Shown: in pieces, positions 1 through 39,220 of the stretch | Layout of the letters: every line of letters starts with the position of its first letter | Position numbering within the stretch: the stretch's first letter is position 1 | Translations under genes and position numbers: made by a program | The notes under the pieces: generated by a model | Seen by the model: only the letters and a program-made list of their open reading frames with translations | The model's database searches: none | Told to the model about the DNA's origin: nothing | From: a virus | Virus record (IMG/VR): IMGVR_UViG_3300043445_000139 | Span: 1-39,220 of that record | Strand: one strand, 5' to 3' | DNA length: 39,220 nt

Positions 1-363
1 ATGACCAAGTCCGGTGAGGATCAGACCACCGGGGCCGATCCCGCAGCACCCCGGCCCTTCAGCTTCCGCTGGCGCCGGGCGGATGGGCGGGTGACGGTGC
101 TGAACTGCCTGGCGCGCAGCCAGAAGGAGGCGGAGGAATCGGCCCGCCGGGCCGGCTGGCCGGGCCATGACGGGACACGGGCTGATCGCTTCCGCGCCTG
201 GCTGAAGCAGGCGGTGCTGTCCGATCTGCCGCCCGCCCCGATGCCGGGGGAGATGGACGCCGTCGTCCCCCCGCCCCAGCACGGCCCGGCCCTTCGCCTC
301 CCGGAAAAGGCGGACCCAGGCCACGGGAAGCCAGTACCCCCGGCGGGGGAGGAGGATCGGTGA
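1..363 (+). CDS. Hypothetical protein (host flank)
   Basis: A 120-residue open frame begins with ATG at the first base of the window, so an earlier start cannot be excluded. The protein is rich in Arg, Pro and Ala. A short more ordered N-terminal half (residues 18-75) contains a motif FRWRRADGRVTVLNC, and the C-terminal tail is low-complexity and Pro-rich. I recognise no family. It lies just upstream of the tRNA gene outside the attachment site, so it belongs to the host chromosome. Codon use is typical of the high-GC surroundings, which supports but does not prove that it is expressed. Confidence 0.5.
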   Translation: MTKSGEDQTTGADPAAPRPFSFRWRRADGRVTVLNCLARSQKEAEESARRAGWPGHDGTRADRFRAWLKQAVLSDLPPAPMPGEMDAVVPPPQHGPALRLPEKADPGHGKPVPPAGEEDR

Positions 364-371
364 ATCCGGGC

Positions 372-400
372 TTGACAGACCCCCCGCCTTCCCCTAAATG
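372..400 (+). promoter_or_regulatory. Probable sigma-70 promoter of the tRNA-Met gene
   Basis: A perfect -35 hexamer TTGACA (372-377) is followed after 17 bases by TAAATG (395-400), a partial -10 match. The predicted start near 407 would give a leader of about 47 bases before the mature tRNA at 454. No gene lies between. The call rests on consensus matches only. Confidence 0.6.
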
Positions 401-453
401 ACGGCTCCCGTCGCGACAGGTTCGGCAACGACCCCGCCGCGGCGGTCCTCTGA

Positions 454-528
454 GGCACCGTAGCTCAGTGGTAGAGCAGGGGACTCATAAGCCCTTGGTC
501 GGGTGTTCAAATCACCCCGGTGCTACCA
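454..528 (+). tRNA. tRNA-Met (CAT anticodon)
   Basis: The sequence folds as a cloverleaf. The acceptor stem is GGCACCG (454-460) with CGGTGCT (518-524), the D arm GCTC/GAGC (463-477), the anticodon CAT (486-488) in loop CTCATAA, the T arm GGGTG/CACCC (501-517), and CCA is encoded at 526-528. The anticodon stem shows an A-G apposition (483/491) next to the loop. CAT can mean elongator Met, initiator Met or lysidine-modified Ile. The first acceptor pair can form as a G-U wobble, and I favour elongator Met. From base 484 onward the gene is the phage attachment core, so its 3' part is phage-supplied after integration. Confidence 0.93.
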
Positions 529-531
529 TCT
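484..531. repeat. attL core (48-bp direct repeat)
   Basis: The 48 bases from the anticodon loop of tRNA-Met through the encoded CCA plus three further bases recur exactly at 38545-38592. Identity stops at both sides (A483 against C38544; G532 against T38593). This is the usual pattern for a tyrosine integrase that uses a tRNA 3' end as attB and restores the gene. Confidence 0.95.
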
Positions 532-533
532 GG

Positions 534-567
534 AAACCCTGTCAGGTCAAGGACTTGGCAGGGTTTT
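534..567 (+). terminator. Phage-supplied terminator behind tRNA-Met
   Basis: A long hairpin starts six bases after the tRNA CCA. The outer arms AAACCCTG (534-541) and CAGGGTTT (559-566) pair perfectly. The inner arms CAGGTC and GACTTG extend the stem around an AAG loop. A T-rich run (TTTTCTTGTTTG) follows. It lies in phage DNA just inside attL and would replace the host terminator displaced to the far end of the element. Confidence 0.8.
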
Positions 568-681
568 CTTGTTTGTTCTGACGGGATATGTGCGGTCACG
601 TCGATTACGTTGGACCGCACGGTTTTCCTGGGTTTTCGACGGGCCGCGGAAACTCCGTGGCACCGGCGTGGCACCCGACGT

Positions 682-1341
682 TCATGCGGCGTTCCGCGTT
701 ACGGTTGGTGGGTCAGGATCGGCACGGGCGGCAAGCTCGATCGGGTGCACACCGATTCGCCACAGCAGCTCCAACACCAGGGCCTGGGCGCGCCGGGACA
801 GGGGAGTAGCGACGTCCCGATAGGCGCAACCGTCGAGCAGTCGGTCGACGCGGGCCATGGACGTCAAGGGCGGCAGGCAGCGGTCGGCCGGGATCTGGCC
901 CAGCCACTCCCGCGCGCGGGCAGCCACCTGGGGGTTGGTCGGCCACCTGTTCGGCAGTGCATAGGCTGCGGGCAGCCGCGACAGATCCTTCATCACCCTG
1001 GTAAAATCCTGAAAGGATGGGCCGAAGGGCAGGATGACCAGGTCAGCGAAGGACTGGACCAGCTTGTCCAGTTCGGGCCTGGCCGCGGCGCCGTCGAGCA
1101 CGACAAGCAGCCGTTCTTGCTGGTCGAGGTGTTCAAGAAGCGCGGGGAGGTCGCTGAGGTTGCGGCCATCCAGGGGGAGGTATCGGCGCAGACCGCCGAC
1201 GGGGTCATCCTGGGGGTCCGTGGTGATGACGGCCGCATCGATTCTCTGGGGCAGGCTGCCGGCGCCATGACCGATCAGGTGGGCGACCGTCGTCTTGCCA
1301 GTCCCGCCCTTTTCACCGACGATCGCGATCAGCTTAGCCAT
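682..1341 (-). CDS. parA: ParA-family partition ATPase
   Basis: This 219-residue protein has the deviant Walker A motif of ParA/MinD ATPases at residues 11-18 (KGGTGKTT), a switch-like ITTDPQD segment near residue 40 and a hydrophobic Walker B-like strand LLVVLDG near residue 80. The length fits the small ParA class without an N-terminal HTH. Such ATPases move DNA cargo together with a centromere-binding partner. The start is supported by GGAG seven bases upstream and by an 8-base overlap with the RHH gene before it, implying translational coupling. It sits between attL and the integrase, so it would border attP in the excised circle. A role in partition is inferred from family and partner. 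Confidence 0.88.
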   Translation of the reverse strand: MAKLIAIVGEKGGTGKTTVAHLIGHGAGSLPQRIDAAVITTDPQDDPVGGLRRYLPLDGRNLSDLPALLEHLDQQERLLVVLDGAAARPELDKLVQSFADLVILPFGPSFQDFTRVMKDLSRLPAAYALPNRWPTNPQVAARAREWLGQIPADRCLPPLTSMARVDRLLDGCAYRDVATPLSRRAQALVLELLWRIGVHPIELAARADPDPPTVTRNAA

Positions 1342-1594
1342 AGTGCTGCTCCAGAATTAACAGGATGAGCTGCTGTCGTGTGATCGTCCGGCCGGCGGCC
1401 TTACTTCTGTCCGCAGCATCATCCACCAGCTTGCCCATCATCTTCGCCGGCACCCTCAGCGTGATGGGACTGGTATCGCTCGCTTGCTGGCCTCCAGTCT
1501 GAGGTTCGGGCGGCGGCACAGCCTGAGCGCCCCCTGTCGACAGACCGGCAAGGCCGGTCTTCAGTTTCGTGAAATCGCGCGCTTTTCCTGCCAT
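1334..1594 (-). CDS. Ribbon-helix-helix DNA-binding protein, probable ParA partner
   Basis: An 86-residue protein has a flexible, Pro/Gln/Gly-rich N-terminal half. A C-terminal fold follows from about residue 42: a strand ITLRVP, a helix MMGKLVDDAADRSKAAG and a second helix starting TITRQQLILLILEQ. This is the ribbon-helix-helix layout. Basic flexible tail plus RHH is the architecture of ParG-type centromere-binding proteins that stimulate small ParA ATPases. The gene overlaps parA by 8 bases, with the RHH gene first, the reverse of the usual parA-parG order. Directly upstream is an array of 8-bp boxes, the natural size of an RHH operator subsite. Confidence 0.75.
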   Translation of the reverse strand: MAGKARDFTKLKTGLAGLSTGGAQAVPPPEPQTGGQQASDTSPITLRVPAKMMGKLVDDAADRSKAAGRTITRQQLILLILEQHYG

Positions 1595-1612
1595 CGAAAC
1601 ACCGTAGAGCTG

Positions 1613-1708
1613 AAGCGTTAAAGCACTATAGCGCTACGATGCCGTGACGCCGAAGCGCTATGAATGCATAGCGTCTTAACGCTAAACATCTTTAGCGGCA
1701 TAGCGCGA
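1613..1708. promoter_or_regulatory. Array of 8-bp-phased boxes (candidate operator/centromere)
   Basis: Eight recognisable boxes related to TAGCGCTA start at 1613, 1621, 1629, 1653, 1669, 1677, 1693 and 1701, all in one 8-bp register over 96 bp. Examples are AAGCGTTA, TAGCGCTA, AAGCGCTA and TAACGCTA. The slot at 1645 (TGACGCCG) is a weak match, and slots 1637, 1661 and 1685 do not match. RHH proteins such as MetJ bind tandem 8-bp boxes. A -10-like TATAGT (1625-1630, minus strand) lies in the array, with a poor -35 TTCGGC (1649-1654). Binding would therefore autoregulate the RHH-parA pair and could serve as a partition site. Confidence 0.7.
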
Positions 1709-1714
1709 TGATCC

Positions 1715-2863
1715 CTAGCCGAGCTGTCGTTCCATGGCCGCGGCGATTCGGTTGTCGTCGGCCGGGTCGGTCCAAAGGTGACCGTAGAGGTCCATGGTCA
1801 TCTGCAGCGACGCATGACCCATCAGGTGCTGCACCCGCTTGGGCATCAGCCCCTGCTCGATCCATAGGCTGGCAGCCGCGTGGCGCAGGGTATGCGGCGT
1901 GAAGATCGGCTTGCCCGTCGCCGCGACCAGCCCTGCCGTCTTCATCAGCGGCACCCACCAGCGGTGATAAACGTTGGCGTGGCTTTCGACGGTGCCGGCG
2001 CCGGTCGGAAAGACCAGGTGCAGGTCACTGACGGGTGCGTGCTTCAGCCAGTCCTTCAGGGCGCCGACGGCGCGGGGGCCGAGCGGCACGCGGCGCCGGC
2101 CGGCACGGGTCTTCGGCGCCTTGATGCTGCCGTACTGGTCGGCCGCCTGGCTGACGGTCAGGTTTGGGTGCGCGCCGTGCAGCACCAGCGCGCCGCGGGG
2201 CAGGCCGCGCAGCTCCCCCATGCGCAGCCCGCAATAGAGCATCAGCAGGACCATGGAAAGGCTGCGCCCGTGGTCATCGGCCTTGGCAGCCGCATCCACC
2301 AACGCCTTGAGATCGACCTTGGGCGGGATCTCCACCCTGCCCTCCTCGTCCCCGTCGCCCTCGATCCGGATCCCGTCGCCCGGGGAGCTGGCCAGCCACT
2401 CTCGACGCCGGCACCAGGACAGGGCCATCTTGACGGTCTTGAGCGCTTTGCGGGCCATATGGTCCGACAAAGCGAGCTGCAGGTCGGCGGCGAAGGCCTC
2501 CACGTCCGCGGGGCGAAGGCGGGTCAGCAGTACCTTGGCCAGCGGCCGGCCCTGCAGATGACAATCCAGGTGGGAGCGGTACTTGGCATAGGTGGCGCGG
2601 GCGCGCTTGCCGGCGCGGACCTTCAGCTCGAACTCATCCAGCCAAGCGTAGCAGCCTTCCTGGACCGTGCGGCTGGCGCGGTCCGGGACGTGGTTCCCCG
2701 TCTGGATCTGCCCCTCGATCCGGACTCTCTCCGTATCCGCGTCCCGCTTCAGGGTGAAGTTCTTGCGGTGCCGGTTGCCTTGAGAATCCACATAGGACAG
2801 CTGCCAGCGCTTTACGCTGGAGCCGTCCCTGCGGGTCCGTGTAATGGGGCGGACTGTAGCCAT
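1715..2863 (-). CDS. int: Tyrosine-recombinase integrase
   Basis: The 382-residue protein has all catalytic positions of the tyrosine recombinase family: Arg214 (CGLRMGEL), Lys251 in the beta-hairpin region, His324/Arg327 (HTLRH), His350 (LMGH) and Tyr360 (DLYGHL). The N-terminal part carries an arm-binding-like beta domain (residues 10-50) and a core-binding SAM-like domain (about 65-160). It would catalyse integration into and excision from the tRNA-Met core. No clear Shine-Dalgarno precedes the ATG. The bases just upstream repeat a GCTAC/GCTAT pentamer, partly like the boxes downstream. It lies at the end of the minus-strand early operon. Confidence 0.95.
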   Translation of the reverse strand: MATVRPITRTRRDGSSVKRWQLSYVDSQGNRHRKNFTLKRDADTERVRIEGQIQTGNHVPDRASRTVQEGCYAWLDEFELKVRAGKRARATYAKYRSHLDCHLQGRPLAKVLLTRLRPADVEAFAADLQLALSDHMARKALKTVKMALSWCRRREWLASSPGDGIRIEGDGDEEGRVEIPPKVDLKALVDAAAKADDHGRSLSMVLLMLYCGLRMGELRGLPRGALVLHGAHPNLTVSQAADQYGSIKAPKTRAGRRRVPLGPRAVGALKDWLKHAPVSDLHLVFPTGAGTVESHANVYHRWWVPLMKTAGLVAATGKPIFTPHTLRHAAASLWIEQGLMPKRVQHLMGHASLQMTMDLYGHLWTDPADDNRIAAAMERQLG

Positions 2864-2936
2864 AGCATAGCGTAGCGTTCACACCCGTTACGGTTCAAAT
2901 GCATTCGCGCGGATGAGCGGGCGGAATGGGGTTTGT

Positions 2937-3227
2937 TCAGGTGGGAGCGGGGTCGTCGGCCGCAACAGAGTTGCTGCGGACGTCAGCCCTTACCGGGGTT
3001 TCTTCGACGGCGCCGAGCTTCTCGGCCCAGTAGCGCCGGACTGCCGACCGGCTGGTCACCAGACCCAGACCCGGCACCCGGACGATGGGCATGCCATCGC
3101 CCGTCCGCTGGTAGGAATCCGCGACCGTGTAGACTGTCCGCTCCGCGATACCGAGGTAGCGGGCGATCGCCGGCGCCCCTTTGACCAGGTCCAGCTCGAC
3201 GGCAGGCATGTCGGATTCAGCGTGCAT
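2937..3227 (-). CDS. Excisionase-like / HTH DNA-binding protein
   Basis: This 96-residue protein has a winged-helix or AlpA-like DNA-binding segment: residues about 13-36 contain APAIARYLGIAERTVYTVAD, followed by a strand and wing IVRVPGLGLVTSR. The rest is an unstructured tail. I chose the ATG at 3227 because GGGGGAGAGG precedes it at good spacing; an in-frame GTG at 3245 overlaps the upstream stop. Its place directly upstream of the integrase in the same operon suggests an excisionase or directionality factor. This is a positional inference, and a P2 Cox-like regulatory role is equally possible. Confidence 0.65.
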   Translation of the reverse strand: MHAESDMPAVELDLVKGAPAIARYLGIAERTVYTVADSYQRTGDGMPIVRVPGLGLVTSRSAVRRYWAEKLGAVEETPVRADVRSNSVAADDPAPT

Positions 3228-3241
3228 GTCCTCTCCCCCGA

Positions 3242-4072
3242 TCACGGCCGCCAGAGCCCGCGGTGCTGGGCACCGTCAAGCACGGGTAGGGGTATGACCC
3301 GTGCCACATGCTTGGGGCTGGGCGCCTGCTTGAGGTAGAACGGAATCCTGCGCTCGGCACACCAGTCCCGGGTAGCGCGCGCCAGCTCCCCGAATTCCTC
3401 CGGGGTCATCGGGCGACCGGCGCCCTGCATGGCACCAAGGATCACCCATTCGGCGAAGTCCCAGCCGTCGACCCCACCAGGTCCCAGCGCGGGCTCATAG
3501 CTCACGCCGATCCGCCATCCGGCCTTGGCCAGCGCAGCAGCGGCCGGCAGCTTCTTCGAGGCCTCCCTCCCATTCTCCTGGCTGCTGAGTATGACCAGGT
3601 TCCGGGGCGGCCAGGTCAACGCGTGGTCCGACCGGAGGCCCCCGACCGCCCGGGCCAGGCGTGGCAGCGCTTCAACCACCCTGTGGGTCGGCAGGACATA
3701 CAGATGGGCAGGCGTTTCGGCCACCCGTCGCAGCACCTGGAACAGGCTGTCCAGCGGCACAGCGGAATGGAACAGGTCGCCGAGGTCGTTGAGGAACACC
3801 ACGCGCGGCTTCTTCCATCTGTCGACCACGTCCATCTCCTCAGGCCGCACGGCCAGCTCACCCGTCCAGACCAGCTGACCCGCATCCGTCTTGCGGGTAA
3901 GGCCCGGGTAACGGCCGAAGCGACCGACCAGCTCCTTCGCCCAGCAGCCCCCGCAGCCCGGGCCGTACGGGTCGCACCCCTTGACGGGGTTCAGGACAGC
4001 GGGGCTGGCCTGGTGCTGTAGCGCCAGGTCGACGATGAAGTTCACATTGCAGCGGCTGGCCATGATGGTCAT
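3242..4072 (-). CDS. DUF5131 (phage Gp37/Gp68 family) protein
   Basis: The 276-residue protein starts like the DUF5131 family: LNPVKGCDPYGPGCGGCWAK at residues 27-46, with a CX6CX2C cysteine cluster (Cys33, Cys40, Cys43) recalling the iron-sulphur triad of radical-SAM-related proteins. Downstream motifs RVVFLNDLGDLFH and a late WVILGAMQGAGRP also fit. The family is common in phages and mobile elements, and its reaction is not known to me. The ATG overlaps the primase stop, so it is co-translated with replication genes. A nucleic-acid-modifying or defence-related activity would be speculation. Confidence 0.8.
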   Translation of the reverse strand: MTIMASRCNVNFIVDLALQHQASPAVLNPVKGCDPYGPGCGGCWAKELVGRFGRYPGLTRKTDAGQLVWTGELAVRPEEMDVVDRWKKPRVVFLNDLGDLFHSAVPLDSLFQVLRRVAETPAHLYVLPTHRVVEALPRLARAVGGLRSDHALTWPPRNLVILSSQENGREASKKLPAAAALAKAGWRIGVSYEPALGPGGVDGWDFAEWVILGAMQGAGRPMTPEEFGELARATRDWCAERRIPFYLKQAPSPKHVARVIPLPVLDGAQHRGLWRP

Positions 4073-6741
4073 TCTGCCTTCTGACGGAAGACGTAGCAGC
4101 TGATGTTGCGACCGGCGAACCCCGGGTGGATCGAGCGGACGGTCTTGTAGTCAAGGAACTGACGGGACCTGCTGGATTTAAGGGTGCGCTTCAGTTCGAT
4201 CACCGGGGGCAGGGACTGCCCTGACTTGCTGGCCAGGTCGCACACGTGGTTCAGGTTGACCGCCACGTACCCTGGTTGAGAGATGTGGTTGCAGTTCTCG
4301 ACGCCGAGGTACTCGACGATGTCCCAGAACCGGTCGACGGTCGGATCGTCTTCGGCGATGGCGCCTTGGCGCTTCAGGGCGCCGGCACGCAAAAGGTTCA
4401 TCGCCTCAGCCAGCCAGGCAGCCGGCATGGCCGTCAACTGGGCCAGAGCTTCGACCAAGGCCATCAGCTGTGCGTGATTCTTCCGGATACGGACGGTTTT
4501 CAGCATGGGATTCCCAGCAAGCTCACGTTCGTGCACCGGGATCCGGTCAGCCATCATCTTCAAGACCATGGCCTCCTGCGTCGTCGCCATCAGCACGAAC
4601 CAGCTCATGGTCTCCACCGGCATGGTAGCCAGGGCATCCGCCGCGACCCTGCCCTCCTCTGTGTGCTCTGAAGTGTCGAAGTGGAGGTGGACGATACGCG
4701 TCATGATTGCTTCAGACGCCTTCACCTCGCTGTTCTGGGAGATGATCACCGACCCGCGGAACGGCGGCTCCTTGGTGTCGTTGCCGCCATTGGCCACACC
4801 GGTAGCGCGGCTCGGACGACCGTTGTAGGCGGTCTTGATTTCGTCCCAGTCGAACTGCCGCTGCTTGACACCATCGGACCCGTCACCACCGCGGTCGGAC
4901 TCGATGAAGACCACAGGTAGATTCCCTACCTGTGACATTATGCGGCTTCGAGCGGCCGACGTGGATTTGTTCGGATCGAAACCTTCGTAGTTGGTTCGTC
5001 CGACCAACTTCCAGAGGGCTTCGATCAGGGTGGTCTTTCCAGATCCTGCCTGACCAGACAGTTCTAGGAACGGGAAGCTCTGCTGCTGTTGCCTAATCTG
5101 CTCGGCGAACAGGGTTCCCAAGTAGAATGCGGCGGTCACTATGCCCTTTGCCCCGAAGCTACGGTACACAAGCTCTAGCCATTTATCAGAATACTGAGTC
5201 CTATTGCCGATGCGCAGCTGCAAGCTCGACGTCATAGACAGTGACTTGATTGAAAGACCCTGAACCTCAAAGAAGTCTTCTGAATTTAGTTCGTAAACTC
5301 GCCCTGCCGATACTGCGTGGCTATTGAACACCCACGTCTTGTATTCCGACGCATAGCCGACAAAGTCGATAGTCTGCACCTGCCTGATGCCGTCAATATT
5401 GTTCTTAACAATCCAGTTCAGCTGGTGTGTTGAACCTGTGAACAGCGCGCCCGGAGCAATACTGAGGAGGCGCTTCTTGAACTCAGCTGCGGCGGCAATA
5501 TGCGTTCCAGTAAATGTATCTTTTATCGGCTTGCGCTTATTGGGGAAGTCGATTTTGGAATAGTACCATGATTCTCCGACAAGTTCAGATTTTTGAAAGT
5601 AAAGGAAGCTTACCACAACATTGGCGATCTCCCGCACCTCGGCAGCGCGCTCCGCCGCTTCCGAGCTTATAGTCGCGTCGTCTTCGTTCGCAAAAGCAGG
5701 CTCTTCACGGACCGCCTTCTGAGCGAGCATGAAGCTCGCAGCCGGCAACTCAAACCAAAAGGTGCGCGCACCGTACTCCAGGGCGAAGGACGGGTTCCTC
5801 TTACGCTCCCAAATCAGAAGCGCCTTGGCGCGCGCGGTCGGCGCCAGCAGCAGAGATCCTTCGTGCCGGTACAGCTCCAAATCATCTTTGCTGAGCCCAC
5901 CAGACGCGTGGGCATCGTTCCAATCGAGCTTCTTGGTTCCGACCTGGGGAATCAGCGCGGCACTGCAGGTATAGCCCGCCTCACGAGCCGTCGCCACATG
6001 CTGCAAGATGCGGGAGCATCCCGCCACATCATTATCGAGCGCCCATACCAGACGGGGCCGGATACCCTTCTGACGCAGCGCATCGAGAGACACATCCGGG
6101 TAGTTGTAGCAGGACAGCGTTGCTACGGCCGGAACACCGTGCTGGTGCAGGCTGATTGCGTCGATGCAGCCTTCCACCAGCCAGATCTCCTGGCCGTCTG
6201 CCGGGGCGAAGCCAGGGGGGGCCCACCAGAGCCCCTTGTAGTCCCCGACGAAATTGGCCTTTCGGACTTCCGAATCGTCACCTGGCGGGGACACCGTCAC
6301 AGGCTCAACCAGGCGCTCCATCCACAGGTTCTTGTCCGGGGCGCGCGGGTCCATGATGTCGAAGACTACCGTCGCAGTGCGCCGGTTGCCGTAACGATGA
6401 CTGAAGCTACCCTGGCGGTACCAACCCCGGCAGGCCCTGATATCCAAGTGACGGACGAACAACAGATAGGCATCTGCTGTCGCGTTCGGATTATCTGTAG
6501 TAGCTGGGTACCGCTCATTCAGTTTTTCAAAGGCGTCTGGGTACAGTTCCTTTGTTGACGCCGACCAGCCGCACTTATTCTCGCGCCCACATTTCAGAAC
6601 GTTAGGCTGGGAAGTAGCAATAAACAACTCCCGCTCGCCGCACGCCGGGCATTTTCCGCCGCGAAGGTGGGCACCGCGAGCCTTCAATCCGTAGTCGCGC
6701 TTTAGGCGGCCAATCAGGTCCAGTCGCAGATCCTCCCGCAT
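4069..6741 (-). CDS. Phage primase-helicase (Zn finger, TOPRIM, ATPase)
   Basis: The 890-residue protein begins with a CHC2-type zinc-finger-like cluster (Cys31, Cys34, Cys51, Cys57). A TOPRIM domain follows, with Glu190 in LVEG and an ALDND acidic pair at 234-238. A P-loop ATPase lies further on (GQAGSGKT at 563-570; Walker B-like VVFIESD at 610-616). This order is that of phage primases carrying a DnaB/D5-like motor, which would prime and unwind phage DNA. There is no P2 gpA-type rolling-circle nickase in the window, so this is the likely replication protein. About 5090-5620 is visibly richer in A and T than the rest, which hints at mosaic ancestry. It overlaps both neighbours by 4 bases or fewer. 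Confidence 0.88.
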   Translation of the reverse strand: MREDLRLDLIGRLKRDYGLKARGAHLRGGKCPACGERELFIATSQPNVLKCGRENKCGWSASTKELYPDAFEKLNERYPATTDNPNATADAYLLFVRHLDIRACRGWYRQGSFSHRYGNRRTATVVFDIMDPRAPDKNLWMERLVEPVTVSPPGDDSEVRKANFVGDYKGLWWAPPGFAPADGQEIWLVEGCIDAISLHQHGVPAVATLSCYNYPDVSLDALRQKGIRPRLVWALDNDVAGCSRILQHVATAREAGYTCSAALIPQVGTKKLDWNDAHASGGLSKDDLELYRHEGSLLLAPTARAKALLIWERKRNPSFALEYGARTFWFELPAASFMLAQKAVREEPAFANEDDATISSEAAERAAEVREIANVVVSFLYFQKSELVGESWYYSKIDFPNKRKPIKDTFTGTHIAAAAEFKKRLLSIAPGALFTGSTHQLNWIVKNNIDGIRQVQTIDFVGYASEYKTWVFNSHAVSAGRVYELNSEDFFEVQGLSIKSLSMTSSLQLRIGNRTQYSDKWLELVYRSFGAKGIVTAAFYLGTLFAEQIRQQQQSFPFLELSGQAGSGKTTLIEALWKLVGRTNYEGFDPNKSTSAARSRIMSQVGNLPVVFIESDRGGDGSDGVKQRQFDWDEIKTAYNGRPSRATGVANGGNDTKEPPFRGSVIISQNSEVKASEAIMTRIVHLHFDTSEHTEEGRVAADALATMPVETMSWFVLMATTQEAMVLKMMADRIPVHERELAGNPMLKTVRIRKNHAQLMALVEALAQLTAMPAAWLAEAMNLLRAGALKRQGAIAEDDPTVDRFWDIVEYLGVENCNHISQPGYVAVNLNHVCDLASKSGQSLPPVIELKRTLKSSRSRQFLDYKTVRSIHPGFAGRNISCYVFRQKAE

Positions 6742-7241
6742 CAGACCTGACCTCCAGCAGAGTGGAAGGCCTGCCGCGAAACGCGGAGCACAGGTGCCCT
6801 CGGCGATCTAACCCGCAGCATCGGCGCGTCCTGATCGACAGCGGCGCCAAGAAGCACCGGCAGGATCAGTAGGACCCGGGTCACGCCGACACGAGCCCGA
6901 TGGATGGACCGGCGCAGCGCCACCAGGTCTTGTTCGATCCGATCAAGCCGCTGTTCGGGTGTCGGATCATCATGAAGCAGGTGACCATAGACGTGGTCCA
7001 GGAACTGGCGGCCCCAATGCGCGACCATCCGCGAGAAATGCGGGGAGCGGGGAAACTGCCCGTTGCGCCATCCCTTGGCGGTGCGCTGTTCCGCGCCCGC
7101 GATTTGAGCCAGCACCTTCACGGGGTACCGCTGGGCCCAGTCGCCGAAGCGCTCCTGGACCTGCCGATCAACGTCCTGCATGGACATGGACTTGCCCTTC
7201 AGCCCGTTCCAGTGTGCGTGACAAGGAGCTCGGTCCATCAT
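6741..7241 (-). CDS. Small early protein, HTH-like with C-terminal hydrophobic segment
   Basis: A 166-residue protein of no family I can name. Residues 20-90 look like a compact helical DNA-binding domain (VKVLAQIAGAEQRTAKGWRNG resembles an HTH). A helix with LDRIEQDLVALRRSIHRA follows, then a hydrophobic stretch near residues 121-137 that could be one membrane helix, then an Arg-rich tail. The ATG overlaps the cro-like stop. A second plausible start with GAAGGG lies about 18 codons in. It is the second gene of the early operon, so a role in replication control is possible. Confidence 0.6.
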   Translation of the reverse strand: MMDRAPCHAHWNGLKGKSMSMQDVDRQVQERFGDWAQRYPVKVLAQIAGAEQRTAKGWRNGQFPRSPHFSRMVAHWGRQFLDHVYGHLLHDDPTPEQRLDRIEQDLVALRRSIHRARVGVTRVLLILPVLLGAAVDQDAPMLRVRSPRAPVLRVSRQAFHSAGGQV

Positions 7242-7468
7242 CAGTTCGCCTCGGCTGAAAGGGCAGGCGGCATGAAGTCACCGGGTACAATGCCTTCAAG
7301 CTTGCGGAGATTGGCCAGAGTGCAAGACCACTCCGGAAGGTCGATGCGGCGGACCACCGATTCCGAGACCTGGGCTTCCTTGGCCAGTCGGTTGTTCGAC
7401 CACCCCTGGGATTCGCGGTAAGCCCGCACACGGGTCACCGATAACGTCACGAACATGCCTTCCCCCAC
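7241..7468 (-). CDS. Cro-like HTH regulator
   Basis: A protein of up to 75 residues with an XRE-type helix-turn-helix: RAYRESQGWSNNRLAKEAQV followed by a recognition helix SESVVRRIDLP. It is divergent from the repressor at 7577 and leads the early operon, the position of cro or cox in temperate phages. The start is uncertain. GTG at 7468 opens the frame; ATG at 7456 is very close to a GGGGGAAGG; GTG at 7450 has the best spacing. It probably binds the two operators at 7492 and 7526 to shut off the repressor. Confidence 0.75.
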   Translation of the reverse strand: MGEGMFVTLSVTRVRAYRESQGWSNNRLAKEAQVSESVVRRIDLPEWSCTLANLRKLEGIVPGDFMPPALSAEAN

Positions 7469-7491
7469 GATCGGACAACCGTCATGGAAGA

Positions 7492-7507
7492 TCGTGATTT
7501 ATCACGA
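7492..7507. promoter_or_regulatory. Operator O1 of the lysogeny switch
   Basis: A perfect inverted repeat with 7-bp arms, TCGTGAT-TT-ATCACGA, lies between the divergent cro-like and repressor genes. The same site recurs imperfectly at 7526 and, with 12 of 14 arm bases, at 8675. Its size and symmetry suit a dimeric HTH repressor. Confidence 0.75.
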
Positions 7508-7525
7508 GCCGAGCAAGAGATTTTT

Positions 7526-7541
7526 TCGGCGAAAATCACGA
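7526..7541. promoter_or_regulatory. Operator O2 of the lysogeny switch (imperfect)
   Basis: The right arm ATCACGA is exact, while the left arm TCGGCGA matches the consensus TCGTGAT in 4 of 7 bases. It lies 34 bp from O1, about three helical turns, so two dimers could bind on the same face and cooperate. Confidence 0.55.
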
Positions 7542-7576
7542 ATGCGCCACCGGCATATTGCGCTGATTGTGTGCCG

Positions 7577-8008
7577 ATGACAGACCAAGCAGTCGAAGCG
7601 CGCCGGGAGCGGCTGAGGCAAGCGGTAGCCAAGGCGCGCTCCGTCAACGCGGTGGCGCGCCAAGCTCGCATCCAGGAATCGACCCTCCGCGCTGTGCTGG
7701 AGGGGCGAACGCGGGAGCTGCGCATCGAGAGCTATGAGAGGCTGGCCCCCGTCCTGGGCGTATCGGTTGAAAGCCTAGTGTTCGGCTTCGAGCAGGCCCC
7801 GGGTGCGGCCCCTACGATCGACCCCGACCTGCTCACTGATTGCATCGTCGCCGTCATGGAGCTGATGTTGATTCAGTTGCCGATGCCGGCGGCTGAGTTG
7901 GCAAGGCTTGCTGCGACGGCGTACCAGCTCAGCGTTGATGAGGAGGGTGCTGGAGCGGCCGGCGTAAGGCTTGCGGTGAAAGGCATGCTGGCAGAACGCC
8001 GGCGCTGA
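7577..8008 (+). CDS. CI/C-type phage repressor (HTH, no protease domain)
   Basis: This 143-residue protein has an N-terminal XRE-like HTH (residues about 20-65, NAVARQARIQESTLRAVLEG and a following helix ending GVSVESLVFG). A helical C-terminal region rich in Leu and Ala is probably for dimerisation. No Ser-Lys peptidase S24 domain is present, unlike lambda CI. I placed the start at ATG 7577: an upstream in-frame ATG at 7484 would put both operators inside the coding region. No convincing Shine-Dalgarno precedes 7577, so leaderless translation is possible. It likely maintains lysogeny by silencing the cro operon and ogr. Confidence 0.75.
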   Translation: MTDQAVEARRERLRQAVAKARSVNAVARQARIQESTLRAVLEGRTRELRIESYERLAPVLGVSVESLVFGFEQAPGAAPTIDPDLLTDCIVAVMELMLIQLPMPAAELARLAATAYQLSVDEEGAGAAGVRLAVKGMLAERRR

Positions 8009-8371
8009 GCAGGCGGGCGGAAATCCGCTGGACGCGCTCTCGCCGCGTGGCGGGCAGGTTATCGTTCGCATGCGCCAACCCGGAACGAAACATCCGCGAA
8101 TACGAAATATGATTGTTTTCAACACCCTGCACCAGAGACCCCCTTGCGGCACGGAGCCATTTGCATATGCTTATGTGCACCGGCCAGCCGAGATGCATAG
8201 GCTGGCCGGGGCGTGCAAAGGGTCCGTGCCCTGGGTGGTGGGGTAGCTTGGCGGCACCCACCGCCCCCGCGGGGGCTCAACCAAAAAAGCACAGTCCGAT
8301 GATCGACGCACCTGGTTTCGCGTCAACGGGGAGTTAACGCAGCCGCAATCGCCCATCAGTCGCACACGGGT
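8009..8371. other. Gene-free convergent region with strong GC-rich hairpins
   Basis: No credible gene is seen between the convergent repressor and ogr genes. CCGGCCAGCC (8180-8189) and GGCTGGCCGG (8200-8209) form a perfect 10-bp stem with a 10-base loop. A 14-bp palindrome GCCCCCGCGGGGGC lies at 8263-8276, and a 6-A run follows it. A short A/T-rich patch is at 8090-8120. The hairpins may end transcription from both sides, although no T tract follows the larger one; a structured RNA is the alternative. Confidence 0.5.
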
Positions 8372-8653
8372 TTATGCAGTTGCGGACCCCGTAGACTGGC
8401 GACGATCATGCCGTGGCACGACGACCCCGGGCCGAGGGATGCGGCTGGGCTGCAACTCCCGCACAGGCGTCACTTCCGAGACGAAACTGAAGCCGCACAG
8501 TTGGTTGGTGCACAGGTAGGTGACCTCGCGCACCATCGGCGTCACCTGGTCAGTACGAATCGACCGACACTTGGATCCGCAGTGAGGGCAGTCAGTCGCA
8601 TTGGCATGCGTCTGTTTTTCGTACCGTCGTACCACTTCCCCTCCCCTGCGCAT
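8372..8653 (-). CDS. ogr: Ogr/Delta-type late transcription activator
   Basis: The 93-residue protein has the zinc-binding pattern of P2 Ogr and P4 Delta: CPHC (Cys22, Cys25) and CTNQLC (Cys48, Cys53). It also has the family signature IRTDQVTPMVREVTYLC and GFSFVSEV. Ogr activates the late promoters of P2-like phages through RNA polymerase. It lies beyond gene D on the same strand, as in P2. The ATG at 8653 is preferred over an in-frame GTG at 8716, because a repressor-type operator at 8675-8690 then falls in the promoter rather than in the gene. The protein has about 20 extra N-terminal residues compared with P2 Ogr. Confidence 0.9.
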   Translation of the reverse strand: MRRGGEVVRRYEKQTHANATDCPHCGSKCRSIRTDQVTPMVREVTYLCTNQLCGFSFVSEVTPVRELQPSRIPRPGVVVPRHDRRQSTGSATA

Positions 8654-8674
8654 GTGTTTGTCCAATCTCGCGTA

Positions 8675-8690
8675 TCGTGATCGATCACCT
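8675..8690. promoter_or_regulatory. Third repressor-type operator, upstream of ogr
   Basis: TCGTGAT-CG-ATCACCT matches the O1 pattern TCGTGAT-NN-ATCACGA in 12 of 14 arm bases, with a perfect 12-bp palindromic core GTGATCGATCAC. It ends 22 bp before the ogr ATG, where a promoter should lie. Confidence 0.65.
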
Positions 8691-8884
8691 GAGGTCGGCC
8701 CCCGTGGACGGGGCACACGTCACGGCCCCCATGGGCCGTGGCTATTCGCATTTATTGCCGAATACAGGTCGCACCAAAGCGCGAATCACACAACACCAAT
8801 CCTCCGAAACGCGGTGACGCCCTGGCAGAACGTCCAGCGAATGGGGCCTTTGCTTGACGCCCATGAGCGACCGCGCCGCATCGA

Positions 8885-9091
8885 ATGGACCCTCTATTTT
8901 CGTCGCGGGACGATAATGATTGTCCTGTATCCGGGGAACCCGTCACCGCACACGCCGTTGTCATCCGGCTCCCTGACGGCTGTCCTATCCCTGTGATCAT
9001 GCAGGCCCTGCCCCAGGCTGCCCCTCCCCCCCCTCTCGGGGAAAGCATTACAGGATGGGATACGGAGGCGACCACCGACCTAGATCGCTGA
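8885..9091 (+). CDS. Possible small protein, unknown
   Basis: A 68-residue frame with a moderately protein-like centre (VTAHAVVIRLPDGCPIPVIM), a Pro-rich run and an acidic end. No family is recognised and there is no clear ribosome-binding site. It is the best coding candidate in the 700-bp stretch between ogr and D. An overlapping antisense frame there looks like a composition artefact. Treat it as tentative. Confidence 0.3.
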   Translation: MDPLFSSRDDNDCPVSGEPVTAHAVVIRLPDGCPIPVIMQALPQAAPPPPLGESITGWDTEATTDLDR

Positions 9092-9428
9092 TCCAGCTGC
9101 CAAATTCCTGTAACTCTTTCTTCCGTTGCAAAGAATGGCAGACCCGGCATGTTTCGTTAAGTCACTGATAGAACTGACATTTTGCTGGCGGGATTGTAAT
9201 GGAATTTTCCATTACGATCTAAGGCTTTTGTAATGCATTCTGATGGACCACTGAGCGGCGAAAAGCCCCTTAAAATCAGTACCATGGTAATGCTTAGAAT
9301 TCTTTGTAATGGAATAATTCTTTTCCGATGGCTGCGCTTTTTAGGGCCTATAGGGTCGCTGATGGTCATTGCCTAGGGATTAGGACCGCAATGCCGGGAC
9401 TTCGGTCCTTTCTCATCGTGATGAGGCT
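9092..9428. other. A/T-rich gene-free segment between D and ogr
   Basis: Base composition drops sharply here, with many T and A runs from about 9100 to 9340, unlike the GC-rich surroundings. It contains repeated GTAATG motifs and a palindrome (see the repeat entry). Near its end AGGACCG (9382-9388) and CGGTCCT (9402-9408) can form a hairpin just past the D stop, a weak candidate terminator for the minus-strand late operon. I see no convincing gene. Confidence 0.5.
9196..9314. repeat. GTAATG(GAA) repeats and palindrome
   Basis: GTAATGGAA-TT-TTCCATTAC (9196-9215) is a perfect 9-bp-arm inverted repeat. GTAATG recurs directly at 9230, 9287 and 9306, the last again as GTAATGGAA. Five copies of an A/T-rich hexamer in about 120 bp of a GC-rich phage suggest protein-binding sites, function unknown. 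Confidence 0.55.
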
Positions 9429-10418
9429 CTACTCGCTTGCCTCGGCCCCGGTAGCCTTCAGGGACGTGGTCAGGGCCTGGTCGGTCAGAGTGTGGGTCAC
9501 CTCCTCGATCGTCCAGGCGACCTGGTCGATTTCCGACCGGAACCCCGTCAGGGTGAGGGGCTGGCCGGCGGCCAGTTCCGGCCGGCCCGTGGCCAAGCTG
9601 ACGGTCACCTCACACTGCTGCCGCCGGGCTTGCTTCAGGGCTCCCTGGGCCGCGGCGGCGGCTTCGGCCTGCGAGGGGTACAGCCGGCGCAGCCGAATGA
9701 CCGTCCCCTCTGATTTGCCCGCGGCGACCTCCTGCGTCTGGGCGCTGGCGAGGTCATGCCATTGGGCGACGGCCCCAGTGGCGCTGACCGTCCGGTCCGT
9801 GACCGTGAAGCTGTGGCTGACGCCCGACTGACGGGCCAGCCTGGCGGCAGGCAGCGGGCGACCGCGGGCGGAGCGACCCGTGCCCGCCGGCACGAAGACC
9901 AGCCGGCCTTCCTTCACCGTGCCGGATGCATCCAGGTCCTTGGCCAGCCTGGTGATGAAGTTAAGGTCGGACTCACGAATCTGGTCGATATGCGGGATCG
10001 CGATCGCCCCGAGGCGTTCGTCCACCGCCGGCTCCAGCCCGTGACGGGACGCGATTGATGACAGGATCTGGCCCAGAGTCTGGCTATGCCAGCTATGGTC
10101 CCGCGGCTCCGCGATCTTGCCCTTGAGGCCGGCGGGGCGCCCCTTCACCCTGACCTGGTCGGGCGGGCCCGAGTGCTCCACCTCATCGACTTCGTATCGC
10201 CCGAGCTGCACCAGGGCCTGGCCCAACCAGCCGATCGCAGGCCGCATGACCACGCCCCGCCGCGGCAAGACGATCGCGCCTGCCGGATCGGTCACTGTGA
10301 GCTCACATTCGTCGCTATCGGTTCCGAGCCGGTCGGTCACCTTGAGCGACTGCAGCTGGCCCGCAAGGGAGGCCGTGACGTCCTGGTCTTCCACCAGGAT
10401 GCGGTATGACGGGATCAT
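9429..10418 (-). CDS. D: P2 gpD-like tail protein (late control D family)
   Basis: A 329-residue protein of the phage late control D family, a hub-like protein of the contractile tail between tube and baseplate. The start MIPSYRILVEDQDVTASL and later blocks LTVTDPAG and SDLNFITRLAKDLDASGTVKEGRLVF are typical. The ATG at 10418 overlaps the U stop as ATGA; a longer upstream frame runs through U and was discarded. It is the last gene of the minus-strand tail operon, as in P2. Confidence 0.92.
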   Translation of the reverse strand: MIPSYRILVEDQDVTASLAGQLQSLKVTDRLGTDSDECELTVTDPAGAIVLPRRGVVMRPAIGWLGQALVQLGRYEVDEVEHSGPPDQVRVKGRPAGLKGKIAEPRDHSWHSQTLGQILSSIASRHGLEPAVDERLGAIAIPHIDQIRESDLNFITRLAKDLDASGTVKEGRLVFVPAGTGRSARGRPLPAARLARQSGVSHSFTVTDRTVSATGAVAQWHDLASAQTQEVAAGKSEGTVIRLRRLYPSQAEAAAAAQGALKQARRQQCEVTVSLATGRPELAAGQPLTLTGFRSEIDQVAWTIEEVTHTLTDQALTTSLKATGAEASE

Positions 10419-10840
10419 CTGCTGTCTGCCAAGTCGCCAAGAGCACCCGGGTCGCTGTCCCAGTAGCGCTGGAGCGTCACGCTGAAATCGACCCGCCGCG
10501 GCTCCCCGTTGGCGAGCAGGTGCGACCCGCGTTCCGTCAGGGAGGTTATCACCCACCGTCCCTGGTTGCGGCCTTGCCCATCGATCAGGATCCACGCCTT
10601 GCCCTGAGCCTGCATTCGACGCAAGGTCTCCAGGTGCTGGCGGCCACCGGTCAACTCTGGCATCAGCGCGCCGTCGAGGGTCAGCGTGTCCTCCCCCGGG
10701 CCGAGCCATTGGGTCGCCGGGGCGGCACCGGCACGGTCCTGCGTCTCCCACCGGTGGGAGGTCTGGCGGTCATATCCCGACAGTGGCGCTGTCGTAAGGC
10801 TGAACACGAACTGACCCAGGGCCATTAGCTGCATCATCAT
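10415..10840 (-). CDS. U: P2 gpU-like tail protein
   Basis: A 141-residue protein starting MMMQLMALGQFVFSL, the characteristic N-terminus of the gpU family. The central WETQDRAGAAPATQWLGPGED and the later RRVDFSVTLQRYWD also fit. gpU terminates the tail tube at the head-proximal end in P2-type myophages. It overlaps the tape-measure stop upstream and D downstream by 4 bases, so all three are translated as a coupled unit. Confidence 0.92.
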   Translation of the reverse strand: MMMQLMALGQFVFSLTTAPLSGYDRQTSHRWETQDRAGAAPATQWLGPGEDTLTLDGALMPELTGGRQHLETLRRMQAQGKAWILIDGQGRNQGRWVITSLTERGSHLLANGEPRRVDFSVTLQRYWDSDPGALGDLADSR

Positions 10841-13800
10841 CCTCTGTCATAATGGGCCGACCGGCCCGCGGAAGCGGCCCGACGCTCCCGCTCATCCAGC
10901 TGCCGCGTGACTTCGCGGGCGATCTCCTGAGCCGTCATGCCCGGGGCAGCGTGAATTGTGATCTGGTAGGTGCTGTGGTGTTCGACAGGGTCTGCGGCCT
11001 GTGCCGCTGCTGCCGCAGCCGGGCTGTTTGCGGGATCCGGCACCTGCACCACCACCAGCGGCGGGGCAGATACCGCGTTGGTGTTCGACGGCGTTTCGAT
11101 CCCGATCGGCGGAAGGAGTTTGTCACGGGTGAGGACTGTTTGCGTCGGCAGGGGCCGTGCCTCCCCCGTCTGCGTCCCCGTCTTCGGGTCCGGCAGCGGA
11201 TTATCGTTGGTGACCACGGGCGGCGGCGCCAGGGGACCAGCTTCCGCCTTCTGCGCCCCTGTCTTCGGGTCCGGCAGCGGGTTATCGCTGGTGCCCACGG
11301 GCGGCGGCGCCAGGGGACCAGCTTCCGCCTTCTGCGTCCCCGTCTTCGGGTCCGGCAGCGGATCATCGTTGGTGACCACGGGCGGCGGCGCCAGGGGACC
11401 AGCTTCCGCCTTCTGCGCCCCCGTCTTCGGGTCCGGCAGCGGATTATCGTTGGTGACCACGGGCGGGGGAGGCATCGGCGGTCCTTCCTCCCCCCCGAAC
11501 ACACCGTTCCAGGATTCCCGGACCCACCCGATGACGCGGCCGATCTGGCCCATCATGCCATCGAAGGCGGACCACACGACGCCCACCAGGTCGAGCAGCA
11601 GCCTTAGCGGCGTAAGTGCCAGGTTGACGGCCCAGGCGATCCCCTGCCCCACGGCCATGCCGGCGGCGGCCACGCCCGACAGCTCCTCCCCCGTCATCGA
11701 CACAGGTGTCAGGAGGTCGCTGAAGACGCTGCCCACCCACCGGAACGCGCCGGCGATCGCGGCTCCGATCGGAGCGAGAGGGGCCAGTGACGTCTTGAGC
11801 GGAGCGAGCCCGGCCGTCAGCCCGTCCCAGAGCCCGCCGAAGAAGGCCTTCAGGGGCTGCCAATACCGGAAGATCAAGATGGCCGCCGTCGCGATGCCCG
11901 CGACGATCAGGCCTACCGGATTGGTCAACAGCGCGAGGGACATCGCCCGCGCTGCGGCCCCGACCAGCAGGAACAGACGGGGAAGCACCATCAGCCCGCT
12001 GCCCAACAGACGCAACCCGCCGATGGCGCCGGCTTTCCAGGCCGCGCCGCTGAACAGGGCGGCCCGGGCATTCACCAGCATGGCCATCGTATTGGCCCGC
12101 GCCGACGCTGTCGACGCCCATAGGGCGGCGGTTGCGGCCGCTATCCGACCGGGCAGGGCCAGCAGTCCACCGCCGGCGGCCGTCACCCATGCCCTGGCAG
12201 CGACCAGCGTGGCCTTGACCGATGCCCAGGTGGCCGTCGTCCAGGCGGCGATCGATGCGGTACTGGTGGACTGCCATAGCGCCTGGCCACGCAGTGCAGC
12301 GGTCTTCGCCACGGTGGCAACGGTGCCGGCATGTGTCGCCGCCGTGCCGGCGACGGTAGCCACACGCGCCTTAATGGCGGCACCTGTCAGCAGCTGCTGG
12401 GCGTGGCGGAGTAGCAGGGCGCCGCCGACCGCGAACGTCCAGCCGTAGCCGAGGGCGACCGCCGCGACCTTGAGAGCGATCAGCCCCGCGGCGGCGGTGA
12501 CGGCGAAGGTGGTCAAGCCCGGGAAGGTCTGGCTCAGCCACATGGCGCGGTCGGCAACAGCGGCCAGGCCCGACACCAGGATGTTGAGCGGCGGCAACAG
12601 AATCGTCCCCAGGGCAGCACCGACGTTGACCACCCTGTTGCGCAGGATCTGCATCTGCCCGGCGGATGAGGCGACAAAGCTCTCATACGAGTTGTCGACA
12701 ACGCCGCGGCTGCTGTTTGCAAGGTCCCGCTGAGCGGTGGCCAAGCCGCCGATGTTCTGACCCAGCAGCATCACCGCCTTGATGCCCTCATCCCCGAAGA
12801 CCTCCCGCAGCTTGTCGCGGAGATCCTGTTCCATGGTACCGCTGAAGCCGCCGATGGCGTCGGACATCGCCTGCATCGTGGCCGTGACGTCGAGCTGACC
12901 GTCTGCGGTCCGCACCAAATCGAAGCCGAATTCCTTCGAAGCCTTCGACAGTTGGGCCAGGGTGGCAGACAAGGCTGTACCAGCCTCAGACCCCTGGATG
13001 CCCGCTGTGTTCAGCGCACCCAGCAGGGCCAGCCCCTGTTCCAGCGCGATGTTGTTCCCGATCAGCGCGGGCGTGGCGGTCTTCATGCTTTCGCCGAGCT
13101 GCCCGAAATCGCGGATCTGGTACTGGAACTGGGTTTTGGTCAGGAGGTCAGCAATACGCTGCATCCGCTCTTCGCTTGTGCCGGCGAACTGCTTGCCCAT
13201 GTTGTTGAAAACGGTGGCCATGACCTCGCCGACCGCTTCGGGCGCGCCGGCGGTGACGGTCGCCACCTTTGCGACCATGCCGGCGGCGGCGGCGGAAACC
13301 GATGCCTCAATCCCGGCCGAGTTGAGGGCGTACTGGATGTCCAGAACCTGGTTGGTGCTGGCGAGACCGGACCGGCTGAACTGGATTGCCGCCTCTCGCG
13401 CCTCCACCATCGCCCGGGCGTGGGCCTGGGCCGCGGTCTCCCCCTGTTTGGCGGTGGCCATAATGACGGTACCCAGGCGCACTTGGGCAGATTCGAGCTG
13501 CACCGCGGCGGCGATCGGTGCGGCCAAGCTGAGCGCCAAAGCGGCGGCTTCGGTGACCTGTCCGCCCAGTTCCTCCCGTCGGGCGACGTTTGCTTGCCCA
13601 GCTGCACGCATATCGGCGGCGCGCTTCATTGCGGCGGCCTGCCGCTCGGCCGCTGCTGTCGCCGCGGCGATCTCCTGCTTAAGTCGCCGCTGCTCGCCGG
13701 CGAGGTCGCCCGTCTTGACACCGGCGGCGGTAAGCTGGCCGCGCATCTTCCGCAGCTCCGCCGATGCGCGTTCCTTGGCAGCGGCGGCCCGGCTCACCTC

Positions 13801-14103
13801 CTGACGGGCTTTCGCCAGCTGCTGCTGCAGCTTGTCGGTCGGGCCGGTCGCGGCAGCCATCTCCCTGGCCAGGGCCTGCACCTTGGCCTGTGCCGCGGCC
13901 AGGGCCCGGGTCTTGGCCATCGCCTCCTGCCCGACGGCCCGGAAACGGGTCAGCGCCTTGGACTGCGCCTCCAGCTTCTGGAGCCCGGCAGCAGCTTCGC
14001 CCAAGGGCTGCCGCAGGCCGCCGGCTGCGTTGCGGACAGCCTTGAGGGGACTGGTTGCCCGGTCCACGGCGCCCAAAAGTATCCGCAGCTTCAGGTCCGA
14101 CAT
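10837..14103 (-). CDS. T: Tail tape measure protein (P2 gpT-like)
   Basis: A 1088-residue protein starts MSDLKLRILLGAVDRATSPL at the ATG at 14103, just after the E' stop. The first 180 residues are coiled-coil-like, rich in Ala, Lys, Glu and Gln. A TP901-type tape-measure core follows (about 200-520), then long Ala-rich hydrophobic helices. A Pro-rich linker has four 27-residue repeats, and the tail ends ITIHAAPGMTAQEIAREVTRQLDERERR. The protein sets tail length and is ejected with DNA. A 23-codon upstream extension of the frame overlaps E' and is not used. Confidence 0.93.
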   Translation of the reverse strand: MSDLKLRILLGAVDRATSPLKAVRNAAGGLRQPLGEAAAGLQKLEAQSKALTRFRAVGQEAMAKTRALAAAQAKVQALAREMAAATGPTDKLQQQLAKARQEVSRAAAAKERASAELRKMRGQLTAAGVKTGDLAGEQRRLKQEIAAATAAAERQAAAMKRAADMRAAGQANVARREELGGQVTEAAALALSLAAPIAAAVQLESAQVRLGTVIMATAKQGETAAQAHARAMVEAREAAIQFSRSGLASTNQVLDIQYALNSAGIEASVSAAAAGMVAKVATVTAGAPEAVGEVMATVFNNMGKQFAGTSEERMQRIADLLTKTQFQYQIRDFGQLGESMKTATPALIGNNIALEQGLALLGALNTAGIQGSEAGTALSATLAQLSKASKEFGFDLVRTADGQLDVTATMQAMSDAIGGFSGTMEQDLRDKLREVFGDEGIKAVMLLGQNIGGLATAQRDLANSSRGVVDNSYESFVASSAGQMQILRNRVVNVGAALGTILLPPLNILVSGLAAVADRAMWLSQTFPGLTTFAVTAAAGLIALKVAAVALGYGWTFAVGGALLLRHAQQLLTGAAIKARVATVAGTAATHAGTVATVAKTAALRGQALWQSTSTASIAAWTTATWASVKATLVAARAWVTAAGGGLLALPGRIAAATAALWASTASARANTMAMLVNARAALFSGAAWKAGAIGGLRLLGSGLMVLPRLFLLVGAAARAMSLALLTNPVGLIVAGIATAAILIFRYWQPLKAFFGGLWDGLTAGLAPLKTSLAPLAPIGAAIAGAFRWVGSVFSDLLTPVSMTGEELSGVAAAGMAVGQGIAWAVNLALTPLRLLLDLVGVVWSAFDGMMGQIGRVIGWVRESWNGVFGGEEGPPMPPPPVVTNDNPLPDPKTGAQKAEAGPLAPPPVVTNDDPLPDPKTGTQKAEAGPLAPPPVGTSDNPLPDPKTGAQKAEAGPLAPPPVVTNDNPLPDPKTGTQTGEARPLPTQTVLTRDKLLPPIGIETPSNTNAVSAPPLVVVQVPDPANSPAAAAAAQAADPVEHHSTYQITIHAAPGMTAQEIAREVTRQLDERERRAASAGRSAHYDRG
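11160..11466. repeat. Four 81-bp coding repeats in the tape measure gene
   Basis: The string GTCTTCGGGT recurs at 11180, 11261, 11342 and 11423, exactly 81 bp apart, with near-identical DNA between. They encode the 27-residue unit PPPVVTNDNPLPDPKTG plus AQKAEAGPLA. The outermost copies are partly diverged. It is a coding repeat and not a CRISPR array. Confidence 0.9.
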
Positions 14104-14104
14104 C

Positions 14105-14299
14105 TCATTGCCTTCTGCGGGCGTTCCGTGCCGCCGCCTCCTCCGCCTCCAGCACCTGCACGGCCAGGCCATAGGCCTCGCCGTAATGCTGTAGCGTCAA
14201 AGCGTCAAAATGCTTTGACGGAAAAGAGCCGGGGAAGCAGCGCATCAGCAGACCCCAGGCCTGCACCGCGTCGTCCGGCAGCGCGTGGGTCAGGCCGCG
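14105..14299 (-). CDS. E': E' extension reached by -1 frameshift (tail assembly chaperone)
   Basis: This frame has no useful start of its own. It continues the E frame after a -1 slip on T6C (14305-14299) and codes for 64 more residues (start RGLTHALPDDAVQAWGLLMR, end AAARNARRRQ) before TGA at 14107-14105. The tape-measure ATG follows one base later. The result would be a 260-residue E-E' fusion. P2, lambda and most long-tailed phages make such a fusion just upstream of the tape measure. The open frame, the slippery heptamer and the position all agree. Confidence 0.85.
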   Translation of the reverse strand, partial: RGLTHALPDDAVQAWGLLMRCFPGSFPSKHFDALTLQHYGEAYGLAVQVLEAEEAAARNARRRQ

Positions 14300-14886
14300 A
14301 AAAAACCCATCAGGCGCTGTCCCAGCCGGACCAGGTCCGCGCCGTCAAGCTGCCAGAGGGTACCATCGTCCAGCCGCTGGATCGTCAGCCGCTTGCCAAC
14401 GGTGAGCAGGGTATCGACATCGCCGGTGATGAGGCCGTTGAGACCAATGCCGCGGAGGTGACCCGCCTGCGGCTCCATGAACTGCAGCTGCGTGACCAGG
14501 GTACCGGACAGCAGCACCGGCTTGTGCAGGGTCAGGGTATGGCGATCATCGGTATCCTTGGCATCGTCCGGTCCCGTGACCATGCTGGCGATCTCCACGC
14601 CGAGGTTGGTCAGGTCGGCCAGGGCCAGTGCCTCCAGCTGGGTGCGGGTGACGTGCTGCTCACTCGCACGTTCCGCGACCGCCAGGAGGAAGTCGGTCTT
14701 GTAGTCCTCCAGGTCGGCCAGGCGCAGGCCCCGGAGGTCGCCGGCGACCGGTCGCCGCAGACGAAGCTCCTTCAGCTCCGTCTTGCCATAGGGGATCGGC
14801 TTGCTGAGGGTCACCGGCTTCGGCGCCGGCGGCACCCATGCCTGTTCCTTGGTGTCGCTTTCCGCGAGGGTCGTTTCCGTGGTCAT
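14290..14886 (-). CDS. E: Tail assembly protein gpE with duplicated domain
   Basis: A 198-residue protein made of two copies of the gpE/TAC-type domain. Residues 25-103 (VTLSKP, AGDLRGLRLADL, ADLTNLG) align with 116-196 (LTLHKP, AGHLRGIGLNGL, ADLVRLG). P2 gpE is about half this length, with one copy. It would chaperone the tape measure during tail assembly. Codons 194-196 (GGT TTT TTC) contain the slippery site for E'. The start ATG lies about 30 bp after the tube gene. Confidence 0.88.
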   Translation of the reverse strand: MTTETTLAESDTKEQAWVPPAPKPVTLSKPIPYGKTELKELRLRRPVAGDLRGLRLADLEDYKTDFLLAVAERASEQHVTRTQLEALALADLTNLGVEIASMVTGPDDAKDTDDRHTLTLHKPVLLSGTLVTQLQFMEPQAGHLRGIGLNGLITGDVDTLLTVGKRLTIQRLDDGTLWQLDGADLVRLGQRLMGFFAA

Positions 14887-14915
14887 CGTCGGTCCTGCTG
14901 CTTTGAGGGTGTCGA

Positions 14916-15431
14916 TCAGCTGGTGGCGCCGATGGCGCGCAGAACCGCGGCGGAGCGGTCCACGCCACCCACGATTTCCCGGCCCGCGACCAGGTCGATC
15001 TCGACCAGAGCCTGTCCGTCGGAGGTATACTTGTAGTAGGTCAGCGGCATCTCGATCTTCATCGCCGTCATGTCCCCGGCCTTGGCCGTACCCATGTCCA
15101 CCTGCTTCCAGCGTCCGCGGGCCTGGATCTCGATCGCTTCCACCTGACCGTTCCCGTCATCGGCCCGGGCGGCGCCGAGGAAGCGGCAGTTCAGGGCCGA
15201 GGCGCTGAACACGCCCCACTGGGTCAGGACAGTCCGCTCGAACTGGGCCAGCGTGAAGGAGAGGCTCAGTGCCTCCATGCCGAGGTCGAGCATGGCCGGG
15301 CCCAGCATACCGCCGGCCCGGAACTCTTCCATCTTGCGGTCGAGTACGGGCAGGGTGATTTCGCTGGCCACACCGGCCATGGGGTTGCCCTCGATGATGA
15401 CATTGAAGGCGTAGAGCTTGCGCGGAAGCAT
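14916..15431 (-). CDS. FII: Major tail tube protein (P2 gpFII-like)
   Basis: A 171-residue protein of the contractile-tail tube family. It opens MLPRKLYAFNVIIEGNPMAG and contains KMEEFRAGGMLGPAMLDLG, ARGRWKQVDMGTAKAGDMTAMKIEMPLTYYKY and a final EIDLVAGREIVGGVDR, all standard for P2 FII. Stacked hexamers form the inner tube. It follows the sheath gene by about 37 bp in the same operon. Confidence 0.95.
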   Translation of the reverse strand: MLPRKLYAFNVIIEGNPMAGVASEITLPVLDRKMEEFRAGGMLGPAMLDLGMEALSLSFTLAQFERTVLTQWGVFSASALNCRFLGAARADDGNGQVEAIEIQARGRWKQVDMGTAKAGDMTAMKIEMPLTYYKYTSDGQALVEIDLVAGREIVGGVDRSAAVLRAIGATS

Positions 15432-15468
15432 GTGACCAGCTCCTTGACGTAAATCGGGGGTCAGATGA

Positions 15469-16638
15469 TCAGACGATCATCTGTTGGGCAAAGTCGGCGA
15501 AGTACTCATCGGTGATGCGCTGTTGCAGGATCAGATTTTCCAACGGGGGGACGGGGGTATAGGCGTAGTCGATCGTCAGCTTGCCCCCGCTGAGCTGGGT
15601 TGGCTGGTTCTTGGCGGGATCCAGCCAGCATTCTGCGCCGATCAGGTAGCCGGCGGTGACCATCTCCCGCAGCTTGGCGTTGACGGTGTCGACGATGTCA
15701 CGGGCCAGCGTGGGGTGCAGCGGCTTGTCGATGGCCCACAGCATGCCGCCGGCGATCGTGTCGGCGAGCACCTGGGCCGTCCGTGTCGCGCTTTCAAAGG
15801 CGAACAGAGGGTCGTCCGAACAGGTGCGCGAGCCCCAGAACCGATAGCCCGTAACGTTGATCAGGGCGGTGACGTCGTTGGCGTTCAGGAAGCCGGCGTC
15901 GGTATCGGGCTGCTGGAGCTGCCAGTACACGTCCTTCGTCAGGCCCGTGACGCCTTGGACTGCCACATTCGACAGGGTCTTGTGCCAGCCCATCTCCGCA
16001 TCGATCTTCGCCCGCAGCGCCATGGCGCGGGCGCTGGCATAGGCGGTGGCGGGGGCGCCGTCCGCCGCGTCCCACCGGGTGAAGTCGGGCCAGAGCAGCA
16101 TAAGCTCCCGGGCACTGAAGCCGGCGCGGTACAGCACCGCCTCCTCCTTGGTCTCGCACCCGAAGCAGGAGGCGTAGACCATGGCCCGGGTCGCCTGGGC
16201 GATGGTGACCAGCTCCGCCGTCACATCGGCGTCATCCAGCCCCGGCGCGCCCAAGATCCGGGGCGTGACCCCGAAGGCCGCCTGTGCAGCGGTCAGTGCC
16301 TGGACGCCGGTCTTCAGCCCGCTGGCCGTCGTAGTCCCGATGACGTTGGACTTCGTCTCCGCCGCAGTGGCGCCAGGCGCCACCCGGACAACGACGCAGA
16401 GGGCGTTGCCATGGTCCGCGATCGCGTCCAGCACGCCCGGCAGGGTGCCGGTTGTGCCCGCCTTGCCCAAGGCTGCCCGGACGTCGGTGATCAGCACCGG
16501 TCGGTCGAGGGGGAAGGTGGCGGGATCCGCGGCGGGACCGGTCGCCACGAACCCGATGACGGCGGTGGAAATGGTCCGCAGGGGACGCGCACCCCCGGAC
16601 ACCTCCACCACCCGAACCCCATGATGGTAGTCGGTCAT
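15469..16638 (-). CDS. FI: Tail sheath protein (P2 gpFI-like)
   Basis: A 389-residue contractile sheath subunit. The N-terminus YHHGVRVVEVSGGARPLRTI, the segment ISTAVIGFVATGP and the C-terminal block YRFWGSRTCSDDPLFAFESA, SGGKLTIDYAYTPVPPLENL are diagnostic of P2 FI. The sheath contracts to drive the tube through the envelope. Its ATG overlaps the stop of the preceding DUF4376 gene, showing translational coupling. Confidence 0.96.
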   Translation of the reverse strand: MTDYHHGVRVVEVSGGARPLRTISTAVIGFVATGPAADPATFPLDRPVLITDVRAALGKAGTTGTLPGVLDAIADHGNALCVVVRVAPGATAAETKSNVIGTTTASGLKTGVQALTAAQAAFGVTPRILGAPGLDDADVTAELVTIAQATRAMVYASCFGCETKEEAVLYRAGFSARELMLLWPDFTRWDAADGAPATAYASARAMALRAKIDAEMGWHKTLSNVAVQGVTGLTKDVYWQLQQPDTDAGFLNANDVTALINVTGYRFWGSRTCSDDPLFAFESATRTAQVLADTIAGGMLWAIDKPLHPTLARDIVDTVNAKLREMVTAGYLIGAECWLDPAKNQPTQLSGGKLTIDYAYTPVPPLENLILQQRITDEYFADFAQQMIV

Positions 16639-17189
16639 GCTCCAGCTCCTTCGTGACCGGGCCAGCCGGTGTTGATGTTGTCGGTGTAGGCGGCCAGCGC
16701 GGCGGCGGGTGTCGGTGCCGCATCGATGGCGGCCGAGATCGCGCGCTCTCGCGCGAAGGCCGCGCGGACGTGCTGGCCGACGGCGACGCCGACCGCCAGC
16801 ACCTGGGCGGCGGTCAGGGTGACCCAGCCCGTCGCGGCCTTGAACTCCACCGTCTGATCGGGTGAGAGCTGGGCCTGAAGGGCCGCCCCGGTGATGAGGG
16901 CCTGGCTTTCGCGGTCGGTCCGGACCACCGTTCCATCAGGCAGAGTGAGACCGCCCGTCTCCACCCGCCAGCGCCGGTCGGCCAGGGCGGCCTTGAGCTG
17001 TGCCTTGAAGGCAGGCACGTCGGCCGGTGCCACACCGTCACCGGCCGACACCCACCCGGGCCGCACCCACGGCCGCCAGGGCGCCGGCACCGCCACCCAG
17101 CTCAGGGCCGGGTGGAACCGCCCCGCGGGGTCCAGCGTGGTGAGCTCCACCAGCGTTCCGTCGTCAGTCAGTCGTGCCCACATATCCAT
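16635..17189 (-). CDS. DUF4376-type tail protein, in the gpG position
   Basis: A 184-residue protein between fibre gene H and the sheath, the position of the P2 fibre-assembly gene G. The C-terminal half (from about residue 85) fits the DUF4376 pattern: DGTVVRTDRESQALITGA, QLSPDQTVEFKAATGWVTL, VGQHVRAAFARERAI. The N-terminal part, WARLTDDGTLVELTTLDPAGRFHP, is common in small fibre-associated proteins. It is probably a fibre chaperone or a minor tail-tip component. There is no clear sequence likeness to gpG itself. Confidence 0.7.
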   Translation of the reverse strand: MDMWARLTDDGTLVELTTLDPAGRFHPALSWVAVPAPWRPWVRPGWVSAGDGVAPADVPAFKAQLKAALADRRWRVETGGLTLPDGTVVRTDRESQALITGAALQAQLSPDQTVEFKAATGWVTLTAAQVLAVGVAVGQHVRAAFARERAISAAIDAAPTPAAALAAYTDNINTGWPGHEGAGA

Positions 17190-17195
17190 CCTCCG

Positions 17196-19382
17196 TCACC
17201 AGGTCAGCCGCACGAACCCATTACCCCCAGGGCGGGGTGAGCCAGGCTCTGTGTCGCTGTCGCCGCCTGCGCCGCCGCCATAGATGCTGCCGGGCCCGTA
17301 TCGGTTGCCGCCGCGCCCAGCAGGGCCCCCACCGCCGGCACCACCGCTCTCATTGGCGACATCCGGACCGTCGTGTTCCAGACTGCGCCCGCGGCTCCCA
17401 GGCCCAATGGGGCCTCCGGCACCGCCACCGCCCGTACCGCCATCGCCGCCGCGCTCACGGACAGTGCCTCCGATGCCCTCGCCTCCGGGCGCCCAGAGCG
17501 ACTGGTGGCTCGGTGACCGCCCCCCAGTCGCGGAAAGGTGAGCCCCTACGCTTGAGGTACCTCCCTGCCCCTCCAACACGCCGACCGTCCCAACTGGGGC
17601 GGGTCCCCCAACCGTGATCATCAAGACGCTTCCAGGCGTCACAGGGACGGTGCCGCGCACGTAACCGCCGCCGCCGGCACCGCGGGACAGACCAGAGACA
17701 CTGCTGCCGCCGCCGCCAATGCACTCCGCCATGATTTGGGTGACACCCGCGGGCACCACCCATTGGTGGAGACCCGGCAGACCCCATTCGGCCGTGCCGG
17801 ACGGGGCGGCCACGGTGCGCGAAGCGACCTCGGGAGACCAGGCAGACCAGCCCGTCACCGCACCCCGATAGCGGGCCCGGAAGACGACGTCGACATTGGC
17901 CGGCAGCGCGCTGGCGATCGGCACGGTGTGGGACTGCACCGCCGCCAGATCGCCGCTATCGTAGTGGGGTGCGGCCCAACTGCCGCTGGCCAGGCGCACC
18001 TGGACCTGTGTCGCCTGGTGCGTGTCGGCCCCCCCGGTAACGCTGAAGGGCGACAGGGTGATGGTGGGGGTCAGGCTCACCGCCTGCGACCCCGCGGCCG
18101 GGGCGGTGATCGTCGGCGTGTTGACGAACTGGAACGTCGACCGGGTGGTGAAGCTGACGGCGGGCGACCATTCGGACGGGCCCAGCAGCCCGCCGATATG
18201 GCGGACACGCACCCAGTAGGTCGTGGCCGGCTGAAGCGTGCCGTCGGGCGGGCTGACCTGGGTCAGGGCCGTCACCTGGCCGCTGTCCCAGACCGGCGCC
18301 GCGAAGGCCGCGCTGGTGGCGATCTGCCACTGGGAGCGGCTGTGGGCATCGGTGCCGCCGGACACGGCGAAGGCCGAGCTGGTGAGCGTCGGCACCGCGG
18401 CGACCCCGTTCTGTCCCTGCGTCGGGGAAAGGATGGAGGGGCGGACCACCTGCACCGACCCTGTTTCGAACGTCACGGCCGGGGACCAGTCGGACCAAGC
18501 GCTGACCTGGCCCAGGGTCCCCTGGTAACGCACCTGCCAGCGGTAGGACGTGGCCGGGGCGAGCAGGCCCGGGGGCACGGCATATGACGTGCCGGGCGGG
18601 CGCTGGCCGCTGTCGTGGACAGTCGCGCCGTCCAGGTCGATGATCTGGAACTGTGAAGCCGAATGGACGTAGCCGTCAGCCGACCAGTAGCTGTTGCCGA
18701 CCAATGTCGGCGCCATCAGAACCCCGGCCTCCCCAGGCCCGGGCGAGACGCCGATAGGGCGGCGGACCGCGGCCGTAAGGCTGGCCACCACCGCGGCCAC
18801 CTTTGCGTCCACGGCTCTCGCGACGACGGTCGCGTCGCCCGGCGAATAGGTGACCCCGCTTTCCTGGGCAAGGCGTTCGAGCTGAGCCCCCTGCTGGGCC
18901 ACCCGCAGGACCTGCTCTGACAGCGGCTCGGACGCGACCTGCACCGTCACGGCATCGGCCGGCATGTCGACCCAGCTCCACGCGAGCTGCAACGTCCATG
19001 CCCCGAGGGCGCCGCGGTAGCCCAACGACGTCACGGGGTCGGACCATACCACCAGCAACGTGCCGTCCTGGTCGAAGAAGCCGATCTCCGACAGGTGGAA
19101 TTCGTCGGCCGGGTCGGTAGCCGCCGGAACCTCGGCGACCAGCAGCAGGCTGCCCGGCTGTGGGGACCCGCCCGACAGGACAGGGACGCGCAGGCGCTCG
19201 GCCTCCAACGTCGTCGCCTCCAACGCCGCCGCAGTGGGCGATTGGTCGGCCAGCCGCACCGCATAGCGGCCGGCGCCCAAGCCGACTGCCACGATCCGGG
19301 CTGACAAGCCCAGGCCATCCGCCGCGGTGATGGCATTCCGGCCGGCATCGGTGAGTACGGGGGACCAGGTCAGAGAGGTCAT
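17196..19382 (-). CDS. H: Tail fibre / receptor-binding protein (P2 gpH-like)
   Basis: A 728-residue fibre. The N-terminal domain (1-150) has the P2 gpH attachment pattern LTDAGRNAITAADGLG, FHLSEIGFFDQDGTLL. A short coiled-coil stalk (150-205) follows, then three FN3/Ig-like modules (about 212-307, 316-413, 422-524), each with a TSYRWQVRY- or TTYWVRVRH-type strand and a SAWSDWSPAV-type end. From residue 535 it is a Gly-rich domain starting QWVVPAGVTQIMAECIGGGG. Gly-rich tips of this kind bind receptors in several phage adhesins. The host receptor is unknown. The ATG overlaps the I stop. Confidence 0.9.
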   Translation of the reverse strand: MTSLTWSPVLTDAGRNAITAADGLGLSARIVAVGLGAGRYAVRLADQSPTAAALEATTLEAERLRVPVLSGGSPQPGSLLLVAEVPAATDPADEFHLSEIGFFDQDGTLLVVWSDPVTSLGYRGALGAWTLQLAWSWVDMPADAVTVQVASEPLSEQVLRVAQQGAQLERLAQESGVTYSPGDATVVARAVDAKVAAVVASLTAAVRRPIGVSPGPGEAGVLMAPTLVGNSYWSADGYVHSASQFQIIDLDGATVHDSGQRPPGTSYAVPPGLLAPATSYRWQVRYQGTLGQVSAWSDWSPAVTFETGSVQVVRPSILSPTQGQNGVAAVPTLTSSAFAVSGGTDAHSRSQWQIATSAAFAAPVWDSGQVTALTQVSPPDGTLQPATTYWVRVRHIGGLLGPSEWSPAVSFTTRSTFQFVNTPTITAPAAGSQAVSLTPTITLSPFSVTGGADTHQATQVQVRLASGSWAAPHYDSGDLAAVQSHTVPIASALPANVDVVFRARYRGAVTGWSAWSPEVASRTVAAPSGTAEWGLPGLHQWVVPAGVTQIMAECIGGGGSSVSGLSRGAGGGGYVRGTVPVTPGSVLMITVGGPAPVGTVGVLEGQGGTSSVGAHLSATGGRSPSHQSLWAPGGEGIGGTVRERGGDGGTGGGGAGGPIGPGSRGRSLEHDGPDVANESGGAGGGGPAGRGGNRYGPGSIYGGGAGGDSDTEPGSPRPGGNGFVRLTW

Positions 19383-20593
19383 GGCATGTTCCTCAGCCGC
19401 AGTACGACCAGCTCGGCCGCGTCATCGGGGTACGGAGGGTCGAAGGTGACGGTCCCGGCGCCCACGGCCGTCACCCGGTGCGATCTGGTCGCGATGATCA
19501 GCTGATCGCCGACCACGACATCGCCAGCGACGGGGCTGGCCACCGTATCGCCGGGGGTGAGTGTGACCACACCCAGTGTGACGATGGACGGGGGGCGGGG
19601 CCGACCGCCCAGGGGCGTCACCGTCCCGTCCGCCGCGATCGCCACCACTTGGCCGCCGCGGATCGTCAGCTCGACCTCCTGGCCGTCTCCGCCGCGCAGA
19701 TAGATGCTTCTCACCGGCTCCTCCTGCATCGTCACGATCACCGTGTGACCGATCCCCATGGCGGCACCCACCACACCGGCCGCCGCCAGCCGGGCCCGTC
19801 CGGCCAGGGCGCCCCGGGGGGCGGTGCCGGGCACGGCGGCCAGGACACCGGCGGTCGCCCCGTCCATGGCCAGGGCGCGGCGGGACGTGACCGGACCCCG
19901 GGCGCTGCTGCCCTGGGCCTGCGCCCCGACCGTCGCCGTGCCCGCGGGCTGCACCAGTCGCGCACGCCCGCGCAGTGGACCGGCGGTGGCACTGGTCGGC
20001 CCGGCCGACCCGACACCGGACAGCGCGACCCGGGACGGCAGCCGCCGCCGCCCGGTCAGGGCGCCCGCGGCGGCACTGGTACCGGCGGCGGCGACGGCCA
20101 GGCCGGACCCGGTCCGGGCGCCGTAGCTTGCCGACAGGGTCAGCCCGGTCAGGTGCGACCGGGCGGGGGCGACGCGGGCCAGGGTGGCCAGCAGCCCGGC
20201 CTGGGCCGCCGCACTGGCCGGCCGGTGGACCGGCGGCGGCAGCACCTCTGCCCGCAGGGCGTAGGTGTGGGGCGCACCGCCGTGCTGCCACCACTCCACC
20301 ACGTCACAGCGGAGTCCGTATGGGGCCAGGGCTGCGAGGACGGCGCCGCGCGTGCCCTTATGGGCGTGGGTGTACCAGGCGCTACGGAGGGCCTCCCGCT
20401 GCACCTGCTCGGGCCATGCCTCATCCCAGGCGTCCACGGACAGTGCCCAGGCCAGCCAGGGCAGGACCTGAGGCGGGCACCGGTCGGGCGACCACAGGTC
20501 ACGGACTGGCACGTCCACATCGCTGAGCCGGCTGACCGTCAAGTCGAGCGCTTTCTCCAGCGACGTGGCGTTAGGCGGCAGGAGGCTGTTCAT
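19379..20593 (-). CDS. I: Tail protein gpI with repeat-rich C-terminal extension
   Basis: A 404-residue protein whose first 150 residues are a normal P2 gpI (ATSLEKALDLTVSRLSDVDV, LWSPDRCPPQVLPWLAWALS, YGLRCDVVEWW). P2 gpI is about 176 residues. Here an Ala/Gly/Arg-rich part (176-281) with four 28-residue repeats is added, then a beta-rich end (IYLRGGDGQEVELTIRGGQV, GDTVASPVAGDVVVGDQLII). I chose ATG 20593, next to the J stop, over a longer frame. The extension may bridge baseplate and fibre. Confidence 0.88.
   Translation of the reverse strand: MNSLLPPNATSLEKALDLTVSRLSDVDVPVRDLWSPDRCPPQVLPWLAWALSVDAWDEAWPEQVQREALRSAWYTHAHKGTRGAVLAALAPYGLRCDVVEWWQHGGAPHTYALRAEVLPPPVHRPASAAAQAGLLATLARVAPARSHLTGLTLSASYGARTGSGLAVAAAGTSAAAGALTGRRRLPSRVALSGVGSAGPTSATAGPLRGRARLVQPAGTATVGAQAQGSSARGPVTSRRALAMDGATAGVLAAVPGTAPRGALAGRARLAAAGVVGAAMGIGHTVIVTMQEEPVRSIYLRGGDGQEVELTIRGGQVVAIAADGTVTPLGGRPRPPSIVTLGVVTLTPGDTVASPVAGDVVVGDQLIIATRSHRVTAVGAGTVTFDPPYPDDAAELVVLRLRNMP
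19742..20068. repeat. 84-bp coding repeats in gene I
   Basis: Residues 176-203, 204-231, 232-259 and 260 to about 281 of gpI are tandem 28-residue units, each starting with a form of AGALTGRRRL (AGPLRGRARL, RGPVTSRRAL, RGALAGRARL). DNA identity between units is much lower than in the tape-measure repeats, so they are older or more freely evolving. Confidence 0.75.
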
Positions 20594-20594
20594 G

Positions 20595-21467
20595 TCATGC
20601 CACCTCGACCAGGACGGAGGTGCACGACGGGTACTGTCCGGGCCCACACTCCACAGCGGCCGTCGGAGCGATCAGGTCCACCACCCGCACTCCCTCGACC
20701 CGCAGGGCCGCGTATAGCAGATCCTGGCCGACGCGCTCCCCCAGCCGGCGCTGACGGGCCAGGGCGGTCGTCAGGCGGTCCATCGCAGCTTGGCGCACGA
20801 CCGCTGCGTCGGGGCCGCTGTAGAGGGTAAGGCGGGCATGCACCTGGTAGGGTACGGGCTCACCGGCCGATACCAGCACCTGGTCGGTCAGCGGCCGCAC
20901 GGTATCGGCGCTGACAGCGGCCGTTACGGCGGCCAGCAGGTCCTGCGGGGCAGTCTGATCGGGCGACAGGATGTAGACCTGGACGACACCGGGAGACGGG
21001 CTGGTCACCTGCACATCGCTGACCCGCGGGTCGGCCCGACGCGCATGATGCACATAGGCCCCGACAGGACCCGCTACGCTGAGCCCCTCCCACGCCCCTT
21101 GTGCCCGGGAGCGCAGGCGGTCATCGGATTCCATGACCACCGGGCGGGGAGGGATTGCGTTCGGGTCGCCGGGATCGACCACTTGGCGGGACACGCCCAC
21201 TAGGGCAGCGAGCCCGTCAAGGTCAGCCCCGCCCGCGAACGGCAGCATGACGGCCCGCGCGGCATCGTTCACCCGCTGGCGCACCAGCAGCTCCCGGTAT
21301 GTCGACGACGTCAAGAGCTTGGCCGCCGGGTCGCTGTCCAGCAGGTTCGCAGCCGCCGGCCATAGGGCCGCCAGTTGCGCTTTCTGGTCAGCCAGGACCT
21401 GTTCTGCGTCCAGTGGCTCGATGACTTGCGGCGCCGGCAACAGGGAGAGGTCGACAGCGCCGCTCAT
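20595..21467 (-). CDS. J: Baseplate assembly protein gpJ
   Basis: A 290-residue baseplate wedge protein of the gpJ family. The start SLLPAPQVIEPLDAEQVLAD, the block YRELLVRQRVNDAARAVMLPFA GGADLDGLAALVGV, and SVAGPVGAYVHHARRADPRVSDV match. The ATG at 21467 overlaps the W stop as ATGA; four codons of upstream frame are not used. It acts with W and I to build the baseplate. Confidence 0.94.
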   Translation of the reverse strand: MSGAVDLSLLPAPQVIEPLDAEQVLADQKAQLAALWPAAANLLDSDPAAKLLTSSTYRELLVRQRVNDAARAVMLPFAGGADLDGLAALVGVSRQVVDPGDPNAIPPRPVVMESDDRLRSRAQGAWEGLSVAGPVGAYVHHARRADPRVSDVQVTSPSPGVVQVYILSPDQTAPQDLLAAVTAAVSADTVRPLTDQVLVSAGEPVPYQVHARLTLYSGPDAAVVRQAAMDRLTTALARQRRLGERVGQDLLYAALRVEGVRVVDLIAPTAAVECGPGQYPSCTSVLVEVA

Positions 21468-21802
21468 GCCGCCCCCCACTGTACCTCAGCGGTCAACGTC
21501 CGGTCGCCGGAGGCGGTCACGAGGTCCACCGTCACCAGCGCCGTGCCGTCCGGCCGTGCGGCGACATCGGCCCGTAGGGGCCGCACCCGGGGTTCCCACC
21601 GTTCAAGGGCATCCACGACCGCGGCGACGGCTTGCAGGCGCGTGGTCGGGGTCGCCGGGGCGGCGACCAAGTCGAAGAGGCGGCAGCCATAGTCGCGGCG
21701 CAGCAGTCGGGATCCGACCGGCGTCGTGAGGATATCGCCGACTGACTGCCGTATATGCGCGATTTCATCGGTCATTTCGCGCCCGGTGATGCGATCCATC
21801 AT
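21464..21802 (-). CDS. W: Baseplate protein gpW (lysozyme-like family)
   Basis: A 112-residue protein of the gpW/gp25 family. The segment IAHIRQSVGDILTTPVGSRLLRRDYGCRLFDLV is the conserved core, and the strand-rich end LVTASGDRTLTAEVQW fits. I placed the start at ATG 21802 because the protein then has the normal gpW length and follows the V stop by a few bases; the long upstream frame runs through V. It joins the baseplate wedge to the sheath. Confidence 0.93.
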   Translation of the reverse strand: MMDRITGREMTDEIAHIRQSVGDILTTPVGSRLLRRDYGCRLFDLVAAPATPTTRLQAVAAVVDALERWEPRVRPLRADVAARPDGTALVTVDLVTASGDRTLTAEVQWGAA

Positions 21803-21810
21803 GCGGGCAC

Positions 21811-22485
21811 CTAGTGCTTGTGGTTCGGGCTGTTGCCGCCCTGGTCCATGATGGACCCGGTGGCGGCGATGTTCCCGGACACGTCCACCGCCCCGGTGAC
21901 CTGCACCGGCCCTTCGATCCGCGCGGAGGCGGAACCTGTCGGGCCGGAGGCGATGGAGAGGGGGCCGCGGATCTGCACCGTGCCGGTCAAGGTGATGATC
22001 GGAGCTTCGATGGCTACCTTGTCGGCGCCGCTGACAGCTACCGTTGCGGCGCTGGTCACGGTCACGTCCGCTTGGCTGGTGACCGTCACTGGTCCCTGGC
22101 TGTCGACAAGCACCTGACCGGGCGTATGGATGATCAGACGCTGCGCCGCGCTGTCGTATTCCAGGCGCGTGCCGTCCAGCCACAAGAGGACATCGGTATC
22201 CGGACGGCTCTCGGGGCTGGGGTCAGCGTTGGAATAGAGGACCTGGACTGGCACGGCCGTCGCCGGGTCGCCCCCGGGGCAAAGCAGCAGGACCTGCATG
22301 CCGACCTTGACCGGGGTATGACCGCGGAAGTTATGCCCCACGATGCCCGGTACCGGCAGCCAGCCGGTCACGCGGGTGCCCACCCGGACGCGGATGAGCC
22401 CACGCGCATGGTCCGCATCGGCGATGCTGCCGAGGGAGGCCATGCCGTGCAGCCGGCGGATCACGTCTGAGAGGTCGGGCGTCAT
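21811..22485 (-). CDS. V: Baseplate spike protein gpV
   Basis: A 224-residue spike. The N-terminal OB-fold region (residues 1-80, DLSDVIRRLHGMASLGSI, RVRVGTRVTGWLPVPG, VKVGMQVLLLCPGGD) is followed by a repetitive beta-helix (many VTVTSQADVTVTSAATVAVSG-like strands) and the end GNSPNHKH. The last residues could hold a metal ion at the tip, as in P2 gpV. ATG 22485 gives the family start; an in-frame GTG at 22551 would overlap gene S. The spike pierces the outer membrane. Confidence 0.92.
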   Translation of the reverse strand: MTPDLSDVIRRLHGMASLGSIADADHARGLIRVRVGTRVTGWLPVPGIVGHNFRGHTPVKVGMQVLLLCPGGDPATAVPVQVLYSNADPSPESRPDTDVLLWLDGTRLEYDSAAQRLIIHTPGQVLVDSQGPVTVTSQADVTVTSAATVAVSGADKVAIEAPIITLTGTVQIRGPLSIASGPTGSASARIEGPVQVTGAVDVSGNIAATGSIMDQGGNSPNHKH

Positions 22486-22525
22486 GGTGACACCATGCGG
22501 TGGAGCCGCAGCCCATGTGTGCGGA

Positions 22526-23008
22526 TCAGGTGTGACCGGTGCCCCCGGCACCGACCGCCAGGTGTGCCAGGATCAGCTCCCGTACTCGGGCAATGTCGTC
22601 GTCGGGCAGACCCAGCAGTGCCCGAACGGGGTAGCGAACGCGGGTGTCGGAGACCTTCCGGTCTACATAATCGAGGTCGCCGAACTGGTGGACCGAGGCG
22701 ATCGCCGCCGTGCGGCCGGTCCACCCGATGTCGGCCCCCGCCGGTCCTGCCTGGGACTTGAGCCGTCGGGCGCTGCGCAGCCCCACCATCATCTTGGCGA
22801 CACGGCGGACCTTGCCCGGCGTGTCGCGGACGCGCGGCTCCCACTTCTCCCCGTCCGGTCCGACCTGGGCCGCCATCCGGCGGGCGGTGCGGGACCGCAG
22901 GTCCCGCCCGATGGTCCGAAACAGTTGGCGCCTGGCACCGGGATCGAGGGCGGCAATCGCCTGCCCCAGCCACTGTTCCAGGCGGTCGAGACCTTCAACG
23001 CCGGTCAT
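22526..23008 (-). CDS. S: Tail completion / virion morphogenesis protein gpS
   Basis: A 160-residue member of the phage virion morphogenesis (gpS) family. Residues LFRTIGRDLRSRTARRMAAQVGPDGEKWEPR and YVDRKVSDTRVRYPVRALLGLPDDDIARVRELI are typical. It helps connect finished tails to heads. It overlaps gene R by 4 bases, as in P2 R-S. Confidence 0.92.
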   Translation of the reverse strand: MTGVEGLDRLEQWLGQAIAALDPGARRQLFRTIGRDLRSRTARRMAAQVGPDGEKWEPRVRDTPGKVRRVAKMMVGLRSARRLKSQAGPAGADIGWTGRTAAIASVHQFGDLDYVDRKVSDTRVRYPVRALLGLPDDDIARVRELILAHLAVGAGGTGHT

Positions 23009-23448
23009 GGACCTGCGCCGCCCGCGCCGAACATCGCCCCGAAGACGTCGATGATCGGCGGCTCCTGGTCGGGGGTCAGCCGCGTTCCGCCATGCTCCTC
23101 AGTGACCGTGACGGACTCAGTCAGCGGGAGACGGAGGGAGATGTCGACCTTCTTGGTGTCGATGATGTCGGCGTGCCAGTTCACCGCATCGGGTGCGGCG
23201 CCCGGTTGGTGCTGCTGGTACCAGCGCAGGACCACAAAGAACAACGCGTTGGCATCGCCCGCGAAATCTGTGACCAGCAGGTGCCCATGGTAACTGAGCT
23301 GGTAGTCGCGGTTCTGGGTGCCGGGCATGCCGGCATGGCTGATCAGCTGACCGCGCTCCGCGAAAGTCAGCAGCTGGTCCGGACGCAGCGCCGGCGGGAG
23401 TGGGCTGTCCAGCAGGTGCCGGCGCAGGTCATTGAGCTTTCGCATCAA
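23005..23448 (-). CDS. R: Tail completion protein gpR
   Basis: A 147-residue protein of the P2 gpR family. It begins MMRKLNDLRRHLLDSPLP and contains LTFAERGQLISHAGM, YQLSYHGHLLVTDFAGD and FFVVLRWYQQHQP. It is needed to finish the tail end that meets the head. It follows the holin gene with a 4-base overlap, so lysis and tail genes are in one operon. Confidence 0.93.
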   Translation of the reverse strand: MMRKLNDLRRHLLDSPLPPALRPDQLLTFAERGQLISHAGMPGTQNRDYQLSYHGHLLVTDFAGDANALFFVVLRWYQQHQPGAAPDAVNWHADIIDTKKVDISLRLPLTESVTVTEEHGGTRLTPDQEPPIIDVFGAMFGAGGAGP

Positions 23449-23948
23449 CGGCCCCGCCGACCGTCCCGGGATTCGACCGAGGACCCGAAGAAGAAGTTGA
23501 TGATGCTGCCCCAGGCGGTCATCAGCGAACCCAGCAGCATCATCGAAATCGGGTTATCCTGGACCTCATCCCACATAGTGTAGATGACTGCCACGGCGAC
23601 CAGGATCGTGGTCGCATAGGCCAGCACCGCAGGCGTCCGGTCGGACCGGGCAACATGCATTGCCCGGGCATTGGCCGTGTTGTCGTTGTGGAGCGCCATC
23701 AGCTCCGCCTGGTGCTGGTCCTGTTGGCGGGCCAGTTGCAGGGCCAAGGCCGGGTCGCCCTGGATCTTCGCCGCCGCCGCCGCTGCGTCCTCAGGCGAGC
23801 GGATCGGTATCCCAGCGACCTGTTCCACCATCGTGATCGCGGCTTGAGCGACTGTGCCGTCCTGGTCGCCCACAATGCGCTTGGTGACGGATGGCAGCAG
23901 GACCGGCCCCAACGCCGACAGGACGGCACCAAGGATCGGTATCGGCAT
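23445..23948 (-). CDS. Holin, three-transmembrane type
   Basis: A 167-residue protein resembling the 3TM holin family found in alphaproteobacterial phages and gene transfer agents. It has a hydrophobic N-terminal helix (ILGAVLSALGPVLLPS), a hydrophilic Ala/Gln-rich middle and two C-terminal membrane helices (AVLAYATTILVAVAVIYTMW; MLLGSLMTAWGSIINFFFGS). It ends in basic residues. It would open the inner membrane for the endolysin encoded just upstream. Confidence 0.82.
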   Translation of the reverse strand: MPIPILGAVLSALGPVLLPSVTKRIVGDQDGTVAQAAITMVEQVAGIPIRSPEDAAAAAAKIQGDPALALQLARQQDQHQAELMALHNDNTANARAMHVARSDRTPAVLAYATTILVAVAVIYTMWDEVQDNPISMMLLGSLMTAWGSIINFFFGSSVESRDGRRGR

Positions 23949-23951
23949 CGG

Positions 23952-24512
23952 TCAGCCCTCCATGACAACGCGGTGAAGGAGCCAGCCGAACACGAATTCC
24001 TCATCCGTCTGCCGCCGCTCGCAAAGCTCGATGTACCGCGCGCCCTGGAGGGCGTTCATCGCCCGCAGCAGCACCGTCTCCCCATCGTCCCGACGGTTGA
24101 ACAGATACCGCTCCAGCGCGCCGAGGGTGGCAGGGCCGATGCGGCCGTCGACGGCCAAGTCTGCGTAGAAGCGCCCCTGCCGGTTGAAGCAGTTCAGCGC
24201 CCGCTGCAGGAAGCCGGCGGCGGTGCCAGGCCCCATGTTGACCGCCGTGTCCGCCAGCTCCGCCGCCACAGCGATGGACTGGGCCGCGATGTCGTCCAAC
24301 CGCAGCGCGTCCCAGTAGCTGCGTCGGTAGACGGCTTCCGCTACCGACCGCGGCATGTCCCGCATGGGCCCAGTGTAGCCGTGGGCGCGGGCGACAGCGG
24401 CCGTAACGCCGAACATCGTCTCCCCCCCCGCGTCGCTGGGGTGGTTCGAATATCCTCCCTCGACGGCGATGATCTTGTCGATGGTGTCGCGACGCAGGCT
24501 GTCGATTTTCAT
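23952..24512 (-). CDS. Endolysin, GH108 muramidase with peptidoglycan-binding domain
   Basis: A 186-residue endolysin. The N-terminal catalytic domain has the glycoside hydrolase 108 motif VEGGYSNHPSDAGGETMFGV, with Glu18 as probable catalytic acid. The C-terminal domain (about 105-180, AALNCFNRQGRFYADLAVDG, IGPATLGALERYL) is of the PG_binding_3 type. It cleaves the glycan backbone at lysis. No signal peptide is evident, so it should depend on the holin. Confidence 0.92.
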   Translation of the reverse strand: MKIDSLRRDTIDKIIAVEGGYSNHPSDAGGETMFGVTAAVARAHGYTGPMRDMPRSVAEAVYRRSYWDALRLDDIAAQSIAVAAELADTAVNMGPGTAAGFLQRALNCFNRQGRFYADLAVDGRIGPATLGALERYLFNRRDDGETVLLRAMNALQGARYIELCERRQTDEEFVFGWLLHRVVMEG

Positions 24513-24519
24513 GGGGGGG

Positions 24520-24864
24520 TCACCGAGTTGGGGTCAGGATCTGCCGGATGAGGTTGAGCGCCTCATCGAGCTTGGTCTCGTACCGGTCCATCCGCTTTTC
24601 GATTCTCGCTTCCATCGCCGTTAGTTGATCGGTGGTCACCATTTCGGCCCGCAGCTCCTTCTCCAGGGCGTGCAGCTGTGTGGGCACCAGGGCCAGAGCT
24701 GCCTCCGCCGCCTTAAGCCGCGTCTCCGACTGGGCGGCGGCGGTGCCGGAGGTGGCCAGCGCGCCGGCCAGAACCTCCACCCGCTGCGCCAGCTTGAGCA
24801 GCCAGACCGCCAGCGGGAGCACGACGACGGAGACCCACGGTAGCAGGGCGTTGAGGGTGTCCAT
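24520..24864 (-). CDS. Membrane-anchored coiled-coil protein of the lysis cassette
   Basis: A 114-residue protein with one N-terminal membrane helix (residues 5-25, NALLPWVSVVVLPLAVWLLK) and a long charged coiled coil (30-108). The topology is that of an inner-membrane spanin, and it lies between X and the endolysin where P2 has holin gene Y. No overlapping outer-membrane spanin lipoprotein is visible. It may instead be a regulator of lysis or a DUF2730-like protein. Confidence 0.7.
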   Translation of the reverse strand: MDTLNALLPWVSVVVLPLAVWLLKLAQRVEVLAGALATSGTAAAQSETRLKAAEAALALVPTQLHALEKELRAEMVTTDQLTAMEARIEKRMDRYETKLDEALNLIRQILTPTR

Positions 24865-24865
24865 G

Positions 24866-25069
24866 TCAGTCCCAGAGCTTCACGGGGTGGGTGATGGTAC
24901 GCCGCACCGCGGCGGGCATGCGCACGAGAGTGCCGGCCGGCAGGATGGGCCCGAGGTCGGAAAGGCCGGGGTTGGCGGCCAGCACCGCGGCGACCATGTC
25001 GGAGCTGCCGTAATGGCGGTGGACCATGGCATCGACGGTATCCCCCTGCATCGATCGCACCGCCTGCAT
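24866..25069 (-). CDS. X: Tail protein gpX (LysM-like)
   Basis: A 67-residue protein of the gpX family: GDTVDAMVHRHYGSSDMVAAVLAANPGLSDLGPILPAGTLVRMP is a LysM-like fold. It probably helps tail assembly at the baseplate or tube end. The ATG overlaps the L stop by one base. Confidence 0.92.
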   Translation of the reverse strand: MQAVRSMQGDTVDAMVHRHYGSSDMVAAVLAANPGLSDLGPILPAGTLVRMPAAVRRTITHPVKLWD

Positions 25070-25527
25070 CAGATCAGCTCCACCACCGTGCGGCCCCGGC
25101 CGGTCAGCAGGGCCAGCGCCTCCTGCGCCTGCTGGCGCCAGGCGTCGGCCGTCGGTTCCAGGGCGTCTGCCCGATCGTGCCCGCGGGCGGTCGAATCGTG
25201 GTCGCGCGTCACGTCAACTAGGCGCGCCCGAACCGAGCGGTAGACCGCCGCCTTCCAGAGCCGGACGGCGAGCGGCTCACCGTCGATTACCTCCGCCCCT
25301 ACCTGAGCCAGGGAATCGGCCGACTGACCGGCAACCCAGTTGGCGATCGAGGCCACAGTCGATGCTGCAGCCAGCTGGAGTTCAGCGGCGACACGGAGCG
25401 TCGGCCATTGCTGGCCCAGGCCGGTCTGGGCACGGCATTCGGCTACCGAGAGCGGTGGCCACCATGTCCCGTACCGCACCACCTGGTCATCTGCCACCGG
25501 ACCGGTGGGAATGAAGCTGCTGGCCAT
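25069..25527 (-). CDS. L: Head completion protein gpL
   Basis: A 152-residue head-tail connector protein. The N-terminus FIPTGPVADDQVVRYGTWWPPLSV and the central LAAASTVASIANWVAGQSADSL and VRLWKAAVYRSVRARLVDVTRD match the P2 gpL family. It follows M across a 137-bp gene-free spacer that holds GC-rich inverted repeats, longer than usual for this junction. Confidence 0.92.
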   Translation of the reverse strand: MASSFIPTGPVADDQVVRYGTWWPPLSVAECRAQTGLGQQWPTLRVAAELQLAAASTVASIANWVAGQSADSLAQVGAEVIDGEPLAVRLWKAAVYRSVRARLVDVTRDHDSTARGHDRADALEPTADAWRQQAQEALALLTGRGRTVVELI

Positions 25528-25664
25528 GCATGCCCCCTACGAAGCGCCCCAGACGGACGGCGACCGGATCAGGCGTGGTCGGGCGAACCCGCGTAACCCG
25601 TCCAGTCGCCGCCGTCCCGCGGGGGGCGGGCCGCACCGGCCAGGCTCGCCCGGCCGGAAAATGT

Positions 25665-26393
25665 TCAATCACCGACGGCTGACGCCCCATCGGGTGCAGC
25701 AGTCGGCGGCATGTCCGCGGTCGTTTCCGCCTTCGCGAGCTGCTTTTCCAGGCGGCTGATGACGGTCGCCACGCCGACACGCCGGTCGAGACGCATCGCT
25801 TCACGCAGCCGTCCCAGGGCGCCGGTCGGGTCGGTTGACATGGCCATCAGCCCCGCAGCCTTCAGGGCCTTGGCCCGCACCTCATCGTGCATGTCGGCGC
25901 CGTCGGTGAGAGTGAGGGCGCGGTCAAGGGCGGCGGGCATGCCCTCCTCCACCTCCCCGTCCTGGCACTGCGCCAGGGCGGCGTCGGCTACCGATTCCAG
26001 GACCAGGGTCGGCAGGTCACGGCTGAACCCCTCCGGCAGGGTCAGGCGGTGGCGCAGGGCATACGCCGCCGCGTCGAGCGCTCCCGGCCAGTCACCGACA
26101 TCGAACCGCCAGACCATCGCGGTGACCAGCACCAGGTCGTCGCCCCCGGCGTCGGCCGCGAGCACGCCGTCCACATAGGGGGCATATTCCGGCAGCAGCA
26201 GCGCCTTCTTGGCGATCTTGGCGGTCACCGACTTGATTGCCTTGAGGGCGACCTTGTCGGCCTGGAGCTTGGCCAGCATGCGCGCTGTGACGGGTGCCGG
26301 CGACGCACCCGCGGAGGCCGCTGCGCCGGCGGGTGCGACCACGGCGGCGGCACCTGCAAGTACGGTCAGGCGATGGCGGCGGGCGGGAGTCAT
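25665..26393 (-). CDS. M: Terminase small subunit gpM
   Basis: A 242-residue protein with the P2 gpM start MTPARRHRL and the conserved segments LLLPEYAPYVDGVLAAD, LVLVTAMVWRFDVGDWPGAL and ALRHRLTLPEGFSRDLPTLV. It recognises the cos region and works with the large subunit P. The ATG at 26393 overlaps the N stop as ATGA; the longer open frame upstream runs inside N. An Ala-rich insert follows the N-terminus and the C-terminus is extended. Confidence 0.93.
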   Translation of the reverse strand: MTPARRHRLTVLAGAAAVVAPAGAAASAGASPAPVTARMLAKLQADKVALKAIKSVTAKIAKKALLLPEYAPYVDGVLAADAGGDDLVLVTAMVWRFDVGDWPGALDAAAYALRHRLTLPEGFSRDLPTLVLESVADAALAQCQDGEVEEGMPAALDRALTLTDGADMHDEVRAKALKAAGLMAMSTDPTGALGRLREAMRLDRRVGVATVISRLEKQLAKAETTADMPPTAAPDGASAVGD

Positions 26394-27406
26394 CAGGCCC
26401 ACTCCGTCCCGTCGTGCAGCTGTACGTTTTCGGCGAAGGCGACCTTGCCGTAATCTTCGACCACGTAGCATTCGTTGATGCTGTTGTAGTCCTCGATACG
26501 GTCCCGCTTGGGGTTGTCGGTCAGGGTGCGGCGCCGCGTCCCCTCCTGCCAGTAGATGGACAGGTTCGATTCCGAAGTGATCAGGACCGAGCGCGCGGGG
26601 AAGTACGGCACGCTGATCGCGCGCTTGCCCCCAACGGTCCGGTTCAACATCAGGGTCTGAAGCGCCTGGTGCTCCGTCGCCTTGGCCTCGGCCCCGTTGA
26701 TTAGAGCCATCATCTTCTCGTTCAGCAGGCCGCGGCCCATGATGACGACCAGATCCGTCGCCTCCGTGTGCCACTCATCCATCAGCTCGTTCACCATGTC
26801 GGTGACCATGGCGTCCAGATTCTGGTAGTCGCTACCGGCCTCGGTGCCGACCTTCATGGCGTCCATCCGGCGGTCGGGCGCATGCAGACGGATCTGTTCC
26901 AGCCACCCGATGTTCACGTCCTGGAGCAGTGGGTTGGCCTGGAGGTCGGTCTGGGCGGCGACCGAGGTACCGTTCCAGCCGATCATGAGCCGGTCACGGG
27001 CGATCTGCTCGACGGTCTGGTTGCGCACCCGGGTCTGGAAGTCCGGGAACTTGGCCCAGGCATCCAGCGTCGAGTAGCGGATGTGCGTGTCGAAGTTGGT
27101 TTGGTGACAGAAGTACGACCGCCCGTCCATTCCCCAAATCGACCGGGTCGGCCGGTCGGCCGCATTGGTGTTGGTCCGGCCGGCGATCGGACTGGTGATA
27201 CCCAGCCCCAGCTTCTCCCCACTCTGCTGCGCGACGGGGTAGACGTTGACGCGCTGTAGGAACGCGGCCGATTCCCGGATCTTGTTCTCCAGGACCTGCT
27301 CGATGGTCGGCGCGACCGCAAACTTCGCGGTGGCATCCGGAATCCCGTTCAGGGCCGCGACGGTCGCGAGGTAGGCCGTGAACTTCGCGCGGGTGTCGTT
27401 GCGCAT
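26393..27406 (-). CDS. N: Major capsid protein gpN
   Basis: A 337-residue P2-family major capsid protein. It contains AALNGIPDATAKFAVAPTIEQVLENKI, YFCHQTNFDTHIRYSTLDAWAKFPDF, IGWNGTSVA and LLITSESNLSIYWQEGTRRR-like strands near the end. It forms the icosahedral shell after scaffold-directed assembly and N-terminal trimming by O. It lies 7 bp downstream of O. Confidence 0.97.
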   Translation of the reverse strand: MRNDTRAKFTAYLATVAALNGIPDATAKFAVAPTIEQVLENKIRESAAFLQRVNVYPVAQQSGEKLGLGITSPIAGRTNTNAADRPTRSIWGMDGRSYFCHQTNFDTHIRYSTLDAWAKFPDFQTRVRNQTVEQIARDRLMIGWNGTSVAAQTDLQANPLLQDVNIGWLEQIRLHAPDRRMDAMKVGTEAGSDYQNLDAMVTDMVNELMDEWHTEATDLVVIMGRGLLNEKMMALINGAEAKATEHQALQTLMLNRTVGGKRAISVPYFPARSVLITSESNLSIYWQEGTRRRTLTDNPKRDRIEDYNSINECYVVEDYGKVAFAENVQLHDGTEWA

Positions 27407-27412
27407 GATACC

Positions 27413-28225
27413 TCAGCAGTCGGTCAGGGTTTCGGTGCCGCCGCCGGCGGAGGTCGGTCGGGGCGCGGTGGGGCTGGCCGTGGCGAACCGATCGGTCAGG
27501 GCCTTCAGGTCGGCCGCGAGCTTGGCGACGTCGTCGGCCGCGGCCTTGCTGTCAGCGGCGGGTGCCTCGGGCTTGGCCCCGGCCGCCAGCTTGGCCACCT
27601 GCTGCCGCAGGTCACCGACGGACTGGCCGATCTCCAGGATCGCCGCCTCCATCTGCGACATGCGCGTGCTGTCGCCCTTGCCGCCGTTCAGGAGTTCCTT
27701 CAGCTTGGTGAAGAGTCCCGACCCGTCATCGGCGGCCTTCTCCTCCTCGAACCGACCGGCCTCGGCATAGACCGAGAACAGGTGCTCCTTCGCCGGACTG
27801 GTGATCGTCGGCGAGGTGAGGTTAAACTTCAGGATCTCGGTGAAGGTCGACGCCGGCGTATCGGTGACCGACAGACCGACCAGGTAGGCTTGGCCGGACC
27901 CCTGGAAATTGGGGTCCATCTCGATCGAGCTGAAGATCTTCTGGCGGGCCTGATTCAGCCGCACCAGCTCGGCCGTCGGCTCCAGCTGGACGAAGAGCGC
28001 GCGCTGCCCGGCTTCGGGGCCGGCATCAGCCCGGACCGCCAGCACGTCACCATAGGCCTGGAAGGGCCCTTCGGGCATGAAGGTCCGGAGGTGTTCGTTC
28101 CAGACGCGCGCGCCATACTTTTGGCGGTTATATGAAGCCGCCATCTGGTCGATCTGCTGGGGAGTGATGGTCCGACCATCGACGGTGGGTCCGCTGACGG
28201 CGACCCGGTACCACTTCGTAGCCAT
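27413..28225 (-). CDS. O: Capsid scaffold and maturation protease gpO
   Basis: A 270-residue protein. The N-terminal protease half starts ATKWYRVAVSGPTVDGRTI. Asp16, His45 and Ser100 line up in spacing with the Asp-His-Ser triad reported for P2 gpO. The C-terminal half is a helical scaffold region rich in Ala, Lys and Asp, with a final GGGTETLTDC. It would scaffold the shell, then cleave itself and the capsid protein. It is the first gene of the minus-strand head-tail operon. Confidence 0.94.
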   Translation of the reverse strand: MATKWYRVAVSGPTVDGRTITPQQIDQMAASYNRQKYGARVWNEHLRTFMPEGPFQAYGDVLAVRADAGPEAGQRALFVQLEPTAELVRLNQARQKIFSSIEMDPNFQGSGQAYLVGLSVTDTPASTFTEILKFNLTSPTITSPAKEHLFSVYAEAGRFEEEKAADDGSGLFTKLKELLNGGKGDSTRMSQMEAAILEIGQSVGDLRQQVAKLAAGAKPEAPAADSKAAADDVAKLAADLKALTDRFATASPTAPRPTSAGGGTETLTDC

Positions 28226-28365
28226 GTGCCCTGCCCTATCGGCCTTGCGAGAGCCGCATGCTGTGCATCATCGGGCGGGGGGACCAATCGCCGGGGCTGT
28301 GACCGATGCCCCTGATACGCGCAACGCCGTCGGGGCAGCCCGCGCCGGGCCGTACCGTCACGGCC
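28226..28365. promoter_or_regulatory. Divergent late promoter region between O and P
   Basis: The 140-bp region separates the divergent scaffold and terminase genes, which in P2 hold two Ogr-dependent promoters. I looked for the TGT-N12-ACA Ogr element and did not find a clear copy on either strand. The promoter location is inferred from gene layout only. Confidence 0.45.
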
Positions 28366-30135
28366 ATGAGCCAGACCCCCAGTGACCCCAGGCCCGATGA
28401 GCGCCAGCGCGCCAAGCTGTTGTATTGGCAGGGCCACCCCGTGGCGGAGGTGGCGCGTCTGCTGGCCCTGCCCTATGGCACGGTCGATGCGTGGAAGCGC
28501 CGCGACGGCTGGGACGACACCCCGGTGATCGGCCGGATCGAGGTGAGCGTCGAATGCCGGCTGATGGTGCTGGTGGCCAAGGGCGACAAGACCGAGGCGG
28601 ACCTGAAGGAGATCGAGCAGCTGGGGCGGGTGCTGGAGCGCACCGCCCGGGTGGAGCGGTATCAGGTCACCGGCAAGGAATCGGACCTCAACCCCGCCCG
28701 GAAGGGCAAGAAGGGGAAGAAGGAGCCGAAGAACGCGCTGACAGAAGACCAGATCCAGGCGCTGCGCGCGGACTTCCTGGGCAGCCTGTTCGAGTATCAG
28801 CGGGTGTGGTGGGAGAACCGGGATCAGCGGACCCGGAACATCCTGAAGAGCCGCCAGATCGGTGCCACGTGGTATTTCGCCCGTGAGGCATTCGTCAACG
28901 CGCTGGAGACCGGCGACAATCAGATTTTCCTGTCCGCGTCACGCAACCAGGCAGAAATCTTCCGGCAGTACATCGTCAAATGGGTGATGGAGGTTACGGG
29001 CGTCGAGCTGAAGGGCACGCCGCTGATCCTGCCCAACGGCGCGCACATCTACTTTCTGGCCACCAGCAGCAAGACGGCCCAGGGCTATCACGGTCACGTC
29101 TACCTGGACGAATATGCCTGGATCTCCAAGTTCCGCCAGTTCAAGAAGGTGGCCAGCGGCATGGCCACCCACAAGCGCTGGCGGAAGACCTTCTTCTCAA
29201 CCCCGTCCGTCATCAATCACGAGGCCTACGGCTTCTGGTCGGGTGAAGAGTTTAACCGGGGCCGGTCGAAGGAAGACCGGGTCGAGATCGAGGTCAGCCA
29301 TGCGGCCGTCAGGGACGGGCGCCTGTGCGAGGACGGGCAGTGGCGCCACCTGGTCACGATCAGGGATGCGGCTGCCCAGGGCTGCGATCTGTTCGACATC
29401 GAGGAGCTGGTCCGCGAGTACGCCGACGCGGATTTCAAAAACCTGTTCATGGGCGAATGGGTCGACGACAGCCAGTCATTCTTCACGTTCGGGGAGCTCC
29501 AGGCGGCCGGTGTCGACGCGCTGGAAGAGTGGTGGGACGTGAAGCCCTACGAGCAGCGGCCCTATGCCGGGCCGGTCTGGATCGGCTATGACCCCAGCCG
29601 GACCCGGGACAGCGCCTGCATCACGGTGGTGGCCCCGCCAGCGCCCGGCAGCAACCGGACCCGGTATCGGGTGCTGGAGCGCATCGCCCTGAAGGGCAGC
29701 GACTTCAACGCCCAGTCCGAGGCGATCCGGGCCCTTACGCAGCGCTACAGCGTGCAGCACATGGCGGTGGACTGCACCGGCATCGGCGCAGGTGTGTATG
29801 AGATGGTCAAGACTTGGTGGCCGGCCGTCCGGGCCATCACCTACAGCGTCGAGACCAAGAGCCGAATGGTGCTGAAAGCCAAGCACCTGTTCGCCCGCAA
29901 GCTGATCGAGTTCGACGCGGGCATGACAGACATCATCAGCGCCTTCCTGTCGATCCGGAAGACCATGACGACCAGCGGCCGGCAGCAGACCTTCGCCGCC
30001 GGCCGGTCGGAGGAGACGGGTCACGCCGATGTCGCCTGGGCGATCATGCACGCGCTCGACCGGGTGGAATTCCGAGACCTGGACACCGATACGCCGGCGC
30101 CGCAGGGCCGGACCATCCTGGAGTTTTTCGAATGA
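28366..30135 (+). CDS. P: Terminase large subunit gpP
   Basis: A 589-residue packaging motor. The N-terminal HTH (RAKLLYWQGHPVAEVARLLA to VDAWKRRDGW) is followed by the ATPase domain with a variant Walker A KSRQIGATW (161-169) and Walker B VYLDEYAW (245 onwards). The C-terminal nuclease fold starts IGYDPSRTRDSACITVV. ATG 28366 gives the usual P2 gpP start; an ATG 20 codons earlier is less likely. It cuts and pumps DNA into proheads. The stop overlaps the Q start. Confidence 0.95.
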   Translation: MSQTPSDPRPDERQRAKLLYWQGHPVAEVARLLALPYGTVDAWKRRDGWDDTPVIGRIEVSVECRLMVLVAKGDKTEADLKEIEQLGRVLERTARVERYQVTGKESDLNPARKGKKGKKEPKNALTEDQIQALRADFLGSLFEYQRVWWENRDQRTRNILKSRQIGATWYFAREAFVNALETGDNQIFLSASRNQAEIFRQYIVKWVMEVTGVELKGTPLILPNGAHIYFLATSSKTAQGYHGHVYLDEYAWISKFRQFKKVASGMATHKRWRKTFFSTPSVINHEAYGFWSGEEFNRGRSKEDRVEIEVSHAAVRDGRLCEDGQWRHLVTIRDAAAQGCDLFDIEELVREYADADFKNLFMGEWVDDSQSFFTFGELQAAGVDALEEWWDVKPYEQRPYAGPVWIGYDPSRTRDSACITVVAPPAPGSNRTRYRVLERIALKGSDFNAQSEAIRALTQRYSVQHMAVDCTGIGAGVYEMVKTWWPAVRAITYSVETKSRMVLKAKHLFARKLIEFDAGMTDIISAFLSIRKTMTTSGRQQTFAAGRSEETGHADVAWAIMHALDRVEFRDLDTDTPAPQGRTILEFFE

Positions 30136-31163
30136 CAGCAGCCGAAACAGCCGAGATCGCGCACGCAGTCCCCAGCGCGCGCACCGCGACCGAGCCCATG
30201 GTCTTCGCCTTCGGGGATCCTGAGCCGGTGCTGGACGGGCGTGGACTGGCCGATTACTACCAGAGCCTTTTCAACGGGTCCTGGTACGAGTGGCCGGTTG
30301 CGCCGCAGGGACTGGCCAAGGCCCTGGTGGCCAACGTCCACCACGAGTCGGCGATCCGCCTGAAGGCCAATATCCTGTCGGGGTGCTTCGTGCCGCACCG
30401 TCTGCTGACCCGCGAGCGGTTCAAGCGCCTGGCGCTGGACTATTTGGTGTTCGGCAATGCTTGGCTGGAGAAGCGCAACAGCTGGCTGGGCAGCCCCCTG
30501 GAGCTGCGGCCGACGCAGGCCAAGCATACCCGCCGCACGGCGGACGGGGAGGCCCTGATGCTGATCGACGGCAACGAACACCGCTTCGCGGCCGGGACCA
30601 CCCTGCACCTGGCGGAACCTGACATCAATCAGGAGGTCTACGGCGTTCCGGCCTACCTGTCGGCACTGCAGAGCGCGCTGTTGAACGAGGCTGCGACCCT
30701 GTTCCGGCGCAAGTACTACAAGAATGGCAGCCACGCGGGGTTCATCCTCTACCTCACCGACGCCGCCCAGACCCAGGAAGACGTCGATGCGCTGCGGGAC
30801 GCCCTGAAATCCGCGAAGGGCCCCGGAAACTTCCGGAACCTGTTCATGTATGCTCCCAACGGCAAGGCCGATGGCCTGAAGCTGATCCCGGTCAGCGAGG
30901 TGGCGGCGAAGGATGAGTTCCTCTCGATCAAGACCGTTACCCGCGACGACGTGCTGGCCTCCCACCGGGTGCCGCCGCAGCTGCTGGGCGTCGTGCCCAG
31001 CAACACGGGCGGGTTCGGAGACATCGAGAAGGCGGCGGGGGTATTCGCTGTCAACGAACTGGCCCCACTGAAGGCGACCTTCAGCCAGATCAACGATTGG
31101 GTGGGGGAGGAGGTGGTACGGTTCACGCCCTACAGCGTGACCCCGCCAGGACCCGTCGCCTGA
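30132..31163 (+). CDS. Q: Portal protein gpQ
   Basis: A 343-residue P2-type portal. Recognisable blocks are FAFGDPEPVLDGRGLADYYQ, YEWPVAPQGLAKALVANVHHESAI, LDYLVFGNAWLEKRNSWLG, EPDINQEVYGVPAYLSALQSALLNEAATLFRRKYY and HRVPPQLLGVVPSNTGGFGD. Twelve copies form the DNA gate of the head. ATG overlaps the P stop. It is the last gene of the short plus-strand operon and ends 5 bases from the end of hicB, which runs towards it. Confidence 0.96.
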   Translation: MTAAETAEIAHAVPSARTATEPMVFAFGDPEPVLDGRGLADYYQSLFNGSWYEWPVAPQGLAKALVANVHHESAIRLKANILSGCFVPHRLLTRERFKRLALDYLVFGNAWLEKRNSWLGSPLELRPTQAKHTRRTADGEALMLIDGNEHRFAAGTTLHLAEPDINQEVYGVPAYLSALQSALLNEAATLFRRKYYKNGSHAGFILYLTDAAQTQEDVDALRDALKSAKGPGNFRNLFMYAPNGKADGLKLIPVSEVAAKDEFLSIKTVTRDDVLASHRVPPQLLGVVPSNTGGFGDIEKAAGVFAVNELAPLKATFSQINDWVGEEVVRFTPYSVTPPGPVA

Positions 31164-31167
31164 TGCG

Positions 31168-31563
31168 TCATGGACCGGCGATCTCACGCCGGACGGCGAC
31201 GGCCAGCAGGGCGGAGCGGCTGGTCTGGCGGCGCTTCACTTCCCGATCGAGGAGGGCCAGAAGCCCCTCCTCCATGCTGATGTTGACGCGGACGGCTTTG
31301 CCGGGGAGGTCGGCCCGGACCAGGATACGGGCGAACTCTTCCACGTCCGGATCCCGCTCGACCTTATCCAGGGGCGTGGGCACGGGCAGGTCGGTCCCAT
31401 CCTCCACCATGCCGGCGATATGGTAGGCCAGGACCTGCTCGGCGGCGGCAGCCAAGATCTCCATCGTCTCCCCATGGCTCACACAGCCCGGCACGTCAGG
31501 GAAGCTGGCATAGAAGCCGTCGGAGGATTTTTCGACGATGGCGGGGAAGTAGCGGGTGGGCAT
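31168..31563 (-). CDS. hicB: HicB-family antitoxin
   Basis: A 131-residue antitoxin. The N-terminal half is the HicB partial RNase H-like fold (YFPAIVEKSSDGFYASFPDVPGCVSHGETMEILAAAAEQVL). The C-terminal domain is a ribbon-helix-helix (VRVNISMEEGLLALLDREVKRR then SRSALLAVAVRREI). It would bind and block HicA and repress the operon through two palindromes at 31824-31882. It lies downstream of hicA, the common order. Confidence 0.93.
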   Translation of the reverse strand: MPTRYFPAIVEKSSDGFYASFPDVPGCVSHGETMEILAAAAEQVLAYHIAGMVEDGTDLPVPTPLDKVERDPDVEEFARILVRADLPGKAVRVNISMEEGLLALLDREVKRRQTSRSALLAVAVRREIAGP

Positions 31564-31602
31564 GGCTGCTCTCCTCTCTTGGCGGCCAGGGGGCGGGTCC
31601 GG

Positions 31603-31803
31603 CTATCGCAGCCGGACCCCGGACTGGGCTTCTATGCTTTTCAGCGTCCCTATGGGCAGGTCGTTCCGGGGGTGGGGAACAGTGACCTTCCCTGGCCTGT
31701 CCGGATGGCGGAAGTGGAGGTGGCTGCCGGTCTGACCGACCTGGTACCACCCGGCGGCCTTCAGAGTCCGGATCACTTCCTTGCTGCCGACCGTCTTGCC
31801 CAT
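31603..31803 (-). CDS. hicA: HicA-family mRNA interferase toxin
   Basis: A 66-residue toxin with the double-stranded RNA-binding-like HicA fold: KEVIRTLKAAGWYQVGQTGSHLHFRHPDRPGKVTVPHP then LPIGTLKSIEAQSG. His in GSHLHF is the expected catalytic residue. HicA toxins cut mRNA to stop growth. The ATG at 31803 is used rather than an upstream frame that runs through the operator. The pair may stabilise the prophage or act against other phages. Confidence 0.93.
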   Translation of the reverse strand: MGKTVGSKEVIRTLKAAGWYQVGQTGSHLHFRHPDRPGKVTVPHPRNDLPIGTLKSIEAQSGVRLR

Positions 31804-31823
31804 CGTCGCCCCCGCCGCTGATG

Positions 31824-31882
31824 TGTGTATGAATACACAAGCTTGCACCCGCGGTCAAGTAGAATTGTGTAGTCGCACACAA
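31824..31882 (-). promoter_or_regulatory. hicAB promoter with two palindromic operators
   Basis: TGTGTAT-GA-ATACACA (31824-31839) is a perfect inverted repeat. TGTGTAGTCGCACACA (31866-31881) shares the outer arms TGTGTA/ACACA, starting 42 bp away (four helical turns). On the minus strand TTGACC (31857-31852) could be a -35, with TATTCA (31835-31830) as a poor -10 inside the first operator. This fits HicB autorepression. Confidence 0.7.
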
Positions 31883-31887
31883 AGCCG

Positions 31888-32136
31888 TCAGCGTGTTTCC
31901 ACCAAGTGCAGCAGCAGGCGGGCCCGGACCAGGTCCCGGTCCGGCACGCGATCCAACAGGCGGTCGATCACCTGGATCGTGAAGCCCTCGGTCGGGTGCT
32001 CCCACAGGAACAGCGCCATCTCCCCCCGGGTGTCGCGCTTGCCCTTGGCGGCCCGGTGGGCCGCCTTGCGCTCTGCGTCATCGGCATGAAGACGGGGGCG
32101 TCCGCGGGGCCGTTTTGGTCGGAGGTCGTCTTTCAC
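31888..32136 (-). CDS. Small basic protein, unknown
   Basis: An 82-residue protein with a very basic N-terminus (KRPRGRPRLHADDAERKAAHRAAKGKRD, containing an AT-hook-like RPRGRPR) and a more hydrophobic C-terminal half (EGFTIQVIDRLLDRVPDRDLVRARLLLHLVE). It could bind DNA through the basic tail. It starts 2 bases from the preceding gene end, so it belongs to the same minus-strand operon. No family is recognised. Confidence 0.6.
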   Translation of the reverse strand: MKDDLRPKRPRGRPRLHADDAERKAAHRAAKGKRDTRGEMALFLWEHPTEGFTIQVIDRLLDRVPDRDLVRARLLLHLVETR

Positions 32137-32137
32137 T

Positions 32138-32434
32138 TCACCGCTCGCCCGTCCAAAAGTCCGACATAGGTTGAGCGGCCAGCATAGCCATCACCGCGGC
32201 CTTGATGAAGCGCTCGGCGCCTGCCTTGGCGAGGTCCTGCGTAGCGAAGGATACCGGCGGCAGCCCTGCCCCGCCATCCCCCAGGCCAGCGTGCAGCCAG
32301 TAGCGACCGGTCCGCTCCCGCTGGTCGGTGATGGACAAGGTGAAGGGGCCAGCGACAGCGTCGATCCGGACCGTGGAAGGGTGGACATGACCACCCAGCA
32401 TTTGCCAGTCCGGTGCGCGCCAGATCAGCGGCAT
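32138..32434 (-). CDS. Hypothetical protein
   Basis: A 98-residue protein beginning MPLIWRAPDWQMLGGHVH, with a central strand-rich part (FTLSITDQRERTGRYWLHAGLG) and a helix DLAKAGAERFIKAAVMAML. The pattern of strands with a conserved-looking Trp/His content suggests a compact globular fold, but I do not recognise it. It follows the XRE regulator by 11 bases in one operon. Confidence 0.6.
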   Translation of the reverse strand: MPLIWRAPDWQMLGGHVHPSTVRIDAVAGPFTLSITDQRERTGRYWLHAGLGDGGAGLPPVSFATQDLAKAGAERFIKAAVMAMLAAQPMSDFWTGER

Positions 32435-32445
32435 AGGTGCCTCCC

Positions 32446-32871
32446 CTAATCCTGCTGCTGCGCGATGGACTTGGCCAGCTCGTACAGCCGCTGCCGCACC
32501 TCATCCGGCAGCACCTGGTAGACGCGGACCATGGAGAGCACCTGGCGGCTCAGGAGCGGTTGCTCCTCACCCTGCGGGCTGTCCGGGGCCACGCCGTCGA
32601 AGAAGAATCCCACGGGCACATCAAGCGACTGGGCAAGCTGGAACAGCCGGCTGGCGCTGATCCGGTTGGCCCCGCGCTCGTACTTCTGGAGCTGCTGGTA
32701 GGTCAGGCCCAGGGAGCCGGACAGAACGTCCAGCGACAGGCCCAGAAGGGTACGGCGCAATCGAATCCGCGATCCGACGTGCATATCGATGGGGTCGGGA
32801 CCCTGGCCCCGCTTGGTGATGGTGATGGTGGCGGGGCGCAGGGGCGCGCGCGTGGACCGTCTCGGCATCAT
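32446..32871 (-). CDS. XRE-family transcriptional regulator
   Basis: A 141-residue regulator. After a basic N-terminal arm, residues about 32-92 form an XRE helix-turn-helix (GSRIRLRRTLLGLSLDVLSG, LTYQQLQKYERGANRISASRLFQLAQSLDV) and continue PVGFFFDG. The C-terminal part is helical. This type is frequent in alphaproteobacterial chromosomes and mobile elements. It may control the cargo operon in which it lies. It is separate from the CI/Cro switch at the other end of the element. Confidence 0.85.
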   Translation of the reverse strand: MMPRRSTRAPLRPATITITKRGQGPDPIDMHVGSRIRLRRTLLGLSLDVLSGSLGLTYQQLQKYERGANRISASRLFQLAQSLDVPVGFFFDGVAPDSPQGEEQPLLSRQVLSMVRVYQVLPDEVRQRLYELAKSIAQQQD

Positions 32872-32917
32872 GATTCCTATGTCACTGAAACCGCGAATGC
32901 GGCGGATGGGTGGGTGT

Positions 32918-33355
32918 TCAGGCGACGGAGTTTCCGTCGCCGGCGCCGCGGGCGTCCAGAGCACTCTGCCAGACCGCATCCATGGCGGTCGGGTCGGCCC
33001 GGTCGCTGCAGGCGCGGAGATCGGCCCGCAGGGTGGCCACCAGGCCCGGGGCGGACGCAGCAAGCTCCAGATCCCCGATGGCGGCGAGCGCGCGGCGGTA
33101 GGCGAAGCCCAGGGCTGCCGGATCGCCCCGCCGGGCGGCACGCCGCCGCAGCACGATGCCCACAGCATCCCGAAGCAGCAGGACGTTGGAAAGCGGCCAG
33201 CTCGATGCCTGTGTCGGCCGCCGGGTGGGCCCCAGGGGCAGATCACGATCCAAGCGCCGGCCGATGGCCAGATCCAGGGGGGATGTCTGGTCATTGACCG
33301 GCACCAGCGGCAGGGCCGCCCCGGTGACGATAAGGGGCATGGCATCAGCGCGCAT
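32918..33355 (-). CDS. Hypothetical protein
   Basis: A 145-residue protein, strand-rich at first (MPLIVTGAALPLVPVNDQTS) and then helical (SNVLLLRDAVGIVLRRRAARRGDPAALGFAYRRALAAIGDLELAAS). There are no signal peptide or membrane helices and no known motif. The start overlaps the upstream gene by 11 bases. An ATG five codons later is also possible. Confidence 0.6.
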   Translation of the reverse strand: MRADAMPLIVTGAALPLVPVNDQTSPLDLAIGRRLDRDLPLGPTRRPTQASSWPLSNVLLLRDAVGIVLRRRAARRGDPAALGFAYRRALAAIGDLELAASAPGLVATLRADLRACSDRADPTAMDAVWQSALDARGAGDGNSVA

Positions 33356-33608
33356 TGCCGCCCCCGATCATCAGATGTGCCCGGATCTGATCGACGCCAA
33401 GGCGCATCGCATCGCCCAGGAACCAGATCCCCGGCGCATCGTAGAAGTCCGATGCACCCTGAACCAGGTCGGCCAGGGCGACGATATGGAGCAGCGATTC
33501 ATGCACCCGGTCCTCGATATCGACCGGCAGGCCGCAGAACAGCGGTATCGGGTCGGGGGACAGGGTGGCGCCCGGGTCGCCGGCGGGTGTAGGTATGGCA
33601 TCAGCCAT
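33345..33608 (-). CDS. Hypothetical protein
   Basis: An 87-residue protein whose conserved-looking centre is IEDRVHESLLHIVALADLVQ and DAPGIWFLGDAMRLGVDQIRAHL, two amphipathic helices. I chose ATG 33608 because AGAGG lies seven bases upstream and because an in-frame ATG at 33698 falls inside the predicted divergent promoter. It is the first gene of the minus-strand cargo operon. Function unknown; the size and helices recall small phage proteins of the DUF3077 sort, but the link is weak. Confidence 0.65.
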   Translation of the reverse strand: MADAIPTPAGDPGATLSPDPIPLFCGLPVDIEDRVHESLLHIVALADLVQGASDFYDAPGIWFLGDAMRLGVDQIRAHLMIGGGNAR

Positions 33609-33678
33609 GGTCGAACCTCTTGTCAGGTCGGTTGTGGTCAGGGCCGGTGTGGGAGGTTGCAGCTCCCCATCGGCCCGC

Positions 33679-33732
33679 TTGCGTCGTGATAGCATCATGC
33701 CTACAATCCCGCGTCAACAAGATTTGTAGGCA
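33679..33732. promoter_or_regulatory. Divergent promoter with 9-bp inverted-repeat operator
   Basis: On the plus strand TTGCGT (33679-33684), a 17-base spacer and TACAAT (33702-33707) make a good promoter for the RHH gene. TGCCTACAA (33698-33706) and TTGTAGGCA (33724-33732) are exact inverted copies; the left arm covers the -10. On the minus strand TTGACG (33717-33712) with a weak -10 TGCTAT (33694-33689) could drive the opposite operon. Confidence 0.72.
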
Positions 33733-33742
33733 CGGTGATAAC

Positions 33743-33904
33743 ATGGCGCGCACAAACCCCCTAGGCGTCCGCGTAGAGCCTGAAATCAAGGCAGCCTTGG
33801 AGAAGGCCGCCAAGGACGATGACCGCTCGGTGTCATCGCTGGTCGAGCGCATCCTGAAGCACTGGCTGATGGAAAAGGGCTATCTGCCGGGCGGGGGGCA
33901 GTGA
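33743..33904 (+). CDS. Small ribbon-helix-helix regulator (Arc/CopG-like)
   Basis: A 53-residue protein. NPLGVRVEPEIKAALEKAAK DDDRSVSSLVERILKHWLM contains the strand-helix-helix pattern of Arc/CopG-type repressors. The ATG at 33743 lies 11 bases past the right arm of the inverted repeat; the longer upstream frame crosses the promoter. It most likely represses its own promoter and the divergent operon. It has no adjacent toxin, so a role as an orphan antitoxin is unsupported. Confidence 0.8.
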   Translation: MARTNPLGVRVEPEIKAALEKAAKDDDRSVSSLVERILKHWLMEKGYLPGGGQ

Positions 33905-33950
33905 TGGATGCCATAGCCGACCCATAAACACGTTAATATTGCGCAATTTG

Positions 33951-33979
33951 TTGCGTCGAAATCCACGAACCGACATAGT
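33951..33979 (+). promoter_or_regulatory. Probable promoter of the WYL membrane gene
   Basis: TTGCGT (33951-33956), a 17-base spacer and CATAGT (33974-33979) form a fair sigma-70-like promoter. A perfect palindrome ATTGCGCAAT lies just upstream. Directly downstream CCCCCG (33981-33986) and CGGGGG (33995-34000) pair around an 8-base loop that takes in the G-rich ribosome-binding region of the gene. Confidence 0.55.
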
Positions 33980-34006
33980 CCCCCCGTACGCAACCGGGGG
34001 AACGGT

Positions 34007-35461
34007 ATGTCGGGGCGCAGGCCTACCAGCTTCGAAGCGCTGCGCAAGCAGCAGGGTCTGACTGAACAGGACCTCCGCGGGCTTCATGTCACGCTTCGAT
34101 ATGTGGATGGGGCCGGGAAGGCCACGGAGAGACCGGTCACCCTTCTGGAGTATGAACTGAAGGGGGCGAAGCCGGCCCTGTTCGCCAAGTGCCATATGCG
34201 CCGCGCCGGCCGCAGTTTCCTCGTCGATCGCATTGCAGAGGTGATCGACGACGACGGGGAGACGATCGATATCCGCGTCCTGCTGGCCCTGTTCGGTGTC
34301 GACGTGCCGCCCCCCGTACTCCAGGCACAGCGGACCCGGATTGCCCCGCCCCAGCCCGATCGTCAGGTCGTGCCGCAGGGCAGGAACAAGCCGGACCGTG
34401 CAGCTGTGAGGGCGATGCTCAAGGCGGCTGCCCGCAGACGGACACCATACGTGCCCGGCGCAGATCAGCAGCCAACGCCAACGGCAACGCCGGTCGCGGC
34501 TGCAGAGCCGTCCCCCGCCCAACCGCCGGAACCCGCCGCGGCCGATCAGCAGTCGGCACCAATCCGACAGGATATGCCCAAGTGGTTTGGGTGGCTGGCG
34601 ACGACGCTCCTGCTCTCCCTCATCGCGGGACTGTTGGACGGGCGGGCGGCAGCCGCGAGCGTGATGTTGATCATCCTGATGATCTTCACGGTGATCGGCC
34701 TGGTAAGGCCAGGCCCCGTCGGCATGCCGTCGCGGGGGCGGGTGGGGTTGGTGGCCATCATCGGCTTCGCCTTGGCCGTGATCGTCGGCCCGGGGCCGAG
34801 CGGAGACGCAGCGCAGGATCAGCAGGAGCCGGTCGCGGCGAGCAGCCTGCCTGAGACACGGCCGGGGCCATCCGCGGCCGATCCGGCCCAGACACCGGCC
34901 CAGGCGCCCCAGCGGCAGGTGTGGCCGCTGAGCCCCGATAAGGTGGCCGCCGGGATCCTCACCCTGATCGAGCCGGCGGTAGGCCAGCCGGACAACCTGG
35001 CGACCCTGTACTGCGAGTATGTCCGCCGGCGCGAAGCGACCCGGTCACGGATCCTGCGCAGCCTCCCCGGATTCGTGCATGAGGCGCTGGTTCCTGGGGA
35101 CCAGCTCACCTTGACCCACGAGCTGGCCGTTGTGAACGGCTTCGAGCGCGAGGATATCGCCGGCGGGTTCCGGGTGCAGCCGGGGCAGAGCATCAAGATC
35201 CTGGAGAGCCTGCGGGACAGCCAGGGCCGGCTGCATTACCGGGTCGAGTTTGTCCTCATCGACGGGTATGTGCAGGCCGTTCAGCTCCAGCGGGAGTTCA
35301 GCGTGGACGACCTGCGGGCCTACCAGGCTGCCATTCGGGCCGGCGAAGAGGCCGCAGTCGCCCAGATCGAGGCGGAGACCGCAGCAGCAGCGGGCCACCC
35401 CCTGCCCGAGCTGACCGCCATGGCCCGTGAGGCCGGTTGGTCGGCCGCCTGTAGGCGATAG
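34007..35461 (+). CDS. WYL-like domain protein with three membrane helices
   Basis: A 484-residue protein. Residues 26-90 read like a WYL ligand-sensing domain (VTLRYVDGAGKATERPVTLLEYELKG, LFAKCHMRRAGRSFLVDRIAEVID). A Pro/Ala-rich linker leads to three membrane helices (about 192-210, 216-233, 244-261). A second Pro/Gln-rich linker leads to a C-terminal domain (310-460) with GQSIKILESLRDSQGRLHYRVEFVLIDGYV, which looks SH3-like. With three helices the ends lie on opposite sides, so the C-terminus may be periplasmic. WYL domains usually sense nucleic acids or nucleotides in regulators, and some are tied to phage defence. It is a single-gene plus-strand cargo unit; function unknown. Confidence 0.65.
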   Translation: MSGRRPTSFEALRKQQGLTEQDLRGLHVTLRYVDGAGKATERPVTLLEYELKGAKPALFAKCHMRRAGRSFLVDRIAEVIDDDGETIDIRVLLALFGVDVPPPVLQAQRTRIAPPQPDRQVVPQGRNKPDRAAVRAMLKAAARRRTPYVPGADQQPTPTATPVAAAEPSPAQPPEPAAADQQSAPIRQDMPKWFGWLATTLLLSLIAGLLDGRAAAASVMLIILMIFTVIGLVRPGPVGMPSRGRVGLVAIIGFALAVIVGPGPSGDAAQDQQEPVAASSLPETRPGPSAADPAQTPAQAPQRQVWPLSPDKVAAGILTLIEPAVGQPDNLATLYCEYVRRREATRSRILRSLPGFVHEALVPGDQLTLTHELAVVNGFEREDIAGGFRVQPGQSIKILESLRDSQGRLHYRVEFVLIDGYVQAVQLQREFSVDDLRAYQAAIRAGEEAAVAQIEAETAAAAGHPLPELTAMAREAGWSAACRR

Positions 35462-35785
35462 GACCCCACTCTAGACCCTATCGGAGCGCTGCGGCGCGCT
35501 CCCACCTGCCCTTCCGTGCACCCTGCCCCGGCCACGTCGGACCCAGACCCATGCGCGGAACGCATGTCTGGTTCGCCGCCACCGCCCCCAGCGCATGCCT
35601 ACCCCCCCGGGGGGCCCCGGCCCGGCCCACGAAACGGACTTTCCCCCCGCCTCGCCTGCGCAGCATTTGTGGGCCAAATTCTGCACTGCCGAACAGCCTG
35701 AAAACCTAGGCACGGCGCAGGCTGCCGGACAGAAATCGGTCGCTCGAAATCTCTGCAAATCTCCGCGTTGTTCTGCGGTTCCATT
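35462..35785. other. Gene-free GC-rich region, candidate cos or terminator zone
   Basis: No credible gene is seen. CCAGAC-CC-ATGCG with CGCAT-GTCTGG (35543-35571) forms a hairpin that could end the WYL transcript. A 12-bp palindrome CCCCCCGGGGGG (35603-35614) overlaps GGGGCCCC. Composition becomes richer in A and T after 35690. By gene order this is the longest gene-free interval between the portal and attR, where a P2-type cos site would be expected. Confidence 0.4.
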
Positions 35786-35917
35786 TCACCAGCGCGCTGC
35801 CAGGGCGGACAGCAATGCGACCGCCAACGGCAGGTAGGTTATTGCGTAAAGCAGGGCCCTCCCGCGGGGGCGCAGCACGCCACGTGGCCGCTCCGGGTCC
35901 GGCTGGTCATGCGCCAT
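35786..35917 (-). CDS. Possible 43-residue membrane protein
   Basis: A short frame encodes a hydrophilic N-terminus (MAHDQPDPERPRGVLRPRG) and one membrane helix (ALLYAITYLPLAVALLSALA) with a final RW. The ATG overlaps the stop of the preceding gene by 11 bases, which suggests coupling. No family is recognised. The clean helix and its basic N-flank favour a real inner-membrane microprotein. Confidence 0.5.
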   Translation of the reverse strand: MAHDQPDPERPRGVLRPRGRALLYAITYLPLAVALLSALAARW

Positions 35918-36350
35918 CGGCCTGGCCCTCCCTGAACCTCCGGATGATGGGTGCCAAACGGCCCGGACTGCCCCCTCCCAGCTCCCGCCGCAGCTCCCGG
36001 ACGGATAGCCGGCCGGCCTCATCCAGCCGAGCACAGGCGAGCAGCACGGTCGCCGTGTCGCTGACCGGGGGCCGGCCCCCAGTGTTACGAAACCAGGGGT
36101 CCTGACGGTCGGTTTCGTAACAGTCGTCAGTACCAACGGTCAGGTCGATGAACGGCGCGAAGGAGCAATCCCGTGTGGCTCCGATCAGCCGCTGCAGCGC
36201 CGCACACAGTGCCTCATGCCCCTCCGGCCGTTCCTCGTTCAGGACGATGGCGAAGGCGGCAAGCTCCGCAAGCGGCCCGCCCAGCAGGCAGGTGTCATCG
36301 GGCGCCAGGAGTTGGTGACCGACCGCACGGTAGCTGACCATCGCCCTCAC
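35907..36350 (-). CDS. Hypothetical protein downstream of the methyltransferase
   Basis: A 147-residue soluble protein. Its first part, VSYRAVGHQLLAPDDTCLLGGPLAELAAFAIVLNEE, is mixed strand and helix. The end, LSVRELRRELGGGSPGRLAPIIRRFREG, is basic and helical. The start overlaps the methyltransferase stop by 4 bases, so the two are co-translated. It has no nuclease motif and cannot be called a restriction partner. Confidence 0.6.
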   Translation of the reverse strand: MRAMVSYRAVGHQLLAPDDTCLLGGPLAELAAFAIVLNEERPEGHEALCAALQRLIGATRDCSFAPFIDLTVGTDDCYETDRQDPWFRNTGGRPPVSDTATVLLACARLDEAGRLSVRELRRELGGGSPGRLAPIIRRFREGQADGA

Positions 36351-38461
36351 TCCGCCGCTACGGCCAAGGTGTGTGTAGGGTTGCAGTTCATCAGCACCTC
36401 CGGCATGCCCGAAGGGACCGAGTTGCCGATCAGCCGCATTCCCTCAGACTTCGTCAGCGGTCTCCAGTGCCAGACGGGCTTGCCCGCAGCGTCGAAGATG
36501 GTCGCGCCCTTTCGGTCCTTCTTCTGGACCCAGATCCGCGCCGGCAGCTCCAGCCAATGTGCCGCCGCGGCCTCCGCAGGGCTCAGCATGCGCATTCCAA
36601 TATCGGCGACGACCCAGGTCCGGCCGTCGATCGCGAGGGTGACGATGTCGCCGCCGGACCAAGCGCCGTAGGCGCGCAGGAAATCGGCCACCTGTCGGGC
36701 CCGGGCGAGCTGCGGGCCGGTCAGCGGCGCGCAGAGCTGGGCGCCCGTGACCATGGTCCGGTCCCGAGTGGACTGGGTCGCCAAGGGGTCATCGACAGCG
36801 TCATGCTGCCCTCCTGTGCTGTACTGGTGGTGCAGGAAGGCGCAGGTCACAGCCTCATGGTGCCCGCCCGCCGTCTGGGTGCCGAGCGGTTCCGCCACAT
36901 CGGCGGCGGTGGCCGTGCCCCGCAGCTCCGTCAGGTAGGCCCCGGCGACCTGCTGCTGGGTGATGCGGGTCGTCATCGTGCTGACCGGCTCGTCCGCCCG
37001 GTTGCCGACCGTGCCGCCGTTGTGCTGCACCATCCACGCGCCGATGAGGCCGTGATGCTCCCGTTGGGTCTGGGTGGCGAGCGGGTCGCTTGCCGCCTGG
37101 CCAACGCTGCGGCTGCGCAGCTCCGTGAGGTGGGCAGCGACCACGCACCGGTCCTCCTTCGTGGTGGTCGTATTCAGCGGGCCCGCGATGTCCATCGGCG
37201 GGACCTGGGCGGCCCTTCCGCCTGCGCCGACAATGGTGGCCGCCATCACCGCCAGCTCCCCGCCCTTGACTCCCGCCGTCAACGTCGGAACCGGCCCCTG
37301 GCCACCATGGACACGGGGCGGGCTGGCGCTGTGCGTGGTTGGCACCAGCGCCGGGCCGCAGACGGCCAGCTCTCCCCGGTGGGCGGCCGTGATCGTGGGC
37401 AGGGGGCCAGCCATATCCACCGGAGGCCGCTGTCCGTGGTGGGTGATGTGGACGATGTAGGGTGACGCCGACTCAAGGACGTAGCGGCGCATTCCGACAG
37501 CCACGCGACGAAGGGTCGCCTGGGCCAGGGGGCGGGCTCGGTCAAAGATCGAGGGGAGCGGCAAACTCCAATCGATAACCTCGGCGGCGGCCCTGTGGGG
37601 CAACAGCTTGCCGGCCAGGACGTCTGGGTGTGTCCGGGGAGCATGGGTGCGCACTGGCCAGGCGGGACGGCGGCCGCCGAATAGGCCGACACCGAACAGC
37701 CGTTTGCGTGACGTTGGCATACCGTAATCTGCGCAGTTGAGGTCCCGGTCCTCCCAGGTACACCCGAGCCGCTGCATGTGCCGAACCCAGGCCCGGTACC
37801 GGGTCCCGGCATGGCGCGGGTCGCGCACCAACTGCTGCTGCTGGACTGGCACCCGTTCACCTGGCGCGGCGATGCTCCCGTCAAGCTTCACGACGCGCTT
37901 GGTGACGGGGTCGCGCTTGGCGACCAATCTCCCCCAGCCGCGGATTTCCCGCACATTCTCAAGCGTGACGATCCGCGGTCCCAGACCGCGCTTACGCAGC
38001 CGGCCCACCCATCGGCAGACTTGCCAGGGCATGGACCTGACCCTGGGCGAACGCGGGGCCCCCCCCTTTGCAACAGAGTGGTCGCGGCAATCCGGGCTGG
38101 CATGGAGCACGTTCACCTCGCGCCCGCCGGTTGCATCCAACGGGCATACCTCATAGATGTCGGCATGAAGGTGGCGCGTGTGGGGATTCATGGCTCGATG
38201 AGCCGCGATCGCCACGCTGTCATGATTCACAGCGATGTGAACGGGATACCCCGCCTTCTCCAAGCCCTTGCACCAGCCTCCCATGCCGGCGAAGAGCACC
38301 ACATTTATGGCGCCATCAAGGGGCCAGGGTTCGGCAGCCGATGTGCCCGGCAACGGCCGGGGCGCCCGGGGCTGGCGAAACCTCCGAACCTCTGGAAGAT
38401 CGAACAGCGTGTCTGCCACCGGTGCGATGACAGGCTTGCCGGATTGCGTATCGGGTGTCAT
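36347..38461 (-). CDS. DNA cytosine-C5 methyltransferase with expanded repeat region
   Basis: A protein of about 704 residues. Numbered from an upstream in-frame GTG (38491), it has motif I FAGMGG (67-72), motif IV SPDC with catalytic Cys135, motif VI ENV (178-180), motif VIII DYGMPTSRKRLFGVGL, motif IX RMLSPAEAAAAHWLELP and motif X RLIGNSVPSGMPEVL. The part between VIII and IX is about 360 residues and holds seven repeats. I prefer ATG 38461 because AGAAGG lies upstream. SPDC replaces the usual PPCQ, as in a known phage-borne branch. No restriction enzyme is adjacent, so it probably masks phage DNA or marks host DNA. Confidence 0.92.
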   Translation of the reverse strand: MTPDTQSGKPVIAPVADTLFDLPEVRRFRQPRAPRPLPGTSAAEPWPLDGAINVVLFAGMGGWCKGLEKAGYPVHIAVNHDSVAIAAHRAMNPHTRHLHADIYEVCPLDATGGREVNVLHASPDCRDHSVAKGGAPRSPRVRSMPWQVCRWVGRLRKRGLGPRIVTLENVREIRGWGRLVAKRDPVTKRVVKLDGSIAAPGERVPVQQQQLVRDPRHAGTRYRAWVRHMQRLGCTWEDRDLNCADYGMPTSRKRLFGVGLFGGRRPAWPVRTHAPRTHPDVLAGKLLPHRAAAEVIDWSLPLPSIFDRARPLAQATLRRVAVGMRRYVLESASPYIVHITHHGQRPPVDMAGPLPTITAAHRGELAVCGPALVPTTHSASPPRVHGGQGPVPTLTAGVKGGELAVMAATIVGAGGRAAQVPPMDIAGPLNTTTTKEDRCVVAAHLTELRSRSVGQAASDPLATQTQREHHGLIGAWMVQHNGGTVGNRADEPVSTMTTRITQQQVAGAYLTELRGTATAADVAEPLGTQTAGGHHEAVTCAFLHHQYSTGGQHDAVDDPLATQSTRDRTMVTGAQLCAPLTGPQLARARQVADFLRAYGAWSGGDIVTLAIDGRTWVVADIGMRMLSPAEAAAAHWLELPARIWVQKKDRKGATIFDAAGKPVWHWRPLTKSEGMRLIGNSVPSGMPEVLMNCNPTHTLAVAAE
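36749..37408. repeat. Seven PxxTxT coding repeats in the methyltransferase
   Basis: A unit beginning [G/D/E]P[L/V]xTxT recurs at residues 362, 399, 437, 469, 501, 534 and 568 (numbered from the GTG), 32-38 residues apart: GPLPTIT, GPVPTLT, GPLNTTT, DPLATQT, EPVSTMT, EPLGTQT, DPLATQS. Between some are matching strands such as GAYLTELRG/AAHLTELRS. Confidence 0.85.
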
Positions 38462-38544
38462 GTAGCTGAGGCCCTTCTGGGTTCGTGTCACCCAGATGGC
38501 ACCCGGTGGTGCTAAGGCCTTGATTCCACTTCGACCAAGATGCC

Positions 38545-38592
38545 CTCATAAGCCCTTGGTCGGGTGTTCAAATCACCCCGGTGCTACCATCT
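38545..38592. repeat. attR core (48-bp direct repeat)
   Basis: An exact copy of 484-531, the 3' part of the tRNA-Met gene displaced by integration. It lacks the 5' half of the tRNA, so it is not a functional tRNA. Host DNA begins after it. Confidence 0.95.
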
Positions 38593-38611
38593 TCGCCGCG
38601 CGACGCGGCCG

Positions 38612-38650
38612 GAACAGTCGGCAGGCATTGGCCTGACCGGCTGTTCTCGT
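38612..38650 (+). terminator. Displaced host terminator of tRNA-Met
   Basis: GAACAGTCGG (38612-38621) pairs with CCGGCTGTTC (38637-38646), 10 bp including one G-U, around a 15-base loop and before TCGTTTT. It lies 20 bp past the attR core at the place the tRNA terminator would occupy in the uninfected chromosome. Confidence 0.75.
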
Positions 38651-38690
38651 TTTCGGATCAGGCCTCGGATCGGCCCGACGCCCGTTCCCC

Positions 38691-38744
38691 ACTATCATCC
38701 GGGATCATCCACTATCATCCGGGATCATCCGGGATCATCCGGGA
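38691..38744. repeat. 10-bp tandem repeat in the host flank
   Basis: Five consecutive decamers of the form ACTATCATCC or GGGATCATCC start at 38691, 38701, 38711, 38721 and 38731, then decay at GGGACC. It lies between attR and the chemotaxis gene and is outside the prophage. Function unknown; probable simple-sequence expansion. Confidence 0.85.
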
Positions 38745-38848
38745 CCGCGCACCGCTCTGGACGGCCGCGCAAGGACAGCCGCGTAAACACGCCCGCCCAC
38801 CCCAGCACCCGGGATGGGCGTGGCAAAAATGCGAGAAGGGCGGCCCGG

Positions 38849-39220
38849 TCAGGCCGCCTGATTCTCATGCAGGATGTCCATCAGCCGGGCGCGCAGGTTG
38901 CGCACCTGGTCCGTCACCTGATGGGCCTTGGCGTCCAGGTTGTTGGCGATGGACCGGGTGGTGCCTGCATCCTCCGCCACCGCGCGGATGCGGTCGGAGA
39001 CCTCGATGGTGCCGCCGGCGGCACTGGCGGCCGACGCACTGATGCTCTCCGTGGCACTGCCCTGCTCGGTGACGGCGGCGCTGATGGACCCGGCGATGCT
39101 GTCGATACCGGCGATAAGGTCCTGAAGCTCCCGGATATCGCCAATCACCCGACCCGTCGCCTCCTGCACCGCCGCGATCTGGGAGGAGATTTCCTCCGTC
39201 GCCTTGCCGGTCTGCCCGGC
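38849..39220 (-). CDS. Methyl-accepting chemotaxis protein, C-terminal part
   Basis: The frame is open from the window end (39220) to a stop at 38849, 123 residues of a longer gene. It is the cytoplasmic coiled-coil signalling domain: KATEEISSQIAAVQEATGRV, IAGSISAAVTEQGSATESIS and a long Ala/Ser-rich helix ending RARLMDILHENQAA. Such receptors control CheA and flagellar rotation. The sensing domain lies outside the window. The gene is host-encoded. Confidence 0.9.
   Translation of the reverse strand, partial: AGQTGKATEEISSQIAAVQEATGRVIGDIRELQDLIAGIDSIAGSISAAVTEQGSATESISASAASAAGGTIEVSDRIRAVAEDAGTTRSIANNLDAKAHQVTDQVRNLRARLMDILHENQAA

Follow-up and report, generated by a model that had tools for sequence, protein, structure and literature searches.

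The operators of MetJ are built of palindromic 8-bp boxes in tandem, to which an RHH dimer binds. Among plasmid partition systems, the centromere of TP228 is an array in which short degenerate boxes are separated by AT-rich spacers, and its ParG protein also binds an operator (PMC7308502). In the system of pSM19035, full activation of the ATPase needs at least four contiguous boxes (PMC9499535); the array described here has fourteen cells. It lies in a window of 39,220 nucleotides (the whole stretch of viral DNA that we analysed), in front of an operon encoding a small protein of 86 aa and a ParA-type ATPase. We read the array as the site to which the 86-aa protein binds, serving as both operator and centromere of a ParF/ParG-like (type Ib) cassette in a prophage, and we give this reading as a whole a probability of roughly three in four.

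The gene pair

The two genes of the cassette overlap on the same strand:

1334..1594, minus strand: 86-aa small protein, the proposed centromere-binding protein, RHH-like by its predicted beta-alpha-alpha topology
682..1341, minus strand: 219-aa ParA-type ATPase, with a deviant Walker A motif (KGGTGKTT) and a Walker B motif (LVVLDG)

Both reading frames are intact, and the ATPase keeps its catalytic residues. The ATPase matches the PHROG ParA-like partition protein as well as profiles of ParF and ParA; against NCBIfam ParA_partition (NF041546) it scores 34.9 bits, with the cut-off at 180, and is thus related to that family, not a member of it. The best PDB matches of its AlphaFold model (pLDDT 80.5) are TP228 ParA-ParB and ParF, so that the predicted structure shows the fold class of a partition ATPase. 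A small ParA with a deviant Walker A motif and this fold is what characterizes the ATPase of a type Ib system.

The model of the small protein (pLDDT 62) begins with a basic N-terminal tail that is disordered and includes a short helix; an extended stretch and two helices follow. A fold search with this model gave no match. Neither the HMM libraries (Pfam, NCBIfam) nor a PDB sequence search supported an RHH identity, a profile comparison with RHH_1 proteins set the right strand in register at a probability below 1%, and a search for ParG (PF09274) returned a single uninformative match. Since the topology is of low confidence and the libraries lend no support, the RHH fold is one that we infer from the model. 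Of the ‘RHH-ParA operon’ proposed in the earlier note, the ParA-type ATPase and its operon with a small gene therefore stand, and the RHH part is backed by predicted topology, not by homology.

The box array

Two features lie directly upstream of the small gene:

1597..1708, minus strand: array of 14 consecutive 8-bp cells, the proposed operator and parS-like centromere
1625..1630, minus strand: candidate -10 element TATAGT, a weak consensus match within the array, 30 nt upstream of the start codon

De novo segmentation placed all 14 cells of 1597-1708 in a single 8-bp register and ended the array 2 bp short of the start codon of the 86-aa gene. The consensus, TAGCGCTA / GCTATAGC, amounts to a GCTA half-site every 4 bp in alternating orientation. 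Eight cells in a common register, at 1605, 1613, 1621, 1629, 1653, 1677, 1693 and 1701, match TAGCGCTA in at least 6 of 8 positions; 3000 dinucleotide-preserving shuffles of 1595-1714 yielded a maximum of 4 in-register cells (mean 1.1), none reaching the real number. A phase statistic that needs no consensus gave z = 11.2 to 11.4 for period 8 (0 of 3000 shuffles as high) and 7.7 for period 16, a multiple of 8, with the remaining periods from 4 to 20 falling within -1.5 to 1.6. Period 7 had z = 0.2, and heptads of the pSM19035 type are thus not present.

Across the 39-kb window, the array is the top 8-bp-phased stretch, at 6.5 sd above the window mean (runner-up, 4.0). A weight matrix built from seven plasmid arrays only found its best in-phase site, on both strands of the window, at 1627-1706, with a score of 50.3 (mean -141.6, sd 24.3). 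The array is real and far beyond chance, and the at least eight boxes in one 8-bp register that had been noticed earlier are confirmed, now within an array of 14 cells. Array-like boxes (ACGCTATG, ATGCTATG) also occur at the integrase start codon, at 2861-2879, outside the 8-bp register and in a number close to chance; the small protein could conceivably bind there too.

The promoter on the minus strand that had been suspected inside the array is less certain. TATAGT is indeed present at 1630-1625, but it is accompanied by a poor -35 element, and a standard promoter scan did not report a minus-strand promoter in the window array. In the closest relative (L014), the hexamer as far from the start codon as TATAGT in the window is TATGAT, again with a poor -35 element. 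A good sigma-70-like promoter, TTGAGG-17-TATAGT/CATAGT, lies within the arrays of five other relatives (L003, L004, L007, L025 and L026), which fits autoregulation.

Relatives of the cassette

A tblastn search with the ATPase found matches in 18 of 72,556 plasmids. The same search of plasmids with the small protein found nothing, and direct searches with single sequences did not detect the pair in viral contigs or INPHARED phages; an alignment scan of viral contigs contributed L022-L026. In nearly all of twelve plasmid regions, the small gene is followed by the ATPase gene with a 4-bp overlap, the annotation being mostly hypothetical proteins, and homologues of the 86-aa gene hold the same position in the relatives. 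Replication genes near the cassette encode RepA (L006), TrfA (L009) or replication initiation/replication proteins (L005, L008, L010). L022, which is ‘plasmid unnamed5’ of Azospirillum thermophilum (NZ_CP029360), is a phage-plasmid: it has genes for portal, capsid, tail and lysozyme, and its cassette lies beside repA; in L024, terminase and portal genes adjoin the cassette. The closest relative, 67% in the ATPase, comes from Azospirillum oryzae, where VirB8 and TrbI genes lie on the same contig. Near this A. oryzae cassette (L014, 2119-2901) is a gene for a DUF1883-TIR domain protein, a possible defence gene. In Robbsia andropogonis p4 (L008, 2501-3130), the ATPase frame contains a stop codon within the range taken, beside a strong array (z8 22.8).

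The family is rare: at E 1e-30 it turned up in 2 of 398 Pseudomonadota genomes, namely the one on which the search was centred and a second with an orphan chromosomal ATPase gene that has neither small gene nor array. A literature search found no study of this gene pair. Plasmid stability determinants that have been tested on P. savastanoi plasmids include ParA/RHH pairs (PMC6354349), which may or may not belong to this family, their plasmids not being among its matches. Most likely, this is a cassette that the prophage borrowed from plasmids, of a ParF/ParG-like family undescribed so far. The family is small, scattered and mostly unannotated; its plasmids come from several proteobacterial classes and, in one case, from an acidobacterium, and a phage-plasmid and this integrated prophage have it as well.

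We compared the phase at 19 family loci, including the window, taking the higher value of two calculations of the period-8 z value (z8) with different stretch lengths. This was at least 10 in 13 loci (the window, L003, L004, L007-L013 and L024-L026) and about 4 to 6 in three (L006, L014, where the array is short and weak, and L023), and in the other three (L002, L005, L019) the array is unclear. As in the window, the arrays sit before the small gene; they have up to 31 cells, and many stop 2 to 10 bp from the start codon. Cells with dyad or near-dyad symmetry occur in many loci (TAGCGCTA, TAACGTTA, GTTATAAC), as would be expected of boxes for a symmetric dimer. The locus thus has the repeat array of a type Ib system, located at the operon promoter and conserved with the gene pair apart from the three unclear loci.

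Among 11 other small ParA genes used as controls, z8 was at most 2.8 in eight and 6.5 to 7.0 in three near-identical ones, so such arrays are not exclusive to the family. These three (L029, L032, L033) belong to a different viral ParA group, in which the 8-bp-phased stretch lies some 110-120 bp ahead of the ATPase gene. A second 8-bp-phased array downstream of the ATPase gene, at 3122-3201 in L006 (A. thermophilum phage-plasmid) and 5457-5536 in L023, indicates that some cassettes are flanked on both sides.

The earlier note had suggested looking for the same array upstream of homologous gene pairs, and it was found there on plasmids, a phage-plasmid and viral contigs, with the plasmid-only matrix predicting the window array. 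That note named related phages that have the genes but no phased boxes as evidence against its reading; such a case is a minority exception here, 3 of the 19 loci lacking a clear array.

The prophage setting

Three further features define where the cassette lies:

484..531, plus strand: attL, a 48-bp direct repeat that covers the 3′ part of a tRNA-Met gene (454-528)
38545..38592, plus strand: attR, an exact copy of the 48-bp repeat at the other end of the integrated prophage
1715..2863, minus strand: tyrosine integrase, directly upstream of the array, a neighbour outside the module

The exact 48-bp repeats, together with P2-like structural genes in the window, indicate an integrated P2-like prophage, in which the cassette occupies the space between integrase and att site. 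The flank past attR has up to 79% identity to genomes of the bacterial family to which A. oryzae belongs, which gives a rough host placement. The cassette was absent from 27 related viral records, six of them found by integrase and the others by tail sheath, some perhaps being fragments, and from this absence it appears to have been inserted between integrase and att. In five of the six integrase relatives, the record stops 3 to 278 bp past the integrase and shows nothing farther, which fits an integrase that is usually the last gene. Of the features that mark phage-plasmids, the window has phage genes and a partition-like pair; its integrase and att repeats show integration, and among the window genes scanned we recognised no plasmid-type initiator, only a phage primase.

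Two other repeats were seen in the window: an 81-bp tandem repeat (3.8 copies, 93% matches, 11162-11466) in the tape measure gene, and a 10/20-bp tandem repeat, ATCATCCGGG, at 38689-38744 in the host flank just beyond attR.

Function of the array

By analogy with TP228 and pSM19035, and judging from homology and anatomy, dimers on contiguous boxes would both build a partition complex and repress the operon. If the small protein has an RHH fold and binds this DNA, its dimers would sit side by side on neighbouring 8-bp boxes and coat about 112 bp. Such a coat could shut off the two-gene operon by repressing its promoter, which reads out through the array, and this patch of protein and DNA could double as a centromere for the ParA ATPase to carry across the nucleoid. 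The small protein would stimulate ATP hydrolysis through its basic N-terminal tail. The cassette, apparently inserted between integrase and att of a P2-like prophage, would most likely stabilise an excised or plasmid form of the phage. The earlier proposal of a parS-like site that is also an autoregulatory operator is supported by the arrays that accompany homologous pairs and by the embedded promoters; the case for the operator is strong, and the centromere is likely by comparison with the known systems. Counting against this reading are the missing library and fold matches of the small protein, the three loci with no clear array, the weak promoter of the window, the short and weak array of L014, and the integrated state of an element that has its own integrase.

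The array might, on another account, be an operator and nothing more: the small protein would repress the operon (and perhaps the integrase), and the ATPase would act in excision or positioning, with no partition. In favour of this, the array comes right up to the start codon and spans the region of the promoter, and the prophage is integrated, so a lysogen needs no partition. However, a simple operator needs far fewer cells than the 14 found here or the maximum of 31 in relatives, the gene pair is mainly plasmid-borne and often beside rep genes, and the fold of the ATPase is nearest to partition ATPases; we therefore consider this account unlikely. Smaller still are the chances that a partition cassette once useful to a plasmid has become a non-functional passenger of the prophage. 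The 27 related viral records that lack the cassette would agree with this, as would the failure to recognise a plasmid-type initiator among the window genes scanned, but both genes have intact frames, the ATPase retains its catalytic residues, and strict phase persists over 112 bp of array.

The position of the array between the integrase gene and an att end also brings to mind arm-type integrase sites, or iterons of a replication origin. Yet the att core is about 1.1 kb away, with two genes between, and most array-bearing relatives are on plasmids with no integrase gene annotated beside the cassette. No 8-bp phase was seen in the tested stretches that follow two related integrases (L055, L057), and the relatives' arrays precede the small gene, not rep. 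Both identities, which we regard as highly improbable, were rejected on these grounds.

Under our preferred reading, in which the array is operator and centromere of a partition cassette, an integrated prophage might use the cassette during a plasmid phase, to protect its circle once excised, or to interfere with related plasmids. More tentatively, in a reading that we hold to be less likely than not, the P2-like phage may alternate between a state integrated at tRNA-Met and a plasmid state partitioned by this plasmid-derived ParA/RHH-like family with its 8-bp palindromic arrays, and the array could interfere with host plasmids that carry the same cassette. The box code itself is readable (GYTA half-sites in 8-bp cells), which makes the putative centromere predictable from sequence.

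Comparison with known systems

MetJ differs from the system proposed here in being a metabolic repressor with no ParA partner. The delta-omega-parS system of pSM19035 is similar in its contiguous one-dimer boxes, which overlap promoters and are the centromere there (PMC9499535), but these are 7-bp non-palindromic heptads at six parS sites, whereas the window has 8-bp near-palindromic cells in one array. ParF-ParG-parH of TP228 likewise pairs a small ParA ATPase, the source of the top structural matches, with a small protein that has a flexible N-terminal tail. In contrast to TP228, the small gene here comes first and the ATPase gene second, near-palindromic GCTA half-sites fill contiguous 8-bp cells, and the score of the ATPase against NCBIfam ParA_partition, 34.9 bits, falls far short of the cut-off of 180. 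On plasmid NZ_CP029360 of A. thermophilum, which also has genes for capsid, portal, tail and lysozyme, the gene pair is the same and the arrays are likewise 8-bp-phased; the cassette there lies beside repA on a plasmid record, whereas that of the window belongs to an integrated P2-like prophage with att repeats.

Follow-up and report, generated by a model that had tools for sequence, protein, structure and literature searches.

Membrane-tethered WYL proteins recur beside phage repressors and integrases: a WYL protein with predicted membrane helices from the cargo region of a P2-like prophage

To our knowledge, WYL domains are known almost only from transcription factors and a few enzymes. PafBC, CapW, BrxR, DriD and the YafY family are cytosolic transcription factors built as HTH-WYL(-WCX). 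A soluble nucleotide sensor that acts on membrane helices is familiar from other families, namely the CARF-TM proteins (e.g., Cam1) and the CBASS TM effectors Cap14 and Cap15. In the accessible parts of the literature, the WYL pocket is described as having conserved basic residues and frequently a Cys, and the fusions on record join the domain to nucleases, helicases, BRCT and TerB, a membrane-associated form being mentioned there only for CARF (PMC4012209). From similarly partial texts, ssDNA activates PafBC and the R211A/R214A exchange in PafB abolishes ssDNA binding (PMC11804915), the WYL arginines R464, R491, R495, R498 and R501 of DdPif1 are proposed to hold ssDNA (PMC9964779), and the Trp of the WYL motif has been linked to contact with the HTH part (PMC9122588). 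A literature search of openly accessible text, subscription journals lying outside its coverage, returned no description of a WYL domain fused to membrane helices, and membrane-tethered WYL proteins seem undescribed so far.

The protein that we describe here is encoded on IMG/VR record IMGVR_UViG_3300043445_000139, whose 39,220-nt stretch (the window) represents a whole, intact P2-like prophage. A 48-nt repeat (attL, 484..531, + strand) overlaps a tRNA-Met gene (454-528) and returns as an identical copy at the other end (attR, 38545..38592, +), and PHROG assignments cover an integrase (1715..2863, - strand, phrog_1, E=3.9e-55), a primase, a gpD-type tail protein, sheath, capsid, terminase and portal. 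The cargo region begins at the frame with the gpQ-like portal protein (29814..31163, +; matching phrog_68 from aa 121 onwards), and the WYL gene sits between the end of this frame and attR, outside the structural genes, in agreement with the preliminary description, which had placed it in a P2-like cargo region. In P2, the tract past the portal gene and cos carries old and tin. This portal-adjacent tract and the cI-integrase gap of P2-related phages are antiviral hotspots according to the available text (PMC9122126). Besides the WYL gene, the cargo region holds HicA/HicB, XRE, RHH, KfrA_N-like (below cut-off) and cytosine methyltransferase genes. HicB (31171-31563, -) and HicA (31606-31848, -), both above the Pfam cut-off, lie directly past the portal gene, and the 714-aa cytosine-5 methyltransferase (36350-38491, -), whose catalytic parts are separated by a long repeat-like stretch, lies at the attR end. 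An XRE-type HTH protein, our candidate for the prophage repressor, is encoded at 32446..32787 (-), as the C-terminal part of a 299-aa frame (32446-33345) with an estimated start.

The WYL gene (34007..35461, +) is an open ATG frame of 484 codons. Its codon usage scores +0.30 bits per codon in frame (other five frames, -0.56 to +0.06) and +0.46 over the C-terminal part, the linker by itself being neutral; this is a real gene, with a coding signal intact over its 484 codons. It had been taken for a lone plus-strand gene with its own promoter. The former is inexact, as a co-directional gene for a 53-aa ribbon-helix-helix protein (RHH_1/CopG by Pfam; 33743..33904, +) ends 102 bp upstream and is a possible operon partner or regulator, and the latter found no support in a sigma-70 promoter scan (0 sites). 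A perfect 8-nt inverted repeat (33970-33977 and 34006-34013) stands either side of the start codon, in a stretch with slightly more 8-nt repeats than expected (3, a number reached in 3% of shuffles); this could be an operator, perhaps one bound by the RHH protein of the upstream gene.

The N-terminal part, aa 20-95 (34064..34291, +), is a WYL barrel of Sm/SH3 type by AlphaFold, Foldseek, profile and alignment. Library matches are weak alone: Pfam WYL (PF13280) gives 17.6 bits (E=0.0039), below its cut-off of 21.8, and the PHROG match is to a family of unknown function (PHROG 6785, E=6e-6). Several relatives score above the Pfam cut-off, and a profile of five relatives from which the query was left out finds the 484-aa protein at 51.2 bits (E=4.6e-13 for 100,000 sequences), the best of 4000 shuffled copies reaching 11.5 bits with the same profile. 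A profile search of the PDB with alignment A1 returned PafBC (2e-8), PafC (1.3e-5), the WYL-Pif1 helicase (1.9e-4) and CapW (3.3e-4) as the four best matches. The AlphaFold model, made from an input alignment of ten sequences, shows five strands in aa 20-95 with blocks of pLDDT 81-95, and the 24 best Foldseek rows for this barrel are all WYL regulators (PafBC, BrxR, CapW, DriD). Superposition on ssDNA-bound CapW (2.5 A over 63 residues) and on PafBC (2.1 A over 63) gives a VIA Z of 8.3 in both cases, barely above the level of common chance arrangements and therefore weighed jointly with the sequence evidence. The BFVD structure search listed phage proteins named WYL among its first rows and singled out no membrane relative. 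Once the relatives are included, the WYL identity of the N-terminal domain is firm, and the WYL pattern that the preliminary description had read there, as well as the comparison with WYL folds that it had proposed, is borne out by the relatives' profile and by a predicted fold matching PafBC, CapW and BrxR.

Eight of the nine key pocket residues are kept (Y32, R42, C62, R65, R69, F71, D74, R75), among them the basic residues and the Cys typical of the domain (R42, C62, R65, R69, R75). The exception is L72, at a position held by Arg in 18 of the 23 other aligned sequences (DdPif1 included). By alignment, DdPif1 R464, R491, R495 and R501 correspond to R42, R65, R69 and R75, and R498 to Leu72, which in our own mapping by motif spacing also falls on PafB R211. 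Since Leu72 replaces an ssDNA-contact arginine and PafB R211A/R214A loses binding, this copy may bind ssDNA weakly or bind another ligand. The protein shares the barrel fold and most pocket residues with PafBC, CapW, BrxR, DriD and the YafY family, but differs from these cytosolic regulators in having a membrane partner and neither HTH nor WCX parts: the WYL domain starts at about aa 20, domain-library searches gave no HTH match, and the alignment has no Trp where the domain's eponymous one would stand. We infer that the sensor face was retained and that the HTH link is dispensable in this protein. A response to phage nucleic acid would be compatible with the published ssDNA role of WYL domains and with the conservation of eight of the nine residues.

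The barrel is followed by a Pro/Ala-rich, basic linker (aa 96-189; 34292..34573, +) with 12 K+R versus 7 D+E over aa 101-191, mostly disordered, as had been proposed (block pLDDT 37-64 over aa 111-190). Three predicted membrane helices then lie at aa 190-210, 214-233 and 242-260 (34574..34786, +). The number three, also claimed beforehand, stands by AlphaFold and by alignment with the helices of a homologue in which all three exceed 1.8 on the Kyte-Doolittle scale, although the scale flags only two in the 484-aa protein itself (>1.6), the first helix (193-211) peaking at 1.54. This homologue is encoded on a P2-like phage fragment (L070, IMGVR_UViG_3300000504_000041), where two tandem WYL-linker-3TM paralogues lie downstream of an XRE gene. 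The first has good WYL features and matches the 484-aa protein by BLASTP at E=2e-8 over aa 10-260; the second (3647-4513) keeps the three helices and has lost most WYL pocket residues, and is possibly a dominant-negative or decoy copy. By reading, L070 also carries gpD-like, gpU-like and HicB-like genes, the last beside gpD. It thus has the same WYL-linker-3TM plan, in a P2-like phage and with an XRE repressor gene close by, but its proteins end after helix 3, and it differs by the tandem arrangement with a degenerate second pocket.

Helices 2 and 3 are joined by a loop (aa 235-246) with two R and no acidic residue, and an acidic segment follows helix 3; from this loop charge, an N-in/C-out topology is predicted. 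The C-terminal region (aa 261-484; 34787..35458, +) would by the positive-inside rule lie outside the cytoplasm. It had no relative in the viral_contigs, phage and genome searches run and no confident fold (mean pLDDT 56, best structural match Z 4.8, a model that excludes no family), so that the SH3-like end suggested earlier is not supported. Three candidate relatives of this region (L017-L019, E 0.001-0.01, in 3 of 82 genomes) were rejected, two by eye lying in a low-complexity frame without recognizable protein character and one being sensor-kinase-like, likewise by eye. Such a topology, with about 220 residues outside, suits a constitutive entry exclusion protein, whose membrane and periplasmic parts would block DNA injection by related phages and whose barrel would be only a cytoplasmic anchor or bind the incoming DNA end; small membrane proteins are common among phage exclusion proteins. 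We nevertheless regard this as quite unlikely, as the L070 homologue stops right after helix 3 without an outer part, and the mostly kept WYL pocket would be unneeded in an inert anchor.

Single-sequence searches confirmed none of the candidate stretches in viral_contigs (0/5 for the whole protein, 0/11 for the N-terminus, 0/10 for the C-terminus) and none of 100 in genome_contigs; tblastn of the 484-aa protein against phages and plasmids and megablast of window positions 15000-39220 against phages found no relatives. A family-level sample of 82 genomes from a host-like family, placed through a tRNA identical to that of a Rhodospirillaceae MAG, yielded eight genomes with any match to the whole protein at E<=0.01, four of which encode proteins of WYL-TerB type whose similarity falls within aa 19-142 (best E=9e-12). 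Weak genome matches beyond the WYL domain (aa 124-335) look like chance similarity of proline/alanine-rich or TM segments and were left uncounted. Seven IMG/VR contigs (L064-L069, L071) carry WYL domains outside membranes. These WYL-TerB-type proteins of alphaproteobacterial prophages, a fusion already in the literature (PMC4012209, available text), have the closest barrels (33-39% in alignment A6), but lack membrane helices, having in their place a helical part that is of TerB type or unassigned; among the six WYL contigs scanned for TerB, three matched at E <1e-4 and one more weakly.

Membrane-associated WYL proteins of other layouts were found in named phages. Gene 002 of Yersinia phage vB_YenM_201.16 (UNA05945.1, annotated as hypothetical protein) encodes 3 TM + WYL (Pfam 29.1 bits) and lies between cI and the integrase, all on one strand, and BCZ75814.1 of Acetobacter phage phiAP1 (annotated as WYL domain protein), with XRE genes nearby, has 2 TM (by eye) + WYL. 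Both combine membrane helices and WYL by the lysogeny switch, but unlike our protein they have the TM part first and no large C-terminal part. Stenotrophomonas phage Stm18 encodes a WYL-only protein of 69 aa (L074, 1495-1704; Pfam 25.1 bits) just upstream of the primase gene, and similar sequences occur in further Stenotrophomonas and Xanthomonas phages. Surveys of the host's class and phylum gave WYL matches, mostly of HTH-WYL size, in 70 of 385 (E<=1e-6) and 78 of 398 genomes (E<=1e-7), respectively. Among the best 60 loci (30 per search, at least four genes being included twice), nine show, on the Kyte-Doolittle scale, TM segments separate from the WYL domain (L036, L042, L043, L047, L077, L081, L085, L086, L087); L037 and L044/L082, whose TM segments lie only upstream of the likely start, were not counted. 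L086 (in a longer stretch, L109) has an extra BRCT domain (Pfam 31.1 bits). The WYL-then-TM architecture was found only in L070 (two genes, one contig) and, more loosely, in L081 (WYL then 2 TM).

Genes for membrane-tethered WYL proteins recur near the repressors and integrases of phages. Of nine TM-WYL genes, five (L107, L109, L111, L112, L114) have a phrog_4 repressor or phrog_1 integrase within 5 kb, and of 20 WYL controls none has one among the matches listed (Fisher p=0.001), a count that may overlook weaker integrases close to controls; L108, L110 (a 7-kb contig), L113 and L115 had neither among these matches. With the phrog_4 repressor alone, for which the list is complete, the counts within 5 kb are 4/9 and 0/20 (p=0.005). 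Distances were taken by eye from two tables, and the controls, WYL genes without extra TM segments chosen down the survey list, read as HTH-WYL in 19 of 20 cases (L120 has an N-terminal WYL). A version with P2 seeds in phmmer gave 3/9 versus 0/20 (p=0.023); it rests on the remaining seeds because the gpD and CI window seeds were out of frame, and the PHROG version is preferred. With so small a sample, and with cases taken from the top of the profiles, the second of which contains membrane-type members, this establishes an association rather than universality. The gene orders are int / 3TM-WYL / CI / CII in L107 and repressor, 3TM-WYL-BRCT, gpD, gpU in L109; the Yersinia phage and a P2-like prophage have their 3TM-WYL gene between repressor and integrase.

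Such neighborhoods could speak for a sensor of the lysogenic state, the barrel sensing ssDNA from damage or replication and steering maintenance or induction of its own prophage via the membrane or by sequestering a regulator. Adjacency to CI/XRE repressors is repeated, with the 3TM-WYL gene on the same strand as, and nearly abutting, the repressor in the Yersinia phage, L107 and L109. The gene studied here has RHH and XRE genes in its vicinity, and the WYL proteins PafBC and DriD sense DNA damage, according to partially available sources. This explanation appears unlikely to us, given that the 484-aa protein is without a DNA-binding domain, that a membrane anchor is odd for a switch regulator, and that TM-WYL proteins differ greatly in what else they carry (nothing, BRCT, a TerB-like part by eye, an orphan region), as one would sooner expect of cargo than of a conserved part of the switch. 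A similarly low probability is given to a lysogenic-conversion or drifting gene outside phage conflict, e.g., a host stress or envelope factor: L108 and L115 lie amid genes that read as host genes, the tandem L070 paralogue is without most pocket residues and the 484-aa protein itself has Leu72, but the coding signal is intact over 484 codons and TM-WYL genes are associated with phage switches.

We therefore prefer, tentatively and at somewhat less than an even chance, to see the 484-aa protein as a sensor of nucleic acids in the inner membrane that serves superinfection exclusion or abortive infection. As a prophage cargo (moron) protein made during lysogeny, it would hold the WYL barrel at the host's inner membrane, on the cytoplasmic side, where, by analogy with its family, the barrel might bind ssDNA or a different nucleic acid arising from a phage that enters or replicates. 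This could alter the membrane part, causing a leak, depolarization or blocked DNA entry, and the superinfecting phage would be excluded or the infected cell sacrificed, as the hotspot setting and the analogy to sensor-TM effectors suggest; the C-terminal region, in the periplasm, may set target or timing. The plan of a sensor on membrane helices resembles that of CARF-TM and CBASS TM effectors, but their sensor domain is unrelated and our gene has no recognized adjoining signal-producing enzyme. PADLOC-DB 2.0.0 returned only weak WYL matches for the protein (E 0.0045 and 0.013). A broader view, possible but doubtful, is that membrane-tethered WYL proteins form a modular, unrecognized family of single-gene phage immune effectors, in which a sensor of ssDNA or phage nucleic acid would be wired to a membrane effector, kept by the lysogeny switch in P2-like phages and other temperate ones and furnished with exchangeable extras (none, BRCT, TerB-like, periplasmic region). 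If true, this recurrent arrangement would provide phages with a switch leading straight from nucleic acid to membrane, no second messenger being needed. Membrane-tethered WYL sensors by the viral on/off switch may be candidates for virus-against-virus defence, and their genes are small, easily cloned test cases, one of them in a named phage, vB_YenM_201.16.

The ends of the prophage and its tail module show some further features. A ParA-like ATPase frame (685-1341, -; by eye, no PHROG match at 1e-8) adjoins attL. Immediately past attR, the host DNA has short tandem direct repeats (38689-38738), beyond which a minus-strand frame, with no Pfam match at E 0.01, resembles by eye the last part of a chemotaxis receptor. 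Direct repeats at 81-nt spacing lie at 11110-11514, four 162-nt windows being 69-85% alike, within a 1111-aa frame upstream of gpD that is probably the tape-measure gene.
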